Shown here: in pieces, positions 1-64,000 of the stretch | How positions within the stretch are numbered: position 1 is the stretch's first letter | How the letters are laid out: every line of letters starts with the position of its first letter | Source: Proteinivorax hydrogeniformans | GTDB taxonomy: Bacteria; Bacillota; Proteinivoracia; Proteinivoracales; Proteinivoracaceae | NCBI RefSeq assembly: GCF_040515995.1 | Contig: NZ_CP159485.1 | Location: 2,480,001-2,544,000, forward strand | Reading direction: 5' to 3' | Length of the DNA stretch: 64,000 nt | Notes under the pieces: generated by a model | The model's database searches: none | Told to the model about the DNA's origin: nothing | Seen by the model: only the letters and a program-made list of their open reading frames with translations | Program-made: the position numbers and the translations under genes

Positions 1-1950
1 TGCTGTTTCCGTTAAAAATATATCCTGTACAACTAAGAAACTTTCTTTTAGCCCCTTAATTACATGGTTTGTATCAGGATCAGATAACACAGGGTTTTCT
101 CCCATAATGTAAAGCATTTTAATTTTTCCGCTTTCTGCATGTTTCATCATATGAGTCATGGTCATCCCAGTTTCACCAGATAGCTTTGTTCCCCAAGCCT
201 TTTCAAACTTTTCCTGAACTTTTTTATCGCCAATAGGCTGATATCCAGTATAAACGACAGGTAAAGCACCCATATCACAGGCTCCCTGTACGTTGTTTTG
301 ACCCCTTAGCGGGTTAATTCCTGTTCCTTCTCTACCCAAGTTGCCAGTAACCAAAGCTAGATTAGATAGACTGATAACACCGTCTGTTCCTTTATGATGC
401 TGAGTTATTCCCATGCAGTAGAAAATACTTCCTCTATCGTATTTAGCGTACATTCTGGCAGCTTTTCGGATATCTTCTGCATCTACCTCACAAATCTCTG
501 CTACCTTTTCAGGGGTGTATTTTTTCAATACTTCTTTCAACTGCTGGAAACCTTCAGTATTTTTCTCAATATACTCTTTGTCCTCTAGACCTTCCTCTAA
601 AATCACATTTAGCATTCCATTTGATAATGCAATACTGGTACCTGGTTTGATTTGTAAAAATACGTCAGATACATCCTCCAGTGAAATTTTGCGAGGATCA
701 GCTACTATTAATTTGGCACCTTTTTTAACCGCTCTTCTAATACGCGCTCCAATAACAGGGTGATTTTCTTCTGTATTTGTACCTGTTAAAAATATAACTT
801 CTGCCTTGTCTATCTCTGCGATACTATTTGTCATAGCTCCACTTCCAAGTGTAGTTGCAAGACCTGCAACTGTAGAGCTGTGTCAGAGTCGAGCACAGTG
901 ATCAACGTTGTTTGTACCGATACCTGCCCTAAAAAACTTAGTCATCATATAATTATCTTCTGTTATAGCTCTAGCGGAAGAAAATCCACCGATAGCATCA
1001 GGTCCATCTTGTTCTTTAATTTCAGTTATTTTGTCCGCTATTCTTTGATAAGCTTTCTCCCAAGTTGCTTCTTTGAGCTCACCATTTTCTCTTACAAGTG
1101 GTTTGCTTAGTCTATCAGGGTGGTTAATAAAATCAAAAGCAAACTTGCCCTTTACACAAAGCAAACCTTGATTCAACTTACCTTTTACGGGATTGACCTC
1201 AACTATCTTGTCATCTTTAGTGGAAAGTTCTAGCTGACAACCAACTCCACAGTATGAACAGGTGGTTTCAACTTTTTCTGTTTCCCAGTGCCTATATTTA
1301 TGTTTTGCTTTCGGCATCAGTGCTCCTACTGGACAATTTGAGACGCAATTTCCACAGGACACACAATCTGTCTTTGTTAACTCTTTGACAATGTTTTGGG
1401 GAGCTTTAACATACCCTTGCATACCTTGTCTTACTAAAGATAACCCTTCTACACCCTGTAACTGTGTGCAGATTTCCACACATTTTCCGCACGCGATACA
1501 TTTCTCTCTATCAATGTAGTAAAAAGGATTTTTATCGAAAAGTTCCTTTGGAGCAATATTTTCTCTAAAATAGTCAGGTCCTTTAACATCGTATTTATAG
1601 CAATACGTTTGCAAATCACAATGCCCTGACTTTTCACAGGTTAAACAATCTAAAGGATGATCAGCCAAAACTTCTTTAAGAATCTCTTGTCTAGCTCTAA
1701 CCACATTGTTAGATTCCGTCCAAATCTCCAAATTATCCTTTACCATTACATCAGTAGAATCGACTAGACTCTCTTCTCCTTTTATTTCGACAATGCTTAA
1801 GTCAGCTCCGCTATCTACAGTTTTCATCTCAAAGCGTTCGTCATAATTTAAAGTTGGTATATTTATATTGTTCAAGCGAGCTGCATTAAAAACACTTATT
1901 CCTTCTTCACATTGGACAGGTCGTCCGTTAATTTTAATTGTTATCATCAT
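1..1950 (-). CDS. fdhA: Selenocysteine-containing formate dehydrogenase alpha subunit (3' end beyond window)
   Basis: Molybdenum/tungsten bis-MGD enzyme that interconverts formate and CO2. Reading through an in-frame TGA at 885-883 joins an N-terminal frame ending NVDHCARL to a downstream frame starting HSSTVAGLATTLGS, the usual context of the FdhF active-site Sec (about residue 356). Domains in order: degenerate ferredoxin-like region (about 1-75), His-Cys3 cluster region (HPLDCLTC), two 4Fe-4S motifs (CIACGKCVEIC, CVSCGNCVSNC), the 4Fe-4S of the catalytic domain (CSYCGVGC), then the molybdopterin domain, which runs off the left edge. The N-terminal [2Fe-2S] cysteines are absent. The start is taken as ATG 1950 (or ATG 1947) behind AGGGGTG; it overlaps the end of the hydrogenase gene, so the two are probably translationally coupled. 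Identity as a Sec-FDH is firm; its electron partner is inferred from the operon. Confidence 0.95.
853..871 (-). promoter_or_regulatory. Bacterial SECIS hairpin of fdhA
   Basis: Starting 11 nt after the UGA codon, the minus strand forms a 7-bp stem (AGUUGCA/UGCAACU) with a GGUCU loop. This closely resembles the apical part of the E. coli fdhF SECIS, whose loop is also of the GGUCU type and is bound by the SelB C-terminal domain. It supports recoding rather than termination at 885-883. Confidence 0.85.
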
Positions 1951-3703
1951 GTTCACCCCTTACATCAACATTTTTCGTAGAGCGATCAATATAGTGGGTA
2001 TGAAGTAAATCGTGAGCTTTATGTCCACCTGGCTGCCCCAAATAATTATCATACAATTTGCTAATTAGAGGATTCTCATGAGACCGGCGCAAGGTAGAGT
2101 TTCCATCTGTTTTATAAATGCCTGCCATTCTCTTTTTAACTGTTTCCATAGAATCTGGAATAGGGGCTCCTCCTCCATTAATACAACCTCCTATACATCC
2201 CATTATTTCTACAAAGTGATATTGTTTTTCACCATTTTCAATTTTTTTCATTAGCTCCTTAGCAGCAGCTGTACCATGGACAACAGCAATTTTGACCTTC
2301 ATATCTGCTATTTTAATCTCTGCTTCTTTAGCATTTGTCAGTCCTCTTACACCTTCATACTCTATTTTGTCTAGTTTGCCTTCACTAAGTTTCCAAGCAA
2401 CTGTTCTTAAAGCTGCTTCCATAACTCCACCTGTTGTACCAAAAATTCTTCCAGCACTAGTGTGATCTCCTAAAAAGTTGTCAAAACTTTCTACGTCAAG
2501 CTTTGCAAATTGAATTTTTTCCATCTTTATCATTTTTGCTAACTCTCTCGTTGTCAGTACCGCATCTACATCTTTTAAGTCGTTGACTTTTAATTCTTCT
2601 CTATCTGCTTCGAATTTTTTAGCAGTACAAGGCATTATAGATAGGCTAAATATTTTTTGAGGTTCTAAATCATTAATTTCTGCATAATAGGACTTAGACA
2701 AAGCACCGAACATTTGTTGTGGTGATTTACAAGAAGATACATTTTCCAATAAGCGGGGATGATTATGTTCTACATACTTTACCCAACCTGGAGAGCAGGA
2801 GGTTAACAACGGAAGCTTTTCACCTTTTTGGATTCTGTCAATAAACTCAGTTCCCTCTTCCATTATTGTCAAGTCTGCGGTAAAATCGGTACTAAATACT
2901 TTGTCTGCACCTAGTTTCCTTAATGCTGCATTGGTTTGTCCTGTAACATCAGTGCCAGGCTCCAACCCAAATTCTTCACCCAAAGTGTGTTTAACAGCTG
3001 GTGCTGTTTGTACCACTACGTGTACATTAGGATCATTTATAGCTGCACGTACTCTATGGATATCATTTTTCTCTACTAACGCCCCTACAGGACATACTTT
3101 TATACATTGACCACAGTTTATACAATCAGTTTCTGAAATAGGTTCCTTTTCTTTAGTGTTAATAACTGTGTCATGTCCTCTTTCGGTATAATCATAAATG
3201 CCTATGTCCTGTGTTTCCGAACAAACTCTAACACAATTTCCACATACTATGCATTTATTTATATCTCTAGTAATGGAAGTACTTGATAAATCAAGAACTT
3301 CTTTTTGTGGCAAAGTCTCCAGCAATTGCTCTTTTCTATTAACATCATATTGGTAACAAAGGTTTTGCAATTCACAATCTCCAGCTACTTTATCGCAAGT
3401 CAAGCAATCATTTGGGTGATTGGCAATTAAAAGTTCTAACGTCGCTTTTCTTGAATCTTTAATTCTCTCTGTTTCTGTGCGCACTACCATTTTGTCTTTT
3501 ACTTTTGTATTACAAGAAGCCAAAAGCTCCTCTTCTCCATCAACCTCCACAACACACATTCTACAATTTCCCTCATCATTCAAATCGGGATGAGTACATA
3601 AAGTAGGGATGTTAACTCCATTTTTCTTACATACATCCAAAATTGAATTATCTTCCGTAGCAACTACATTTTTACCATTTATAGTCAATCTAACTGTTGC
3701 CAT
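1934..3703 (-). CDS. hydA: [FeFe] hydrogenase catalytic subunit, HndD/HydA type
   Basis: Produces or oxidises H2 at an H-cluster. About 589 residues in the order: [2Fe-2S] ferredoxin domain with all four cysteines (CTHPDLNDEGNCRMC ... SC), His-Cys3 cluster (HPNDCLTC), two 4Fe-4S motifs (CIVCGNCVRVC, CINCGQCIKVC), H-domain and small C-terminal subunit-like domain. H-cluster motifs are TSCSPGW (about 303), MPCTAKKFE (about 359) and EIMGCIGGCINGGG (about 501). The TSCSPGW form with a nearby SSCKSPQQM is, as I recall, usual for subunits of multimeric hydrogenases. Start chosen at ATG 3703, 7 nt after GGGAGG; an ATG at 3709 is too close to that site. It lies between the NuoF-like gene and fdhA, with an overlap into fdhA. 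Confidence 0.95.
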   Translation of the reverse strand: MATVRLTINGKNVVATEDNSILDVCKKNGVNIPTLCTHPDLNDEGNCRMCVVEVDGEEELLASCNTKVKDKMVVRTETERIKDSRKATLELLIANHPNDCLTCDKVAGDCELQNLCYQYDVNRKEQLLETLPQKEVLDLSSTSITRDINKCIVCGNCVRVCSETQDIGIYDYTERGHDTVINTKEKEPISETDCINCGQCIKVCPVGALVEKNDIHRVRAAINDPNVHVVVQTAPAVKHTLGEEFGLEPGTDVTGQTNAALRKLGADKVFSTDFTADLTIMEEGTEFIDRIQKGEKLPLLTSCSPGWVKYVEHNHPRLLENVSSCKSPQQMFGALSKSYYAEINDLEPQKIFSLSIMPCTAKKFEADREELKVNDLKDVDAVLTTRELAKMIKMEKIQFAKLDVESFDNFLGDHTSAGRIFGTTGGVMEAALRTVAWKLSEGKLDKIEYEGVRGLTNAKEAEIKIADMKVKIAVVHGTAAAKELMKKIENGEKQYHFVEIMGCIGGCINGGGAPIPDSMETVKKRMAGIYKTDGNSTLRRSHENPLISKLYDNYLGQPGGHKAHDLLHTHYIDRSTKNVDVRGEHDDNN

Positions 3704-3723
3704 TTTCATACCTCCCTTAGCTC

Positions 3724-4881
3724 TTATTCCTTATGTTGAAGACTCGCCATAATTGGATTTATAGCTTTATTTCCAAACCCACATAAAGAAGAATCTTTTA
3801 TTGCTTTTGCAAAAAACTCAACTAGTTTAACCTTATCCCGTTCTCCTTCAAAGAAAGCTGGCACAAGATCTCCCATTCTCTTTAATCCCTCTCTACATGT
3901 GGAACATTTGCCACATGATTGCTGTGAATTATGTTGCACTGAGTTAACAATAAGTTCTGTTAACCTTTTTTTATCTTCTATAACTTCTACAGGACTCGCC
4001 CCAAGTAAAAAACCTTCCTTCTTTGAGGTTGCATAATCAATCTTTGTTGTTTTTAGTTGTTCCTCGGTTAAAACCCCACCTAAACTTCCCCCAACATTTA
4101 TAGCATACAGATTGGGAATGTTTATTCTTTCACTTGCTTTTTTAATTAATTCTTCGAAGTTAGAGCCTAGCTCCATAGTAACTAGACAACCTTCCTGACC
4201 ATTCTGCACATAAAATACTTTGCATCCATAATTATCTGCTTCCCCCATAGTCTTAAACCATGAGCTTCCATTTTCCACTATTAAAGATATATTAATTAAA
4301 GTTTCTACGTTAGCAATAAATAGCTTGCTTTGCTGCCATGTATTTTTGGCTTCTAAAAATGGGTAACGTCCGTGACTTAAATTTTCTTTATAATTAGTTA
4401 AAAGTGCGATGTCATTATCAAAAAAAATATTTTTTTCATCTACATCAATAATGTCAATCTTTAACTCTTTAGCCTTAAAATAACCCATTTTACCCATTTG
4501 TTTAATAGTTAGTTTTAACATTCTACTAATCAACTGGTGGCTTTCGTTTATAAAAATGCTAACTTTTGATGCTTTTACCGCCTTTGCAGATAAAACTAAT
4601 CCTTGAACTAAGTGGTAGGTATTCGATGAAGCTAAGCCATTATCTAACTTTGAATTACCGATATGCAAAACTACTTCTTTAGAGCCAGTATATTTTGCTA
4701 CCTCTTCCATATAATTACCGATAAATATTTTTCTACCATCCCTGCTGAGCAGCTCAGCTTCTTTTATCTCTTTAATAACTTCTTCGCCTTTACTTTCTAC
4801 GACAGCCATTGAGTCAAAAGCGAGTTTCTCCACATCATATTTTTCTAAACCTTGTTCGTTTAGAGATAAAACTCTTTCCAT
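3724..4881 (-). CDS. NuoF/HydB-like subunit lacking the FMN/NADH-binding motifs
   Basis: Homologue of the 51-kDa diaphorase subunit found in bifurcating hydrogenases and complex I. The C-terminal half is recognisable: NVETLINISLI, the soluble-ligand-binding beta-grasp region (about 225-300), and a 4Fe-4S motif CGKCSTCREG ... LCGFGNKAI. In the N-terminal half, where the family has the glycine-rich GRGGAGFPTG FMN loop and NADEGDPGAF, this protein has SRDGRKIFIG and HIGNSKLDNG. Both flavin/nucleotide signatures are therefore gone. At 385 residues it also lacks the N-terminal thioredoxin-like extension and C-terminal ferredoxin of larger HydB proteins. No NuoE (24-kDa) gene is nearby. A structural or electron-wiring role in an FDH-hydrogenase complex is likely; direct NAD(P)H oxidation is unlikely. 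Confidence 0.85.
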   Translation of the reverse strand: MERVLSLNEQGLEKYDVEKLAFDSMAVVESKGEEVIKEIKEAELLSRDGRKIFIGNYMEEVAKYTGSKEVVLHIGNSKLDNGLASSNTYHLVQGLVLSAKAVKASKVSIFINESHQLISRMLKLTIKQMGKMGYFKAKELKIDIIDVDEKNIFFDNDIALLTNYKENLSHGRYPFLEAKNTWQQSKLFIANVETLINISLIVENGSSWFKTMGEADNYGCKVFYVQNGQEGCLVTMELGSNFEELIKKASERINIPNLYAINVGGSLGGVLTEEQLKTTKIDYATSKKEGFLLGASPVEVIEDKKRLTELIVNSVQHNSQQSCGKCSTCREGLKRMGDLVPAFFEGERDKVKLVEFFAKAIKDSSLCGFGNKAINPIMASLQHKE

Positions 4882-4982
4882 CTTAAAACCTCCTTAAATT
4901 TCGTTTATAGATATCTCCCTGTAGCTACAGTACTTTTTCATCACCTCCAAATACCTTTAAAATATTTTATTGTTATATAAAG

Positions 4983-4998
4983 AGCAATTGTCATGCCA
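4983..4998 (-). promoter_or_regulatory. Sigma-54 (-24/-12) promoter of the hydrogenase-FDH operon
   Basis: The minus strand reads TGGCATG-N4-TTGCT, matching the sigma-54 consensus TGGCAC-N5-TTGCW at the invariant GG and GC with correct spacing. It lies about 100 nt upstream of the first gene of the operon (ATG at 4881). A sigma-54 activator gene is present at 7307-9553. Confidence 0.82.
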
Positions 4999-5052
4999 AA
5001 AATATAATTCTTAAAACCCGCCAAACATAGCCATGCACCTCACATTTCAACC

Positions 5053-5068
5053 GTCCTAATTTTAGGAC
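5053..5068. promoter_or_regulatory. Candidate upstream activator site (palindrome)
   Basis: Inverted repeat GTCCTAA-TT-TTAGGAC, perfect over 7 bp per arm, centred about 70 bp upstream of the -24 element of the sigma-54 promoter. That is the usual place for enhancer sites of NtrC-type activators. A further TAGGACA-like half-site lies at 5161-5167. Binding by the neighbouring activator is inferred. Confidence 0.5.
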
Positions 5069-5095
5069 AAAATTCGAGCTATTTCATTTTTTTCT

Positions 5096-5129
5096 CCTCA
5101 GTCGCTTTATGCCAATGAAGAGACTGAGG
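5096..5129. repeat. Inverted repeat upstream of the hydrogenase operon
   Basis: CCTCAGTC at 5096-5103 and GACTGAGG at 5122-5129 can pair across an 18-nt loop. No U-run follows on the minus strand, so it does not look like a terminator for the upstream gene; an operator or leader structure is possible. The rest of 4882-5230 contains the sigma-54 promoter, the palindrome at 5053 and a terminator. Confidence 0.35.
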
Positions 5130-5188
5130 GTGTCTTTGTTTTCGGACATCATCTTTAAACTAGGACACCTCTTTATTCCATGATTTTA

Positions 5189-5237
5189 AACTAAAAAATG
5201 GTACCTGCTATTACTAGCAGATACCATTTTTTAGTTT
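5189..5237 (-). terminator. Rho-independent terminator of the chemoreceptor-type sensor gene
   Basis: Long hairpin with arms AAAAAATGGTA.CTGCTA and TAGCAG.TACCATTTTTT, followed on the minus strand by further T-rich sequence. It overlaps the stop codon at 5231. Confidence 0.8.
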
Positions 5238-7123
5238 AAATTGTTTTTTCCAGTTAGTTCAGAAGAAGTATTAGATAAATCTTCTAACGACGAATTTGTT
5301 TCCTCAGATATAGCCATAACGTTTTCCATTTTTTCTCCTACGATGCTAATAACTTTATTAAGTTTATCTACTGAATCTTCTATGGTTTTTACACTCTTTA
5401 CTCCACTACTATTATTTTTTTCTGTTTGGGATACCACAACCTCAGATTGTTCTGCAAGCTTTCTAACTTCCTCAGCAACGACGGCAAACCCCTTACCTGC
5501 ATCTCCTGCTCTGGCAGCCTCTATAGATGCATTTAAAGCAAGCAAGTTAATTTGTTCTGCAATTTCTACAATTTTGTTTGACATTTCTTCATGCTCCGAA
5601 AAAGTTTTCGTCAATAAATCAACGCTGTTAATAGTATCTTGAGATGCAGTTTCTATATCTCCCATCTGACTGTTTATTTCATACATATCTTTAGCCGTCT
5701 CTTCTGAAACTTTGGTCAAATCATTAATAATGCTGTTTATATTTTCTGCCCCTTGCTTTATGTTTTTCAATAACATCTCTTGTTTTTGGGAGTTTTTTCT
5801 AGTTAACTCTGCATTTTGTCGTTCTTCATTTAACAACTTTTCCTGTTTGATTTCCCCTTCTCTTCTATTATATTCTATACAGTTTTCTAAAACGTTGTAA
5901 TTTAAGGCGATAACTTTAACCATATCTTCACAACTTTTATAACCACAAGCAGCACAATCAAAACTTTTATCTTCATCGGTTTTTTTGTGAAGTTTACTGT
6001 AAATTATATCCTTTTGATTTTGTTCAACCTTTTTCTCTTTCCATCTATTATTATAAGTTACCTTAAAGTCATCTACCCGTAGCTTTTTCTCGAAATTTTT
6101 CACCATATCTCTTGGAGAAACTTTCGAAAAAAGCCCTTTCTTTTGTGCAGTTATTTTTTTAGTCTTCTCATACAAAATAGCATCCATTTCATCAGAACTC
6201 ATCATGTTTTCGGTAGCAGTTCCCAGCAAACATCCTTCTGAGCAATTAAGTATATCTATAACAAAAGGAAGCTTCCCCTGTCTTTTGTTGATACCAGATA
6301 AATAGTTTTGAACTAATTTAGGTCCTTCAATTTTTTTAATATGAAATCCCTTTCCATAAACCTGCTCAATACTTTCTTTTAATCCCCCAGGAGTGGGATA
6401 CCAAAACCCTACTAAACTTTCAGGAGAGTCAAAGTTTTCTTCTTTTTCCCATTCCCCTTCTTTTCTGTACAACTCCATAATTTTTTTAAATGTAATGTTA
6501 TAATCAATATGCTTATGTCTTCTGAATTCGTCGGTTTTTGCTATACAAGGCGACAGTGCAGCTATTTTCCCCTCAAACCCTTCATATTTTTTCAAATATA
6601 TAGCTGCACAAGACATAGGTGAGCCAACCGGGCTTAAATATTTTAATAAATTTGGATAATATCGTTCGATACTGTTCACAATCACAGGACATGGTTGAGA
6701 AATGATAGTTTGTAAACTTTTTTCTTCAAAAATTTTCATATAAAGAAATGTAGTGATATCTGCCCCAAAGCTAACATCATAAATCAATTGGATTCCTTTA
6801 CTCTTTAACCAAGCAAACACCTTTTTGTACTCATCGGGATAATTTAACATAAAAGCAGGGGCAACTACTATAGATATTTTTTTGTTTTGCTGAAGATCTG
6901 TTAAAAGCTGCTCTATATCGTCTTCATAATATCTGGCTTGATGGGTACAAGCTTTTATACACTCCCCACATGTTATGCACTCCTCATTTGCTATATCAAC
7001 TTTTATTGCCCCAGATTCATCTTTAAAGGCTTTATTGGCCAATATTTGAGGGCATTCCCTAATACATTTATCGCATCCTGTACATTGTTCTTTATTAGTT
7101 TTTATTATTTTTTCTCCTAACAT
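5231..7123 (-). CDS. Hydrogenase-like sensor fused to a methyl-accepting chemotaxis signalling domain
   Basis: 630-residue soluble protein with no membrane segment. Order: two 4Fe-4S ferredoxin motifs ([22 protein letters not shown]; about 14-60), an [FeFe]-hydrogenase large-subunit C-terminal-type domain (about 80-310), a further 4Fe-4S motif CAACGYKSC (about 390-398), a coiled coil, then an MCP signalling domain whose tip [16 protein letters not shown] lies near 526-540. The four H-cluster ligand cysteines are present: QPCP (145), SPC (193), C294 and C298 in NCSEGC; the AK of the second motif is kept. The proton-relay Cys is Pro and the GGGQP ending is lost, as expected of a sensor rather than a turnover enzyme. 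It has its own sigma-54 promoter and sits beside the hydrogenase operon. Probable job: report H2 or redox state to CheA/CheW; output is inferred. ATG with GGAGG upstream. Confidence 0.88.
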
Positions 7124-7172
7124 ATTTGTCCTCCTCTAAAGCTAATATAATATAGATCATTTAATTATATAT

Positions 7173-7188
7173 AGCAAATACTATGCCA
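7173..7188 (-). promoter_or_regulatory. Sigma-54 (-24/-12) promoter of the chemoreceptor-type sensor gene
   Basis: The minus strand reads TGGCATA-N4-TTGCT, with GG and GC in the correct positions, 50 bp upstream of the ATG at 7123. It is very close to the promoter at 4983-4998, suggesting joint control by one activator. Confidence 0.78.
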
Positions 7189-7255
7189 GTAAAAAACAAG
7201 CTGCTTTCCCCTTATTTACTCCGTCCCATTAACTTAAGAATTATTAAGTAAAAGA

Positions 7256-7294
7256 GGCTGCACCATTATAGGATAATCCTATGATGGTGCAGCC
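7256..7294 (-). terminator. Terminator of the sigma-54 activator gene
   Basis: Near-perfect hairpin GGCTGCACCAT...ATGGTGCAGCC followed on the minus strand by TCTTTTACTT, just after the stop codon at 7307. It separates the activator transcript from the sigma-54 promoter at 7173-7188. Confidence 0.8.
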
Positions 7295-7306
7295 ATTGTC
7301 ATATCT

Positions 7307-9553
7307 CTAAGATATTTCTGTTGTTAAGTTATATTTTTTTAGTTTTTCATAGAAATTTGATCGGGATATATTTAAAAGCTTAGCAGCTTTAGTCCTGTTA
7401 TTATTAGATCGTTTTAGTGCATTAACCAATACCTCTTTTTCCACTCGCTCCAAAATTTCATCTAAAGGTTTATTAGGATTAGTTATATTAGTGCCTTGAC
7501 TTTGATTTTCCCAAATAGATTCAGGTAAATGTTCTGGTAAGATGGTATCTTCCTCTACAAGATTTAACAATCTCTCTAATAGGTTTTCTAATTCCCTTAC
7601 ATTACCAGGCCAGCTATAGTTGCACAACATTTCTTTTGCCTTTGCGCTAATGGATTTGCAAGGCAATTTATGTTCTTTAGAAATCTTATCTTTGAGTGAA
7701 TCAATTAGTAAACCTATATCATCTTTATGCCTCTGCCTTAAAGGTGGAATGGTAAAGGTAAGCACGTTCAGTCTGTAAAACAAGTCTTCTCTAAAGCCAC
7801 CTTTATTTATTTCTTGTTTTAAATCTTTATTAGTAGCAGCTATAATTTTAACATCTAGTTTTATAGATTTATCCCCACCAATCCTCATAACTTTTTTATC
7901 TTGTATTACCTGCAAAATTTTAGCTTGCATGACAGGACTCATATCGCCTATTTCATCTAAAAAAATAGCGCCTTTATTTGCCTGTTCAAATTTCCCTATT
8001 TTACCACCTTTTTTAGCTCCTGTAAACGCTCCTTCTTCATACCCAAATAGTTCCGACTCTAAAAGCTCATGGGGTATAGCGCTACAGTTAATTTTAACAA
8101 AGGGTTTGTCTTTTCGTTCTCCTAACCTATGAATAGTTTCAGCAAAAAGACCTTTACCTGTCCCACTTTCACCTAAAAGTAACACTGTAGAGTCGCTTTT
8201 GCTGGCTTTAAAAACAAAGTTCTTAGCTGCCAATATTGACTGGGAACAGCCAACTATGTTTTGGTCTATTTCGTTATACAGTTGCAAGAGATTCTGAGCT
8301 TTTTTCTGATAGTGAGTCGCTCTATTCTCAGTTAACTTCAGCAAATAAGGAAGGCACATCTCCACCTCAGCAACACCGTGATATACAGCCACTGCTTTAT
8401 CTCTACAAGTTTCATAACCACAGGCTCCGCAGTTTAGTTCGTCCTGTTTCTCAAATTTCTCACTATATTCTAAAATTCTTACTATTTCTTTTTCTGAAGG
8501 GAAACTTTTTTTCTTTTTTAAAACACGAAATTCTCTCGACAAGTCAATCTCAACGTAATAATCTGGAGATTTGGGGGCCTTTTGCTTTTTTTCTTTTGCA
8601 AAATTAACCACTTTATTTTTTTTATATTGATTAGTACTTTTATCACCATAAAAATCCGGTCCATTTATACAACCTTTACAATATAAGATATCAATAAGTG
8701 CCGGTTTGAGCTCATTATTTTCAATTCCGTTTAAAGTTTCTAGAACTTCCTCTTTCCCTTCAACCACAGACACATCATTATTTAGTAAGTCGCCATCAAT
8801 ATTAGCTGCTTTTAGCAGCCCACCAGATATAGGAAACAGCTGACCTAAATACTCTTCACTCAGATAGTCGAGGGGTGCTTTCTGACAATCTTCTATATTA
8901 ATTTTTTTCTTTTTTAATAAGCCTTCTAATTCAGAAAACAACAACGCATAATCTACTTTTCCATCTACAGACTCATGGGTAATTTCTGACTTTTTGGCAA
9001 CACATGGGCCTATAAAAACAACTTCTACCTGTTTATCCCAACTTTGTTTTACAAGATCACCCATAGCTATCATTGGTGAAACAATATGAGCTAGATTATC
9101 AATTAAATTAGGATAATGTTTTTTAACTATATTAATTACAACTGGACAGGGTGATGTTAATATAGGTTTATCCAACGGCTTTTGATAAATTTTTTTGTAC
9201 TCTTGTGCTACAATCTCAGCTCCTTGCGCTACTTCATAAACTTGACTAAACCCCATTTTTTTTAATGCTCCCACTAGTTTATAAGGATCCTCTTTAAAAA
9301 AAGCCACAAAAGATGGAGCCATCAAAGCTACTGTTTTTGTATTTATACTGTTAAGAGATTTTTCTACATCACTGTCAAAATCCTTTAAAACTTTGTTGCT
9401 CTGGCTACAGGCTTTTATACAAAACCCGCAGCTTACACATTCTTCTTCTATTAAACTTGCTTGCTCCCCTTTAAAACCAATAGCATTTACTGGGCAATGA
9501 CGCACACAGCAATAGCACCTTTTACATTGTTTGCCTTGAGATGCTATTATCAC
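7307..9553 (-). CDS. Hydrogenase-like sensor fused to a sigma-54 activator (AAA+ and Fis HTH)
   Basis: Predicted enhancer-binding regulator of about 748 residues. The N-terminus has two 4Fe-4S motifs (CKRCYCCVRHC, CVSCGFCIKAC), then a hydrogenase-like domain with SPCP (about 139), GPCVAKK (about 187) and YCKGC (about 295), then 4Fe-4S motif CGACGYETC (about 377). The remainder is a complete NtrC-type module: Walker A GESGTGKG (about 465), sigma-54-contacting GAFTGA (about 511), Walker B FLDEIGD, and a C-terminal Fis-type HTH (TKAAKLLNISRSNFY). The last H-cluster motif has CxxC where enzymes have CxxxC, and the relay cysteine is absent, consistent with sensing. The start is GTG 9553, 10 nt after AGGGGG; a TTG at 9562 is too close. 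Two sigma-54 promoters lie next to it, so they are the natural targets. Confidence 0.9.
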   Translation of the reverse strand: MIIASQGKQCKRCYCCVRHCPVNAIGFKGEQASLIEEECVSCGFCIKACSQSNKVLKDFDSDVEKSLNSINTKTVALMAPSFVAFFKEDPYKLVGALKKMGFSQVYEVAQGAEIVAQEYKKIYQKPLDKPILTSPCPVVINIVKKHYPNLIDNLAHIVSPMIAMGDLVKQSWDKQVEVVFIGPCVAKKSEITHESVDGKVDYALLFSELEGLLKKKKINIEDCQKAPLDYLSEEYLGQLFPISGGLLKAANIDGDLLNNDVSVVEGKEEVLETLNGIENNELKPALIDILYCKGCINGPDFYGDKSTNQYKKNKVVNFAKEKKQKAPKSPDYYVEIDLSREFRVLKKKKSFPSEKEIVRILEYSEKFEKQDELNCGACGYETCRDKAVAVYHGVAEVEMCLPYLLKLTENRATHYQKKAQNLLQLYNEIDQNIVGCSQSILAAKNFVFKASKSDSTVLLLGESGTGKGLFAETIHRLGERKDKPFVKINCSAIPHELLESELFGYEEGAFTGAKKGGKIGKFEQANKGAIFLDEIGDMSPVMQAKILQVIQDKKVMRIGGDKSIKLDVKIIAATNKDLKQEINKGGFREDLFYRLNVLTFTIPPLRQRHKDDIGLLIDSLKDKISKEHKLPCKSISAKAKEMLCNYSWPGNVRELENLLERLLNLVEEDTILPEHLPESIWENQSQGTNITNPNKPLDEILERVEKEVLVNALKRSNNNRTKAAKLLNISRSNFYEKLKKYNLTTEIS

Positions 9554-9589
9554 ATATACCAATCCCCCTAGACTTTATTTTGAAACCTA

Positions 9590-9691
9590 TTAGCCTAAAA
9601 CTTTAAAGCTATTATTGTTATTATAACATAACCCTAAAAACTTTTTCAGCTGCATGAAGGATTCTTCTTCTACCACACAAAGTACATCCAT
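9590..9691 (-). CDS. Possible 33-residue small protein upstream of the activator
   Basis: ATG at 9691 lies 6 nt after AAAGGAGTGAGG, a strong ribosome binding site, and opens a 33-codon frame (MDVLCVVEEESFMQLKKF...) ending TAA at 9590, 36 nt before the activator start. I recognise no domain. It may be a real microprotein or a translated leader that affects expression of the activator. The gap between it and hydF (9692-9786) holds only a weak hairpin. Confidence 0.35.
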   Translation of the reverse strand: MDVLCVVEEESFMQLKKFLGLCYNNNNSFKVLG

Positions 9692-9786
9692 AAGGAACCT
9701 CACTCCTTTATTTATTTTAGATTATTCTCTTAAGGGAGAATTTTTAGGCTCCTCTTCTATTTTGTTAGTATTTTCCCTGCTTAATT

Positions 9787-10986
9787 TTACACTAATTTTA
9801 GGTTAAAGAATTCAACACAGCGAGGAAAAGCACCAGTAAAGTACGCTAATATAATTCCATAGTTTGTGATGGCAACACTTTTTTCCTGACAAAATCTTAT
9901 CCTATTCATCATTGTCTTTTTATTTACCATGCAAGACCCACAATGGATAACAAGGTCATAGCCTTCGATATCTTCTGGAAAGTCATTGCCCATTTTAAAG
10001 TCAAATTTTATGTTTTCATCAATATGTTTTTTTATCATGCGGGGAATCTTAACTCTTCCTATATCTTCATGAGAATGATTATGGGTACAACTTTCTGAAA
10101 TAAGAACTTTTGATTGTCCGTTTAGTTCTTTTAGTTTCTCTATCCCATAAACGAAAGTTTCAAGATCACCTTTATATCGAGCAAATAGAATTGAAAAACT
10201 AGTCAAACTCATTTCTTTAGGTACAATTTTGTTAACTTCTCCAAAAGCTTGAGAATCTGTAATCACTAAATCAATATCTTTGATCTCACTTAAAGCTTCA
10301 TTTAGCTCTGTGTCCCTTACAACATGGCATTTTATACCGTGATCAAGGCAGTCTCTAATCACCTGTACTTGTGGCAAAATCAGCCTCCCTTTTGGAGCTT
10401 CTGAATCTATAGGTACTACCATTAACACATTTCCCCCGTAGGGAACTAAATCTCCAACAATTGGCGGATCTGTCTCTTTTTTTTGCAATCTATTTATAAT
10501 TTCATCTTTTAATTGTAGGATATTTTGATTTTCTAGCGCCGAAACAGCTATGGGATTATCTAGCTTTTGCATAAAATCATTTAAATCTTTCTTTAAAACA
10601 GTATCCATTTTGTTAACCACAGTCAGGTACGGAATGTTATACTTCTTAAAATTATCTAGCGCATTATAATAATCATCTAGGTTAGGGTCATTAACATCTA
10701 AAACGTAAATAGCAAAGTCCGTTCGTTGTAGTATCTTAAGTGTCTTATTTACCCTTAGACTTCCTAACTCACTATCATCATCTAATCCAGCTGTATCAAT
10801 AAACACCACAGGCCCAAATGGAATAAGCTCCATACTTTTAATTACGGGGTCTGTAGTAGTTCCTTTGACATCAGACACTATCGAAATCTCTTGGCCTATC
10901 ATGGAATTTAGCAAGGTAGATTTGCCTGAATTAGTCTTTCCATAAATGGCGATATGCTTTTTACTCCCTCTTGGTGTGTTTTGCAT
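9787..10986 (-). CDS. hydF: [FeFe] hydrogenase maturation GTPase HydF
   Basis: Scaffold protein that receives the 2Fe subcluster built by HydE and HydG and delivers it to apo-hydrogenase. The N-terminal Era/TrmE-like GTPase domain shows GKTNSGKST (P-loop), DTAGLDD (G3) and NKMD (G4). The C-terminal domain has the cluster-binding HxH...HCxxC signature (HNHSHED, then HCGSC). At 399 residues it is normal length. It is the last gene of the maturation operon, 9 nt after hydG, with AGGAGG before its ATG. Confidence 0.96.
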   Translation of the reverse strand: MQNTPRGSKKHIAIYGKTNSGKSTLLNSMIGQEISIVSDVKGTTTDPVIKSMELIPFGPVVFIDTAGLDDDSELGSLRVNKTLKILQRTDFAIYVLDVNDPNLDDYYNALDNFKKYNIPYLTVVNKMDTVLKKDLNDFMQKLDNPIAVSALENQNILQLKDEIINRLQKKETDPPIVGDLVPYGGNVLMVVPIDSEAPKGRLILPQVQVIRDCLDHGIKCHVVRDTELNEALSEIKDIDLVITDSQAFGEVNKIVPKEMSLTSFSILFARYKGDLETFVYGIEKLKELNGQSKVLISESCTHNHSHEDIGRVKIPRMIKKHIDENIKFDFKMGNDFPEDIEGYDLVIHCGSCMVNKKTMMNRIRFCQEKSVAITNYGIILAYFTGAFPRCVEFFNLKLV

Positions 10987-10995
10987 AGTATCCTC

Positions 10996-12372
10996 CTATA
11001 AGAAAATGTCTTTTTTACCATTCTTTAGCTTTTCTAAGCAATTTATTGTTTGCTTTTTAAGTTCGTTATTTTTCATTCCTTTGACTTTAAAATCAATAAG
11101 CTTTTCACTTTTTTTTAAAAGCTCTCTATCTCCATAGTTTAGAACAAATTCCATAAAAGTAATTAAAGCGTTAGGTGTACATACATTTTGTATCTGTCCA
11201 GTTTTGGTCATCTTTGCAAATTTCTCGCCGGTTCTTCCTTGTCTGTAGCATGCAGTGCAATAGCTAGGGATATGCCCAGAATCAACAAGTTCTTTTAAGA
11301 TCTCAACGACAGTTCTATTATCATCAACATCGAATTGCTTATTTTCGCCGCCAGAGCCTGAAGCTTTATAGGCATTAACACCAGTGCATGAGCCCGCACT
11401 AATCTGAGATACGCCGTACTCTATAACTTCTTTCCTCATCTTAGGTGTTTCTCTAGTGGATAGTATTAGTCCGGTATATGGTAGGGCTAGCCTTAAAATA
11501 GCGACCACTTTTTTAAAGGTTTTATCATCTAAGATATGAGGAAACTCGTTAATCTCCATGCCTTCAGCCTTCTTTAGCCTAGGAACTGATACGGTATGAA
11601 AACCTACTCCATAATGTTTTTCTAAGTGTAAATTGTGCATCATAAGGGCTAAAACTTCGTATTTGTAATCAGCTAAGCCAAATAGCACTCCACCTCCTAC
11701 ATCATCTAATCCCGCCTCCATAGCTCTATCAAATGCTGTTAGATGATAATTGTAGTCACCTTTTTTCGAATTTGCATGAACCCTTTCAAAAGTTGGCTTG
11801 TGATACGTTTCTTGAAATAAAATATAAGTACCGATATCTGCACCTTTGAGCTTTTTATAGTCCTCCACAGAGGTAGCAGCGATATTTACATTTATCCTTC
11901 TTATCTCCCCTCGCTTTGAATAAGTTGAATAAATTGTATCAATTGCTTTTAACACATATTCGATATTACAATTTATGGGGTCTTCGCCAGCTTCTAAAGC
12001 CAATCTTTTATGCCCCATTTCTTCTAAAAGGGTTACCTCCTCTTGGATTTGTTTTTGGCTAAGTCTTTGCCGCTGAAATTTATTATCTCTTTTGTATCCA
12101 CAGTAAGAACAATTGTTGACACAAAAATCACTAACATATAGCGGTGCAAACAGAACAATTCTATCTCCATAAATCTCCTTTTTTATTTTACCCGCTGCTT
12201 TATAAATTTTCTGCATTTGTTCACTATCTGAAACATGTAGTAATGTGGCGACGTCCTTATACGATAGCTCTACCTTATTTAATGCTTTTTGTAAAATTCT
12301 ATCCACTTCTGCTGCGGTATATGTTTTAGTTTCCTTAAGTACACCTTGTATAAAATCATCTTTTATAAAAAT
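10996..12372 (-). CDS. hydG: [FeFe] hydrogenase maturase HydG (tyrosine lyase), probable AUU start
   Basis: Radical SAM enzyme that splits tyrosine to supply the CO and CN- ligands of the H-cluster. The SAM motif is CVNNCSYC; the C-terminal second-cluster motif CTAC-x22-C is present (CTACYRQG ... VC). No ATG, GTG or TTG precedes residue 23 in this frame; the first is GTG 12306, which has no ribosome binding site. Residues just upstream (FIKDDFIQGVLKETK) align with the conserved N-terminus of HydG proteins. An ATT at 12372 lies 8 nt after GGAGG within the end of hydE and would give 458 residues, the usual length. The start is therefore placed at that ATT. Function is certain; the start is inferred. 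Confidence 0.9.
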   Translation of the reverse strand: MFIKDDFIQGVLKETKTYTAAEVDRILQKALNKVELSYKDVATLLHVSDSEQMQKIYKAAGKIKKEIYGDRIVLFAPLYVSDFCVNNCSYCGYKRDNKFQRQRLSQKQIQEEVTLLEEMGHKRLALEAGEDPINCNIEYVLKAIDTIYSTYSKRGEIRRINVNIAATSVEDYKKLKGADIGTYILFQETYHKPTFERVHANSKKGDYNYHLTAFDRAMEAGLDDVGGGVLFGLADYKYEVLALMMHNLHLEKHYGVGFHTVSVPRLKKAEGMEINEFPHILDDKTFKKVVAILRLALPYTGLILSTRETPKMRKEVIEYGVSQISAGSCTGVNAYKASGSGGENKQFDVDDNRTVVEILKELVDSGHIPSYCTACYRQGRTGEKFAKMTKTGQIQNVCTPNALITFMEFVLNYGDRELLKKSEKLIDFKVKGMKNNELKKQTINCLEKLKNGKKDIFL

Positions 12373-13418
12373 TATAATCTCCTCCAGTTTTTATGATCTC
12401 CTCGCGACATATCTAAAGAGTAGCCTATATCACTTACTTTGCCCTCTATATGTTTTCGACATTGGGCGGCTTCATCTGAAACACAAATCTTGCCATTGTA
12501 AAGTGCATATTTTGCCCTCACATTTGTTGGTGATAAATTAGGCATAACCACATTTGCACCAAATCTTATTCCTTGTTCACGCCCTATAGGATCAACACTC
12601 CCTAATGCAGTAGTGGCTGGCAGAAGCACCTTTGGCAGCATAAGGCGGACAATAGCTAGCAAAGTAACAACCTGACGAACGCTGCCGTTAACTTCTCCTT
12701 CTAAAGGTGTGTTATCGTGGGCTATAAATGGCCCTATTCCAATCATTTCAGGTTGAAGTTTTTTTAAAAACATAAGATCTTCGACATAGTCCTTAGTGGT
12801 TTGCTTAGGTAAACCTACCAAAAATCCAGCACCAACCTGGTAACCAATTTTTTTAAGATTCCATAGGCATTGCTTTCTACTTTCAAGGCTCATATTGGGA
12901 TGATACTTTTTATATAAAACTAGCGCCGCTGTCTCATGCCTTAAAAGATACCTATCAGCTCCCGCTTCATAATACTGTTTTAAAGAATTAAAGCTCTTCT
13001 CCCCTAAAGATAGCGTCAGTGCGCAGTCAGGGAGGGCCTTTTTTATAGCTCGTATTACCTCAATTATTTTTTCGTCGGTGTAGTAAGGATCTTCTCCCCC
13101 CTGTAGCACAAAAGTCCTATACCCAAGCTTGTAACCAGCATCACAACAATCCAAAATTTCTTCTGCTGATAACCTGTACCTGTCTGCCTTTTTATTATCA
13201 TGCCGTATGCCACAGTAAACACAGTTTTGTTTGCAATAATTGGTAAACTCAATTATCCCTCTTGTATAAACTGACCTTCCATACTCTCTAATTCTTACTT
13301 CATCTGCTTTTTCTCTCAAATATTCAAGGCTTTTATCATCGATATTATCTAGTAGATATTCAAATTCTTCTCTGTTTAAGGATTGATTATCACAAAGTTT
13401 ATCTATTACTGTTTTCAT
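12372..13418 (-). CDS. hydE: [FeFe] hydrogenase maturase HydE
   Basis: Radical SAM enzyme that processes the HydG product during assembly of the 2Fe subcluster with its dithiomethylamine bridge. 348 residues, TIM-barrel type, with SAM-cluster motif CKQNCVYC near residue 62 and GGEDP further on. The start ATG overlaps the stop of the preceding 85-residue gene by 4 nt, and its own stop overlaps the proposed AUU start of hydG, so the operon is tightly coupled. Confidence 0.96.
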   Translation of the reverse strand: MKTVIDKLCDNQSLNREEFEYLLDNIDDKSLEYLREKADEVRIREYGRSVYTRGIIEFTNYCKQNCVYCGIRHDNKKADRYRLSAEEILDCCDAGYKLGYRTFVLQGGEDPYYTDEKIIEVIRAIKKALPDCALTLSLGEKSFNSLKQYYEAGADRYLLRHETAALVLYKKYHPNMSLESRKQCLWNLKKIGYQVGAGFLVGLPKQTTKDYVEDLMFLKKLQPEMIGIGPFIAHDNTPLEGEVNGSVRQVVTLLAIVRLMLPKVLLPATTALGSVDPIGREQGIRFGANVVMPNLSPTNVRAKYALYNGKICVSDEAAQCRKHIEGKVSDIGYSLDMSRGDHKNWRRL

Positions 13419-13672
13419 ACCTTGACCTCTTTCTTTGATATGGCTGTTTTAACAGTTACACTTTCAAGGCTACCTAGTTTACCTGTAAAACTGTTAATTT
13501 CATTTAATGTTCCTACAACAGTTATCGATACTACAGAAATTCCATGCTCGTTAAATGGAATACCCATCCTGCCTCTAACAATTCTACTATAATCTGAAAC
13601 AACTCTATTAAACAGTTCTTGACATTTTTGTGGTTCTTCCAAAATAGAACTTATAACTGCTATCTTTTTCAT
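13415..13672 (-). CDS. TM1266-like putative iron-only hydrogenase system regulator
   Basis: Small 85-residue ACT-like protein of the family named after Thermotoga TM1266, typically found beside [FeFe] hydrogenase maturation genes. It carries the family's RGRMGIPF and GISVVSITVVGT-type segments. Proposed to be regulatory, but the mechanism is not known to me. First gene of the maturation operon; GAGGTGG ribosome binding site. Confidence 0.85.
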   Translation of the reverse strand: MKKIAVISSILEEPQKCQELFNRVVSDYSRIVRGRMGIPFNEHGISVVSITVVGTLNEINSFTGKLGSLESVTVKTAISKKEVKV

Positions 13673-13710
13673 AAGACCACCTCTTTTTATAATTTTCTAA
13701 CCATTCAAAC

Positions 13711-13738
13711 AAAAAACAACCTCTAAAAAGAAGTTGTT
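13711..13738 (-). terminator. Possible terminator upstream of the maturation operon
   Basis: AACAAC and GTTGTT arms followed by TTTTTTG on the minus strand, downstream of the 133-residue membrane protein gene. It would insulate that gene from the maturation operon. Confidence 0.5.
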
Positions 13739-13816
13739 TTCAAAAGTCGCATATTAGTGAAAACTCCCTTTTAGATCAGAATAAATTCTTTTCTTTTAGG
13801 TGTTTTTATTTTGTTT

Positions 13817-13851
13817 ACCAAATTTAAAAGGTAACCCTAAGTAAATTTGGT
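13817..13851. repeat. Perfect 10-bp inverted repeat
   Basis: ACCAAATTTA and TAAATTTGGT flank a 15-nt loop. A second small inverted repeat (GGTTGT...ACAACC) follows at about 13851-13872. No clear U-run, so an operator or weak terminator between the two transcription units is possible. No sigma-54 motif was found in this gap. Confidence 0.35.
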
Positions 13852-13926
13852 GGTTGTGAATAGTTTAACAACCAGCTCTGGTTATGTCAATAACTTTTCG
13901 ATGATGTTTTAATCATTTCAAAAAAT

Positions 13927-14328
13927 TCAGTCCTTAGCCAAAGACCTCGTTAAAGCTATCCCCGCTACAACATTTATCAGATAAACGTTAAGTGGCGTTT
14001 GTAAAATTTTTACCGGTCCATGCGCGGCAATACCAAACCATTCAAACCAGTAGCTTACCGGAATAATGCTTACGACAATTAAGATACAGCTTAAAACTAA
14101 CAAAGCTACATCAACAGAAAACCCATTTTTAAATAGTTTAATAACTCTTCGCCATTCGATAAGTACCCCAAAAAGGATGATTAACACTTTTAAAAAAATT
14201 CTGTTTAGCACTGCCAACTCGAAATACTTACCCGCTTCTTGAATTTCATTATGTTGCCATTGCATTAAGCTTAACAACAAATACCCTATGCCAAAAACCA
14301 AGATAAACTTTAGAATCTTTTTTTTCAC
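13927..14328 (-). CDS. Hypothetical membrane protein, four predicted TM segments
   Basis: 133 residues, GTG start behind AAAGGGGG. Hydrophobic stretches near residues 7-22, 42-58, 73-92 and 110-128 separated by short charged loops. I recognise no family. It stands alone between guaA and the hydrogenase maturation operon, with a terminator-like hairpin downstream. Confidence 0.6.
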   Translation of the reverse strand: MKKKILKFILVFGIGYLLLSLMQWQHNEIQEAGKYFELAVLNRIFLKVLIILFGVLIEWRRVIKLFKNGFSVDVALLVLSCILIVVSIIPVSYWFEWFGIAAHGPVKILQTPLNVYLINVVAGIALTRSLAKD

Positions 14329-14441
14329 AATAATCCCCCTTTAAGTACTTACTTCTATATTTACATAGAAATCCCTTTATACAATTATATTCCTTACCTC
14401 TATAACCTTTCACGTTAATCTATGAAAGATTATGCGTTAGT

Positions 14442-14640
14442 AAAAAAAATAGATGGTTTAGATAGCCCCATAAGAGCTTATCCGCACCATCTACCTCATC
14501 ATTTTACCGCGTTCTTACTCCAGCCGTAGGTTGCGGACTTCTAGCTCCTTACAGTCGCTACAAGCCTCGCCAACCCTTACACGGGTAGTACCTACATAGC
14601 TTTCTGCGCTTTCAGCTTGAAACCTCTGGGTACTACTCCC
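14442..14640 (-). ncRNA. GC-rich structured RNA candidate downstream of guaA
   Basis: About 195 nt of markedly GC-rich sequence starting at the guaA stop codon and ending in a hairpin (AGATGGT...ACCATCT, 14451-14492) with a run of eight U. Its 5' part forms a perfect 8-bp stem, GTAGTACC (14636-14629) with GGTACTAC (14592-14585). No long ORF is present. Composition, strong ends and a self-contained terminator suggest a functional RNA, either processed from the guaA transcript or made from an internal promoter. Length and position bring the raiA-type clostridial RNA to mind, but I cannot confirm any family by eye; it may instead be an elaborate guaA 3' UTR. Confidence 0.5.
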
Positions 14641-16174
14641 ACTCAATGGTTCCCGGTGGTTTTGAGGTTATGTCGTAAACTACCCTGTTTACACCATCTA
14701 CCTCATTTACTATACGCTGAGAAATTCTATCTAAAACCTCGTAAGGAAGGTGAGACCAGCTAGCAGTCATGCCATCTTCACTGCCTACAGCTCTAACTGC
14801 CACTACTTGTTGATAAGTACGGTCATCTCCCATTACCCCTACGCTGTAAGAACCTGGAAGAACCGCAAAGTATTGCCATACCTTATTTTCTTTATCATAC
14901 GCTTTAATCTCTTCTCGGACTATTGCGTCAGCTTTACGTAAAAGTGATAGCTTCTCATCATTTACTTCTCCCATTACTCTTATAGCCATACCAGGTCCTG
15001 GAAATGGTTGCCTGTTTACTAAATGCTCCGCCAGACCTAGCTTTTTGCCTACTTCCCTTACCTCATCTTTGAATAACTCTTTCAAAGGTTCACAAAGAGT
15101 AAAGAACATATCTTCAGGGAGTCCACCGACGTTGTGATGAGTTTTTATGGTAGTAGCAGTTTTAGTACCACTTTCAACGATGTCAGGATATAATGTTCCC
15201 TGAACTAAAAACTCTCCTTGCCCATATTTAGCTGCCTCTTTTTCAAATATGTGTATAAACTCATTTCCAATGATTTTCCTTTTGCGCTCAGGATCAGTCA
15301 CACCTTCTAACTTACTTAAAAAATGCTCTTTTGCATCTACTTTTATAACCTTAAGACCAAGCTTACCTTCAAAAGCTTCCATAACTTCTTCTGCTTCGTT
15401 GTGTCTTAATAATCCATGATCTACAAAGATGCATGTGAGGTTTTCTCCTATAGCTTTATGAACAAGTAAAGCCGCTACAGCAGAGTCTACTCCTCCGCTT
15501 AAGCCACATACTGCCTTTTTGTCTTTAATTTGGCTAGAAATGTTATCCACTGTGGTTTCTATAAAAGAATCCATAGTCCAGTCAGCATCTATTTTTGCAA
15601 TTTTAAATAGGAAGTTTTTAATTACTTCCCTTCCGCATTCGGAGTGAATTACCTCTGGGTGAAATTGTATACCATATAGTTGTTTTTCATCGTTTTCAAT
15701 AACTGCAGTTGGAGTATTTTTGCTAATAGCGGTAACTTTAAAATCAGAAGGTGCATATGGTATATAATCACTATGGCTCATTAGTACTTTTGTTGGAGAA
15801 GATATTCCATGTAAAAGCTTGGACTTCTCGTCTTTAATTTCCATTTCCATAACGCCATATTCTCTGCTATCAGCTCGCTGCACTTTTCCCTCTAGCTTGT
15901 GCACCATAAGCTGCATCCCGTAGCATATCCCTAACACAGGCCACTTACCACTGAAAATAATATCTTGACAGTCAGGAGCATTTTCCTTATACACACTAGC
16001 AGGTCCTCCTGACAAGATAATTCCTTGTGGGTTAAAGTCGGTGATTTCCTCAGGGGAAATATCATAAGGTTTTATCTCGCAATATACATTTTGTTCCCTA
16101 ACCCTTCTAGCTATTAACTGACTATATTGTCCTCCAAAATCTAAAATTAACACTTTGTTCTTTTCATTCAACAC
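14633..16174 (-). CDS. guaA: GMP synthase (glutamine-hydrolysing)
   Basis: Converts XMP to GMP with glutamine and ATP. An N-terminal class I amidotransferase domain (nucleophile Cys in GICYGMQ, His/Glu in HPEV), an ATP-pyrophosphatase domain with P-loop SGGVDSAV, and a C-terminal dimerisation domain ending KPPGTIEWE are all present. Start set to GTG 16174, 8 nt after AAAGGAG, giving 513 residues, the normal length. No purine riboswitch is visible in the 90-nt leader. Confidence 0.96.
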   Translation of the reverse strand: MLNEKNKVLILDFGGQYSQLIARRVREQNVYCEIKPYDISPEEITDFNPQGIILSGGPASVYKENAPDCQDIIFSGKWPVLGICYGMQLMVHKLEGKVQRADSREYGVMEMEIKDEKSKLLHGISSPTKVLMSHSDYIPYAPSDFKVTAISKNTPTAVIENDEKQLYGIQFHPEVIHSECGREVIKNFLFKIAKIDADWTMDSFIETTVDNISSQIKDKKAVCGLSGGVDSAVAALLVHKAIGENLTCIFVDHGLLRHNEAEEVMEAFEGKLGLKVIKVDAKEHFLSKLEGVTDPERKRKIIGNEFIHIFEKEAAKYGQGEFLVQGTLYPDIVESGTKTATTIKTHHNVGGLPEDMFFTLCEPLKELFKDEVREVGKKLGLAEHLVNRQPFPGPGMAIRVMGEVNDEKLSLLRKADAIVREEIKAYDKENKVWQYFAVLPGSYSVGVMGDDRTYQQVVAVRAVGSEDGMTASWSHLPYEVLDRISQRIVNEVDGVNRVVYDITSKPPGTIEWE

Positions 16175-16242
16175 TAAAACATCTCCTTTAAATAACAAAT
16201 TTTATATGTCCTTTTGTAACTAATGGAAAAATATTTAAAAAT

Positions 16243-16275
16243 AATGTACCCCAAGAGATAATCTTAGGATACATT
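16243..16275 (-). terminator. Terminator of the 91-residue gene
   Basis: AATGTA.CC..AAGA and TCTT.GG.TACATT arms followed on the minus strand by ATTTTTAAAT, just after the stop at 16289. Confidence 0.65.
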
Positions 16276-16288
16276 TTTTTATCATGTT

Positions 16289-16564
16289 TTAATAAACATT
16301 TTCGTTTTCTTCGCTTACTCGCTTACTTTTTATAACATTATAAAGTCTCTCAATAAGTAATACAACAAACAAAGCGCCGGCAGCTATAGCAAAGTAGGTA
16401 ACTGTTTGACTTTCGTTAGATAAGCTAGTACCTGGATGTCTTACTATCAAAAAGTAAGCCCAACCACTGATAAAGGTTAAAAAAACTAAAACAAACATTA
16501 AACCTGTGGCGCCGATCCCTTTATATATTTTTTTTACTATATCAGAAATTCTAGATTTATTCAA
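16289..16564 (-). CDS. Small two-TM hypothetical membrane protein
   Basis: 91 residues, TTG start with a weak site; a much stronger AAAGGAGGTGA lies about 40 nt upstream with no start codon behind it. Two hydrophobic segments (about 18-38 and 53-72) and a charged C-terminus. Follows the transglutaminase gene by 57 nt. No family recognised. Confidence 0.55.
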   Translation of the reverse strand: MNKSRISDIVKKIYKGIGATGLMFVLVFLTFISGWAYFLIVRHPGTSLSNESQTVTYFAIAAGALFVVLLIERLYNVIKSKRVSEENENVY

Positions 16565-16621
16565 GTTTTATCCGCTACCTAAGTGAGTAGGAAACGGATC
16601 TTCACCTCCTTTATATTATGT

Positions 16622-18703
16622 TTATACCCTATTTTTAAAGCCTAATATTTTTTTTGCTCTATAATAAATAATCTTAAATAAATTAATGTTTTTATAACCT
16701 TTTTCTATCTCTTGATACTGAGAGTCAGTAACTTTTTGACCACCGTAGTAAACACCTTCAAATGTGCTTGTGATTTTTTGCAATAAGCTTTGAGGTAAGC
16801 CTGGTAATTTGTCCAATCTAGATTTGTATTCTAAAGGTGTCTCGCTATTTTTCTTACCCAGTCTACAAAACTTAAGTTTTGTTAGCAGTCTATTATACAA
16901 AACAATTGTAGCTAGCTCTCTACTTTTGTTTCTGTCCTTTCTTTTGGCATTGTAATAACCAATGCTGGAGGCTGAAATCAAAAGTATGACGCTTCCCCAA
17001 AATATTATTGAAGATATTTTAGTTTCTTCATCACCATTGTCGGTGCTATCATCGTCATGACCAGCTTCGCGATCTAAATCATCATTTTCTAAGTCATCCT
17101 GCCCATCTATATCTATATCGTCTAAGCTTCCATCCTCTTCCTCTGCTACACCGTGATGTACAAAACCGGGGGTAGGTTCAAATGGCACCCATCCACTGTT
17201 ATCAATATAAACTTCCGGCCATGCATGAGCATTTTCCCTTTTAATGATATAATGGTCACCTTGTAAGGTGCCGCTGTTAAACCCAGATACCCAGCGAGAC
17301 TCTATACCCGCTAACCTTGCCATAACGACAAACGCACTAGCAAAGTGGGAACAATATCCTTGCTCCTGGGTGAAAAGAAACTCTTCCACTAAATCTTCTC
17401 CTTCTTCTGGGGGGTAAACATCTAAAGAATACCTATAATTGTTGCGCAAGTGCGACTCTATTGCTTTAGCTTTGTTAAATGGACCTTCATGACCTTCTAT
17501 AACTTCTTCTGTCAGCTCAGCTACAGGGCCGTTTTCGTACCCTTCTGGAAGTTGTAGCGCCTCTGGAATTGAATCTGATCGAAACTGCTGCTTTTTAAGA
17601 AACTCTATATCCCAGTTGGCGATATGGCTGACAAACCGATAGCTATCTCCCGCAGACAATCTATTGTTAATTTCAAGTTCTCTAAAATTGCTTATTGAAA
17701 TGGTGGGGTTTTGGTCCATGTAAATTGCTTCGGTATTGCCAGGTGTAAAAAGTACATTGTAGCTACCACTTAAAACCTCTACTTCTCCTTCTACAACTGT
17801 GTACTCAACACCTTCTTTTTTTGATATAGGGAGAGAAGTTGGAAAATAAAGCTCTGATTCAATTTGTGGGGGTTCCGACCAACCTCGCCCGTTGTATACA
17901 TATCTGTAGTGCCCCCTTAGATAATGAGGTTCATCAGTAGTCACTTGTAATACAGGAGTATCATCCATCTCCAAAGCATACCCCAGTATTTCATCGCTAG
18001 TGCTATAACCAGATTCTCTTATCTCACCATGCCCGCTATTTGGAGACGTTGCTCCTTTTGTATCTTGAAAACTATCAACAAGTTCCTCGACGGTCTGTAT
18101 CCCCTGCAGCGGCCTATCAAAAGTCCAGCCAAATATAAAGAAGATAAGGACTACTATGAGAATGGTTACACTAACCTTATGCCACGGTACAGTTAAGTAC
18201 CTTTTTTCCACATTTCTATCAGCTACTAAATATAAACCTAGTATTATAAATAGGTTGGCAAACGGCCTTTCGGTATAAATGCTAATTCCTATTAGTGCTG
18301 CACTGCCCAAAATAGTGAATATTAAATAAGCGTTTTTACCAGGTTTTTTTAAGAAAATTCGCTGAAGTAAAAAGGCCATGATAACACAACATACTGCACT
18401 AAATAAAGCAGAAACCCTATCAAAGCGCCCATAGAAAATAGCAATAAAATCTTCAGCTAAAATATCTATAATGCCAGTAACACCATAAGGGGACATCCCC
18501 TGTACATAAATAAAAGCTAATGCTATCTGAAAAAGCGTAACAACCCACTTATTACCTATCAATTTCTCAATCACCCAAAATAACAGTGTTAAAAATAGCA
18601 CTGCTATAAACCCTGGATTTCTTGCAGGAAACTGAGAATGGAAGGATAAAACAAAAAGCATAAACCAAATAATAGTCACAAATTTATTTAACCCTAGCTT
18701 CAT
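16622..18703 (-). CDS. Membrane-anchored transglutaminase-like protein (copy A)
   Basis: 693 residues of TgpA type: about six N-terminal TM segments (to about residue 200), an extracytoplasmic transglutaminase-like domain, one TM near 570-590 and a cytoplasmic C-terminal domain. Catalytic signatures are visible: Cys in QGYCSHFASAF, His in NAHAWPEVY, and the following GWVPFEPTPGF. The linker before the last TM is very acidic (DDIDIDGQDDLENDD). These proteins occur with MoxR ATPases and DUF58 proteins; the biological role is unclear, probably cell-envelope protein processing. Its start overlaps the DUF58 gene by 20 nt. Paralogue of 20976-23051. Confidence 0.85.
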   Translation of the reverse strand: MKLGLNKFVTIIWFMLFVLSFHSQFPARNPGFIAVLFLTLLFWVIEKLIGNKWVVTLFQIALAFIYVQGMSPYGVTGIIDILAEDFIAIFYGRFDRVSALFSAVCCVIMAFLLQRIFLKKPGKNAYLIFTILGSAALIGISIYTERPFANLFIILGLYLVADRNVEKRYLTVPWHKVSVTILIVVLIFFIFGWTFDRPLQGIQTVEELVDSFQDTKGATSPNSGHGEIRESGYSTSDEILGYALEMDDTPVLQVTTDEPHYLRGHYRYVYNGRGWSEPPQIESELYFPTSLPISKKEGVEYTVVEGEVEVLSGSYNVLFTPGNTEAIYMDQNPTISISNFRELEINNRLSAGDSYRFVSHIANWDIEFLKKQQFRSDSIPEALQLPEGYENGPVAELTEEVIEGHEGPFNKAKAIESHLRNNYRYSLDVYPPEEGEDLVEEFLFTQEQGYCSHFASAFVVMARLAGIESRWVSGFNSGTLQGDHYIIKRENAHAWPEVYIDNSGWVPFEPTPGFVHHGVAEEEDGSLDDIDIDGQDDLENDDLDREAGHDDDSTDNGDEETKISSIIFWGSVILLISASSIGYYNAKRKDRNKSRELATIVLYNRLLTKLKFCRLGKKNSETPLEYKSRLDKLPGLPQSLLQKITSTFEGVYYGGQKVTDSQYQEIEKGYKNINLFKIIYYRAKKILGFKNRV

Positions 18704-19886
18704 ATACTTTCCTCCCTTCGCTCCAAGGTAACATCTGTTCTAGAGACGTTATTGGGTGGATAAAGGGTAAACTAGTGTCAGTGCTCTGCTCTCCAATTAA
18801 GTATATTTTTACCAAAACCTTTTTGTTGATTAAGTTTGTAATGTATTTTTTTAGTTTCTCGTCAACGCATGTGGTTACTATAATTAAACTTGTACCCTTT
18901 TCAAACCTATAAGTGTTATACCTGCAAAAAGTTGCTAAAGGTATGTTCCCATCATTTCGGACAAGGGCCAACTTTTCCATAGCTTCTAATAAAAACTGTC
19001 CCTTATGTTTTTTTTCAACTTCCCATCGGTGGGCATTATTCATCATGACGCTAAAGGGTTCGCCACTATTCCCAAATGCATTAGTCACAGTGGCTGCGAC
19101 ACTGACACATAACTCAAATATCTCATTTGTTTTATTTTCATTTTCCTTATAACAATCTAAAATTAGATGACTTCTTCGATTTAAAGAAGGAATAAACTCC
19201 TTACTCATAAGCATAGAGTTTTTGGCGCTAGCTTTCCAGTGCACTAAACTTAGCTTGTCTCCATGCTGGTATTCACGTACGCCAGAAATCTGTGTAGTAT
19301 CATTTGTCTGGTATTGTTTTGGTCCACCTTGTTGCTGATTTTTTATACCAACAATGGACTCAGTGCTAACATTTATATACTTAGGATAAACTAAAATGCT
19401 TTCTGAGGATTTGATGACTTTCTTTATCTTTACAAGCCCAAAAAGATCCTTTTTATTTAGATAAATATCACCAAATAGGAGCTGCCCCCTCGGCAGGTCA
19501 CTCAATTTGTATACCAGTTCCCTCTCTTTAAATACAAAGGGCAACACGCCTTTTGCGTTCTCATGTTTTCTATGCTTTAACTTATAAATTAAAGGAAGAG
19601 AGTCAACTACCTCTGGTAAAAACGTAGGCATAAATATTCTGTTGTAAACTTTAATTTTTACCTCCATATCGTCCTCAGCAAAAAGCTTCTTGCGCTTAGC
19701 TATTATGCGCTCAGCTTTTATACCATGGAATGCTCTCAGCAAAGCGGTCATGGGAAATATACAAATTAAGGCTGTCAACCAAAAAAACTGTTCTACTCTA
19801 TGATGATTCAAAAAAAGTGTCCATATATAAATAAGGACTATGGCTGACAGCAAAAAGTAAATCCCCTTATTGTATTTAACCCTCAT
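18684..19886 (-). CDS. DUF58 family protein (copy A)
   Basis: 400 residues with two N-terminal TM segments (about 7-25 and 30-48) followed by a beta-rich region and the DUF58 core with the signature REYQHGDKLSLVHWKASAK. A von Willebrand-like fold is usual for this family, which partners MoxR ATPases. Lies 8 nt after moxR and overlaps the transglutaminase gene. Paralogue of 23048-24253. Confidence 0.85.
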   Translation of the reverse strand: MRVKYNKGIYFLLSAIVLIYIWTLFLNHHRVEQFFWLTALICIFPMTALLRAFHGIKAERIIAKRKKLFAEDDMEVKIKVYNRIFMPTFLPEVVDSLPLIYKLKHRKHENAKGVLPFVFKERELVYKLSDLPRGQLLFGDIYLNKKDLFGLVKIKKVIKSSESILVYPKYINVSTESIVGIKNQQQGGPKQYQTNDTTQISGVREYQHGDKLSLVHWKASAKNSMLMSKEFIPSLNRRSHLILDCYKENENKTNEIFELCVSVAATVTNAFGNSGEPFSVMMNNAHRWEVEKKHKGQFLLEAMEKLALVRNDGNIPLATFCRYNTYRFEKGTSLIIVTTCVDEKLKKYITNLINKKVLVKIYLIGEQSTDTSLPFIHPITSLEQMLPWSEGRKVYEARVK

Positions 19887-19894
19887 ATATGATA

Positions 19895-20860
19895 CTACCC
19901 TACCTGTTTACCAACTGGTACATCGGTACCATTTAATATTTCTCTTAGCACTAATTGTGGTTTTTGACCTTGCATGATTTCATCTGTATGGAGGATTATT
20001 CTATGGCCTAACACCTGCTTGAACATAGCCTTTACATCATCAGGAATCACGTACCCTCTTCCACTTAGCAGCGCTTTAGACTTTGAGGCTTTTATAAGGG
20101 CCAATGCTGCTCTAGGGCTTCCTCCTAAGTATATTGCTGGATGCTCTCTAGTTTTCCTAACTAAATCTACAATATAGTCTATAAGCTCGTCACTTGTATT
20201 TATATCATCAACTCTTTTTTGTAAACTTTTGAGCTGTTCGATGCTAACAGTTTGTTCAGGGTCTAGCCGCTCTAATGGATGTTCTCCTTTTAGTTGCGAG
20301 TTTATTATTTGCTTTTCTCCATTTACAGAAGGGTATCCTATGGAACACCTTATCATAAATCTATCTAATTGCGCCTCTGGCAAATTATATGTTCCTTCAT
20401 GCTCAATGGGGTTTTGAGTTGCGAAAACTATAAAAGGTTCTGGCAACTTATAGGTAGCCCCATCAACAGTGATTTGTTTCTCCTCCATCGCCTCTAATAA
20501 ACTTGCCTGAGTTTTAGGAGATGTTCTATTAATTTCATCAGCCAACACTACGTTGGCCATTACAGGCCCAGGCTTAAAGTCAAACTCAGTTGTTTTTTGA
20601 TTGAATATAGAAACACCGGTAACATCAGATGGAAGTAAATCTGGGGTAAACTGAATTCTTCTATTTGAACAGCCCATTATTTTGGCTAATCCTTTTACTA
20701 ATACAGTTTTCCCAATACCTGGAATATCTTCTAAAAGCACGTGACCGTTTGCCAAAGTAGCTACTAAAATATCTTCTATAACCTCATCTTTATCAATTAA
20801 AATTGTGGAAAGCTGCTTTCTAATACTTTCGATAACTTTTTTCTCCTCTGCATGTTCCAT
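19895..20860 (-). CDS. MoxR-family AAA+ ATPase
   Basis: 321 residues. Walker A GIGKTVLV near 48, Walker B LADEINR near 112 with the typical RTSPKTQASLLEAMEE, and sensor 1 FATQNPIE. MoxR ATPases act as chaperones with DUF58/VWA proteins. This single ATPase sits between two DUF58-transglutaminase pairs and probably serves both. GGGGGAAGGA site before the ATG. Confidence 0.92.
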   Translation of the reverse strand: MEHAEEKKVIESIRKQLSTILIDKDEVIEDILVATLANGHVLLEDIPGIGKTVLVKGLAKIMGCSNRRIQFTPDLLPSDVTGVSIFNQKTTEFDFKPGPVMANVVLADEINRTSPKTQASLLEAMEEKQITVDGATYKLPEPFIVFATQNPIEHEGTYNLPEAQLDRFMIRCSIGYPSVNGEKQIINSQLKGEHPLERLDPEQTVSIEQLKSLQKRVDDINTSDELIDYIVDLVRKTREHPAIYLGGSPRAALALIKASKSKALLSGRGYVIPDDVKAMFKQVLGHRIILHTDEIMQGQKPQLVLREILNGTDVPVGKQVG

Positions 20861-20975
20861 ATTCCTTCCCCCTCATTTTTTTGAATTTTAAATACATAAT
20901 AGCATAAAAGGCTGTTTTTCTCTACCAATATACTTTCTTTTTAAAAAAATAAGAAACTTCTTTTGCTTCCTTTTT

Positions 20976-23051
20976 TCATTTTTTAACCCCTAAACTATAT
21001 AACATCTTAGTTCTTAGCATCTTAAATATCGAAGCTGATTTCCTCTGAGATACTATCTCATCTCTCTCACTTTTACCTATTGATTGCTGCCCATAGTAAG
21101 CTTTCTCAAATGCATGCGTTAACCTAAGAACGATAGAATGTGGTATCCATGGATACTCATTAAGTCGATTTGAATACTCTAAGGGGGTCTCACTAAGTGA
21201 CCTAGCCATTTTAATACGATGTAACCTTTTGAGCACTACATGATAGGACTTAATAACAGCGGATTCATTGGACAATAACGCCTCTTTTTTTCCTTTTATT
21301 ATCCTAACTGCTAGTATAGCTAATAGCCCTGTTAGTAGTGATATTATGATAAACGTTACAGGGACATTAGTTTGGTTTGGATCATCATCTGTAGAGCCAC
21401 CTACCCAATCCCCTTCCTCATCCCAATATCCTTCCTCGATATGGTCGTGCTGATTTTCTCCTAAATCCCTCTCATATGAATCTGATTCATCTCTTGTTAT
21501 ATCCCTTGCTATATTTCTAAAACCTGGCGTGGGCTCAAAAGCAACCCACCCTGCATTGGCTATATAAACTTCCGGCCAAGAATGGGCGTTTCTTTGCCTG
21601 ATAATATAAGAATCTCCATCTCTTGTGCCGTGGTTAAATCCAGACACCCAACGCGCCTCTATATCAGCCAACCTAGCCATCACAACAAAGGCTGTGGAAA
21701 AATGTGCACAATACCCTTTCTGCTGGTTAAACAAGAAGTCTTCTACAAAATCTTGACCCTCAGCTGGTAATTCTACATCTAAAGAATATTGATAGTTAAA
21801 TCTTAAATATCGCTCTATAGCTTTGGCTTTGTTATAGGGTCCTTCTTCACCTTCTACTATTTCGTCAACTAGCTCTGCAACTGGGCTTTTACTATATCCT
21901 TCTGGTAAATCAAGGGCTATTTTATTTCTCTCACTTTTTCTGGGCTGCTTTGCAAGATACTCTTCATCCCAGTTTGGAATTTCACTATAAAACACATAAC
22001 TATCTCCTGTAGCTATAAAATCTTCAACATTCTCTACTTCTAACTCCTTAAAACTGCTAGTACTTAGGCGCGTAACTCCATCTAATTCTACTTTCTTTGT
22101 ATTGCCAGGTGTAAATAACACATCATATTGACCCCTCAGCACCTCTACCTCCCCTCTGACAGTAGTATATTCTACACCGTCCTTGTAACTGACAGGAAGG
22201 TCTGATGCCGAATGTGTTGTCGGTTGAAATCGATGCGTTCCAAGCCACCCTCTTCCGTTATAAATATAGCGAAAATGTCCTCGCAGATAGTGGTACTCAT
22301 CCGCTGACACCCTAAGCACTTTTGTATCATCCATTTCTAGTGGATGCCCCAACTCTTCATCATCAGTGCCATAGCCAGATATTCTAGCTCCCCCGCTTCC
22401 GATAGCCGGCAACTCTTCTATTACTTCTTTTATTCCATCTAGCCCTTTTACTTGATGGTCAATCGATAAACCAAGGGTTACTACAACAAGTATTGCCAAT
22501 AATATATAACCATTAGCCTTATACTTAGGCATCTTTAACGAATTCTGGTCAGAACCCATATTTGCAAGAATATAAAACCCCATGATAATAAAGATTCCAA
22601 CATGAACCTTTGAACCTAAAGTAACATAAATAAGATTCCATGCTATAACGCTTGCCCCGATAAAAATACCTAATACTACCGATATTCTTTTTGGGTTTTT
22701 TAAAAACAAATAGTGATAAATGAATGCTAAAAGCACGCAATAAATAGCGCTGAAAAATGGAGAAATCCTGCTAAAGTACCCAAAGAAAAGGGAGCTAAAA
22801 TCATTTATCAGCAAACTGATACTAGCTTCTATCGACGGCAGGTTAAGCAGTAAAAAACCAACGGCTAAAAGGATCTGAACTAAAATAGCCAACCAAGGTC
22901 TTTTAAGAAATCTTTCTGTCACTTTAAATAAAATAACAAGAAGTAAAATTACAGCAAAGCCTGGATTTTGGACAGGGAAAGGGGAGGTAAATATTAAAGT
23001 GAAAAATGAAAGCCATAATATAATTACAACCTTGTTGATATTTAGCCTCAT
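20976..23051 (-). CDS. Membrane-anchored transglutaminase-like protein (copy B)
   Basis: 691 residues with the same layout as copy A: N-terminal TM bundle, extracytoplasmic transglutaminase-like domain (Cys in KGYCAHFSTAF, His in NAHSWPEVY, then GWVAFEPTPGF), a late TM segment and a C-terminal tail with LSETPLEYSNRL as in copy A. The start overlaps the upstream DUF58 gene as ATGA. Sequence is clearly homologous to copy A but well diverged, so the duplication is old. Confidence 0.85.
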   Translation of the reverse strand: MRLNINKVVIILWLSFFTLIFTSPFPVQNPGFAVILLLVILFKVTERFLKRPWLAILVQILLAVGFLLLNLPSIEASISLLINDFSSLFFGYFSRISPFFSAIYCVLLAFIYHYLFLKNPKRISVVLGIFIGASVIAWNLIYVTLGSKVHVGIFIIMGFYILANMGSDQNSLKMPKYKANGYILLAILVVVTLGLSIDHQVKGLDGIKEVIEELPAIGSGGARISGYGTDDEELGHPLEMDDTKVLRVSADEYHYLRGHFRYIYNGRGWLGTHRFQPTTHSASDLPVSYKDGVEYTTVRGEVEVLRGQYDVLFTPGNTKKVELDGVTRLSTSSFKELEVENVEDFIATGDSYVFYSEIPNWDEEYLAKQPRKSERNKIALDLPEGYSKSPVAELVDEIVEGEEGPYNKAKAIERYLRFNYQYSLDVELPAEGQDFVEDFLFNQQKGYCAHFSTAFVVMARLADIEARWVSGFNHGTRDGDSYIIRQRNAHSWPEVYIANAGWVAFEPTPGFRNIARDITRDESDSYERDLGENQHDHIEEGYWDEEGDWVGGSTDDDPNQTNVPVTFIIISLLTGLLAILAVRIIKGKKEALLSNESAVIKSYHVVLKRLHRIKMARSLSETPLEYSNRLNEYPWIPHSIVLRLTHAFEKAYYGQQSIGKSERDEIVSQRKSASIFKMLRTKMLYSLGVKK

Positions 23052-24253
23052 CTCGCAACCCCCTTTAACTTATTTTCGTCATGAACTAAATCATTTAAAG
23101 AAAGAACCCTCTGTATATAAGGCGCGTTTTCATATTCACTGTTTGCCCCTACTAAAAAGACCTTTACAAAAATCCTTTTAGCAGATAGTTGATTAATAAC
23201 TTTTTTAAAGTGTGCATCAATTTCTGTAGTCACGATAAACAGCATGGTTTCCGGCTCAAATAGATAACTATTTGCCTTACAAAAAGCAGAAATAGGCACC
23301 TGACCATTTTTTTGGACTAAAGCTAGCTTTTGCATTCCCTCCTTAAGAAACTGATTTTTAGATCTTTTTTCTACATAGAATCGTTCATTATTGCTCATCT
23401 TCATTGCAAATGGTTGACTGCAGTGCCCAAATGAGTTTACTAACGTTGCAGCTACGCTAACAGCTAACTCAAACTTCTCATCGTACTTAACCTTATCATC
23501 TTCGTTATAACAGTTCAGAATTAGATTGCTTTTTCTAGTTAGATATGGGGCAAATTCTTTACTCATAAGCTTACGTTTTCTCGCTGTTGCCTTCCAGTGG
23601 ATAAGGCTAAGTTTATCCCCTCTTTGATACTCTCGCACGCCGGTAATTTGAGAGGTTTCTCTACCCATATATTTGTTATATACACCTTGTTGCTGCAGTT
23701 GATTTCCCACTACAGAATCGACTTTTAGGTTAACATATTTAGGATAAACTAAAATCCTCTTTTTAAGGTCTAGGATCTTTTCCATATCCACAAACCCTAG
23801 TAAGTCGCTCTTAAGAAGTTTAATGTCTCTAAATTCTATGGGCCCCCTTGGGACATTACGCAAAGTGTAAACTATCTTTTTGTTACCTATCACTAGTGGA
23901 AACACTTTAAATTGGTCAACTTCTTTGGGATATTTTCTATTATAATTTTTAGGTAGCGGGTCTAGCACCATAGGGAAAAAGGTTGGTATATAAAATCTAT
24001 TGGTAATTTTAATTTGAACATCAATGTCGTCATTTGTATAATATCTTTTCTTTTCGTGTAAGATTTTTCGGCTAACTGAAATACCATAAAGCTGTCTCAA
24101 AAGTGCCATGATTGGAAGTAGCATAGTTATACATGTAACCCAAAATAAACTAAGAATTATTTGACTATCTAAAAGTAAAGACCATAAATACATACCTATA
24201 ACAGCAAATAACAAAACTATAAGTTCGACATATCTAATCCTATAATTTACCAC
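23048..24253 (-). CDS. DUF58 family protein (copy B)
   Basis: About 401 residues when started at GTG 24253, behind GAAGGTGG, which lines up with the N-terminus of copy A; an upstream ATG at 24325 would add 24 residues with no homologous counterpart. Two N-terminal TM segments and the DUF58 motif REYQRGDKLSLIHWKATAR. First gene of the set DUF58-TG-MoxR-DUF58-TG. Confidence 0.83.
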   Translation of the reverse strand: MVNYRIRYVELIVLLFAVIGMYLWSLLLDSQIILSLFWVTCITMLLPIMALLRQLYGISVSRKILHEKKRYYTNDDIDVQIKITNRFYIPTFFPMVLDPLPKNYNRKYPKEVDQFKVFPLVIGNKKIVYTLRNVPRGPIEFRDIKLLKSDLLGFVDMEKILDLKKRILVYPKYVNLKVDSVVGNQLQQQGVYNKYMGRETSQITGVREYQRGDKLSLIHWKATARKRKLMSKEFAPYLTRKSNLILNCYNEDDKVKYDEKFELAVSVAATLVNSFGHCSQPFAMKMSNNERFYVEKRSKNQFLKEGMQKLALVQKNGQVPISAFCKANSYLFEPETMLFIVTTEIDAHFKKVINQLSAKRIFVKVFLVGANSEYENAPYIQRVLSLNDLVHDENKLKGVAR

Positions 24254-24390
24254 AGTAAAACTTCCACCTTCTTTCCATTTTAAAAGTTTGTCAAGACCTT
24301 TTCTAGTTTTGTTATATAATAGCACAAAAACTCAATGTTGACTATAATTTTCTGAAAATATAAAAATAGTTAATATAATGTTAAAATAAA

Positions 24391-24428
24391 AAAAATGGAG
24401 TCTTCCCCATTAGGGAAAACTCCATTTT
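24391..24428 (-). terminator. Terminator of groESL
   Basis: AAAATGGAGT.TTCCC and GGGAA.ACTCCATTTT arms with a following T-run on the minus strand, directly after the groEL stop. Confidence 0.85.
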
Positions 24429-24430
24429 AA

Positions 24431-26083
<1,653 letters not shown>

Positions 26084-26096
26084 TTATATTTAAATT

Positions 26097-26381
26097 CTAT
26101 AAAATCGCCAGTACGTCTTTTTCGCTTAAAATGAGGTACTCTTCTCCATCAATTTTTACCTCAGAACCTGCATACTTAGAATACATTACAGTATCTCCAA
26201 CAGATACCTCCATCTCTAACTTGCTTCCATTTTCTAACACTCTGCCACTTCCTACGGCTACTACCTCACCTTTTTGTGGCTTTTCTTTAGCGTTGTCTGG
26301 TAAAACAATGCCGCTAGCTGTTTTTTCTTCGCCTTCTACAGTTTTAATTACTACTCTGTCTCCTAAAGGTCTGATGTTCAT
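26097..26381 (-). CDS. groS: Co-chaperonin GroES
   Basis: 94 residues with N-terminal [11 protein letters not shown] and the mobile-loop region [18 protein letters not shown]. First gene of the operon, with GGAGGGG before ATG and CIRCE upstream. Confidence 0.98.
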
Positions 26382-26413
26382 TTTATGTACCCCTCCTTAT
26401 TGAATTTTGTTTG

Positions 26414-26440
26414 TTAGCACTCACCATTATCGAGTGCTAA
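26414..26440. promoter_or_regulatory. CIRCE operator (HrcA site)
   Basis: Perfect TTAGCACTC-N9-GAGTGCTAA between the groES promoter and its start. HrcA binds this operator and represses until heat shock. hrcA is not in the window. Confidence 0.96.
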
Positions 26441-26452
26441 CATCTACTACAT

Positions 26453-26481
26453 ATTTTAGCCAATTTTTTTCCCAAAATCAA
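26453..26481 (-). promoter_or_regulatory. Sigma-A promoter of groESL
   Basis: TTGATT, 17-nt spacer, TAAAAT on the minus strand, with CIRCE starting about 13 nt downstream of the -10. This is the usual placement for HrcA repression. Confidence 0.7.
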
Positions 26482-26642
26482 GTATTTTTGAGATTTTTTT
26501 TTGAAAAGTTTTGTTACCTCAACAGCTTATAACATTCCCATATTTTTAAACATTATCCAAGGCCCATACTTTTTATGCCTCGAGTATAACCATTATAGTT
26601 ATTCAAAGATTTTAGAAAAACTGTACGTTTTGTCAAAAAATA

Positions 26643-26676
26643 AAAAAGGTTAACCATTTTAGGGTAACCTTTTTTA
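26643..26676 (-). terminator. Terminator after the fdhD-linked membrane protein genes
   Basis: AAAAAAGGTTA.CC and GG.TAACCTTTTTT hairpin with T-rich flank, 17 nt after the stop at 26693. Confidence 0.75.
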
Positions 26677-26692
26677 TACTCTTAATTTAATG

Positions 26693-27124
26693 TTAGTTTA
26701 AAGAAACATCCTTTTTACTTATAAAGTCCTTTGTCGCCGTTTTATATATCGCCTTTGCACCATATAAAGAAAGTACTGAGATACACGCCATAGTGCCCAG
26801 CTTACCACCCACGCCTTTAAAAGCATTTATAGAAACCACAAAAACAATGCTCAGAAAAACTAGTGCTACCGTCATTTCCATAAAGTTATTTACACGATTT
26901 TTTCCAGACATTCCTGCGTAAGATGCTGCAGTAACAGCTGATGCTAATGTCAGGCCTAAATCTGCCTCAAAAAGGTTTGGAAAAGTAATACCACTGATAA
27001 GCGCTAGTACTGCAGAGGCGAAAACCGGACCTTTTTTTAAATTATGGTTAATATAAAAAGTTAAAAGTCCACCTAGTATTGTTACAATGAAAACTTGTAG
27101 CATCGTTAAAGGTTCCAACTTCAC
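26693..27124 (-). CDS. Unidentified membrane protein B, linked to fdhD
   Basis: 143 residues, mostly hydrophobic, about four to five TM segments. Contains AASYAGMSGKN and GGKLGTMACISVLSL, which match AAFAGMSC and GGKLGTIAALSVLI of the upstream gene in the same order, so the two are related. No family recognised. A transport or membrane-partner role is possible but unsupported. Confidence 0.65.
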   Translation of the reverse strand: MKLEPLTMLQVFIVTILGGLLTFYINHNLKKGPVFASAVLALISGITFPNLFEADLGLTLASAVTAASYAGMSGKNRVNNFMEMTVALVFLSIVFVVSINAFKGVGGKLGTMACISVLSLYGAKAIYKTATKDFISKKDVSLN

Positions 27125-27130
27125 CCCTCC

Positions 27131-27691
27131 TTAAAGCATACTAAATATCATGGTGGTTATTAGGACAGATAGCGCTGCAATTGTTCCTAGTTTACCCCCA
27201 TAACCATTATAAATAGGCTGAACCTTGATAAATATAACTCCAACTAAAATTCCAGCTAAAAGCACCATGCTATAATTGCTTAACACAGTTGCGCATGACA
27301 TTCCTGCAAAGGCAGCCGTATATGCAACTACCGCTAAATCTTTTGGCAAAAATTGAGCCGCTAAGATTCCAACTATTCCAGAACCAACCATAGGATTTAA
27401 ACCTAAAGCCGGTGCCTCTAAAATGTCTGGGTCAGCCCCCAAAAAGAAAGCTAAAAAAGTTCCGCAAACTGCTAAAAGTATCATTTGAATACGTTTATCC
27501 ATGTTTCCACTCCTGCTCATCATTTCTATTTCTTGCACATGATGATAAACACCTATAGCATAAAGTATTCCTACAACAGCTAAAAGAGTTAGAAATATAC
27601 CATTATCCTCCCAAGTGACAACGGACCGATACATTAAAAGCACACCTGTTCCTATTAACAATAAAAAGGCTGGTAACCTTTTAGTCACCAT
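27131..27691 (-). CDS. Unidentified membrane protein A, linked to fdhD
   Basis: 186 residues with about six TM segments. Conserved small-residue motifs YTAAFAGMSC and GYGGKLGTIAALSVL are shared with the next gene, 6 nt downstream. The start overlaps fdhD by 11 nt, so it belongs to the fdhD transcript. I do not recognise the family. Confidence 0.65.
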   Translation of the reverse strand: MVTKRLPAFLLLIGTGVLLMYRSVVTWEDNGIFLTLLAVVGILYAIGVYHHVQEIEMMSRSGNMDKRIQMILLAVCGTFLAFFLGADPDILEAPALGLNPMVGSGIVGILAAQFLPKDLAVVAYTAAFAGMSCATVLSNYSMVLLAGILVGVIFIKVQPIYNGYGGKLGTIAALSVLITTMIFSML

Positions 27692-28481
27692 AGGTCACCC
27701 CCTTTAGTCTGTTATGGTGAGTATAGCAATTAAGTTTTTTCCCTCTAACAAACCCTATTAAGGTCAGTCCTCCCCGTTCCGCCAAGCTAACTGCCAGAGA
27801 ACTAGGTGCCGATCTAGATACTAAGATGGGAATCTTCGCCTTAATTACTTTCAGGACTATTTCTGAAGAAAGTCTCCCGCTAGAAAGTAATATCTTGTCT
27901 TCTACAGCAATCTCATCAAGGAATGCCCTTCCTAAAACTTTGTCTACGGCATTGTGCCTCCCTATATCTTCTCTTGTATAAAGCAGGTTTTCTCCATCAG
28001 ATAAGCTAGCTGTATGAACCCCACCGGTTTCTTTATATAATTGTGATACTTTTTGGACTTGTTGCATTTGTTCCATTATCCTTTGAGCTGAAACCTTAAC
28101 ATCTTTATTCAATTTATAGCCCTTGTTATTTAAAGAGTCCAACACGTTATAAAATATAGTTCCTTTGCCACAACCCGTAGTTATAGTCCTCTTACCGTAT
28201 AACTTCTTCTTTAATGGACTATAATTAGGAATGCTCACTTCCACAACTCCATTATCTTTGTCCAAATCTATAGCTTCAATTTCATCAACTTTAGAAATTA
28301 AGGATTCCGACAAAATAAACCCTATAACAAGCTCTTGTTGGTTATAGGGTGTAGAAAGTAATGTTATGAATTGCTCACCATTTATATAAATTGTTAAAGG
28401 AGTTTCCTCCACTACACAGTCTTCCATAGTTTTATACTTATTATTTACAAACCTAACGATATCAACTTTTTTCTTAGCCAT
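27681..28481 (-). CDS. fdhD: Formate dehydrogenase sulfurtransferase FdhD
   Basis: Delivers sulfur to the bis-MGD cofactor, required for active formate dehydrogenase. Family motifs: TIYINGEQ near the N-terminus, TTGCGKGT (holding the reactive cysteine in a CxxC-related loop), TGGVHTAS, EDIGRHNAVDKV and SSGRLSSEIVLK. Start set at ATG 28481 (266 residues); an ATG at 28499 has no ribosome binding site. It matches the Sec-FDH at the left end of the window and lies next to the tRNA-Sec gene. Confidence 0.94.
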   Translation of the reverse strand: MAKKKVDIVRFVNNKYKTMEDCVVEETPLTIYINGEQFITLLSTPYNQQELVIGFILSESLISKVDEIEAIDLDKDNGVVEVSIPNYSPLKKKLYGKRTITTGCGKGTIFYNVLDSLNNKGYKLNKDVKVSAQRIMEQMQQVQKVSQLYKETGGVHTASLSDGENLLYTREDIGRHNAVDKVLGRAFLDEIAVEDKILLSSGRLSSEIVLKVIKAKIPILVSRSAPSSLAVSLAERGGLTLIGFVRGKKLNCYTHHNRLKGVTYGD

Positions 28482-28589
28482 TTTTCCGCCCCCGATCATT
28501 AGATTGATATATTATACACTATAATATATTTGTCGTATAGGTAAAAGGTTTTGCTTATGGTGATTTTTTTCACATATTGTGTTAAAAAA

Positions 28590-28686
28590 TGGCGGGAGTG
28601 CATGGGAATCGAACCCACCATGGACACTACTCATGCCCACTGTTGGATTTGAAGTCCAAAGAGCCCACCAGGACTCATCCACTCCC
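28590..28686 (-). tRNA. selC: tRNA-Sec (UCA anticodon)
   Basis: 97 nt including encoded CCA. Acceptor GGGAGTG pairs with CACTCCC, then discriminator G and CCA. The anticodon arm GGACTTCAAATCC carries UCA, and a long extra arm (GTGGGCATGAGTAGTGTCCAT region) distinguishes it from other tRNAs. The T-loop is TTCGATT. Charged with Ser and converted to Sec by SelA; reads the UGA codons noted here. Confidence 0.96.
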
Positions 28687-28692
28687 AGTAAT

Positions 28693-28720
28693 ATTATATA
28701 CTATAATACCACTATGTCAA
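28693..28720 (-). promoter_or_regulatory. Near-consensus sigma-A promoter of selC
   Basis: TTGACA, 16-nt spacer, TATAAT on the minus strand, with the -10 ending 6 nt before the mature tRNA 5' end. It lies just after the selD stop, so selC can be transcribed alone as well as by read-through from the sel genes. Confidence 0.8.
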
Positions 28721-28734
28721 TAACAGATTTTGAC

Positions 28735-29769
28735 TTACTCCACAGTAATCCGTCCCTGACCTTTTTGGGTTTCTCCGATGATAGCAGCTTTTACGTTTGC
28801 TTTTTGAAGATTAGATACAAGCTCATTACTTATATCTTTAGAACAAGTAACTAATAGACCGCCGGAAGTTTGAGGGTCAAATATGATATCCTCGATATCT
28901 TGACTTACTGAATCTTTAACTACTACATTATTTGAAAAATGCTCTTTGTTTCGATAAGCACCAGCAGGTATTAACCCAAACTGGGCATACTCCCTTGCCT
29001 CATCGATAATAGGAATTTCTGAGCTTTTTAGTACAATATCGACCTTAGAGCCTGTTGCAATTTCAGCTAGGTGTCCTGCAAGTCCAAAACCTGTTATATC
29101 AGTGCAGCATTTTATACTATAAGAAGCAAGCACTTCTTTTGCTGTTTTATTTAGTTCAGTCATGGTGCTTACCGCTTTTTTATAGGCGTCGCTACTTGCC
29201 ATTTCACCCTTTATAGCGGTTGTTATAACACCAGTTCCCAATGGCTTTGTCAATATTATATCCTCACCACTGGTTGCCGCTGTATTTTGCCATATATCTT
29301 TTTCTTGTACAAAGCCAGTTACAGAAAGTCCATACTTAGGTTCAGGGTCCTCAATACTGTGTCCCCCAGCTAGAGTAACTCCTGCTTCTTTCAACTTAGA
29401 GCTTCCTCCTGCTAATATTTGGGCTAGCACTTTTTTAGGCAGGCAATTTATTGGAAATCCTACAATATTAAGTGCATATTTGGGATCTCCCCCCATTGCG
29501 TACACATCACTTAGTGCGTTTGCAGCAGTTATTTGTCCAAAAGTAAAAGGATCGTCAACCATCGGTGTAAAAAAGTCCACAGTCTGAACCACAAGTTGTC
29601 CCTGTGGCACCTTAAATATCGCAGCATCATCGCCGCTATGATACCCTACGACTAGATCCTCATTATGGTCGAATTTAATATCATCTAATATGTTCTGTAG
29701 GTCTCCCGGACCTATTTTTGCACCTCAGCCAGCAGCCTTAACCATTTGCGTTAGTTTTACATCGTCCAT
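28735..29769 (-). CDS. selD: Selenide, water dikinase SelD, itself a selenoprotein
   Basis: Makes selenophosphate, the selenium donor for Sec. The full gene starts at ATG 29769 and reads MDDVKLTQMVKAAG, then an in-frame TGA (29727-29725), then GAKIGPGDLQ; the TGA occupies the catalytic Cys/Sec position of SelD. A conventional ORF starts only at an internal Met at 29610 and loses the active site. Later motifs include the GDDAAIF segment, AGGHSIEDPEP and the DPQTSGGLL end region. 344 residues with Sec15. The start lies inside the 3' end of the LysR gene (13-nt overlap), behind GGGAGG. Confidence 0.95.
29698..29714 (-). promoter_or_regulatory. SECIS-like hairpin of selD
   Basis: UAGGUC/GACCUA stem with a 5-nt CGGGA loop beginning 10 nt after the UGA. 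Distance suits a bacterial SECIS, although the loop differs from the GGUCU of the other two Sec genes here. Confidence 0.6.
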
Positions 29770-30659
29770 ACTTTATTACCTCCCTTTGCCAAGTGATTTA
29801 AAAAGATCTTAAATATGTTAGATCCTTCGTGGCCTTTTCTAAATATATAGTACAGGTCTCTTTTAACCTCCATGGGACATTTAACTATTTTTATAGCTCC
29901 GGAGCTTTCTGCTCTTTTTGCAGCTACTTCCGAGATAAAAGATATTCCTAGGTTGGCCTCCACAGCAGAGATTATTCCTTCGGTGCCATTTGACTCCATT
30001 ACAATATTTAAATCATTTATTCCTAAGTTAAAATGGGTACGTAGGTTGTCTACCAGCACCTCTCTAGTTGCGGAGCCTTTTTTTCTTAATACCATAGGAA
30101 CCTTTTGTAGCTCCCTTGCATTTTTTATATTGTCATAGGGGTAGTCAGTGCTAGCTATAGCCACTAATTTATCTTTCATCCACCTGCAAGATGTAATCTC
30201 CTTTGATTTAACCCGCTTACCTACAAATCCGATATCCAGCTCCCCTAAACTGACAGAATCTATCACCCAGTTCGAGTCACCCAATATAACGCTTATCTCG
30301 CCTTTAGGAACATCTCTTTTAAAGCTTTTTACAAACTTTGGCAAATAATACTGTCCTGGGATTGTGCTGGCCCCTAGTTTTAGCTTTCCTGAAACTTGCT
30401 TTTGATAGCTACTTAACTGATTTTCCACCCTGTGCCAAAGCTTTAAAATGTTTTCTGCCTCGCTATAAAGAATTTTACCGGCATCAGTTAAATGTACTCG
30501 TTTGCCCACTCGCAAAAAAATTTCTACGCCTATTTCCCGAGATAAGCTTTGCATCTGCATGCTGACCGCAGGCTGGGATAAGTGAAGTTTTTCAGATGCT
30601 TTCGAAAAGTTACCTTCATCAACTACTGTTACAAATGTCTTTAAAGTAGTTAAATTCAC
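29757..30659 (-). CDS. LysR-type regulator of the selenium island
   Basis: 300 residues: N-terminal winged HTH (NFSKASEKLHLSQPAVSMQMQSL) and a substrate-binding effector domain. GTG start overlaps the selB stop as GTGA, and its end overlaps selD, so it is embedded in the sel operon. A LysR family associated with selenium metabolism is known from such positions. The effector is unknown; sulfur or selenium status is a reasonable guess. Confidence 0.88.
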   Translation of the reverse strand: MNLTTLKTFVTVVDEGNFSKASEKLHLSQPAVSMQMQSLSREIGVEIFLRVGKRVHLTDAGKILYSEAENILKLWHRVENQLSSYQKQVSGKLKLGASTIPGQYYLPKFVKSFKRDVPKGEISVILGDSNWVIDSVSLGELDIGFVGKRVKSKEITSCRWMKDKLVAIASTDYPYDNIKNARELQKVPMVLRKKGSATREVLVDNLRTHFNLGINDLNIVMESNGTEGIISAVEANLGISFISEVAAKRAESSGAIKIVKCPMEVKRDLYYIFRKGHEGSNIFKIFLNHLAKGGNKVWTM

Positions 30660-32566
30660 AGGATTAACTCCTTCCCTTTAGGTCCTAGTATTCTTTTATC
30701 GCCTACCCTCTTTGTTATACCCTCGCCATCTAAGTACTCTAAAAGAGGAACGATATACTTTCTAGTAGTGTTAAACAAATCTCGACATTGTGCTAATGTA
30801 ACCCCTTCAGGATTTTCTTTAATTAGCTTTACCAACCTTTTTGTTCCAGCTGATAAAACTTCTGTGCCTACCACCATACTTTCATTTATAGAAACTATTT
30901 TATTTGCTTGATATAAGTAATCCAGCAGGTTTTTCTCTATAGGCAGTTCACTTTTAGCAGGCGGCTGAAAACCTGCATCATTTAGAAGCTTCTCCACTTT
31001 ATCTATGCTTTCCTTTTGTTTTTCAGTAAGAGTTACTTCAAATTCACTAAGTTTTACATAAAGTCCATCGCTTTGGATTACCCCTGTTTTAACAAGTATT
31101 TCTAATAAATCTGACAGCCTTTTACTTGATAAATCCAATCCTAAGTTATTTTTTAACTCTTCTTTATTTACGCCCCACCTAAATGGGTTTCGCTGATGAT
31201 ACCCTTTTAGAAATTCTACAATTCCGTCAGATAGTTTTGTTAGATTTGTTTTGCTTATAACTGCCAATTCATCTTTATTAACTATCGTTACATCGCCTTT
31301 TTCCTTTAAGGTGTGGATCTTATCTGAGATGTTTTCGTTAGATTGTTGCAAGTTTCTTGCCAGCTCTAATGAAGTTATACCATCAATTCCGTGCTCTTTT
31401 ACAACCTGATTTACCACCTCTACCAGCGGTTTTTCATCCCTTATCCTTAGGCCTAGCAATGCATCTTCATCATACCGTTTAACTCTTTTATTAGTAGCTC
31501 CCAGTATCTTTCCGCCGCCAATTGTTACTACCGGTGACATCGCCCTTATTACAAAAGGGTCATCTTTTGCAGCAACCACTTTTTCCTTAAGCCTTATTTG
31601 GCAAAAAGCATCGTCTGAAGGATTAAGCTCTTCTCTATCTAACAACACTAATCTACCGATACTTTCTTGGGTGCCCACGTGTAACCTAACCATCGTCCCA
31701 GTAGTGATTTTTCTGCTATTTTCTAATAGCTTTAGTTTGCAGTTTACCTTGTTTTTAGCAGAAAAATAATCTTGTGTCGCTAACATAGAGCCTAAGCCCA
31801 CCTGTTCTTTTTCCAATCCTGTTAAGTTTACAGCAACTCGTTGTCCTAGATAGGCCTCTTCCACTGAGTTTTTGTGAACCTGTATTTGTCTTACCTTCCC
31901 AGTTGCTTCGCTAGGAAATACCTCTACTACATCCCCCACTTTTATAACCCCATCTTTCAATGTTCCAGTAACAACTGTACCAATCCCTTTTAAACTAAAA
32001 CTTCTGTCCACAGGCAACCTGAAAAAATCTTTAGGCTTAGGCTTGTCAACATGTTGTACTGTATCGGTTATTATCTTCTTTAAATCTTCTATACCTTCTT
32101 GATTATGGGTGGAAACTTCAGCAACGGGAGCATCTTCTAAAAATGTGCCGCTAACCTCATCTAATATATCCTCCTTAGCTAGCTCTAAAAGATCATCATC
32201 AACTAAGTCTTTTTTAGTTATTACAATGATGCCCTTTTGAACACCTAGAAGCCTTAATATATCTAAATGCTCCCTAGTTTGAGGCATAACTCCTTCATCA
32301 GCTGCGACAACTAAAAGCACCACATCCAACCCACCTACTCCAGCTAGCATATTTCTAACAAACTTTTCATGGCCAGGCACATCAACAATCCCTGCCTTTT
32401 CTCCATTTGGTAAATCAAAATAGGTAAAGCCTAGCTGAATGGTTATCCCCCTGTTTTGCTCTTCTTTTAGCCTATCTGTATCAACACCGGTTAGGCTTTT
32501 TATTAAACTGGTTTTGCCATGATCCACATGACCAGAGGTGCCAATTATTATATGTTTATTCTCCAT
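30656..32566 (-). CDS. selB: Selenocysteine-specific elongation factor SelB
   Basis: GTPase that brings Sec-tRNA-Sec to UGA codons marked by a SECIS. 636 residues. G motifs are [18 protein letters not shown] and TKKDLVD, followed by EF-Tu-like beta barrels and a C-terminal array of winged helices (from about 400) that binds the SECIS. The start overlaps selA by 11 nt. Confidence 0.96.
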
Positions 32567-33923
32567 CTAAAATTTCCTCCTCTAGTCGTCTAAGTACTTT
32601 TGCTAAATATGAAATGTCATCTTCGTAAACGGTTTTTAAGTCTAAATAAAGTCTTTCGTTTTGGATCCTTCCCACAACCGGCACTTCCTGTTTTCTAAGC
32701 CAATTAGCCAGTCGCTGAGGTTTGTTGTAGTTAACTTTTATGGCCACTGTTTCTAATTGGTGAACTGGTAAAGCCCCACCGCCGATATATGAATGATCTC
32801 TAACTACCTCATAAAACTTAGGGTTAAGCTTAGAAGTTATGTCATCGGCATACTGATTAAGGGTATCTAGTTTCCTGTCTAAAAAATAATAAAGCGGAAT
32901 TTCTTCTAGGTATCTATCCTTGATATAAATATCTAAAGTGCTTTCTAATGCTGATAGAACAAGTTTATCACAACGTAAAGCTCTCATAAGAGGGTGCTTT
33001 TTTAGCTTAGCTATTAAGTCTTTTTTTCCAAGTACTATCCCACACTGAGGCCCTCCTAGAAGCTTGTCCCCACTTAAAGTAACTATATCTGCCCCTTGTT
33101 GAATTGATTCGAGCACTGTAGGCTCAGAAATCCCCCACCTTTCAAGATTGATTAAAGTACCACTGCCTAGATCATCTATCAAAGGAAGGTTATGAGATTT
33201 GGCTAACTGTGAAAGTTCCGTCAAAGATGCTTCATGGCTGAAACCCACCACCCTAAAGTTGCTAGGATGTACCCTCATTAATGCTCCCGTGTTTTCGCTT
33301 ATACACCTTTGATAATCCTCTACATACGCTTTATTTGTGGTTCCTACCTCTTTTAATATAGAACCACTTTGCTCCATTACCTCCGGTATTCTAAAAGAAC
33401 CACCGATTTCAACTAACTGTCCTCTTGATAAAATTACTTCCTTACCATGAGTAAGTGCACTTAAAGTTAACAACACAGCGGCGGCATTGTTGTTTACCAC
33501 AACACAATCTTGGGCTTTAGTTAGCTGGCGAAATTTTTCTTCTATAGAAGTTGTCCTTTTTCCTCTCTTTCCCGTAGACAAGTCAAACTCTATATTACAG
33601 TACGGGATAGATAAATCTTTCACTTTCTCTGCTACAGATTTAGGCAAAGGAGCCCTGCCTAAATTAGTGTGCAAAATTGTTCCCGTTAAGTTTATAACCT
33701 TTTGCAAATCTTTTTGTTTACTTTCCTTAAGAGACTTTGAAATCAGCCCTATCACCATTTCCTCATCAATATCTTGATGATAGCTTGCAAAATCTTTTCT
33801 TACTAAATCAAGCACCTTTTTAGAGGTATCTAAAAAGGCTTTCCTCCCGTACTTAGAAACCAGTTCCTTTCCTTTTAAATCTTTCAACAGGTTTGTAACG
33901 CTTGGTATTTTACTATAATCCAA
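32556..33923 (-). CDS. selA: L-seryl-tRNA(Sec) selenium transferase
   Basis: PLP enzyme that converts Ser-tRNA-Sec to Sec-tRNA-Sec. The Schiff-base lysine is in TLSGDKLLGGPQCGI; NLTGTILHTNLGRAP near the N-terminus is typical. Start set to TTG 33923, 7 nt after AAAGGAGG, giving 455 residues. A longer in-frame ORF up to 34016 runs into the upstream transporter gene and adds residues foreign to the family. Confidence 0.95.
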   Translation of the reverse strand: MDYSKIPSVTNLLKDLKGKELVSKYGRKAFLDTSKKVLDLVRKDFASYHQDIDEEMVIGLISKSLKESKQKDLQKVINLTGTILHTNLGRAPLPKSVAEKVKDLSIPYCNIEFDLSTGKRGKRTTSIEEKFRQLTKAQDCVVVNNNAAAVLLTLSALTHGKEVILSRGQLVEIGGSFRIPEVMEQSGSILKEVGTTNKAYVEDYQRCISENTGALMRVHPSNFRVVGFSHEASLTELSQLAKSHNLPLIDDLGSGTLINLERWGISEPTVLESIQQGADIVTLSGDKLLGGPQCGIVLGKKDLIAKLKKHPLMRALRCDKLVLSALESTLDIYIKDRYLEEIPLYYFLDRKLDTLNQYADDITSKLNPKFYEVVRDHSYIGGGALPVHQLETVAIKVNYNKPQRLANWLRKQEVPVVGRIQNERLYLDLKTVYEDDISYLAKVLRRLEEEILDGE

Positions 33924-33937
33924 TTTGTTTTCCTCCT

Positions 33938-35182
33938 TTAAGGCAAGATATACGGTAAAATATAAATCATTATCACTGTCATGATAGTCATAGCCAACCC
34001 AGGTTGGATAAACCATTTATAAAAAGCTAATATGTCAAACTTGAAATAATCTTTAGTAAGCACTAAACACAAGTGAATTGGCGAAAGTACATAAGACCAA
34101 AGCGAAGCCATAAACATCAGTAAAACATAGGGGAGAGGATTATGAGCAATAGCTGAAGCAAAAATAGGTATCGAAATCCCTAAGGCAGCTGAGTTTGAGC
34201 CTGTCACTAAACCACTAAGCCCTGAAGCTAGCACTACTAAAAGTCCCAGCGGTAATCCTAACTGCTGTAAATCAGACATTAACTCCTCCACAACAGAACT
34301 TGCCTCTAAAATTTCCTTAAAGAAAAATATACCAAAAATTGTTACAGCTAAAGTTAAGTTTATTCCTGGTAAAATATCTTTTTTAATCTTTTTTATTGGC
34401 TTATTCCAGCTGGCAAAATTCTTTTTAGCGTCCAAAATCAGCACCCATACAATAGACACAAAAATCGCCGCAGGAAACATAATCGAAAAGCCCAAAGACA
34501 AAGTTAACGCTAATAATATTGGAGAAATACTCAGTAGAAAACTTCCAAATGTTTTTACTTTATGAAGACCATTACTTTTTTCTGTTTTAATAGGAGTGAT
34601 TCCCTTAAACATTGTCAAAAACGATACAGCCAAGCCTGATACCACAATTGGAAAGCTAACCAGTATTATATGTTTAACCTCCACATCAGTCATAGCTGTA
34701 ATCAATAAAAATGGCGGATATAAAGGATAAATAGGAAACCACATATGCCTAAAAAATATATTTATAGCCCCCATCTGGCAGTCTTTAAGCTTAAGCCTTT
34801 TACCAGACTCGCCCACCATAGGAGCGGAAAGAGCTGCTCCCCCTGGTACGGTAAGAAGCCCAATAAGACTTGGAATTGCAGCCATCAACAGCTTACTTCC
34901 TCCCAGCAACGTTATTAAGGAAGAAATCATTGTATCTAAAAGACTAGCCCGCTTCATTATAAAGCCTAATAATGAAATCAATAGTACCACCAAGGCAAGC
35001 TCAATAAATTCTTGGGTAACAAACACATTAAAAAAAGTAGCTATACTTTCTTTCAGCGTAATTGTACTAGTTGAGGTTACTATGGCAGCGCCTAAAATCA
35101 TTGCCAAACCTATATTTACCTTTTTCCTACTTAAAAAGACTACTAATATAAGACTTAAAATAACTCCTGCAATACCCACCAT
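33938..35182 (-). CDS. DUF401-type integral membrane transporter heading the sel operon
   Basis: 414 residues, about ten TM segments, resembling the DUF401 family of ion-transporter-like proteins (LTVPGGAALSAPMVGESG, and a C-terminal GLVTGSNSAALGISIP). Start ATG 35182 behind GGGAGAGG. The stop is 14 nt before selA, so it is cotranscribed with selA-selB-lysR-selD. Import of a selenium compound is an attractive but unproven idea. Confidence 0.78.
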   Translation of the reverse strand: MVGIAGVILSLILVVFLSRKKVNIGLAMILGAAIVTSTSTITLKESIATFFNVFVTQEFIELALVVLLISLLGFIMKRASLLDTMISSLITLLGGSKLLMAAIPSLIGLLTVPGGAALSAPMVGESGKRLKLKDCQMGAINIFFRHMWFPIYPLYPPFLLITAMTDVEVKHIILVSFPIVVSGLAVSFLTMFKGITPIKTEKSNGLHKVKTFGSFLLSISPILLALTLSLGFSIMFPAAIFVSIVWVLILDAKKNFASWNKPIKKIKKDILPGINLTLAVTIFGIFFFKEILEASSVVEELMSDLQQLGLPLGLLVVLASGLSGLVTGSNSAALGISIPIFASAIAHNPLPYVLLMFMASLWSYVLSPIHLCLVLTKDYFKFDILAFYKWFIQPGLAMTIMTVIMIYILPYILP

Positions 35183-35423
35183 AAATCCTCTCCCATCAAT
35201 TAGCAAAATATTCTCTTAGCTACATTATAATATAATCTTATACTTTTAACCACATCTACAGGTATTTCATTTTTCTTACAACAAAAGTACTCAGCAATTC
35301 TTTGATATTTTAATAATGATAAACTTTTAGGTAATAATTAACACGGTTTTATAGCTAGAAGGTGTTTAGAAATTCATAGATCTATTATATAATTAAGTAA
35401 AAATGGGAGAGGATGTCTTTATA

Positions 35424-36506
35424 TTGAAAAAGTTTTTTGCATTGTTTATAGTACTTATTTTAGTATTAGCTACACTAGGATGCACTGATAATAGTCAAGT
35501 AGTTTCTGATGATAAGGAAGGCGACAAGGTTACTGATAAAAAGCCGGAAGATGACAATGATAAACCAGACAAAACAGATGATACCAAGCCTAAGATAGAC
35601 TTTGATGAGGTTCAGCCAAATGAAGCAGGTGAAATCATGGTGCTTATGTATCACAGCATCGCACCTGAAGAAGATACCTGGGTCAGAACTCCTGATAACT
35701 TTCGTAAAGACCTTGAAAAACTTTACAAAAATGGATATAGACTGGTATCGATGCGAGATGTTATAAAGGGAAATATAGATATAGAGGCCGGTAAAAGCCC
35801 CGTGGTGCTAACTTTTGATGACGGTACGCAAGGACACTTCAACTATATTGAAAAAGATGGCGATCTTGTTATAGACCCAGATAGCGCTGTGGGCATACTT
35901 TTGGAAATGAATGAAAAATACCCCGACTTTGGTACAGCGGCTACCTTTTATATTAATTCTAACCCATTTAGACAACCTGAGTACGCCGAGCGTAAACTTA
36001 AAGAGCTTGTTGAGTTTGGCATGGATATAGGACACCACACTTATGGCCATATATACTTAGACCAACACGGACCTGAAGAAATTCAACGGCAAATGGCCAA
36101 GCTACAAGAACTAGTAAATGACGTCCTGCCAGACTACCCATTGGATACTTTTGCACTTCCTTTTGGCATCTGGCCTCAAGATGAGTATCGTCAATATGCT
36201 ATAGCAGGTGAGTATGACGGTATAAACTATGAAAATATAGGAGTGCTAGAAGTAGGCTCATATCCAGCTGTGTCACCTTTTAATAAAAGTTTTGACCCCA
36301 TGTCTATACCAAGGGTGAGAGCAAGCTACGAAGAAGGCTATGGACACTTTAAGTTTTTCTTTGATGTATTTGAAGATAACCCTTCACGTCGTTATGTAAG
36401 CGATGGAGACCCAAACTATGTAACGGTACCAGAAGAGCTAAAAGACAAAATTAACTTAGATGATTTCCCTTATAAAGAGCTTAGGACTTATACCATAGAC
36501 GAATAA
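35424..36506 (+). CDS. Lipoprotein polysaccharide deacetylase (CE4)
   Basis: Secreted, lipid-anchored NodB-type deacetylase acting on cell-wall or exopolysaccharide. TTG start 35424 gives a signal peptide with lipobox LATLGC, then a highly charged Asp/Lys linker. Catalytic motifs: MYHSI, TFDDG (metal-binding Asp) and HHTYGH. An in-frame ATG at 35403 would extend the signal peptide. About 360 residues. Monocistronic; a shared terminator follows. Confidence 0.88.
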   Translation: MKKFFALFIVLILVLATLGCTDNSQVVSDDKEGDKVTDKKPEDDNDKPDKTDDTKPKIDFDEVQPNEAGEIMVLMYHSIAPEEDTWVRTPDNFRKDLEKLYKNGYRLVSMRDVIKGNIDIEAGKSPVVLTFDDGTQGHFNYIEKDGDLVIDPDSAVGILLEMNEKYPDFGTAATFYINSNPFRQPEYAERKLKELVEFGMDIGHHTYGHIYLDQHGPEEIQRQMAKLQELVNDVLPDYPLDTFALPFGIWPQDEYRQYAIAGEYDGINYENIGVLEVGSYPAVSPFNKSFDPMSIPRVRASYEEGYGHFKFFFDVFEDNPSRRYVSDGDPNYVTVPEELKDKINLDDFPYKELRTYTIDE

Positions 36507-36510
36507 AAAA

Positions 36511-36542
36511 AATGCTGTTGAGCAAAGTGCTCAACAGCATTT
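36511..36542. terminator. Bidirectional terminator
   Basis: Perfect hairpin AATGCTGTTGAGCA/TGCTCAACAGCATT, with A-run on the left and T-run on the right, between convergent genes ending at 36506 (+) and 36559 (-). Confidence 0.92.
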
Positions 36543-36558
36543 TCATTTCTACAAAACC

Positions 36559-37089
36559 TTAAGACTTAGAAGCTTTAAACGCTTTGTTGATTATAAATTT
36601 GAACATCAATATATTTGCTAAGCCGCCAACACAAAATGCCAATATGGTAAGCAATATGGTAGAAAAAAAGGCTAAAAATTCATACCCCAGCAGCACATTA
36701 GCAAAGAGCACCCCGAAGGGAACATGAAAAGCAGAGTAAGCTGCAGATACGATTATCTTTTTATTATTACTATTTTCACTAAGCAAGATGATATTGATTA
36801 TTTCAGTACATACTCCTGCAAAAACTACTATTAAGAACATGACCGGGCTAAAAAAGGAAAGCAACCCACCCTTAACTATAGCTAGCAAGGATACAGCCCC
36901 TTTTTTATTAGTTCGTTCCATTAATCCCATCACAACAAGAGAAAAAAGTGGTGCCAACACGATAGGTTTAAAGATAGGTAATGGCAAAGACATAAGAACA
37001 GGTAGTACCACGATCCCTAGCACTACAGATAAAGCTGCTAATATTCCTATTAAAGCCACATCTTTAGATAAAATCGCCTTTTGCTTCAT
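36559..37089 (-). CDS. ECF-S-like membrane protein
   Basis: 176 residues with about five to six TM segments and the small-residue N-terminal pattern (ALIGILAALSVVLGIVVLP) of energy-coupling-factor substrate-binding components. Such proteins bind a vitamin or metal and use a shared EcfAAT module, not present here. No riboswitch is visible upstream, so the substrate is open. Confidence 0.6.
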   Translation of the reverse strand: MKQKAILSKDVALIGILAALSVVLGIVVLPVLMSLPLPIFKPIVLAPLFSLVVMGLMERTNKKGAVSLLAIVKGGLLSFFSPVMFLIVVFAGVCTEIINIILLSENSNNKKIIVSAAYSAFHVPFGVLFANVLLGYEFLAFFSTILLTILAFCVGGLANILMFKFIINKAFKASKS

Positions 37090-37219
37090 ACCTATCCCCC
37101 ACTTTTAATATTATAATTCACTTATTTACTTAATTATATTATAAAAAAACCTGATTTATAATATAAAAACTATATTCTCTGAAAAATATTGAATCATATT
37201 TTTTTCTTAAAAGAAGTTA

Positions 37220-37927
37220 TTAATATTCAACCTCAACCTCATCGCCAAGTTCTATAACCTTTCCTATGTTACAGTTAAAGGCATTAATTTCTACTTTGCT
37301 CTTGTGGGCTTCTTTTAAGGCTTCGCTAAATTGGGGATCTGTTTTTATATTTGGAGAAAAACTTTTTGCATCGTTACGTTGTATCATAAACAACACTTTA
37401 GCTTTATAACCTTCTTTTACACTTTTAGTTAGCTCGTTAAGATGTTTAGTCCCACGGGTTGTTGGCGCATCGGGGAACTTAGCGATTTGATCTTCTACTA
37501 ACGTTACAGATTTAACTTCTATAAGGGTTTTAACCCCTTTTTTATCTTCAACTAAAAAGTCCATTCTACTTTTTCCATAAGTGTACTCTCGTCTAATAAG
37601 TTTAAGATCACAAAAGCCAGGCATGTTATTTTCAATGAGAAGTTTTTCTACAAATCTATTCGGCAGTTGCGAATCCAGCGAAACTCTAACGCCTTTTTTT
37701 GTATCAACTTGCAGTAGATCATATTTAGTTTTTCTTTTCTGCACCTCACCAACAGCCTTGCGAATATATACTGTGGCGTCAGGGAGCAAAAGTTCTGCCA
37801 GTCTTCCAGAAGTAGGAAGATGACAGCTGACTACTTCTCCATTATATAAGACGTCACAGCTAAACCTGTTATTACGTTTAACAAAGGCAGCTTTTACAAG
37901 CTGCCCTTTTATATTTATATAGCTCAT
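37220..37927 (-). CDS. sfsA: SfsA family nuclease/sugar fermentation stimulation protein
   Basis: 235 residues with family motifs CHLPTSGRL, SRMDFLVED, EVKSVTL (nuclease-like E-x-K) and FPDAPTTRGTKHL. SfsA has OB-fold and nuclease-like parts; its in vivo role is unsettled. The start follows the stop of the MerT-like gene with no gap. Confidence 0.92.
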   Translation of the reverse strand: MSYINIKGQLVKAAFVKRNNRFSCDVLYNGEVVSCHLPTSGRLAELLLPDATVYIRKAVGEVQKRKTKYDLLQVDTKKGVRVSLDSQLPNRFVEKLLIENNMPGFCDLKLIRREYTYGKSRMDFLVEDKKGVKTLIEVKSVTLVEDQIAKFPDAPTTRGTKHLNELTKSVKEGYKAKVLFMIQRNDAKSFSPNIKTDPQFSEALKEAHKSKVEINAFNCNIGKVIELGDEVEVEY

Positions 37928-38239
37928 TTATAACAACCTCACTATTGCAAAGTAAACACTTGGAGATGCCATAAGTAAAAATGATATACCAGCAAGTATT
38001 AGAATAAACCTTTGCAGTTTTTTGTCGTTTTTCTTTTCTGCTCTTGTATACGCAAAGTAAAGCATACCAGCTGAAAGTAGCACAAACAACGGTCTATATG
38101 GTGCTATACTAGACATGAAAGATAAAGATAGGGTGACTCCGCTGAGACCCAGGGAGAGAATAATCACGGGGCCTAGTCAACAAAGCATAGCAAAAAAGGA
38201 CGGAATCAAAGATAAAGTTGCGGATATTTTTTCCTTCAT
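37928..38239 (-). CDS. MerT-like membrane selenoprotein (Cys-Sec)
   Basis: Reading through a TGA at 38179-38177 joins MKEKISATLSLIPSFFAMLC to LGPVIILSLGLSGV and the rest of a 103-residue, three-TM protein. In MerT mercuric transporters the first TM has a vicinal Cys-Cys followed by LGP; here it is Cys20-Sec21-LGP. The ATG at 38239 has GAGGAGG upstream, whereas the ORF after the TGA alone has no such site. A SECIS with loop GGUCU follows. The genome has the Sec machinery. No MerA/MerP/MerR genes are near, so the substrate (Hg2+ or another soft metal or metalloid) is uncertain. Confidence 0.87.
38137..38156 (-). promoter_or_regulatory. SECIS hairpin of the MerT-like gene
   Basis: On the minus strand CUCC and CUG pair with CAG and GGAG around a GGUCU loop, one bulged C, starting 20 nt after the UGA. 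The loop is identical to that of the fdhA SECIS. Confidence 0.75.
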
Positions 38240-38319
38240 TAAATTACCTCCTCATTTTGACAACGGCTGTAAATTGCCTTAATATGATTTTAATAGCGTA
38301 AAAACGGAGTGATTAAAAA

Positions 38320-40221
38320 ATGATTATATTACAATGCAAAGATATAATTAAATATTTCGATGGCCAGCCTTTATTCAGCAATGTTTCATTACAAATACAT
38401 CAAGGCGAAAAAATTGCTCTAGTTGGGGAAAATGGCAGTGGTAAGACCACTTTATTTAATATTTTAAATGGTACATTAGATTACGACTCAGGTCAAATTT
38501 TTACAGCCAAAAATATAAGCTTTGGATTTCAAGCACAGCACCATGACTTGGACCTAAACCTAACCCCAATGGAAGAGTTGCGTAAGGTTTTTAAACATAT
38601 TATCGACCTAAATGACGAAATACGGGACATAGAGAAGCAGATGAGCACTGCTAATAAAGACAGGCTTGAAAAGCTTATGACCAAGTACTCTGAACTAACT
38701 GAGGAGTTTGAAGCAAGCGGTGGATATAGATACGAAAGTGATATAGTTGGCGTCCTTAGAGGTCTAGGCTTTGCGGCCGATGAATTAGACAAAAAAATAC
38801 ATCAGTATAGCGGGGGACAGCAAAGTAGAATTTCTTTAGCTAAGCTTTTACTTAAAAAGCCCGACCTGCTATTTTTAGATGAGCCGACAAACCATCTAGA
38901 TATCAATGGAGTACTGTGGTTAGAGAATTATCTTAAAGAATATAAAGGGGCTATATTTTTAATTTCTCACGACCGCCAGTTTTTAGATAACATAGTATCT
39001 AAAACTCTCCATCTTCATGGCGGGGAGCTTATGAAATACTCCGGAAATTATTCCTTTTACATCAAAGAAAGAAGGGCGTGGGAACAAAGAGTAGCTAAAG
39101 AGCATAAGAAGCAGCAACAGCACATAAAAGAAACCGAGGAGTTTATACGCAAAAATATCGCTGGCCAAAAAACAAAGTTGGCTCAAAGCCGTAGAAAGCA
39201 GCTAGAAAAATTAGAAAAGATTGAGTTAACTCAAAGTGAGTATACCACCGATTTCTTTTTTGATGTAGGCTCAAACAGCGGGCGTTTTGTGTTAACGGTT
39301 AAAAACCTATCTTTTTCGTACGAACATACTCCAGTTTTAAAAGACTTAAATTTTATTATAGAACGGAACGACAAAATAGGGCTTGTAGGACCCAATGGAT
39401 GCGGGAAAACCACTTTGCTAAACCTCATATCAGAAAAAATCCCAATACAAAAAGGGGAAATCATCCATGGCCACAACGTACAGTTATCGTATTTTAGTCA
39501 AACAAGAGACGACCTAAACCCTAATAACTCGTTAATGGAAGAGATTTGGGACAAAAAACCTGCTTGGAAGGAAGGTCAAGTGAGAGCTTACCTTGCTAAG
39601 TTTTTATTTACACAAGATGACGTATTTGCTCCAGTTTCTTCGTTGAGTGGAGGTGAGCAAAGCCGCCTAGCTCTTGCAAAACTTATTTTAGGCAAAGGGA
39701 ATTTCTTGATTTTAGACGAACCTACTAACCATTTAGATATCAAAAGTAAAGAGGTTTTAGAGGAAGCTTTGCAACAGTATCCCGGCACGCTACTGGTAGT
39801 TTCTCACGACAGATACTTTTTAAATAAAGTCACTAATAAAACGATCGCTCTAAACGACGGCAGCGCTCGATCCTTTTTAGGAAATTTCGAATACTATCAG
39901 CAAAAGATGGCTGACGAACGCTGGGAAAAAGAGCAACGACAAAAAGAACGAGATAACATCAAAAAACAGCCCCCTAAGCGCAAATCTAAAAATTCCATAA
40001 AAAAGCTAGAAAATGAAGTACAACAGCTTGAAGAAAAAATAGCAGAGACAGAAGATAGCATAGCACAATTAGAAGAGCAGTTATGCAAGAAAGAAGTTTT
40101 TACAAACCCTACAAAAAATGCTGAAGTCAATGACGCGTACGAAAGGCAAAAACAAGAACTAGCTACATTCTACACTCAATGGGAAGAGTTAGAAGAAGAG
40201 TTATCACAACAAAACCAGTAA
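38320..40221 (+). CDS. ABC-F family ATPase
   Basis: 633 residues, two ABC domains and no membrane segment. Walker A GENGSGKTTL and GPNGCGKTTL; signatures YSGGQQSRISLAKLL and LSGGEQSRLALAKLI; LDEPTNHLDI twice. The linker between domains is charged, and the C-terminus (about 545-633) is a coiled coil, as in Uup/YdiF types. Acts at the ribosome in translation or antibiotic protection. Its 3' end overlaps the convergent gene by 46 nt. Confidence 0.93.
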   Translation: MIILQCKDIIKYFDGQPLFSNVSLQIHQGEKIALVGENGSGKTTLFNILNGTLDYDSGQIFTAKNISFGFQAQHHDLDLNLTPMEELRKVFKHIIDLNDEIRDIEKQMSTANKDRLEKLMTKYSELTEEFEASGGYRYESDIVGVLRGLGFAADELDKKIHQYSGGQQSRISLAKLLLKKPDLLFLDEPTNHLDINGVLWLENYLKEYKGAIFLISHDRQFLDNIVSKTLHLHGGELMKYSGNYSFYIKERRAWEQRVAKEHKKQQQHIKETEEFIRKNIAGQKTKLAQSRRKQLEKLEKIELTQSEYTTDFFFDVGSNSGRFVLTVKNLSFSYEHTPVLKDLNFIIERNDKIGLVGPNGCGKTTLLNLISEKIPIQKGEIIHGHNVQLSYFSQTRDDLNPNNSLMEEIWDKKPAWKEGQVRAYLAKFLFTQDDVFAPVSSLSGGEQSRLALAKLILGKGNFLILDEPTNHLDIKSKEVLEEALQQYPGTLLVVSHDRYFLNKVTNKTIALNDGSARSFLGNFEYYQQKMADERWEKEQRQKERDNIKKQPPKRKSKNSIKKLENEVQQLEEKIAETEDSIAQLEEQLCKKEVFTNPTKNAEVNDAYERQKQELATFYTQWEELEEELSQQNQ

Positions 40222-42323
40222 AGTATTGGTAAAGACAGATATACCATTGATATTGCTGCTGCCACGATGCCGGAATCATTTAAAATTAGGGCGGCAAAAC
40301 TACCAGCTAAAATTGCCCGTATCGCCAGATAATATGTTTTGTCCTTGTGAGAACTCATTGATTTAGGAGGGTAGAATCCGAGAAAGATTATCGCCAAAAG
40401 AAGCACAAAAAACACTCTACTCCAAATACTATATCTAATCAATGTTAAGTTCATAGATAACTTTCTAGTGGCAGTCATTACAATATCTTCTAATGTATTA
40501 TCTCCTCCAAATAAGTTTCCGATGTGGGTTTGACTTTCAGTCATAATGTTAACCCCTATTAAAACTGACATAATTGCTATCATCAGTAATCCTAGAGCAA
40601 CTAAGGTCTTGATAAGACTTTTGTTGCTCTTATTATTTATAAGCACCATCAGAAAACATACAGATAGTGCCAGCGTTCCTCCAAAATTTGTACCCCAAAA
40701 AGGTGCCATCATCATAATAAGTACCCCTCCATAAACCAAACATAGCCAAGTTGTTTTTGCTTTCTGGTAAAGTGGATACGTAGCTAGTATAGTGGCCCCT
40801 AATAGCACTCCTGTATATTCATTACCGATGCCATAAAATCTCGCTCCCCCAATTACGTCATATCCTAAAACCGACTGTTTTTGTAGCACGTTGTTTAAAA
40901 GCGTATCCAACACAACTATAGATACAGTTCCTACCCCAACGAAAACCAATCGGTTTATGACATTTTTAAATAGTGAGGTTGTTATGTATGCTAATAGTAA
41001 AACTATAGCTATATATAAAATTAAATAAGGAATAATCTCAACAGGTGGAAACATAGCCATTATCAAAAAAGCTACAGGTCCCCATAACAATGCCAGTAAA
41101 GGTATTTTTAGATACGACATTGAAATTGTTTTTATTTTAAAGTTTAGCAGCGCAAAAATTACAAGCACTATAATAGCGATAACGTAGAAGTGAACCAAAA
41201 AGGGCCGTTGGCTATAAACAGTATTTATTTGCTTAAGCATACTTAAAACCGTTTGCTGTTGATTTTGCGAATCCACAGAGGTAAAAGTTTGGCCAAACAT
41301 ATCTTTTGCTTCGATATCATAAAAACTTAGCACAGTAGGAGCGATATCTAAGTTAGTTATAACACCTGGCCGTTTTGTCGAATTTGAAGTCAAAAGCCCC
41401 CCACCTTGTTCCCTATTGTAATGATAAACTGTAGGAATTAACTCCTTAAACTCCTCCTGCCGCCATTTTGGTGTGTTTAAAGTTATGAGCAGGAGATTGT
41501 CACCTTCTTTAAAGTTATCAATGATATATTTAAATAGATATTCCATTTTCTGTATGCTATCTCTAGTCACTTCTGAAACAGTCTCTTTAGTATAATTGAG
41601 ATAATGGGCATCAATTCTATATGTGTCCCCTGTATCTATTATATATATATCGGCTGTTTGCTCATAATACTCCATATATTCTATTACTTTGTGGTAGTCA
41701 GTTCTTTTGCCTCCCACAAAGTTATTCGACTCCGTCAAAATTTCTTCATCCACCACTCCAAAAGGAATCTGGCCGTTACTGTCAGCGGCTATCCAGCTAA
41801 CATGTCTGTTAAACTCGCTAGTATCTGAATTTCCTATCACCATTGGTGTTAACCCTTCTTCCTTTAAGGTATCCCCTAAAGCGCCTATTTGAATTGAATG
41901 CATTAGTTCTTCATTTTGGTGTTTTACGCTATTTATATATGGGTTAACAACGCCTTCTATAGGATAATCTAAGCCAGGGTTAAATGTGGAGTATAGCCCG
42001 TGGGCAGGTACATCATCTAACTTTTCACCGCTTCCAAAAAACAACTCGCCGCTTGGCGCTACAGCTCTACTAGAAGCACCTATAGATGCAGCATTATTAA
42101 CACTGCCTCTACCTGCGGCAGTGTTATTAGCCATGATACCCCAACTACTATTTTCTAAAATATAACTTAAACTTTCGCCAGAGTAGTCAAGTAGCTGCTG
42201 GGGGGTAACTTTATCAATAACGACAATATATGTTTTTGGATCTAGGTCTTCACCATATGCAACCTTAGAAGTTATAGTAATACAAATAAATACCAGAAAA
42301 GCTATTAATCTCTTTTTTTTCAA
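40176..42323 (-). CDS. Membrane protein with extracytoplasmic phosphatase-like domain
   Basis: 715 residues. Signal peptide (1-24), extracytoplasmic domain (about 25-370) resembling the alkaline phosphatase superfamily (TYIVVIDKVT, DTGDTYRIDAHYLN, TNLDIAPTVLSFY), then about ten TM segments. The catalytic Ser/Thr cannot be assigned with confidence. Next to a glycosyltransferase, so an envelope polymer role is plausible. Confidence 0.65.
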   Translation of the reverse strand: MKKKRLIAFLVFICITITSKVAYGEDLDPKTYIVVIDKVTPQQLLDYSGESLSYILENSSWGIMANNTAAGRGSVNNAASIGASSRAVAPSGELFFGSGEKLDDVPAHGLYSTFNPGLDYPIEGVVNPYINSVKHQNEELMHSIQIGALGDTLKEEGLTPMVIGNSDTSEFNRHVSWIAADSNGQIPFGVVDEEILTESNNFVGGKRTDYHKVIEYMEYYEQTADIYIIDTGDTYRIDAHYLNYTKETVSEVTRDSIQKMEYLFKYIIDNFKEGDNLLLITLNTPKWRQEEFKELIPTVYHYNREQGGGLLTSNSTKRPGVITNLDIAPTVLSFYDIEAKDMFGQTFTSVDSQNQQQTVLSMLKQINTVYSQRPFLVHFYVIAIIVLVIFALLNFKIKTISMSYLKIPLLALLWGPVAFLIMAMFPPVEIIPYLILYIAIVLLLAYITTSLFKNVINRLVFVGVGTVSIVVLDTLLNNVLQKQSVLGYDVIGGARFYGIGNEYTGVLLGATILATYPLYQKAKTTWLCLVYGGVLIMMMAPFWGTNFGGTLALSVCFLMVLINNKSNKSLIKTLVALGLLMIAIMSVLIGVNIMTESQTHIGNLFGGDNTLEDIVMTATRKLSMNLTLIRYSIWSRVFFVLLLAIIFLGFYPPKSMSSHKDKTYYLAIRAILAGSFAALILNDSGIVAAAISMVYLSLPILYWFCCDNSSSNSSH

Positions 42324-42375
42324 TTTTACACCTTCTTAGTAAATCTTTTAAATCACCCTGTTACACTAGCCTTAT

Positions 42376-43398
42376 TTAAGCCCTTTTTAAGGGCATTTCA
42401 TTATCAGCTAAACTCTCTTTGAAAACCTTTACTGTTTGTTGGTACATAGATTCTATACTAAAGTTTTTTTCTACATAACCTCGATTTTTGCTTAACTTCT
42501 TTCTTAAATCCACATTTAAAATAAGCTTTTTTAACGCTCTTTCTAACTCTATACTGCTACCTTTAGGTACTATCAAGCCATTTTTGTTGTTTTTTACTAT
42601 TTCTGTTAAACCGCCAGCATTGCTTACTATAACTGGTACATTTAAGGCCATAGCTTCTAAAACAGTTATGCCAAACCCTTCGGTTATTGAGGGTTGTACA
42701 AAAATATCAAACCTTGACATTTTGACATATGGGTTGGATTTAAATCCATGAAAAATAACCCTCTCGTTAACACCCTTTGCTAGTTTTTCTAAGTTTTTTC
42801 TCTGTGGTCCGTCTCCGATAATATGTAGGTGGATTTTAACATCAGTTGTTGCAATTTTTTTAAAAGCATCAATCAGTAAATGAAAGCCCTTAATCTCTGT
42901 CAACCTACCACAACATCCAATATTGATATTTTTATCTGGCATATTTTTCATAAGCGGTGGTAGCTTAATGCCATTGTATATGACCGAAACCTTTTTGTTA
43001 GGTTGTAGTAAGGGCTTTATGTATTCTTTTAGATGTTTAGATACGCAGATAATATAGTCTGCCTGCTTAGCACTTATTCTAAACGCCCTAGCTAGCAGGT
43101 TTTTTCTCCGCTTTGGTAAGTGTTCTAAATCATTATGTACTGTTATAATTTTTCTAATCTGTTTACTGGGATAAAGAGCATACAATGATGCTTTAAAACC
43201 ATGAAAATGAACAATTCCTGGTCTAAAGTCATCTATGGCTTTTATATAGTTGTAGAGAGATTTTAAACCACTGCGCAGGCTAAACTTAACCTTTATAACC
43301 TGGCACTTATGCCCATCTTTTTCTAGAGCTCTACATAAGTCCTTTACATGCTTTTCGATTCCACCGGCGGCAACGCTTTTAACAATCAAAATCTTCAT
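42376..43398 (-). CDS. GT4-type glycosyltransferase
   Basis: 340 residues with GT-B fold: N-terminal AAGGIEKHVKDLCRAL, central GCCGRLTEIKGFHLLIDA, and the C-terminal E-x7-E motif EGFGITVLEAMA. Transfers a sugar from a nucleotide donor, probably in lipid- or wall-linked glycan synthesis. Start ATG 43398 behind GGGGGA. Confidence 0.88.
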   Translation of the reverse strand: MKILIVKSVAAGGIEKHVKDLCRALEKDGHKCQVIKVKFSLRSGLKSLYNYIKAIDDFRPGIVHFHGFKASLYALYPSKQIRKIITVHNDLEHLPKRRKNLLARAFRISAKQADYIICVSKHLKEYIKPLLQPNKKVSVIYNGIKLPPLMKNMPDKNINIGCCGRLTEIKGFHLLIDAFKKIATTDVKIHLHIIGDGPQRKNLEKLAKGVNERVIFHGFKSNPYVKMSRFDIFVQPSITEGFGITVLEAMALNVPVIVSNAGGLTEIVKNNKNGLIVPKGSSIELERALKKLILNVDLRKKLSKNRGYVEKNFSIESMYQQTVKVFKESLADNEMPLKRA

Positions 43399-44119
43399 AA
43401 ATGTCATCCCCCATAGCTAGTATATATTCCATATATTCTAGCCTAGCTAGAATAATTTATACCAAAGTTGGGGACAGTAAAGCAAAAAACGAACGCTGGG
43501 AATAAATAGGTAAGACCTCATCCCCCCAGCGGTATACCCAAAACGTCATCCTGAGGCACGCCGAAGGAACTAGCCATAAGGGCGCAGGACCGATTTCAGA
43601 AACCCTCCCCCTCGAAGAGGTAGTGGTTGACCTCTGTGTCAACCATCCCATATTTATATTGGTTCTGCTTTAAGGGCAGCAGAAAGTTAGCGGAAAATTG
43701 GAAGGGGTATCATGTAACCACTTCTATTAGTAATATTGTTTTTATACCATAATAACTTCTGCTGGAGCACTGTAGTGCTCCCCTACAAAACCATTTATTT
43801 CTAGACCAAGCAGAATAAGCAAATTTATTTGTTTCGCGGCCAATTGCTTTTAGTAAGTAGTATGAGGTCTGATGTTAGTAAAAACCACCATAACAAATAA
43901 GGGAGCCGCATCCCCCGCAGAGGTGTCCGAAAAGGTTCTCATAAGTCACGCCAAAGGATCTAGCACATAAGGGGCGCTAATTACAAGCCCTAATTGGCCA
44001 CGGTGGACATCACAAAACAAGCTACATGCTTGGTCCAACCCCATTGATATATGTGATCATATCGCAAAGGTCCTGTTTTTTAATCATGGCAAGAGAAAAG
44101 CTTATGCGGTTTTATTCAG
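43399..44119. repeat. Gene-free region with degenerate dispersed repeats
   Basis: No credible gene. Contains hairpin GGAGCACT/AGTGCTCC followed by CCCCTAC (43764-43785), a CGTCATCCTGAGGC-type element near 43537-43567, and a segment at about 43998-44035 (CCACGGT...AAGCTACATGCTTGGTCC) that recurs in altered form at 49168-49205. These look like worn copies of the repeats at 49-63 kb. Confidence 0.55.
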
Positions 44120-44165
44120 AAAAAATGGTTCTGATCATCAAAAGTTGATGATCAGAACCATTTTT
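44120..44165 (-). terminator. Terminator of murC
   Basis: Long perfect hairpin AAATGGTTCTGATCATCAA/TTGATGATCAGAACCATTT with terminal T-run on the minus strand. Confidence 0.9.
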
Positions 44166-44212
44166 GGTTTGGCTTGATATGTCCAGCCTCGTTGTAATTT
44201 AGTTAGTTGAGG

Positions 44213-45580
44213 CTAGATTTCTTTCTTTTTAGAAAGTTTATGAGATATCTTCCAAACATCCCCTGCTCCCATAGTAATTATAATACAGTTTTTCTGTATA
44301 TCTTTTTGGATTAAATCTATGCATTGCTTATGTGTTTCAACATACATAACTTCTGTGGTGTCGCGCTGTTTTATTGCCTGGGCAAGATTTTTTGACGTTA
44401 TTTTCTCAATTGATTTTTCACCTGCTGAGTATATCGGTAGTAAGTAGACTTTATCTGCATCATCAAAGGCTTCGCTAAATTCCTTAAACAAAAAAGAAGT
44501 TCTTGTGTATCTTTGCGGCTGAAATATGGCAATAACAGGTACATTATAGTTTTTTGCTGCTATAAGAGTAGATTTTATTTCTGTAGGGTGATGGGCATAA
44601 TCATCTACTATTATTTTGCCTTCTGCTTTATACAATACCTCAAACCTTCTTTTAACACCTTTAAAACTTTTTAAAGTATCTGCCATTTCTTCCACACTTA
44701 CCCCTAGTTGATAACTTAACGCTATTGCAGCCAAAGCATTTAAAACGTTATGCCTTCCGGGAACATTAAGTTTTATTCTACCCCTAGGAGTTCCTTTAAT
44801 AAACAAGTCAAAAGACGCTGTACCTTTATAAAATGAACAGTTGGCCGCTGAAATTTGGTTTTGCTCACCCATCCCAAATGTTATTACTTTTCTGCCTGTA
44901 AAATCTAACTTTTTTATAATAGGATCATCTCCATTTACAACTAAGTATCCTGTTTTATTAATATTCCCGATAAACTCTTGGTATGAGCTGATTAACCTAT
45001 CAAAATTTCCATCATAGTGGTCTAAATGATCTGCTTCAACATTAGTAAGCACTGCGGCATAGGGCTTATATTGTAAAAAGGACCGATCGCTTTCACAGGC
45101 CTCCGCCACTATATAAGAAGAACCACCGACCCTAGCGTTTCCATTAAAATGCTCAAGTTCCCCGCCAATAAAAGCTGTAGGATCCATATTAGCTTTTGTC
45201 ATAATCAGCGAAACCATTGAGGTAGTGGTAGTCTTCCCATGGGCCCCTGCAATGGCAATACCTTTACCGCTATTTAAAAACTGTGCTAATACATCAGCCC
45301 TGTGATATATAGGCAGCTTTCTTTTTTTAGCTTCGATAAGCTCTACGTTATCATCTCCTATGGCTGTTGAATATATCACCGCATCTACATCTTGTAGATT
45401 TTTTGCTTCATGTTGAAAGTAAATTTTGGCTCCTTCTTCCTCAAGCCCTTTAGTCAATGCCGACTGTTTTAAATCTGAACCAGAAACTTTATGCCCCCAT
45501 GCAATCAATATTTTGGCAATCGCACTCATGCCATATCCGCCTATGCCAATAAGGTGTATTTTATCGTAGCAAATAGTCAT
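44213..45580 (-). CDS. murC: UDP-N-acetylmuramate--L-alanine ligase
   Basis: Adds L-Ala to UDP-MurNAc in peptidoglycan synthesis. 455 residues with GIGGYGMSAIAKIL (N-terminal UDP-binding), GAHGKTTTTSM (ATP loop) and DDYAHHPTEI (C-terminal domain). Stands alone; GAGGTGG before ATG. Confidence 0.97.
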   Translation of the reverse strand: MTICYDKIHLIGIGGYGMSAIAKILIAWGHKVSGSDLKQSALTKGLEEEGAKIYFQHEAKNLQDVDAVIYSTAIGDDNVELIEAKKRKLPIYHRADVLAQFLNSGKGIAIAGAHGKTTTTSMVSLIMTKANMDPTAFIGGELEHFNGNARVGGSSYIVAEACESDRSFLQYKPYAAVLTNVEADHLDHYDGNFDRLISSYQEFIGNINKTGYLVVNGDDPIIKKLDFTGRKVITFGMGEQNQISAANCSFYKGTASFDLFIKGTPRGRIKLNVPGRHNVLNALAAIALSYQLGVSVEEMADTLKSFKGVKRRFEVLYKAEGKIIVDDYAHHPTEIKSTLIAAKNYNVPVIAIFQPQRYTRTSFLFKEFSEAFDDADKVYLLPIYSAGEKSIEKITSKNLAQAIKQRDTTEVMYVETHKQCIDLIQKDIQKNCIIITMGAGDVWKISHKLSKKKEI

Positions 45581-45811
45581 CCTTAACCACCTCTTTTTAG
45601 TATTTAACTCTCTTTATGTTATTAAGGTATGATATTTGCCTAAGTATGTTCATGGAGAATAGAAAACCTTATTTTATTGAAGGGATTTGCCTATTGTTAA
45701 GTTTTGATTACTTTTTTTGCACCCTTGTCATCAAGTTGTAATATTTGGTCTATAGCTCAATGCAGGCATGGTGGGAGAGAGTTGTTTAATTGACAAAATA
45801 CCGACAGTAAT

Positions 45812-45839
45812 TTGACAAACTAATCATCTATGTTACCAT
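45812..45839 (+). promoter_or_regulatory. Possible sigma-A promoter of the symporter operon
   Basis: TTGACA, 16-nt spacer, TACCAT, about 75 nt upstream of the small-protein start. The rest of 45581-45914 shows no other feature. Confidence 0.4.
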
Positions 45840-45914
45840 ATTTCTTGTGTCTCTTTTAGCTGCTAAACTGATGAATTACTAAAGTTTGGCAAATATGAAT
45901 CTGGAGGTGATTTA

Positions 45915-46019
45915 GTGGTCCATTCACTTACTGGCGCTACATGGTTTTGGCTTTTAGTGCCTTTGTTTGGGACAGTTGCATTATCAATACTATCGTATTT
46001 AAAAAACAAGGAGGAGTAG
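45915..46019 (+). CDS. Symporter small accessory protein
   Basis: 34 residues (MVHSLTGATWFWLLVP...), one TM segment and a basic/acidic tail, ending one base before the symporter ATG. GTG start behind GGAGGTGA. Single-TM partners of this size are a known companion of sodium/solute symporters. Too short for usual gene calling but well supported by the ribosome binding site and position. Confidence 0.75.
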   Translation: MVHSLTGATWFWLLVPLFGTVALSILSYLKNKEE

Positions 46020-46020
46020 C

Positions 46021-47469
46021 ATGAGTAGCATAGTTTTATGGACTTTTATAATTTATTTACTTGGAATGTTAGGCATAGGTATAATCTCTTATCGTCTGAC
46101 CAGTAATCTTTCAGATTATGTGCTAGGGGGCAGACGCTTAGGACCTGGAGTTGCAGCTTTAAGTGCAGGTGCATCTGACATGAGTAGCTGGCTTTTGATG
46201 GGATTACCCGGTGCTGTATATATAAGTGGTGGTATGAATCAAATATGGATTGCAATAGGCCTTACAGTAGGAGCATATCTTAATTGGCAGTTTGTAGCTG
46301 GCAGGTTAAGAAGCTACACAGAGATTGCCAATGATTCTATAACAATACCAGATTTTTTGGAGAATCGTTTTAAGGATGATTCTAGGTTATTGCGTGTAGT
46401 TTCTGCACTTGTTATATTGGTTTTCTTCACTTTCTACACATCTTCTGGAATGGTAGGGGGCGCAACATTGTTTGAGGCTTCCTTTGGCTTTTCTTATATG
46501 CAAGCACTTTGGATTGGCGGAATAATAATTATAGGTTATACCTTTTTAGGAGGCTTTTTGGCTGTTAGCTGGACAGACTTTTTCCAAGGCCTTTTGATGT
46601 TCACTGCACTGGTGATTACACCAGTTGTTGCAATCACTGAGCTCGGTGGTTGGAGTAGCACTGTAAATACCATCGGTGAAATTGACCCCTCATATCTAGA
46701 TGCTTTTTCTGGAATGAGTGCTGTTGCAATTATTTCACTTTTAGCTTGGGGGTTAGGCTATTTTGGACAACCCCATATCATAACTCGTTTTATGGCCATA
46801 AGGTCTGTTAAGGACGTTCCTAAAGCTAGATTAATCGGTATGTCGTGGATGGTATTTGCAATCCTAGGGTCAGTTTTTACAGGGTTTGCAGGAATCGCAT
46901 ACTTTGCCGATGCACCCCTTGCCGACGGGGAGCAGGTGTTTATTCTTTTTACCCAAGTTCTATTTAATCCGTTGGTTTCAGGTGTACTATTAGCAGCAAT
47001 TCTTGCAGCTATTATGAGTACTGTTGACTCCCAGCTATTAGTTTCTTCTAGTGCTGTGGCTGAAGACTTTTACAAGGCTATCTTAAAAAAAGATGCTACA
47101 CAAAAAGAACTAGTTTGGGTCAGTAGAATTGCCGTTGGTACAATAGCACTGATAGCTCTATTGTTAGCAACCAATGAAAATAGCACCATATTGGAACTGG
47201 TAAGCTACGCGTGGGCAGGCTTTGGTTCCGCCTTCGGGCCTGTAATTTTGTTATCGTTATTCTGGAAGCGTATGAATACATGGGGCGCATTAGCTGGTAT
47301 GGTAGTTGGTGCAGTCACAGTATTTGCTTGGGGCGCTACCGGCAGCGAGCTATATGAAATGATTCCAGGATTTATATTAAGTTCAATGGCAATATTTGTA
47401 GTTAGTTCAATAACACCAGAGCCAGCAAAAGAAATTCAAGCTGAGTTTGATAAAGCTAAGAGTATTTAA
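46021..47469 (+). CDS. Sodium/solute symporter (SSS family, PutP-like)
   Basis: 482 residues, about 13 TM segments. GGRRLGPGVAALSAGASDMSSWLLMGLPGA in the first third contains the Na+-site region of PutP-type proline transporters, and LAAIMSTVDSQLLVSSSA is the later family motif. Proline or a related solute is likely. Preceded by its small accessory gene, with AAGGAGGAG as ribosome binding site. Confidence 0.88.
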   Translation: MSSIVLWTFIIYLLGMLGIGIISYRLTSNLSDYVLGGRRLGPGVAALSAGASDMSSWLLMGLPGAVYISGGMNQIWIAIGLTVGAYLNWQFVAGRLRSYTEIANDSITIPDFLENRFKDDSRLLRVVSALVILVFFTFYTSSGMVGGATLFEASFGFSYMQALWIGGIIIIGYTFLGGFLAVSWTDFFQGLLMFTALVITPVVAITELGGWSSTVNTIGEIDPSYLDAFSGMSAVAIISLLAWGLGYFGQPHIITRFMAIRSVKDVPKARLIGMSWMVFAILGSVFTGFAGIAYFADAPLADGEQVFILFTQVLFNPLVSGVLLAAILAAIMSTVDSQLLVSSSAVAEDFYKAILKKDATQKELVWVSRIAVGTIALIALLLATNENSTILELVSYAWAGFGSAFGPVILLSLFWKRMNTWGALAGMVVGAVTVFAWGATGSELYEMIPGFILSSMAIFVVSSITPEPAKEIQAEFDKAKSI

Positions 47470-47472
47470 TAA

Positions 47473-47510
47473 AAGATAAGCTCAAATCCATGTGGATTTG
47501 AGCTTATCTT
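47473..47510 (+). terminator. Terminator of the symporter operon
   Basis: Perfect AGATAAGCTCAAATCCA/TGGATTTGAGCTTATCT hairpin followed by TTTTG. Confidence 0.9.
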
Positions 47511-47596
47511 TTTGATGAAAGTTGTTGGTGACAGACAGGTGTTAATAAATTCCCGGCCACGTTAGTTGGATAGGAGATGGTTGGAGTCAACTATTT

Positions 47597-48958
47597 TCAT
47601 TCTTTTTCAAACTCCGATGCCTCATTTTTCTCAAACTTATTTTCATAATCATTGAGTATCTTAATAACTAAAGAAAACATTCCCACTAATGCAATCAAGT
47701 TTGGTATTATCATTAAACCATTAAATGTATCTGCGAGCTCCCATACAATCTCTGCATCCATGGTTGTGCCATAGACAATCAAGGTTAATACAATTATTTG
47801 GAACACCCTAATAAAACGATTTCCAAACAAATATTTGACATTTGCTTCAGCAAAAAAGTACCAACTTATAATAGTTGATAATGCAAAGAAAAACATACTA
47901 ATTGCGATAAAGTAACCCCCGAAAGACCCTAGTCCCTCTATAAAGCCCTGTTGCGTCAATTCAATACCATAAAGGCCTGTTTCATATACACCAGTTATAA
48001 TAATAACCAGAGCAGTCATTGTACAAGCGATACCGGTATCAAACAAAACACCAAATATCCCAACTAAACCTTGTTGAGCCGGATGTTTTACCTTTGCAAC
48101 AGCATGTGCATGTGGAGTGGATCCCATACCTGCTTCGTTGGAAAATAGTCCTCGAGCAATACCGTACCTGAAAGCTTCTCTAACGGTAACACCTATTACA
48201 CCACCGGTAGCCGCCATTGGGTCAAATGCAGCATGTATAATCATCTGAAAAGCTGGTATGATTTGTAGATAATTTAAAAAAAGTATAACAAAGCTTCCGA
48301 TAAAGTAAAATATAGCCATTACCGGAACTATATTTGATGTAAAAACAGCTATCCTTTTTATGCCTCCTATAATAATCAACCCAACTATAATTGCAATTAA
48401 TATACCCACAGACAAGGTAGAGACCTCAAAAACACCATTGACAGCTTGAGCTATTGAATTGGATTGTACCATATTACCCATAAACCCAAGTGCAACTACT
48501 ATAGCTATTGCGAAAAAGGTGGCCAAAAACTTACTACCTAGCCCCTTTTGAATATAATATGCTGGTCCTCCTGTAACCTGCCCATCTACCTTTTCAGTAT
48601 GAACTTGCGATATTACCGCTTCAGCAAAAATAGTTCCCATTCCAAAAAGGCCACTTACCCACATCCAAAATACCGCACCTGGACCTCCTGCTGCTATAGC
48701 TGTTGCCACTCCGGCAAGATTACCTGTTCCAACTTGAGCAGCAATTGCAGTAGCAAGAGCCTGAAAAGAGCTCATTCCATCTTCATCAGCTTCAACACCT
48801 TTATCTTTAAATGGCTCTTTAAATACATCTTTTATTCTCCTAATTTGAATAAACCTAAGTTTAATTGTAAACAAAACTCCTGTGCCCAGCAAAAGGACTA
48901 GCATAATCGGTCCCCAAAGTACACTATTAATGCTTTGAATAATAGTCATTAAATCCAT
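47597..48958 (-). CDS. Sodium:alanine symporter family protein (AGCS)
   Basis: 453 residues, about 10-11 TM segments. Signatures GTGNLAGVATAIAAGGPGAVFWMW and SNEAGMGSTPHAHA are characteristic. Imports alanine or glycine with Na+. Start ATG 48958, 7 nt after GAGGAGG; an upstream in-frame start at 49024 lacks a site and adds a soluble extension. Confidence 0.93.
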   Translation of the reverse strand: MDLMTIIQSINSVLWGPIMLVLLLGTGVLFTIKLRFIQIRRIKDVFKEPFKDKGVEADEDGMSSFQALATAIAAQVGTGNLAGVATAIAAGGPGAVFWMWVSGLFGMGTIFAEAVISQVHTEKVDGQVTGGPAYYIQKGLGSKFLATFFAIAIVVALGFMGNMVQSNSIAQAVNGVFEVSTLSVGILIAIIVGLIIIGGIKRIAVFTSNIVPVMAIFYFIGSFVILFLNYLQIIPAFQMIIHAAFDPMAATGGVIGVTVREAFRYGIARGLFSNEAGMGSTPHAHAVAKVKHPAQQGLVGIFGVLFDTGIACTMTALVIIITGVYETGLYGIELTQQGFIEGLGSFGGYFIAISMFFFALSTIISWYFFAEANVKYLFGNRFIRVFQIIVLTLIVYGTTMDAEIVWELADTFNGLMIIPNLIALVGMFSLVIKILNDYENKFEKNEASEFEKE

Positions 48959-49139
48959 GACATAACCTCCTCTGGCAACTTGATACTTCTTTACTATACC
49001 CCAAGTATAGGAAAAATTATTCACATACTGGAGTAAAAATTTAACTTAGCTGTCCTTATTTTTTATAAATAATTAATTCACTATTTTCCAATATACACTT
49101 CTGCTTTAGTAACTCCCACCTCCTATCCTGCATTCTGAG

Positions 49140-49510
49140 GCGCTCAATACCTGTTATACCCTACATGACCACGGTTAACCTCACGAAATAAGCTATATGC
49201 TTTGTCCCAAACTCATCATTTACTTTGAACCATCTGAGAAAGTTCAGGTGTTATATAGGTTCATGTGTGGTAGCATTTGTGGGGCACTTGCATGTTAGTA
49301 TCCATTTTGCTGATGGGTCGGCACGGAGGCACGACTCCTACCTCTGCGAGGGTGGCAATTGTAATGTTAGAAGCTTCTGTACTGCATACTGAAGGCGCTC
49401 ATAATATTATTGGAGAGTTTTGATTGGTGGACAGCTGATCACTACCCCAAATCCTGGAAACAATATCATGGGTGCCTGAACTGTCGTTAGCTGGTGATCA
49501 GATGGCTGGG
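49140..49510. repeat. Dispersed intergenic repeat, copy B (partial)
   Basis: Contains the second hairpin (49315-49337, GGGTCG...CGACTC), then TACCTCTGCGAGGGTG, GAAGCTTCTGTACTGCATACTGAAGGCGCTC, and the tail ACAGCTGATCACTACCCC...GGGTGCCTGAACTG, with the middle third deleted. The whole gap 48959-49631 carries no gene. Confidence 0.75.
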
Positions 49511-49556
49511 AGCAGGTATTTATTTTGGTTAAAAGATGATTGCTTGTCTTAAATAA

Positions 49557-49598
49557 CAAATAAGAGGCAGGTGCTTTTTTGCACCTGCCTCTTATTTG
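49557..49598 (-). terminator. Terminator of ABC operon 1
   Basis: CAAATAAGAGGCAGGTGC/GCACCTGCCTCTTATTTG perfect hairpin. The same terminator follows ABC operon 2 (57231-57272), so it was part of the duplicated unit. Confidence 0.88.
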
Positions 49599-49631
49599 TT
49601 TATACTTTAAATACCCTTTACCCGATAAAAC

Positions 49632-52136
49632 CTACTCTTCCCTAAGAGTGTCTATTATATTCATCTTTTTAACCCTTTGCACTGTAGCTCTGGAGGCTAA
49701 CAGCGATACAACTATAGCCGCTATTATTACAATGATGTTTGCAGTCCATGGAAACTCCCATGGAACTTCCCTTACATCATTCATTAAGTTATATAGCCAA
49801 TATCCTAACAGATTTCCGGTTATACACCCATATATAACCCCTATAACTCCGCTTAAAATTGCCTCATACCTAATCATGTTTATTAAGCTTTTAGGGCCCA
49901 TTCCCACAGCCCGCAGCATGGCAAATTCTTTGGTTCGTGTAAGAAGATTGGTGCTTATGGTATTTATAATATTTAGCGCTCCGATAATACTAATTAGCAC
50001 TATAAACCCGTAAATAAACACCGATACTTCTAGCATAAGCTGCCTATCTCTACGTGCGAAGTAGTAATTGTCAAAGAAGCTTCCTGCATCAGAACTATGA
50101 GCAATACTACTGAGTTCTTGTGTAAGTTGCATATGCGTATCTCCATCTAAATCTTCCACCGCATTTATATAAAATTTATCATACCCTTCCCTTATATTAG
50201 CTCGATAAAACTCTTCTGCAGTAATTAACTTTATTCCGTGGTTATTATAAATGGGATCATTCTCTAGTATTCCGACAACAGTTAAAGTAATTGTTTCCTG
50301 AGATTCAACGTCATTTTGCTCCTCTATATACCGCTTAGCTTCCTCCCAGTTCAATACAACATCAATCTTGTCACCTATTTCATAGTCTATGATTTGTTTA
50401 TTTAAACGCACATTATCGGTATAAACTATACTAGTTTGAACTAATAGCACCCCATTTTCTTCCACCATTAGATCATTATCTGCCTTCCCATCCAATAAAT
50501 ATTCTTTAGCAGATTCTAGTTGAGTTATACTATATCCATAAAGCTGGCCTCCAATTACATTATCTGTATACATGTCAGAGTTTTTAAACTCATCTGAGAT
50601 TTTCCCCTCATCAACTAACCCAAAAGCTTGATGAACCCTAAGTGGTTTAACTTCATGTATACTTTCAAGATTTTTGATTTTTTTATAATCCTCTTCTGTA
50701 TAAGTATCTCCGCGTGTTCTCATTATTTGAAAATCATAATCATAATAATCTCTCGTATCTTGAATTTTAAAGGCATAGTAGCTGAATACACTAAAAACAA
50801 TAAACAGAATTACACTTATACTTAAGGCAAAAGCGGTTACAATAGTCCTCTTTTTGTTACGCTGAAGATTTTTGTAAGCTAGTGTTTTTTCAGCAGAAAG
50901 AAACCTTTTAATTATAAACCCCTTCCACCTTTTAAACTTCTTCTTATTCTTTGGCCTGTGGAAAACTGCCTCCAAAGGCTGTTTCCTCCCTGCTAAAACT
51001 GCAGGAATAAATGCTGAAAAAAGGACCGATATAGTTCCAATTGCTGCGCTCACTAGTAGAACTGATAACGAATAAGATACAAAAATATCATTAAAGGTGG
51101 AATAAACACTTGTTGATAACAAGTAAAATACCACATTCATAGCCACTATTCCGGAAATCAACCCTAAAGGAACAGCAATCAGTGCCTGTAGACCCGCTTC
51201 CACAAATACAATTCTTCGAATCTGCTTAGGTGTTGTGCCAATAGAGCGCATTATACCAAACTGCCTTATTCTCTCTAAAACTGATATATTGAAGGAGTTG
51301 TATATAACTGCTACAGTGGCTCCACAAACCACCAACACTAAAAACATTACAACAGAAGCTAAGCTTATCAAAGTAGTTTTATAATATTCACTTGTTACCT
51401 GACCTTTTAAAAGTAACAGGGCATTATTATAAGAAAAGACAGCATTATCTTGCTGCTTTTGTATATCCTCTACTACTTCTCTTACAGACAGGCCATCTTT
51501 CACCGTAAAATGAACTGTCCCCTCATTTGCCAAACTTATTTCAGTTGCATACTCATATGAAACAAATGCCATTTGCGGATTGAAGCGGGAAGCCACCTCC
51601 ACAAGACCAGATATTTCAAATTCTTTATCTTCTATATGGTGGATTTCTTCCTCCATAGTTTCCTCATCAATTTGGTGTCTGTAAATACCATTCACAGACA
51701 TTAATATGGTATCTCCTACGGAAAGCCCTAGCTGCCTTGCTGTCCCTGCATCTAAGGCAATCTCGTCTATCTCTTTAGGTTCCCTTCCTTCGCTTAGTGC
51801 AAAATTGCTTAAATATAGATGTTCTCCCAAATAGCTAGAAAGACTAATTACTGTATCATCTACATATCCTCGCCCTACTTCCAAGGAGTAAGCTGTTTTA
51901 TCTATCTTAGGGTTTGATACAATTGTCTTATATTGTTCTTTGTCCATAACAGTTCTAACATGAAAAGCACCTTCAGTTTCTTTTTGCCTTTCTATTTCCG
52001 CATCTCTAAAGCTTACTAGTATAATGCCAATAGATGTAATCATGGACACAGAAATAATAATTCCCAATATAGTTAAGCAGGTACGTTTTTTTTGCTGCCA
52101 TAAATATCTTAACGCTAAGGAGGTAATAGATTTCAT
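49632..52136 (-). CDS. FtsX-type ABC transporter permease (operon 1)
   Basis: 834 residues with an N-terminal TM, a large extracytoplasmic domain (about 45-240), three TM segments, a second TM near 430-450, a second extracytoplasmic domain (about 455-700) and three C-terminal TM segments: two FtsX/MacB-like permease domains. Motifs LERIRQFGIMRSIGTTPKQIRRIV and RTKEFAMLRAVGMGPKSLINMI. Start overlaps the ATPase stop by one base (TAATG). Paralogue of 57306-59849 with conserved membrane parts and divergent ectodomains. Lipoprotein or peptide export/detoxification is likely. Confidence 0.87.
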   Translation of the reverse strand: MKSITSLALRYLWQQKKRTCLTILGIIISVSMITSIGIILVSFRDAEIERQKETEGAFHVRTVMDKEQYKTIVSNPKIDKTAYSLEVGRGYVDDTVISLSSYLGEHLYLSNFALSEGREPKEIDEIALDAGTARQLGLSVGDTILMSVNGIYRHQIDEETMEEEIHHIEDKEFEISGLVEVASRFNPQMAFVSYEYATEISLANEGTVHFTVKDGLSVREVVEDIQKQQDNAVFSYNNALLLLKGQVTSEYYKTTLISLASVVMFLVLVVCGATVAVIYNSFNISVLERIRQFGIMRSIGTTPKQIRRIVFVEAGLQALIAVPLGLISGIVAMNVVFYLLSTSVYSTFNDIFVSYSLSVLLVSAAIGTISVLFSAFIPAVLAGRKQPLEAVFHRPKNKKKFKRWKGFIIKRFLSAEKTLAYKNLQRNKKRTIVTAFALSISVILFIVFSVFSYYAFKIQDTRDYYDYDFQIMRTRGDTYTEEDYKKIKNLESIHEVKPLRVHQAFGLVDEGKISDEFKNSDMYTDNVIGGQLYGYSITQLESAKEYLLDGKADNDLMVEENGVLLVQTSIVYTDNVRLNKQIIDYEIGDKIDVVLNWEEAKRYIEEQNDVESQETITLTVVGILENDPIYNNHGIKLITAEEFYRANIREGYDKFYINAVEDLDGDTHMQLTQELSSIAHSSDAGSFFDNYYFARRDRQLMLEVSVFIYGFIVLISIIGALNIINTISTNLLTRTKEFAMLRAVGMGPKSLINMIRYEAILSGVIGVIYGCITGNLLGYWLYNLMNDVREVPWEFPWTANIIVIIAAIVVSLLASRATVQRVKKMNIIDTLREE

Positions 52137-52816
52137 TATCTAATCACCTCGTCTTTAACCACCCTACCATCATCTATCCGAATTACTCTGTCTGCCTGCT
52201 CCGCGATAGAGAGTTCATGTGTTATCATAATTAAGGTTTGCTGGTATCTAGCAACAGATAGTCTAAGAAGATCTATAACCTCCTTACTTGATTGACTATC
52301 TAAATTGCCGGTAGGTTCATCGGCTAACACCACAGATGGCTTGTATATTAGCGCTCTGCCTATAGAAGTTCGCTGCTGCTGGCCCCCGGACAGCTGTGAA
52401 GGAAAATGATTTGTTCTATCGTTTAACCCTAACAGGCCCACTACTTCTTTGAGGTAGGCTTTATCCACCTTTTTTCCATCTAACATAAGTGGAAGGGTTA
52501 TATTTTCTTCAGCTGTAAGCACCGGCACTAGGTTATAAAACTGAAAGATAAACCCAACTTGCCGGCGCCTAAATATAGCTAACTTTTCTTCCTTCATGGA
52601 ATAGATATCTGTCCCGTCCACAAACACCTTTCCCTCTGTAGGCTTATCTAGGCCGCCTAAAAGATGAAGAAGTGTACTTTTTCCAGAACCTGATGGCCCC
52701 ACAACGGCTACAAACTCCCCTTTTTTTATGGAGATATTTACATCCTTTAACGCCTCTACCTTTTCTTGACCTGTTACGTATGTCTTTGTTAGATTTTCAG
52801 TACGTAAAATTTCCAT
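52136..52816 (-). CDS. LolD/MacB-type ABC transporter ATPase (operon 1)
   Basis: 226 residues. Walker A GPSGSGKSTL, signature LSGGQQQRTSIGRAL, Walker B VVLADEPTGNLD. Partner of the downstream permease. Differs from the operon 2 ATPase at only about ten positions. Confidence 0.93.
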   Translation of the reverse strand: MEILRTENLTKTYVTGQEKVEALKDVNISIKKGEFVAVVGPSGSGKSTLLHLLGGLDKPTEGKVFVDGTDIYSMKEEKLAIFRRRQVGFIFQFYNLVPVLTAEENITLPLMLDGKKVDKAYLKEVVGLLGLNDRTNHFPSQLSGGQQQRTSIGRALIYKPSVVLADEPTGNLDSQSSKEVIDLLRLSVARYQQTLIMITHELSIAEQADRVIRIDDGRVVKDEVIR

Positions 52817-52894
52817 TTAATTCACCCCTAAGTTATCTCATTTTGTATTACAACCCCTATTATAGACCTCTTACCTTACTATTAGGTTAAGTTT

Positions 52895-52916
52895 AATCTT
52901 ACATTTTTGTAAGATT
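52895..52916. promoter_or_regulatory. Palindromic operator upstream of ABC operon 1
   Basis: Perfect 9-bp arms around four bases, AATCTTACA-N4-TGTAAGATT, centred just upstream of the -35 region of a promoter with TATAAT at 52864-52859 (minus) and no good -35. The core TTACA-N4-TGTAA resembles binding sites of BceR-type response regulators. Confidence 0.65.
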
Positions 52917-52937
52917 GAGTAGATTTATCACAAAGAT

Positions 52938-53530
52938 GTTGGGAATCGGCCATGGTAGTTGGATAGAAGATAGTTGGATGGTCTTTGCTTATTATTAAAA
53001 CCTAAGGGGTTAATTTTACTCCAGTGGTTTGACATAATAAGTTCTGCTGGAGCACTTTAATGCTCCCCTACAAATTCGGCTGTGGCGGGTTTGTGGGGGT
53101 ATAACCTCCATATTAGCAGCCATATGCTGATGGGTCGGCACGGAGGCACGACCCCTACCTCTGCGAGGGTGTTAGCTGTCATGGTGGAAGCTTCTGTAAT
53201 GCATACTGAAGACGCTCATAATATTATTGGAGGGTATGATTGGTGGGAAGCGTTTTGGAACCATGTGAAGGCTTTTATGGCGTTGGGCCATCCCAAGTTG
53301 ACTAGCAGAGCCAGTATCCAACCTTACTGGCGACCCATTAGCCATAAAAGACAAGCATTGGTGAAACAGCTGATCACCACCCCAAAGCCCGGAGATAATA
53401 TTATGGGTGCCTGAACTGACGGTCACGACTCGCCACTTAATTGGCCAAGAAGATGGTTGGATGGTCTTCGTTTATTCTTCAAAGCTCAAGGATTAATTAT
53501 ACTCCAGCCTAGAAATTCGGCTGTGGTAGG
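52938..53530. repeat. Dispersed intergenic repeat, copy C (full unit)
   Basis: Complete unit: GGCCATGGTAGTTGG lead, hairpin 1 (53049-53066) plus CCCCTAC, hairpin 2 (53132-53154) plus CCCCTACCTCTGCGAG, a conserved body, GGGTGCCTGAACTGACGG, and the start of another unit (TTGGCCAAGAAGATGGTTGG) near 53440-53530. Fills the gap between ABC operon 1 and the FtsW-like gene. Confidence 0.82.
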
Positions 53531-53546
53531 GTTTGTGGGGATTTTT

Positions 53547-54884
53547 TTAGCAGGCTTTCTTGCCTGCCATAACTAAATCTTTTCTACGATATATACCCAA
53601 TAACACACCTATTAGAGCCATGTTTATAACAAAACTGGTTCCCCCATAGGAAATCAGAGGTAAGGAAAATCCTAAATGTGGCAACAAACCAACGCTCATT
53701 AAAATATTGCCAAGACCTTGTATTGTAAATAAAACGACAATTGCCGAGGCTAAATATCTTCCGTAAGAGTGGCGAATTGATCGCGTTGCCATAAACATCC
53801 TTGTTAGCACACACACCATTATCCCTAATGTAACCAGCCCTATTAGGAGGCCAAAAGTGGATATAATGTATGTAAAAATGTAATCCGTATGAACATCGGG
53901 TAGTATAAGCTTATTCGCACCGTCTTGCCAATAGTATAAGCTATCGCTCCTTCCGATAAGTTCAGCATTAGATACTGCATCTCTAGAAATGGAGATAATC
54001 CAACCACTTGAATTCTGATATGATTCAGGACGGATGATGGCTAAAAACCTTGACATCCTATAAGACGTTAGATGTCCTGCTAGCAGAAAGGTTTTCGCTA
54101 GTAGTGCGCCTCCATATATCGAGAAGATAAACCTACTTTTATTTCCAGCAAAATCCTTGCTCATTATTGCTAATGTAAGTACAGTTAAGAGTCCAGCACC
54201 AAAGAGCAAAACAAACCCAAAGGATAGTGGGTGTGTATTAAAAATAAGCACGATAGCTAACATTGCTAAACCAACAAGCTTTAACATATCTTTTATATTT
54301 CCGCTCCCCCATCTCTTTGCAAGCCCTGCAAAAGAAATAATAAAAAGAGTCATGGTGAGAACAATTATTCCTGAAGGATTATTTATTACACTATTACTCA
54401 TCCAAACGCCAATTGCAGCACCAAAAATATGCAAAGAATACTTTTCTATTTTCGTATAGTCAAGGAAATAGCACCCTATACATACCCCTATACCCATTGG
54501 CAAATAAGTCAAATAGGTTCGCAGAATTTGACTATGATTAAGTGGAATGTGACCTTGGTTTTGTATTGACTCAGTGCTTAAAATAGTAATTAGTGTTAAC
54601 CCTCCAATTAACACCAACGCCCCAACCAACCCGATAATTGACCACTCAGTCTTTGGCCTATGTGTTTTATTCAGCTCTTTACCTATTTTGATAGGATCAC
54701 CCATCTGAGTTATAGCTTTTTGAATGGCCTCATCTTCGTCCATTCCCGTCTCTATATAGTTATCAGCTATTTCACATATGTGGCTTTCAATTTCTTCGGA
54801 AATATCATCAGTTACCCCTTTATATTTTATTTCCCCACATACTTTGCTTAAATATTGAGAAATGAATTTATTCAAAACAAACAC
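53547..54884 (-). CDS. FtsW/RodA/SpoVE-like protein with N-terminal prefix domain
   Basis: 445 residues. Residues 1-80 form a charged soluble domain with DEDEAIQKAITQMGDPIKIGKEL, the permease-prefix type usually found beside PadR regulators. The remainder has about ten TM segments with SEDS-like features, including the C-terminal LPLISYGGTS. SEDS proteins are peptidoglycan glycosyltransferases or lipid II partners. Overlaps padR by 17 nt. Whether it is active in wall synthesis is not shown. Confidence 0.82.
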   Translation of the reverse strand: MFVLNKFISQYLSKVCGEIKYKGVTDDISEEIESHICEIADNYIETGMDEDEAIQKAITQMGDPIKIGKELNKTHRPKTEWSIIGLVGALVLIGGLTLITILSTESIQNQGHIPLNHSQILRTYLTYLPMGIGVCIGCYFLDYTKIEKYSLHIFGAAIGVWMSNSVINNPSGIIVLTMTLFIISFAGLAKRWGSGNIKDMLKLVGLAMLAIVLIFNTHPLSFGFVLLFGAGLLTVLTLAIMSKDFAGNKSRFIFSIYGGALLAKTFLLAGHLTSYRMSRFLAIIRPESYQNSSGWIISISRDAVSNAELIGRSDSLYYWQDGANKLILPDVHTDYIFTYIISTFGLLIGLVTLGIMVCVLTRMFMATRSIRHSYGRYLASAIVVLFTIQGLGNILMSVGLLPHLGFSLPLISYGGTSFVINMALIGVLLGIYRRKDLVMAGKKAC

Positions 54885-55206
54885 CCCCTATCACCTTATT
54901 AACAGTACGGCTATAAACTTCCCACTCTTTTTTCTTCTCCTGTAAAAGCTTCTCACCTTTATCTGTAATGTTATAATACTTTCGCTTTCGGCCGGACTCT
55001 CCTACATCCCAATATGACTGAACCATCCCTTCGCTTTCTAAGGCGTGTAAAATAGGATACATCGTTCCCTCCTTTAATGTAAAGGTTTGGTCAGACTTTT
55101 CTTCAAGCTCTTTAACCATCTGATAACCATACATATCGCCAGTGCTCAATAGATTAAGTATCAGCATCTTTGTGCTGCCCTTCATAAGATCCTTATCAAT
55201 TTTCAT
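54868..55206 (-). CDS. PadR-family transcriptional regulator
   Basis: 112 residues: winged HTH with ILNLLSTGDMYGYQMVKEL, KEGTMYPILHALESEGMV and GRKRKYYNITDKG. ATG 55206 follows AGGAGGTG; an upstream ATG at 55239 has no site. Probably represses its own operon, including the FtsW-like gene. Confidence 0.92.
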   Translation of the reverse strand: MKIDKDLMKGSTKMLILNLLSTGDMYGYQMVKELEEKSDQTFTLKEGTMYPILHALESEGMVQSYWDVGESGRKRKYYNITDKGEKLLQEKKKEWEVYSRTVNKVIGGVCFE

Positions 55207-55291
55207 ATTAGACACCTCCTTTTTTTGGGTATGGGCCACTTAAAACTCTTAGATTACCCTCTAATTGTTGAAGTAGAGGGCTTGCAGCCAG

Positions 55292-55837
55292 TTAACCTGC
55301 GATAAACTTATGTATCCATTTACTTAACGCTATTTTGTAAAAACCAAACCCTATAACCCCACCTAATGTGTTTAAAATAATATCATCGATATTAGATGTA
55401 CGCATGAATACAAGTCCATAGTAAGAAAAGATTGCTTGGTAAATTTCTATGGTTAATGATGTAAGCATTACCCAGATAGTAACTCTTTTTATATTCCTTA
55501 CATTAAATAGAGCAGGTAGATAAATCCCTAACGGCAGTAATAGTATGACATTATAAAGGGAAAGCCTCACAGAGTTCCAAAAAAACCAATCTGCTCCTCT
55601 ATGCACGTATAACTGATACCAGTCTGCTATAAATCGAAACGGTATTAGCTGAATATCCACTCCCCCTCCTAACCCTTGTCTTGGGGGTATATGTATATTT
55701 CCTGTTGTAACCTCAAACACCTTTAACAAGTATATGAGAAAGTTGTAAAACACCAGTCTACCAATGATATTTTTTGATTTGTTTCTTACAACGTCAATTA
55801 CGATAAAGATAGTTAAACCTAAAACTCCTATCAGCAA
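55292..55837 (-). CDS. VanZ-like membrane protein
   Basis: About 181 residues from TTG 55837, behind GAGAGGGTGG, or 203 residues from ATG 55903, which has no clear site. Four to five TM segments and the VanZ pattern NVILLLPLGIYLPAL ... TSLTIEIYQ ... SNIDDIILNTLGGVIGFG. Members include a teicoplanin-resistance protein; most are uncharacterised. Confidence 0.8.
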   Translation of the reverse strand: MLIGVLGLTIFIVIDVVRNKSKNIIGRLVFYNFLIYLLKVFEVTTGNIHIPPRQGLGGGVDIQLIPFRFIADWYQLYVHRGADWFFWNSVRLSLYNVILLLPLGIYLPALFNVRNIKRVTIWVMLTSLTIEIYQAIFSYYGLVFMRTSNIDDIILNTLGGVIGFGFYKIALSKWIHKFIAG

Positions 55838-55914
55838 ATTTTCCACCCTCTCATACCTATATTTTCTATGCATCGATAATCTATGTATATAGTAACTCAG
55901 CATTTTTCGGTTGT

Positions 55915-57215
55915 CAACCGTGCATTTAGCAGAAGGTAGTTGAATGGATAGTCTTTGTATTATTAAAACCTAAAGGGTTAATTTTACTCCAGTGGTTTGA
56001 CATAATAAGTTCTGCAAATTCAGCTGTGGTAGGGTTTATGGGGGGATAACTTCAATATTAGCAGCCATATGCTGATGGGTCGGCACGGAGGCGCGACCCC
56101 TACCTCTGCGAGGGTGTTAGCTGTTGTTAGAAGCTTCTGTAATGCATACTGAAGACGCTCATAATATTATTGGAGGGTATGATTGGTGGGAAGCGTTTTG
56201 GAACCATGTGAAGGCTTTTATGGCGTTGGGCCATCCCAAGTTGACTAGCAGAGCCAGTATCCAACCTTACTGGCGACCCATTAGCCATAAAAGACAAGCA
56301 TTGGTGAAACAGCTGATCACCACCCCAAAGCCCGGAGATAATATTATGGGTGCCTGAACTGACGGTCACGACTCGCCACTTAATTGGCCATGGTAGTTGG
56401 ATAGAGGCGCGACCCCTACCTCTGCGAGGGTGTTAGCTGTTGTTAGAAGCTTCTGTACTGCATACTGAAGGCGCTCATAATATTATTGGAGGGTTTGATT
56501 GGTGGGAAGCGTTTTGGAACCATGTGAAGGCTTTTATGGCGTTGGGCCATCCCAAGTTGATTTAGCAGAGCCAGTATCCAACCTTACTGGCGACCCATAA
56601 GCCATAAAAGACAAGCATTGGTGAAACAGCTGATCACCACCCCAAAGCCCGGAGATAATATTATGGGTGCCTGAACTGACGGTCACGACTCGCCACTTAA
56701 TTGGCCAAGAAGATGGTTGGATGGTCTTTGGTTATTATTAAGACCTAAAGGATTAATTTTACTAAAGTGGTTTGCCATAATAAGTTCTGCTGGAGCACTT
56801 TAGTGCTCCCCTACAAATTCGGCTGTGGTAGGGTTTATGGGGGGGATAACTTCAATATTAGCAGCCATATGCTGATGGGTCGGCACGGAGGCGCGACCCC
56901 TACCTCTGCGAGGTTGTTAGCTGTTGTTAGAAGCTTCTGTACTGCATACTGAAGGCGCTCATAATATTATTGGAGGGTTTGATTGGTGGGAAGCGTTTTT
57001 AAACCTGTGAAGGCTTTTATGGCGTTGGGCCATCCCAAGTTGATTTAGCAGAGCCAGTATCCAACTTTACTGGCGACCCATAAGCCATAAAAGACAAGCA
57101 TTGGTGAAACAGCTGATCACCACCCCAAATCCCGGAGATAATATTATGGGTGCCTGAACTGACGTTGGCTGGTGAGCAGGTGGCAGATGTTGGTTGGTCA
57201 GAAGATGGTTGGATG
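55915..57215. repeat. Tandem array of three dispersed-repeat units (D, E, F)
   Basis: Unit D about 55915-56390, lacking hairpin 1, with hairpin 2 at 56077-56099; unit E about 56390-56705, lacking its first half; unit F about 56705-57190, with hairpin 1 at 56792-56809 and hairpin 2 at 56877-56899. Unit bodies are nearly identical to copy C except for small indels that break any reading frame. No gene lies between 55904 and 57305. Confidence 0.82.
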
Positions 57216-57230
57216 GTTTTTTTTAAAAGA

Positions 57231-57272
57231 CAAATAAGAGGCAGGTGCTTTTTTGCACCTGCCTCTTATTTG
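57231..57272 (-). terminator. Terminator of ABC operon 2
   Basis: Same 18-bp-arm hairpin as at 49557-49598, downstream of the second permease gene. Confidence 0.88.
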
Positions 57273-57305
57273 TTTATACTTTAATACCCTTTTACCCGAT
57301 AAAAC

Positions 57306-59849
57306 CTATTCTTCCCTAAGTGTATCTATTATATTCATCTCTTTTACCCTTTGCACTGTAGCTCTGGAAGCTAACAGTGATACCACTATGGCCGCTATTA
57401 TTACAATGATGTTTGGAGTCCATGGAAACTCCCAAGGAACTTCCCTTATATCACTCATCAAGTTATATAGCCAATATCCTAACAGATTTCCGATTATACA
57501 CCCATATATAACCCCTATAACTCCGCTTAAAATTGCTTCATACCGTATCATGTTTATTAAGCTTTTAGGTCCCATACCTACAGCTCGCAGCATGGCGAAT
57601 TCCTTAGTTCGCGTAAGAAGATTGGTGCTGACTGTGTTTATTATATTTAGCGCTCCGATAACGCTAATTAGCACGATAAATCCGTATATGAAAACAGAAA
57701 TCTCTCGCATTACCTGCCTATCTCTACGCACTAAGTGTAGATTATCATGCACAAAGCCATTTACCCGTTCTGTTATTAAGGTTAACTCATCATTAAGTGC
57801 CATGTGAGTGGTGCTATCTATACCTTCTTCGGCATTTACATAAAATCCATCATACCCTTCTACCACCGTATCCTGATAAATCTCATCTGCCATTATCACA
57901 AAGGGCTCTCCGTTTGTCCCAAAGTCATTTCCTATGGGAGCTCTATCTAAGATCCCCATTACCTTATATTCAAACTTCTCTCCCTCACCTAAATCAATAG
58001 TTACAGTATCACCGACAGAGTAATCTGTAACAGGCACAATACTAAGTCCTGTGTCTGTGAATATTCTGTTGTTTTGTACTAACAGCACTCCTGCACTTTC
58101 TTTTAACTCACTGTAGTTTACACTACCTGCAGTAAGTTCTTTTTCAGCTAGATTGAATAAAGCCTTGTTATAACCTATAATGCGCACATCCATGCCATCT
58201 ATGGGGTCATTAAGTCGCTCACCATTAGGCTTATTTAATTGTTGCTCATATTGGCGGCTAACATCATCAGGAGATATTATTAGCTCTGCCCAGTACTCCA
58301 TTTTGGGGTAAGCACTTTCTACACCTGTAAGTTCAAGTATGTCTGTATAGTCCTGGTCTGAATAAAGGACCTTAGTTTCGTTATTTACCAACTCAAAGTC
58401 TTCGGTATAGTATGCTCTAGTGCTGTCAATTCTGAGGGCATAGTGGCTAAATATGCTAAAGACTATAAATAAAATCACACTAATACTTAAGGAAAAAGCG
58501 GTTATAATAAATCGCTTTTTGTTCCTTTGTAAATTTTTATATGCTAGAGAAATTTCCCAAGAAAAAAGTTTGCTCAAAATAAACCCTTTTCTTTTTTTAT
58601 ATTTTTGTTTTTTAAGTTTAGGACGATAAAAGATAGCTTCTAAAGGCTGCTTTCTTCCCGCATTAACAGCTGGAATAAGCGCAGAAAATATTACCGCAAT
58701 AAAGCCCACTATAGCACTAATTAGAAGAACGAAAGGGGATGTAGTTACCGTAAAGTTTCCAAGTGTCGAGTACGCGTCTTTAGAGAGTAGGTAAAACACT
58801 GTATGCATAGCCAAAACCCCTGCCATTAGCCCCAAAGGAATAGCTATAACGCTTTGTATCGCCGCTTCTACATACACTATCCTTCTAATTTGCTTTGGCG
58901 TAGCTCCTATAGACCGCATTATCCCAAACTGTTTAACCCTTTCTAACATGGAAATGTTAAACGAGTTATATATTACTGCAATTGTAGCAAGGGTAACTAA
59001 GCTAACTAAAAATAATACAATAGACCCTATAGCTGCAAACTCCCTGGCAGCGCCATCATCCACCACTTGACCTTTAAGCAGAAGCAAATACCTGTTGTAG
59101 TACGGTCGCCCCTCTTCTAAGTTTATCTCCCTTGCAATCTCCTCTGTAGTATCTGTTACAGAAAGACCACTCTTTACGGTAAAAAATGCATTAGGAGATC
59201 TTTCCCCTTGATTTTCTAAAGCCACATCATAAGGCAATACACCAACTCCTGCTATGCCTTTATGGGGTCTAGTCACCGTTCCCACAATTTCAAACTTTTT
59301 TACTTTATTTAGGGAAAATTCATCGATCCAAACGCCTTCATCACCTTCATAACGGTGTATGTGACCTAATGGAAGTTCAACCATATCCCCAACCGATAAA
59401 TCATGTCTATGAAGCAGCCATTCTTCCAAAGCTACCTCATTTTTTTTCTCTGGTCCCCTGCCTTCAGTTAGTTTAAATCTGCTTAATTCAAAGAAATCAC
59501 CGTTATAGCCAATAAAGTTAACTGTTGTAGCGTCTTTTGGAATATCAGCTGTATTACTGTACTGGGCCCCAATGTATCCATGCCCTGCTGGTATTTCCAT
59601 AGCCACTTTATTTAGCTTGCTATTTGCTTTTAAAAAGCTGTATTGGTCTAAATCTAAACCATAGAAAGTGACATGATGAGCGCCTTCCTCTTCTTTTATC
59701 CTCTGTATCTCTGTATCTCTAAAGCTCATTAATATAGTACCAATAGATGTTATCATAGACACAGAAATAATAATTCCCAATATGGTTAATCCGGTGCGCT
59801 TTTTTTGCTGCCATAGATATCTTAACGCTAAGGAGGTAATAGATTTCAT
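57306..59849 (-). CDS. FtsX-type ABC transporter permease (operon 2)
   Basis: 847 residues, same architecture as the 49632-52136 permease. The first 40 residues and the last 130 or so are nearly identical between the two, and the cytoplasmic/TM motif RVKQFGIMRSIGATPKQIRRIV is shared, whereas the extracytoplasmic domains (about 45-240 and 465-710) have diverged strongly and differ in length. One-base overlap with the ATPase gene. Confidence 0.87.
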   Translation of the reverse strand: MKSITSLALRYLWQQKKRTGLTILGIIISVSMITSIGTILMSFRDTEIQRIKEEEGAHHVTFYGLDLDQYSFLKANSKLNKVAMEIPAGHGYIGAQYSNTADIPKDATTVNFIGYNGDFFELSRFKLTEGRGPEKKNEVALEEWLLHRHDLSVGDMVELPLGHIHRYEGDEGVWIDEFSLNKVKKFEIVGTVTRPHKGIAGVGVLPYDVALENQGERSPNAFFTVKSGLSVTDTTEEIAREINLEEGRPYYNRYLLLLKGQVVDDGAAREFAAIGSIVLFLVSLVTLATIAVIYNSFNISMLERVKQFGIMRSIGATPKQIRRIVYVEAAIQSVIAIPLGLMAGVLAMHTVFYLLSKDAYSTLGNFTVTTSPFVLLISAIVGFIAVIFSALIPAVNAGRKQPLEAIFYRPKLKKQKYKKRKGFILSKLFSWEISLAYKNLQRNKKRFIITAFSLSISVILFIVFSIFSHYALRIDSTRAYYTEDFELVNNETKVLYSDQDYTDILELTGVESAYPKMEYWAELIISPDDVSRQYEQQLNKPNGERLNDPIDGMDVRIIGYNKALFNLAEKELTAGSVNYSELKESAGVLLVQNNRIFTDTGLSIVPVTDYSVGDTVTIDLGEGEKFEYKVMGILDRAPIGNDFGTNGEPFVIMADEIYQDTVVEGYDGFYVNAEEGIDSTTHMALNDELTLITERVNGFVHDNLHLVRRDRQVMREISVFIYGFIVLISVIGALNIINTVSTNLLTRTKEFAMLRAVGMGPKSLINMIRYEAILSGVIGVIYGCIIGNLLGYWLYNLMSDIREVPWEFPWTPNIIVIIAAIVVSLLASRATVQRVKEMNIIDTLREE

Positions 59850-60529
59850 TATCTAATCACCTCGTCTTTAACCACCCTACCATCATCTATACGAATTATT
59901 CTGTCTGCCTGCTCTGCGATAGATATATCATGGGTTATCATTATTAAGGTTTGCTGGTATCTAGCCACAGACAGCCTAAGAAGATCTATAACCTCCTTAC
60001 TTGATTGACTGTCTAGGTTACCGGTAGGTTCATCGGCTAATACCACCGCTGGCTTGTATATAAGTGCTCTACCTATAGAAGTTCGCTGCTGCTGGCCCCC
60101 GGACAGTTGAGAAGGAAAATGTTTTGTTCTATCATTTAGCCCTAACAGCCCCACTACTTCTTTAAGATAGGCTTTATCCACCTTTTTCCCATCTAACATA
60201 AGTGGAAGGGTTAGATTTTCTTCAGCTGTAAGCACCGGCACTAAATTATAAAACTGGAATATAAACCCTACTTGTCTGCGCCTAAATATAGCTAGCTTTT
60301 CTTCCTTCATGGAATAGATATCTGTCCCGTCTACAAACACCTTCCCCTTTGTAGGCCTATCTAAGCCTCCTAAAAGATGAAGGAGGGTACTTTTTCCAGA
60401 ACCTGATGGCCCCACAACGGCTACAAACTCCCCTTTTTTTATGGAGATATTAACATCCTTTAACGCCTCTACCTTTTCTTGACCTGTTACGTATGTCTTT
60501 GTTAGATTTTCAGTACGTAAAATTTCCAT
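59849..60529 (-). CDS. LolD/MacB-type ABC transporter ATPase (operon 2)
   Basis: 226 residues, Walker A GPSGSGKSTL, signature LSGGQQQRTSIGRAL, Walker B VVLADEPTGNLD. Almost the same as the operon 1 ATPase, including the upstream non-coding sequence. Confidence 0.93.
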   Translation of the reverse strand: MEILRTENLTKTYVTGQEKVEALKDVNISIKKGEFVAVVGPSGSGKSTLLHLLGGLDRPTKGKVFVDGTDIYSMKEEKLAIFRRRQVGFIFQFYNLVPVLTAEENLTLPLMLDGKKVDKAYLKEVVGLLGLNDRTKHFPSQLSGGQQQRTSIGRALIYKPAVVLADEPTGNLDSQSSKEVIDLLRLSVARYQQTLIMITHDISIAEQADRIIRIDDGRVVKDEVIR

Positions 60530-60607
60530 TTAATTCACCCCTAAGTTATCTCATTTTGTATTACAACCCCTATTATAGACCTCTTACCTTACTATTAGGT
60601 GAAGTTT

Positions 60608-60629
60608 AATCTTACATTTTTGTAAGATT
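60608..60629. promoter_or_regulatory. Palindromic operator upstream of ABC operon 2
   Basis: Same AATCTTACA-N4-TGTAAGATT palindrome as at 52895-52916, with the same downstream promoter region (TATAAT). Both ABC operons are probably controlled by the same regulator; the two-component system at 61198-63138 is the nearest candidate. Confidence 0.65.
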
Positions 60630-60649
60630 GAGTAGATTTATGAAAAAGA

Positions 60650-61190
60650 TGTTGGGAATCGGCCATGGTAGTTGGATAGAAGATGGTTGGATGGTTTTTG
60701 GTTATTATAAAAACTAAAGGGTTAATTTTACTCCAGTGGTTTGACATAATAAGTTCTGCTGGAGCACTTTAATGCTCCCCTACAAATTTGGCTGTGGCAG
60801 GGTTTGTGGGGGTATAACCTCCATATTAGCAGCCATATACTGATGGGTCGGCACTGAAGGCGCGACCCCTACCTCTGCGAGGGTGTTAGCTGTCATGGTG
60901 GAAGCTTCTGTACTGCATACTGAAGGCGCTCATAATATTATTGGAGGGTTTGATTGGTGGAAAGCGTTTTTGAACCATGTGAAGGCTTTTATGGTGTTGG
61001 GCCATCCCAAATTTATTTAGCAGAGCCAGTATCCAACCTTACTGGCGACCCATAAGCCATAAAAGACAAGCATTGGTGAAACAGCTGATCACCACCCCAA
61101 ATCCCAAAGATAATATTATGGGTGCCTGAACTGACGGTCAGGAATCGCCACTTAATTGGCCACGGTAATTGGATAGAAGATGGTTGGATG
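60650..61190. repeat. Dispersed intergenic repeat, copy G
   Basis: Full unit with hairpin 1 (60761-60778) and hairpin 2 (60845-60868, loop changed by indels), and body with several differences from copies C-F. Occupies the gap between ABC operon 2 and the histidine kinase gene. Confidence 0.82.
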
Positions 61191-61197
61191 ATTGCTT

Positions 61198-62448
61198 CTA
61201 AATGCTTTTATCCTTAAATAAGGTAATCGTGAACATACTGCCTTCACCTTCTTTGGTGGTGACATTTATAACCCCTTGGTGGTTTTCTACAATACCTTTT
61301 GCAAGGGATAGGCCTATACCGGTGCTATTTTTTTGGGTGTTATACTTTCCTTTATAAAAGCGCTCAAAAATGTGAGGCTTGTCTTTGTTAGTAATTCCTG
61401 CTCCGTTATCTTTTACCTCAATTTTTACAGCTATTGGTGATTGACTTGTTTGTATAGCTATTTTGCCGCTATTAGGGGTGTGTTCTATGGCGTTTTTGAT
61501 AATATTGCTAACGGCCTCTGCGAGCCATTTTTCATCGTGAGACATATAGATATCATCTTCAAAATCAGTGTTAATTTTTATATCTTTTTTCTGCCATAAT
61601 TCTTTTAACGGCTCCATGGCTATAGTAACTGTTTTGGTAATGTCTTTTATCTCACGTTTAAATTCTAACGACTTTGTCTCAAGCCTTGCCATGATTAATA
61701 AATTTCTGACAAGCCATTCCATCCTCTCAACTTGCTGCTCAATTTTTACGGCAAACACTTTAGTTTCTGCATCTTCACACTCCACATCCATTGAAAGCTC
61801 ATTAAATACTTTAATAGAAGAAAGGGGAGTTTTTAGCTGGTGAGAGATGTCGGAAATTATGTTTTTATGCAATAGCTTTTCTTTCCACTGTCTTTTTTGG
61901 GCTGCTGACAATGTTTTTACCATTTTATTAAAGCCGTGACTTAATTTAGCTATATCTCCTTCTACTTCCTCACAAGGAATAGGAATAAGATCGCCTTCCA
62001 CAATGTTTTCCACATGGTTAGCATAGCTGCGAATTTTACGATAAAGCTTATTTAAAAACCATAAGGCTGCAGTCAAAAACAGAGCTAATGATATTAAGGC
62101 TAAGGCTAGTACAAGGTTTAGCTGTATACTTTTGTAGTTAGAAAAAGTCTCATTAGCTGCAAGTGGCAAATCTTGTGTATAACCATACTTTTTAGCTACA
62201 TCTTCCCCCAATTCTCTAATCTCTTCAGAAGGACCTCTGGTAAAGAGAGGCACTAGCTCCTTTTCTAGCTCGGGGTGCTGGTCTGCAATATACCCCATGA
62301 TAGCTATGTTATTTTCCACAGTTTGCCTGTGTAAACTTTCAAGGGCATAATTAAAAGCCACTACCATTAATACCGTAAGCAGCAAAAAAATAATCAAAAC
62401 CCACTTTATAAACTTTCTCACTTCCTCATTTTCCAGCAACGCTAACAT
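61198..62448 (-). CDS. Sensor histidine kinase
   Basis: 416 residues: TM near 15-35, an extracytoplasmic segment of about 80 residues, second TM (about 105-130), HAMP linker, HisKA with ISDISHQLKTPLSSIK (phosphorylated His), and HATPase with NIIKNAIEHT and DNGAGI. Start ATG 62448, 8 nt after AGGGGGG. Pairs with the response regulator 12 nt upstream. The modest external domain could sense an envelope stress or peptide; the signal is unknown. Confidence 0.9.
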   Translation of the reverse strand: MLALLENEEVRKFIKWVLIIFLLLTVLMVVAFNYALESLHRQTVENNIAIMGYIADQHPELEKELVPLFTRGPSEEIRELGEDVAKKYGYTQDLPLAANETFSNYKSIQLNLVLALALISLALFLTAALWFLNKLYRKIRSYANHVENIVEGDLIPIPCEEVEGDIAKLSHGFNKMVKTLSAAQKRQWKEKLLHKNIISDISHQLKTPLSSIKVFNELSMDVECEDAETKVFAVKIEQQVERMEWLVRNLLIMARLETKSLEFKREIKDITKTVTIAMEPLKELWQKKDIKINTDFEDDIYMSHDEKWLAEAVSNIIKNAIEHTPNSGKIAIQTSQSPIAVKIEVKDNGAGITNKDKPHIFERFYKGKYNTQKNSTGIGLSLAKGIVENHQGVINVTTKEGEGSMFTITLFKDKSI

Positions 62449-62460
62449 ACAGTACACCCC

Positions 62461-63138
62461 CTATTTATTCCACTTATACCCCATACCTCTAATTGTTTGA
62501 ATAAGCTTAGGATTTGAAGGGTCCTTTTCGATTTTCCCCCTAATACGCCTTATGTAAACAGATAAAGTATTGTCATCTACAAAGTCTCCCGATTGATCCC
62601 ATAGTTTATCTAAAATAACAGACCTTGTAAGTACCTGGTTTGGATTGTTGATAAAAACAGTAATTAGCTTCCATTCTATGGGGGTTAAGTCGACTTTTTG
62701 ACCATCTTTTAATAATTGTGCTTTTAGAAGGTCGACTTCAATATCGTTAAACTTTAAGTAAGAGGTGGGTTTATCTTCAGACCTTCTCCTAAGAACAGCC
62801 TTAATCCGTGATATTAGTTCTCTGACTCTAAATGGTTTTGCAATATAGTCATCCCCGCCCATATCTAAACCTAAAACCACGTTAACCTCCTCGTCACAAG
62901 CTGTTAAAAATATTATTGGGATAGAGGACTCCTGCCTTATTTCTTTGCAAAGGTCATATCCACTTCCGTCTGGAAGCATAACATCTAGTAAAATAAGTTT
63001 ATAAACTCCTTCAGCAAATTCCTTGCGAGCCTGAGCAAGATTTGAAGCAATGTTCACACAGAATCCCTCGCGCTCTAAAGTATACCGAATCCCCTCGGCC
63101 AGCGTAATGTCATCTTCAACTACAAGTACTTTACTCAT
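62461..63138 (-). CDS. OmpR-family response regulator
   Basis: 225 residues. Receiver domain with EDD acidic pocket, phospho-acceptor Asp in LLDVMLPDG and Lys in AKPF; C-terminal winged helix ending DDNTLSVYIRRIRGKIE and TIRGMGYKW. The recognition-helix region resembles regulators of peptide-antibiotic ABC modules. Direct repeats upstream suggest autoregulation. Confidence 0.93.
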   Translation of the reverse strand: MSKVLVVEDDITLAEGIRYTLEREGFCVNIASNLAQARKEFAEGVYKLILLDVMLPDGSGYDLCKEIRQESSIPIIFLTACDEEVNVVLGLDMGGDDYIAKPFRVRELISRIKAVLRRRSEDKPTSYLKFNDIEVDLLKAQLLKDGQKVDLTPIEWKLITVFINNPNQVLTRSVILDKLWDQSGDFVDDNTLSVYIRRIRGKIEKDPSNPKLIQTIRGMGYKWNK

Positions 63139-63192
63139 TTTTCTCCCCCCAATTTATAAATAATAATAGTTGTTAATCCGCTAATTTCAATA

Positions 63193-63227
63193 ACAGTAAT
63201 TATATACACTATTACAGTAATTATATA
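63193..63227. promoter_or_regulatory. Direct repeat upstream of the response regulator gene
   Basis: ACAGTAATTATATA occurs at 63193-63206 and 63214-63227, spaced 21 bp, i.e. two helical turns, 55-90 bp upstream of the start. Such tandem sites are typical of OmpR-family regulators. Confidence 0.5.
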
Positions 63228-63269
63228 GTAATAGTAGGTGAATTAATAGATATTTAAAGTATTTTGGTG

Positions 63270-63420
63270 GTTGGCTGGTAGCTGGTGGCTGGTGGCAGTT
63301 GGATAGAAGATGGTTGGATTGTTGGATGGGAAAGGCTTAGTATTAGCTACCAATTACTGTCTGGGCCGGCACAGAGGCACGGCCCCTACCTCTTCGAGGG
63401 AAAACATTGGCTCTGGGCAA
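63270..63420. repeat. Dispersed intergenic repeat, copy H (partial)
   Basis: Contains the GTTGGATAGAAGATGGTTGG lead and hairpin 2 (63363-63385) as GGGCCG...CGGCCC followed by CCCCTACCTCTTCGAG. Compared with GGGTCG...CGACCC elsewhere, both sides of one base pair have changed together. Confidence 0.7.
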
Positions 63421-63445
63421 CATTGTTTTTTAATGCTAACGGTTA

Positions 63446-63485
63446 AAAAAATAACCCAACGGTTTTGTCCGTTGGGTTATTTTTT
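63446..63485 (-). terminator. Terminator of the nucleosidase gene
   Basis: AATAACCCAACGG/CCGTTGGGTTATT hairpin with T-run on the minus strand, overlapping the stop codon. Confidence 0.9.
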
Positions 63486-64000
63486 ATAAGTTTTTTAGCA
63501 TTTCTCTTACTAAAGCTAGCGAGTTGTTTGCTGCCTTTTGTACAAACTTTGGAAAATCAACATCGGCTGTGCCGTCGGCTTTGTCTGACATAGCCCTTAT
63601 TATTACAAAGGGAATATTATTTAGGTAACAAGCTTGTGCCACCGCTGCTCCTTCCATTTCTACGCAGTGTCCGTTAAATTCATCGGCTAGGTTCAGCGCT
63701 CTGTCTTTGTCGGCGATAAACTCATCCCCTGATAAGATTCTTCCCTGTATTATCTGTGGAAAACCTTCAATATTTTTACCACTTTCTAACGCCAATTGTA
63801 CTAAGGCATCATCGGCGGCAAACTCTTTTTTGTTAAGTCTGGGAACTGTCCCTGGCTCATAACCAAAGGCGTGAACATTAAGGTCGTGTTGTATACAGTC
63901 TGTGGACACAACTACGTCTAAAACATCCAAACTAGCCGCTAAAGCTCCTGCTACACCCGTAAAAATGATGTTATCCACACCATAATCGTCTATCAAAATC
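63484..64000 (-). CDS. mtnN: 5'-methylthioadenosine/S-adenosylhomocysteine nucleosidase (5' end beyond window)
   Basis: Cleaves MTA and SAH to adenine in methionine salvage and autoinducer metabolism. The visible C-terminal 171 residues include FTGVAGAL, DVVVSTDCIQHD, the ribose-binding EMEGAAVAQA and catalytic Asp in RAMSDKAD. The N-terminal 55-60 residues lie past the right edge. Confidence 0.92.
   Translation of the reverse strand, partial: ILIDDYGVDNIIFTGVAGALAASLDVLDVVVSTDCIQHDLNVHAFGYEPGTVPRLNKKEFAADDALVQLALESGKNIEGFPQIIQGRILSGDEFIADKDRALNLADEFNGHCVEMEGAAVAQACYLNNIPFVIIRAMSDKADGTADVDFPKFVQKAANNSLALVREMLKNL

Follow-up and report, generated by a model that had tools for sequence, protein, structure and literature searches.

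The NuoF-like gene that precedes an [FeFe]-hydrogenase gene and a selenocysteine formate dehydrogenase gene in Proteinivorax hydrogeniformans (genome G000) has lost the flavin and NADH sites of a diaphorase and has kept its [4Fe-4S] site. Its product, here called NuoF*, is probably a degenerate diaphorase retained as a structural or docking Fe-S subunit, in what was once a NuoF-HydA-FdhA enzyme and has turned into a direct formate:H2 enzyme. The sequences themselves show the motif losses, the retained Fe-S and H-cluster ligands, the selection, a gene order shared by two species, a clade of diaphorase-free FdhA-HydA pairs and the PFL/ACS content of the genomes; from these we infer that the proteins form a complex, how and in which direction electrons flow, how the operon is regulated and that NuoF* serves for docking. 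Coordinates refer to the window, the whole 64,000-nucleotide stretch of DNA that was analysed, unless a locus is named.

1..1956, minus strand: 5' part of the gene for FdhA, a NuoG-type selenocysteine formate dehydrogenase of 900 aa that continues beyond the window (L005:9254-11956; TIGR01591, 849 bits)
883..885, minus strand: TGA codon within the FdhA frame, taken to encode selenocysteine (DHCARL-U-HSSTVAG); most FdhA relatives likewise have one in-frame TGA
1934..3709, minus strand: HydA, a group A [FeFe]-hydrogenase of 591 aa (NF040763, 821 bits)
3724..4881, minus strand: NuoF*, a NuoF/HydB-like subunit (385 aa ORF; profile searches, alignment and AF2 model)
4983..4998, minus strand: predicted -24/-12 site of sigma-54 type, TGGCATGACAATTGCT, in front of NuoF* (motif search; conserved in the sister species, G001)
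5231..7123, minus strand: sensory [FeFe]-hydrogenase-like protein with an MCP signalling domain (profile searches)
7173..7188, minus strand: predicted site of sigma-54 type, TGGCATAGTATTTGCT, in front of the MCP-type sensor (motif search)
7307..9562, minus strand: sigma-54 activator (AAA+, Fis HTH) carrying a fused H2-sensor domain that resembles [FeFe]-hydrogenase (profile searches)
9787..10986, minus strand: HydF, H-cluster maturation GTPase (TIGR03918, 542 bits)
10996..12306, minus strand: HydG, H-cluster maturase (TIGR03955, 576 bits)
12372..13418, minus strand: HydE, H-cluster maturase (TIGR03956, 527 bits)
13415..13672, minus strand: small protein (ORF only), which we take to be TM1266-like, of a kind that often adjoins hydEFG

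NuoF* is encoded by a full ORF, verified in coordinates, strand and frame, that starts with ATG and has AAGGAGG immediately 5'. It scores 133.7 bits against TIGR01959 (cut-off 558.65); among Pfam domains, NADH_4Fe-4S (PF10589) exceeds its cut-off at 57.2 bits, and Complex1_51K, the FMN domain, reaches 21.9 bits, under its cut-off of 31.2. The original prediction that the FMN/NADH motifs are replaced and the C-terminal 4Fe-4S motif is intact was confirmed by alignment with 28 normal homologues. The FMN glycine loop GRGGxGFPTG reads SRDGRKIFIG, NADEGDPGAF reads IGNSK----- with a five-residue gap, and the NADH-binding loop GEET reads DNDI, none of them what a working diaphorase would carry; INNVET is changed to IANVET. 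Retained are SCGKCxxCREG and SLCGxG, with all four cysteines of the C-terminal [4Fe-4S] site (the invariant C323, C326, C329 and C367). When a column is called invariant if 27 or more of the 28 normal homologues are identical, NuoF* keeps 21 of the 86 invariant columns of the FMN domain and 16 of the 30 that belong to the 4Fe-4S domain (Fisher p=0.006); as judged from this alignment, decay is uneven, being heavier in the FMN domain. NuoF* also has neither the N-terminal thioredoxin-like domain nor the C-terminal ferredoxin domain of HydB. The NuoE/HydC partner expected beside a diaphorase is missing as well, as had been predicted: none was found beside NuoF* among the operon genes read and profiled. 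NuoE-like genes do occur at two other loci of this genome, each with a normal HydB.

Structure and sequence searches identify HydB, NfnB and NuoF chains as the closest solved relatives, at about 22-25% identity. The AlphaFold (AF2) model preserves the NuoF fold (pLDDT 74); its first-ranked Foldseek match is NfnB 9bov_B (E 5.8e-24), and comparison with 9bp5_B gives VIA Z 37.2 and rmsd 3.3 with 375 aligned. Residues 155-184 are disordered in the model (pLDDT <50), at the position of the GEET/PFPA pocket in relatives. One of the Foldseek matches, 7t2r, is by its entry title an FMN-free NuoF-type structure, so such proteins can fold.

Loss of this kind is rare. Among 35 NuoF-like proteins, which are the best-scoring loci out of lists holding many further matches, both motifs are present in 32 and absent together in two, NuoF* and its G001 counterpart (98.7% identical); the NuoF-like protein of L013 departs from the normal sequence by one G to C change. 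Of 149 relatives 2 have NuoF*, as do 2 of 398 phylum genomes (overlapping samples), all in a single genus; among 84,980 named genomes, a set that may omit the host's near relatives, no close homologue turned up. At 80 named FdhA loci, too, there was no sign that dead full-length NuoF is more widespread: of the 32 ORFs spanning the FMN region, 31 carry both motifs, the other (L204) reads GRGGAAYPLG and is normal, and 6 further ORFs are cut at contig ends. Other seeming motif losses at named FdhA loci came from ORFs cut by a contig end, from motifs that the regex had missed, or from C-terminal remnants joined to a GltD-like flavoprotein. Between G000 and G001, dN/dS is 0.082 for NuoF*, 0.126 for HydA and 0.086 for FdhA, values that come from a single pair of species with little divergence (24 nt in NuoF*); by this measure NuoF* is under purifying selection.

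HydA begins 14 bp downstream of NuoF*, and the start of FdhA overlaps the end of HydA by 23 bp. As expected of the hydrogenase of an HDCR, HydA has complete N-terminal Fe-S clusters, [2Fe-2S] ligands included, and the H-cluster motifs TSCSPGW, MPCTAKK and EIMGCIGGC. An H-cluster defect, considered because TSCSPGW looks odd, was ruled out, since the solved A. woodii HydA1 has TSCSPGW too. FdhA corresponds to the Sec/Cys formate dehydrogenase catalytic subunit expected of an HDCR, and it is the sole full-length formate dehydrogenase in the genome.

The NuoG-like domain of FdhA has lost all four cysteines of its N-terminal [2Fe-2S] cluster, with N, A, S and T in those columns. This is the cluster that normally meets the NuoF cluster. 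In an alignment of 32 FdhA rows the four columns read CCCC in 26, NAST in our own sequence (entered twice) and that of G001, and TWCS, with three of four lost, in G251, another FdhA-HydA genome; two rows are cut. At the 80 named loci all 48 scorable FdhA sequences read CCCC, the other 32 loci not having been picked up by the script. The FdhA proteins of L175, L191 and L192 have a loop insertion with extra Cys in the [2Fe-2S] region, and those of L191 and L192 still have four Cys there.

In a HydA tree of 32 rows, HydA falls in one clade of FdhA-paired hydrogenases with those of G001, G251, L191 and both L192 copies (6 of 32 rows, support 100/99), and the members outside this genus, from three genomes, adjoin FdhA without any NuoF. 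In G251 the FdhA-HydA genes are followed by NfnA/NfnB-like genes; L191 and L192 are rumen/gut MAGs, the latter with an adjoining HycB-type set. A diaphorase-free FdhA-HydA pair in the strict sense, with no NuoF gene, is thus found in these three and not here, where the dead NuoF is present. The tree left out L084, L086 and L087 (own duplicates) and L110, L111, L116, L124, L126, L127 and L131 (near-duplicates); a fuller HydA tree, built before the L192 rows joined, gave the same grouping. At the HydA loci fetched from the phylum, this genus and G251 excluded, HydB adjoins HydA in nearly all.

The FdhA tree with clade support, built from 24 chosen rows (a separate FdhA set has 56), unites our own sequence, G001, G251, L175, L191, L192 and L168 (support 100/99). 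Not every member of this clade is diaphorase-free: L168, an Alkaliphilus MAG that falls inside it, has full NuoE/NuoF, normal Cys and a further NuoG-like subunit. The AU test leaves room for a single origin of the FdhA cluster loss without establishing it (p-AU 0.085); an AU test grouping five FdhA rows gave p 0.0027, an uninformative value, as L175, which sits inside, was omitted from the group. Thermohalobacter berrensis (L169) has the gene order NuoF-HydA-FdhA, with a NuoF that is cut at its 5' end and normal from PGAF onward and a HydA outside the clade of FdhA-paired hydrogenases; this locus may serve as a model of the ancestral gene order.

Because its HydA clade partners adjoin FdhA without NuoF, direct transfer from FdhA to HydA without flavin is the best reading of the operon. 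Formate would be oxidised at the Sec-FDH site of FdhA, and electrons would pass through the FdhA [4Fe-4S] clusters and then the HydA [4Fe-4S] clusters to the H-cluster, where H2 would leave, with no flavin, NAD or bifurcation on the route. The original prediction of a different electron route, perhaps in a formate:H2 complex of CO2-reductase type, is supported in the form of a direct HDCR- or FHL-like route, as HydA groups with FdhA-paired hydrogenases that lack a working diaphorase. Its suggestion that NuoF* is a scaffold or Fe-S wire between hydrogenase and formate dehydrogenase survives in its first half: since FdhA has lost its NuoF-facing cluster and relatives manage without NuoF, NuoF* would dock on HydA as a scaffold (or serve as a side port) rather than form an obligate wire. 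Weighing against this explanation, NuoF* is kept in two genomes only, so that a function of its own would rest on selection and gene order; the four Cys in the FdhA of L191 and L192 and the diaphorase of L168 also fit it poorly.

Gene content gives an indication of direction. PFL is present and CdhC/ACS absent in both G000 and G001, G251 has ACS, and FTHFS is found in all three. The presence of PFL and absence of acetyl-CoA synthase favour the direction from formate to H2, which is the likely one in G000 and G001; in G251 the enzyme possibly runs from CO2 to formate. In the fermenting host the enzyme would act mainly in the formate hydrogenlyase direction, disposing of PFL-derived formate.

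The operon may be switched on by the H2-sensing sigma-54 activator encoded upstream. The sequence TGGCAT-N5-TTGCT precedes both NuoF* and the MCP-type sensor, and these two are among five sites in the window with at most one mismatch; both lie on the coding strand in the correct intergenic gaps (binomial p 1.5e-4). Both recur in G001, that of NuoF* without any change and that of the sensor as TGGCAC-N5-TTGCT. A search of the window allowing up to two mismatches found no overall excess of the motif (29 hits, against a mean of 27 by chance).

Downstream, the operon runs NuoF*-HydA-FdhA-U331-ECF-like membrane protein-MrpA-E-F-G-DUF4040-MbhE-B-C-D-Cache protein, the genes after FdhA lying beyond the window. 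From NuoF* to MbhE-B-C-D all genes are on one strand with gaps of -23 to 104 bp, and the order is identical in G001. The cluster thereby combines formate dehydrogenase, hydrogenase and Mrp antiporter genes, as does that of the T. onnurineus type; no NuoB/C/D/H-like membrane connector subunit, also expected of that type, was found among the operon genes profiled, and no HycB-type linker gene, expected of an HDCR, is in the operon. Past the Cache protein lie three further MrpA/MrpD-like subunits (L104:11736-18310, minus strand; 729, 717 and 536 aa), assigned by eye, which with MrpA and MrpD bring the NuoL/M/N-like subunits to five.

U331 (L005:8190-9185, minus strand; in the window 26693-27124 and 27131-27691, both minus strand) is a membrane family with no Pfam match. 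It consists of two repeats with a GGKLGTIAF-like motif, in one fused gene here and two separate genes elsewhere, and recurs beside fdhD, sel genes or FDH/HydABC genes. Its AF2 model is confident (pLDDT 90), but a search for a known transporter fold in the PDB returned no significant match (best E 1.5e-3, TM about 0.2). On the same contig (C1), about 26 kb downstream of the operon and outside the window, is a HydA-RnfC fusion of 1007 aa (L104:992-4015, minus strand) with the domains Fe_hyd_lg_C, Fe_hyd_SSU, RnfC_N, Complex1_51K and Fer4. An RnfD-like gene, recognised by eye, follows it, and the genes upstream encode an Fe-S subunit, a Mo oxidoreductase of Tat type, a chaperone resembling TorD and another sigma-54 H2-sensor. 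This locus suggests an H2-linked Rnf.

The Mrp genes raise the question of whether NuoF* might instead act as adaptor in an [FeFe] formate hydrogenlyase that is bound to the membrane and converts energy, in which an FdhA-HydA-NuoF* arm sits on an Mrp-type module and formate conversion to H2 drives Na+/H+ movement. The single same-strand run from NuoF* to the Mrp/Mbh genes, conserved in order in G001, speaks for this, as does the case of T. onnurineus, which cannot grow on formate without fdh2, a locus clustered with genes for a membrane hydrogenase and a cation/proton antiporter (PMC8965080). We nevertheless consider it rather unlikely, given the missing connector, the FdhA-HydA pairs of G251, L191 and L192 that have no Mrp genes nearby, the occurrence of Mrp sets as stand-alone antiporters, and the FdhA loci L195 and L196, where Mrp genes lie a few genes away and NuoF is normal. 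(L195 and L196 belong to MAGs of Actinomycetota and Bipolaricaulota, and a few genes separate NuoF-FdhA from the Mrp genes in them.) A doubtful elaboration, in which coupling to Mrp is read from gene order, is an ion-pumping [FeFe] formate hydrogenlyase whose flavin-free NuoG/NuoF-type arm would be held on the Mrp-type Na+/H+ module by NuoF*, U331 and the ECF-like protein, and which would live on the small free energy of formate conversion to H2 at high pH and salt, conditions taken from a presumed haloalkaliphilic host.

It is improbable that NuoF* is a side port whose [4Fe-4S] cluster, together with the HydA [2Fe-2S] cluster, exchanges electrons with ferredoxin or another soluble carrier. 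Retention of the 4Fe-4S cysteines despite decay of the FMN domain, and of the HydA [2Fe-2S] ligands, would suit such a port, but NuoF* lacks the C-terminal ferredoxin-like domain of HydB, and in other group A enzymes HydA alone can accept ferredoxin. That NuoF* is a decaying gene without function is very unlikely: its confinement to one genus and the relatives that manage without NuoF are what decay would predict, but the full ORF, the good ribosome site, the low dN/dS (0.08) and the selectively retained Fe-S ligands are not. Hardly credible, finally, is the rebuilding of a bifurcating enzyme in trans from NuoF* and a NuoE/HydB set from another locus. Such a set exists at L006, where the NuoE-TrxFd-HydB genes of G000 lack the FdhA found there in G001 and G009; G001, however, retains FdhA at its L006-type locus and has NuoF* too, and the FdhA of the NuoF* operon is without the cluster that would face a diaphorase. 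The L006 genes (L006:5893-9202, plus strand) are NuoE, a kinase-like gene, TrxFd and HydB, beside Rex, aspartase-like and Rnf genes, with no adjoining HydA/FdhA in G000.

Our preferred explanation, a dead NuoF docked on a direct formate:H2 enzyme, would make this operon an apparent caught-in-the-act step from an NAD-linked bifurcating FDH-hydrogenase to a direct formate-H2 enzyme. The series would run from intact NuoF (T. berrensis) through dead NuoF with a lost FdhA cluster (this genus) to NuoF gone (G251 and gut MAGs), and makes it possible to test clearly if the flavin of HydB separates bifurcation from plain formate-H2 exchange. If the Mrp link is physical, the complex would count as an ion-coupled formate hydrogenlyase of the [FeFe] type, of which full-text literature searches found none in print. 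Literature searches, in which subscription journals were thinly covered, likewise found no description of a flavin-less NuoF in an FDH-hydrogenase complex.

The membrane-bound hydrogenase of T. onnurineus is of the [NiFe] type. The fdh2-hydrogenase-antiporter cluster described for its formate hydrogenlyase (PMC8965080) resembles ours in bringing formate dehydrogenase, hydrogenase and Mrp-type antiporter genes together, but it encodes a multimeric membrane-bound hydrogenase, whereas we find an [FeFe]-hydrogenase and no membrane hydrogenase subunits; Mrp antiporters are covered in PMC5703873. The electron-bifurcating FDH-hydrogenase of C. autoethanogenum, as presented in PMC6288185, and T. berrensis L169 have NuoF, HydA and FdhA in one cluster, as here, but their NuoF-type subunits carry the FMN/NADH site that NuoF* has lost (in the truncated L169 protein, the part from PGAF onward); StnB, too, is described as retaining its FMN/NADH and 4Fe-4S sites (PMC7483475). 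In the Lachnospiraceae-type FdhB, as in NuoF*, the FMN domain of NuoF is lost and the 4Fe-4S domain stays beside FdhA, but there a fused GltD-like flavoprotein replaces the diaphorase, and NuoF* has no replacement. Such FdhB proteins were seen as 27 ORFs at FdhA loci (L193, L198, L202 and 24 more), with Pfam run on one, L193.

The HDCR of A. woodii and T. kivui (FdhF-HycB-HydA2) and the Fdh/Hyd complex of C. beijerinckii likewise combine a formate dehydrogenase with an [FeFe]-hydrogenase; those enzymes are soluble and interconvert formate and H2 without NAD, as ours would. The C. beijerinckii FdhF-HydA-HycB1/B2 complex is reported to have both FHL and HDCR activity (PMC12905484). As described there, these systems use a small FdhF with HycB linkers, whereas here NuoG-type Fe-S domains are fused and HycB is absent. 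Also close are two HDCR-like clusters without Hyc, for which direct transfer between a bifurcating-type HydA and an Fe-S-rich formate dehydrogenase was suggested (Schuchmann et al., 2018; PMC6288185); ours shares with them the type of HydA, the extra Fe-S clusters of the formate dehydrogenase and the absence of HycB. In the passages of that paper that treat them, the two are unnamed and not purified, and NuoF is unmentioned; unlike them, the present operon keeps a dead NuoF, has lost the FdhA [2Fe-2S] cluster and has Mrp genes downstream. The Hyc-free FdhA-HydA type of HDCR-like enzyme was thus already predicted in 2018 (PMC6288185), and the novelty here lies in the dead NuoF, in the loss of the FdhA cluster and in the link to Mrp genes.

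Follow-up and report, generated by a model that had tools for sequence, protein, structure and literature searches.

The receptor gene occupies positions 5231..7123 on the minus strand of the window, the 64 kb stretch of DNA that was analysed. It encodes a protein of 630 amino acids from an ATG start codon, and the boundaries of the open reading frame are exact. The encoded protein comprises, in order, a ferredoxin segment with motifs for two [4Fe-4S] clusters, an [FeFe]-hydrogenase H-domain, a Cx2Cx4Cx16C FeS motif and a methyl-accepting chemotaxis protein (MCP) signalling domain. The N-terminal ferredoxin-like segment (6935..7105, minus strand) was matched by the Pfam families Fer4_10 (aa 7-59, 1.3e-8) and Fer4_7, and its eight cluster cysteines (C14, C17, C20 and C24; C49, C52, C55 and C59) were invariant columns in the family alignments. 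The H-domain (aa 82-301; 6221..6880, minus strand) was identified as Fe_hyd_lg_C (PF02906, 1.6e-29) and the C-terminal region (aa 494-623) as MCPsignal (PF00015, 3e-26), the latter with a score of 92.8 bits compared to a cut-off of 34.6. Since the highest hydropathy value over 19 residues was only 1.24, the receptor was concluded to have no membrane segment. These results agree with the initial annotation, which had described the product of this open reading frame as a soluble chemoreceptor whose input domain resembles a hydrogenase and which lacks a membrane segment. Comparison with a 97% identical orthologue from the same genus gave a dN/dS ratio of approximately 0.16 (0.0092/0.0568), and the receptor gene is therefore under purifying selection.

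The H-domain pocket was compared by aligning 88 family members to the catalytic and sensory H-domain proteins of this genome. It had been noted from this one sequence that all four ligand cysteines were in place and that proline replaced the relay cysteine; both observations held throughout the family, with C145, C193, C294 and C298, as well as P144 at the relay position, invariant in 88/88 members. The L1 motif, ISQPCP (6686..6703, minus strand), carries Pro144 at the relay position (C299 of CpI) and Cys145 at the ligand position (C300), and its Q-P-C was likewise invariant (88/88). The L2 motif, SPCIAKTDE (6527..6553, minus strand), provides Ser191 (CpI M353), Cys193 (C355) and Lys196 (K358), and the lysine equivalent to K358 of CpI was retained in all 88 family members. 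The L3 motif (6221..6256, minus strand), which contains NCSEGC, provides Leu292 (CpI M497), Cys294 (C499) and Cys298 (C503). Several pocket invariants, namely Gln298, Pro299, Leu497 and Asn498 in CpI numbering, are family-specific and unlike the residues of the catalytic enzymes.

Two further features, neither of which was in the initial annotation, were identified. The first was an extra, family-specific cysteine, C172 (6608..6610, minus strand), present in 84 of the 88 members and located two residues past S168-P169-M170, a loop that lines the active-site pocket; no equivalent of C172 was present in the other aligned hydrogenase-like proteins of this genome. As a guess, C172 might have taken over from the lost relay cysteine. 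The second was the C-terminal Cx2Cx4Cx16C motif (C390, C393, C398 and C415; 5879..5956, minus strand), which is evident in the sequence and formed invariant alignment columns. This motif is the C-terminal cluster motif of the group C and D sensory hydrogenases (Land et al., PMC8163306).

The receptor combines several features of a sensory-type protein: an H-domain with the four H-cluster cysteines, two N-terminal [4Fe-4S] motifs and the C-terminal Cx2Cx4Cx16C motif. Loss of the relay cysteine, Cys299, is also a feature of the group C and D sensory proteins, and the receptor has Pro144 at this position; proline is found there in approximately 10% of the sensory sequences in HydDB (2023 study, PMC10055695). 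When scored with the NCBIfam models for catalytic enzymes, the receptor was far below the cut-offs (131 bits compared to 450 for group B1, and 93.7 compared to 405.95 for group A). Together with the absence of the relay cysteine, these scores suggest that it is not a catalytic group A or B [FeFe] hydrogenase. HydDB names [FeFe] group C2 "chemotactic (putative)", with action via methyl-accepting chemotaxis proteins (PMC5037454); the receptor and this group share a putative H2 sensor type with an MCP output, and by the published description of a group that was itself defined by sequence clustering, the receptor appears to be of the C2 type. Since group C2 had already been named, the idea of a hydrogen-sensing chemoreceptor is not new. 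The literature that was found contained neither a characterised H2 chemoreceptor of the group C2 type nor a group C2 protein with H2 or H-cluster data.

A scan of GTDB species genomes yielded at least 584 confirmed relatives, which were distributed over the Bacillota, Spirochaetota, Fibrobacterota, Pseudomonadota, Calditrichota, Acidobacteriota and other phyla. An MCP output was present in 69 of the 79 scanned tails (78 relatives and the receptor itself); the remaining tails included histidine kinase, PAS and diguanylate cyclase domains. Maximum-likelihood analysis placed the receptor-type sensors in one group with a support of 100/100, apart from the C-type sensors, the sensors of the sigma-54 activators and the proteins of types A, B and D. 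The receptor clade and the sampled C-type clade from the Bacillota were separate, each with 100/100 support and, as judged by these C-type sensors sampled from Bacillota, the receptor would fall outside the kinase- and phosphatase-linked HydDB groups C1 and C3.

The initial annotation had regarded the sensor module as paralogous. A level of approximately 31% identity to the sensor of a sigma-54 activator was consistent with this proposal, but the two sensors belonged to different old clades; the receptor sensor is therefore no recent duplicate, and a recent duplication of the neighbouring activator's sensor was rejected. It had also been suggested that the same fusion be sought beside hydrogenases in other genomes. 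The fusion itself was common, but hydrogenase or maturase genes were found within the available flanks of only approximately 8 of 88 loci, many of these flanks ending at contig ends, and a conserved hydrogenase neighbourhood was rejected as a property of the family.

An AlphaFold2 model of the receptor had a mean pLDDT of 84.5, with values of approximately 73-79 through most of the signalling hairpin. In its N-terminal part, the model matched solved [FeFe] hydrogenases (Z of 26-35 over approximately 280-360 residues, rmsd of approximately 3 Å); the tables from this fold search were filled by H-domain matches, which placed the C-terminal domain and the hairpin outside its reach. The MCP signalling hairpin (5237..5878, minus strand; PF00015 at 7.5e-28 for that part alone) was modelled as one helix, residues 416-538, that starts right after C415, and a return arm, residues 540-629. 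Since C415, the last cluster cysteine, abuts helix 416-538, the model offers a direct connection between the last cluster and the signalling hairpin. Solved structures that ranked among the best matches to the MCP half included 3g67 and 3g6b, in which chain residues 19-187 aligned with aa 451-619 of the receptor at equal length. These entries are of TM14, a soluble chemoreceptor of T. maritima; in contrast to the receptor, the solved TM14 chain comprises a signalling domain and lacks any hydrogenase-like input.

The genome, which consists of one contig of 2.83 Mb, encodes one CheA and one CheW, located next to flagellar genes and to CheC and CheD (the latter two identified by sequence), together with 16 MCP domains. 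The initial annotation had named a genome devoid of chemotaxis genes as grounds for abandoning its proposal; with CheA, CheW, CheC, CheD and 16 MCP domains present, those grounds fall away.

Directly upstream of the receptor gene is the gene for a sigma-54 activator (7307..9562, minus strand), which consists of a sensor with ferredoxin, H-domain and FeS parts (PF02906, 5.8e-52), an AAA+ domain (PF00158, 3.2e-66) and a Fis-type HTH (PF02954, 3.6e-15). The activator gene is followed by an inverted repeat (7256..7294, minus strand) with 19-nt arms that are 95% complementary; this repeat is a likely terminator, and the receptor gene is therefore probably a separate transcription unit. The maturases are encoded just upstream of the locus (9787..13418, minus strand), in the order HydF (9787-10986), HydG (10996-12306) and HydE (12372-13418), with scores over the cut-offs of TIGR03918, TIGR03955 and TIGR03956, respectively. 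The minus strand also carries a hydrogenase operon, the first gene of which encodes a HydB/NuoF-like subunit (3724..4881; PF10589, 1.6e-15). It includes the genes for a catalytic [FeFe] hydrogenase, HydA (1934..3709; NCBIfam group A6, NF040763, 821 bits, over the cut-off), and the N-terminal part of a formate dehydrogenase (FDH; 883..1956), the reading frame of which is interrupted by an in-frame TGA (883-885) and extends beyond the window. The FDH alpha subunit gene (genome positions 2479254-2481956) contains a single in-frame TGA, located where selenocysteine would be expected; when read through this TGA, it forms one frame of approximately 900 codons.

A search of the window with a strict sigma-54 pattern (TGGCAYRNNNNTTGCW) gave two matches, compared to 0.08 expected from shuffled sequences. 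One, TGGCATAGTATTTGCT (7173..7188, minus strand), is a -24/-12 promoter match approximately 50 bases before the start codon of the receptor gene; the other, TGGCATGACAATTGCT (4983..4998, minus strand), precedes the HydA/selenocysteine-FDH operon. Genome-wide there were 15 strict sites, compared to none for the reversed pattern. For 12 of the other 13 sites, a reading frame began 24-128 bases further on, and five other sigma-54 activators of the genome were followed at close range by a strict site on the same strand; sigma-54 itself is also encoded. Both sites in the window were kept in a genome from the same genus, the sequences of which are closely similar there overall. No sigma-54 promoter was found before the receptor gene in other genera, and such a promoter was rejected as a family-wide feature; this genus was the only one in which the sigma-54 link to the hydrogenase/FDH operon was observed. 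A palindrome upstream of the operon promoter, GTCCTAAAATTAGGAC (5053..5068, minus strand), was a candidate activator site and was present in the same-genus genome; since the window contains no second copy of it, a role as shared activator site found no support. From its position, the activator at 7307-9562 is likely to drive both sigma-54 promoters. The presence of two strict promoters and an adjacent activator with a hydrogenase-like sensor suggests that these genes form one H2/redox regulon.

The reading to which we give about even odds (a probability of roughly 0.5) is that the receptor mediates H2 taxis as a cytoplasmic, H-cluster-bearing protein that is co-regulated with the HydA/selenocysteine-FDH operon. 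By this mechanism, the ferredoxin segment and the H-domain would bind FeS clusters, and the H-cluster would be tuned for sensing and not for fast turnover. H2, or electron pressure equilibrated with H2, would shift the state of the H-domain. This state would be passed to the C-terminal domain and from C415 to helix 416-538, the first arm of the MCP hairpin; the resultant change in the hairpin would alter CheA activity and, in turn, flagellar behaviour, which could carry the cell either towards or away from H2. The receptor gene would be transcribed from its sigma-54 promoter, most likely via the activator at 7307-9562, and the same activator would switch on the HydA/selenocysteine-FDH operon; with a common activator for both promoters, the receptor and the enzyme would therefore be made together. 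We infer that H2 is a plausible stimulus of the receptor, and redox state is also possible.

Two sensory hydrogenases provide points of comparison. TmHydS (group C, M2f) from Thermotoga maritima shares with the receptor the two N-terminal clusters, the H-domain, the C-terminal Cx2Cx4Cx16C motif, the lack of a relay cysteine and a proposed role in signalling. It differs in having a PAS domain, Ala299, Gly353 and Ser497 (PMC10055695, PMC8163306), where the receptor has an MCP domain, Pro299, Ser353 and Leu497. TamHydS (group D, M2e) from Thermoanaerobacter mathranii resembles the receptor in its architecture up to the C-terminal cluster and in having Ser353 and Leu497, and is characterised by slow H2 chemistry and an increased affinity for H2 (PMC8163306). 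In contrast to the receptor, TamHydS has no output domain, and the receptor sensor clade is apart from the group D-like protein of this genome.

The main rival to H2 taxis is redox or energy taxis through plain FeS clusters, a lesser but real possibility. In this case, the H-domain would hold only [4Fe-4S] clusters and no [2Fe], would equilibrate with ferredoxin and would report reducing power, not H2. Nar1-type H-domain proteins carry only [4Fe-4S] clusters, and the eight N-terminal cluster cysteines, the C-terminal cluster motif and the family-specific pocket invariants that are unlike those of catalytic enzymes are all consistent with such a sensor. The distribution of the maturases bears on the same question. 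Among Bacillota genomes, HydG was detected in 27 of the 35 that have the sensor, compared to 186 of the 363 that lack it (Fisher p = 0.004); HydG was found at the same rate in genomes with other H-domain sensors (95/119), and an enrichment special to the receptor clade was rejected. In 8 of the 35 sensor-containing Bacillota genomes neither HydG nor HydF was detected, and in one such genome (G331, 98% complete) the sensor was the sole H-domain protein. When the pocket residues were compared between genomes with and without HydG, there was no difference; retention of an identical pocket where HydG and HydF were undetected, as in G331, favours plain FeS clusters. However, most of these eight genomes carry other group A or B [FeFe] hydrogenases, and their maturases may therefore be divergent or may have been missed. 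The interpretation that missing HydG and HydF meant no H-cluster was withdrawn, since nearly all such genomes have group A or B enzymes.

Residue identity at the pocket points both ways. The CpI variant M497L was without properly integrated [2Fe] (PMC10055695), and the leucine of the receptor family at this position counts against an H-cluster. TamHydS, which has Ser353 and Leu497, works with an H-cluster (PMC8163306); the receptor family has this same pair of residues, which counts against an H-domain devoid of [2Fe], as does the presence of HydEFG next door. In this HydEFG-containing organism, the receptor H-domain would most likely hold an H-cluster.

It is unlikely that the MCP domain signals to a non-flagellar target, or that the protein modulates the receptor array with no taxis role of its own. 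The histidine kinase, PAS and diguanylate cyclase outputs to which the sensor is fused in relatives indicate that it is not bound to taxis, but the search of this genome for CheW-domain proteins gave no others than CheA and CheW from the flagellar operon, and the tip of the MCP hairpin is canonical in sequence. Sensing of another small molecule (CO, NO or O2) by the H-domain pocket is less likely still: [FeFe] hydrogenases react with CO and O2 (as in group D; PMC8163306) and the invariant Pro144 and conserved C172 could change the pocket, but no gene of the neighbourhood points to CO, NO or O2, and the linked operon encodes a hydrogenase and an FDH.

A broader proposal, which we consider doubtful, is that these proteins are a large, multi-phylum chemoreceptor family in which the H-domain does not need [2Fe], an invariant Gln-Pro stands in for the relay cysteine, C172 is an additional conserved cysteine and reducing power is read. 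In this genus, the receptor would belong to a sigma-54 regulon under a second H-domain sensor that also drives the hydrogenase/FDH operon, and two hydrogenase-derived sensors would jointly control enzyme expression and movement. New here are the sigma-54 link to the hydrogenase/FDH operon and the Bacillota genomes with an unchanged pocket in which maturases were undetected. A response of the receptor to H2 would account for the way in which anaerobes locate or evade this gas under syntrophic and fermentative conditions; a response to redox state alone would call for a new label for the proteins termed "H2-sensing" across hundreds of genomes. One soluble receptor, one CheA, an adjoining activator and two defined promoters make up a compact set in this organism.

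Several further observations were made on H-domain proteins and their maturases. Group A or B [FeFe] hydrogenases were found with HydG and HydF both undetected in genomes G372, G031, G022, G148, G368 and Desulfocucumis palustris (G089); a similar absence of maturases has been stated for Desulfitobacterium hafniense DCB-2 (PMC9888536). Hydrogenases have CxxGC as their L3 motif, which is reduced by one residue to CxGC in the activator at 7307-9562, and this shortened form was present in all 13 of the activator-type sensors examined. In HydA (1934-3709), the L1 motif is TSCSPGW, with serine where CpI has the ligand Cys300, as in HydA1 of PDB 7q4v. Genome positions 2459950-2462217 encode another sigma-54 activator that carries a hydrogenase-like sensor; its gene adjoins those for a 209-aa protein and a molybdopterin oxidoreductase-like protein. 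Elsewhere (genome positions 428452-431354), a 577-aa C-type H-domain protein is followed by a 390-aa phosphatase-like protein, the arrangement expected of group C3.
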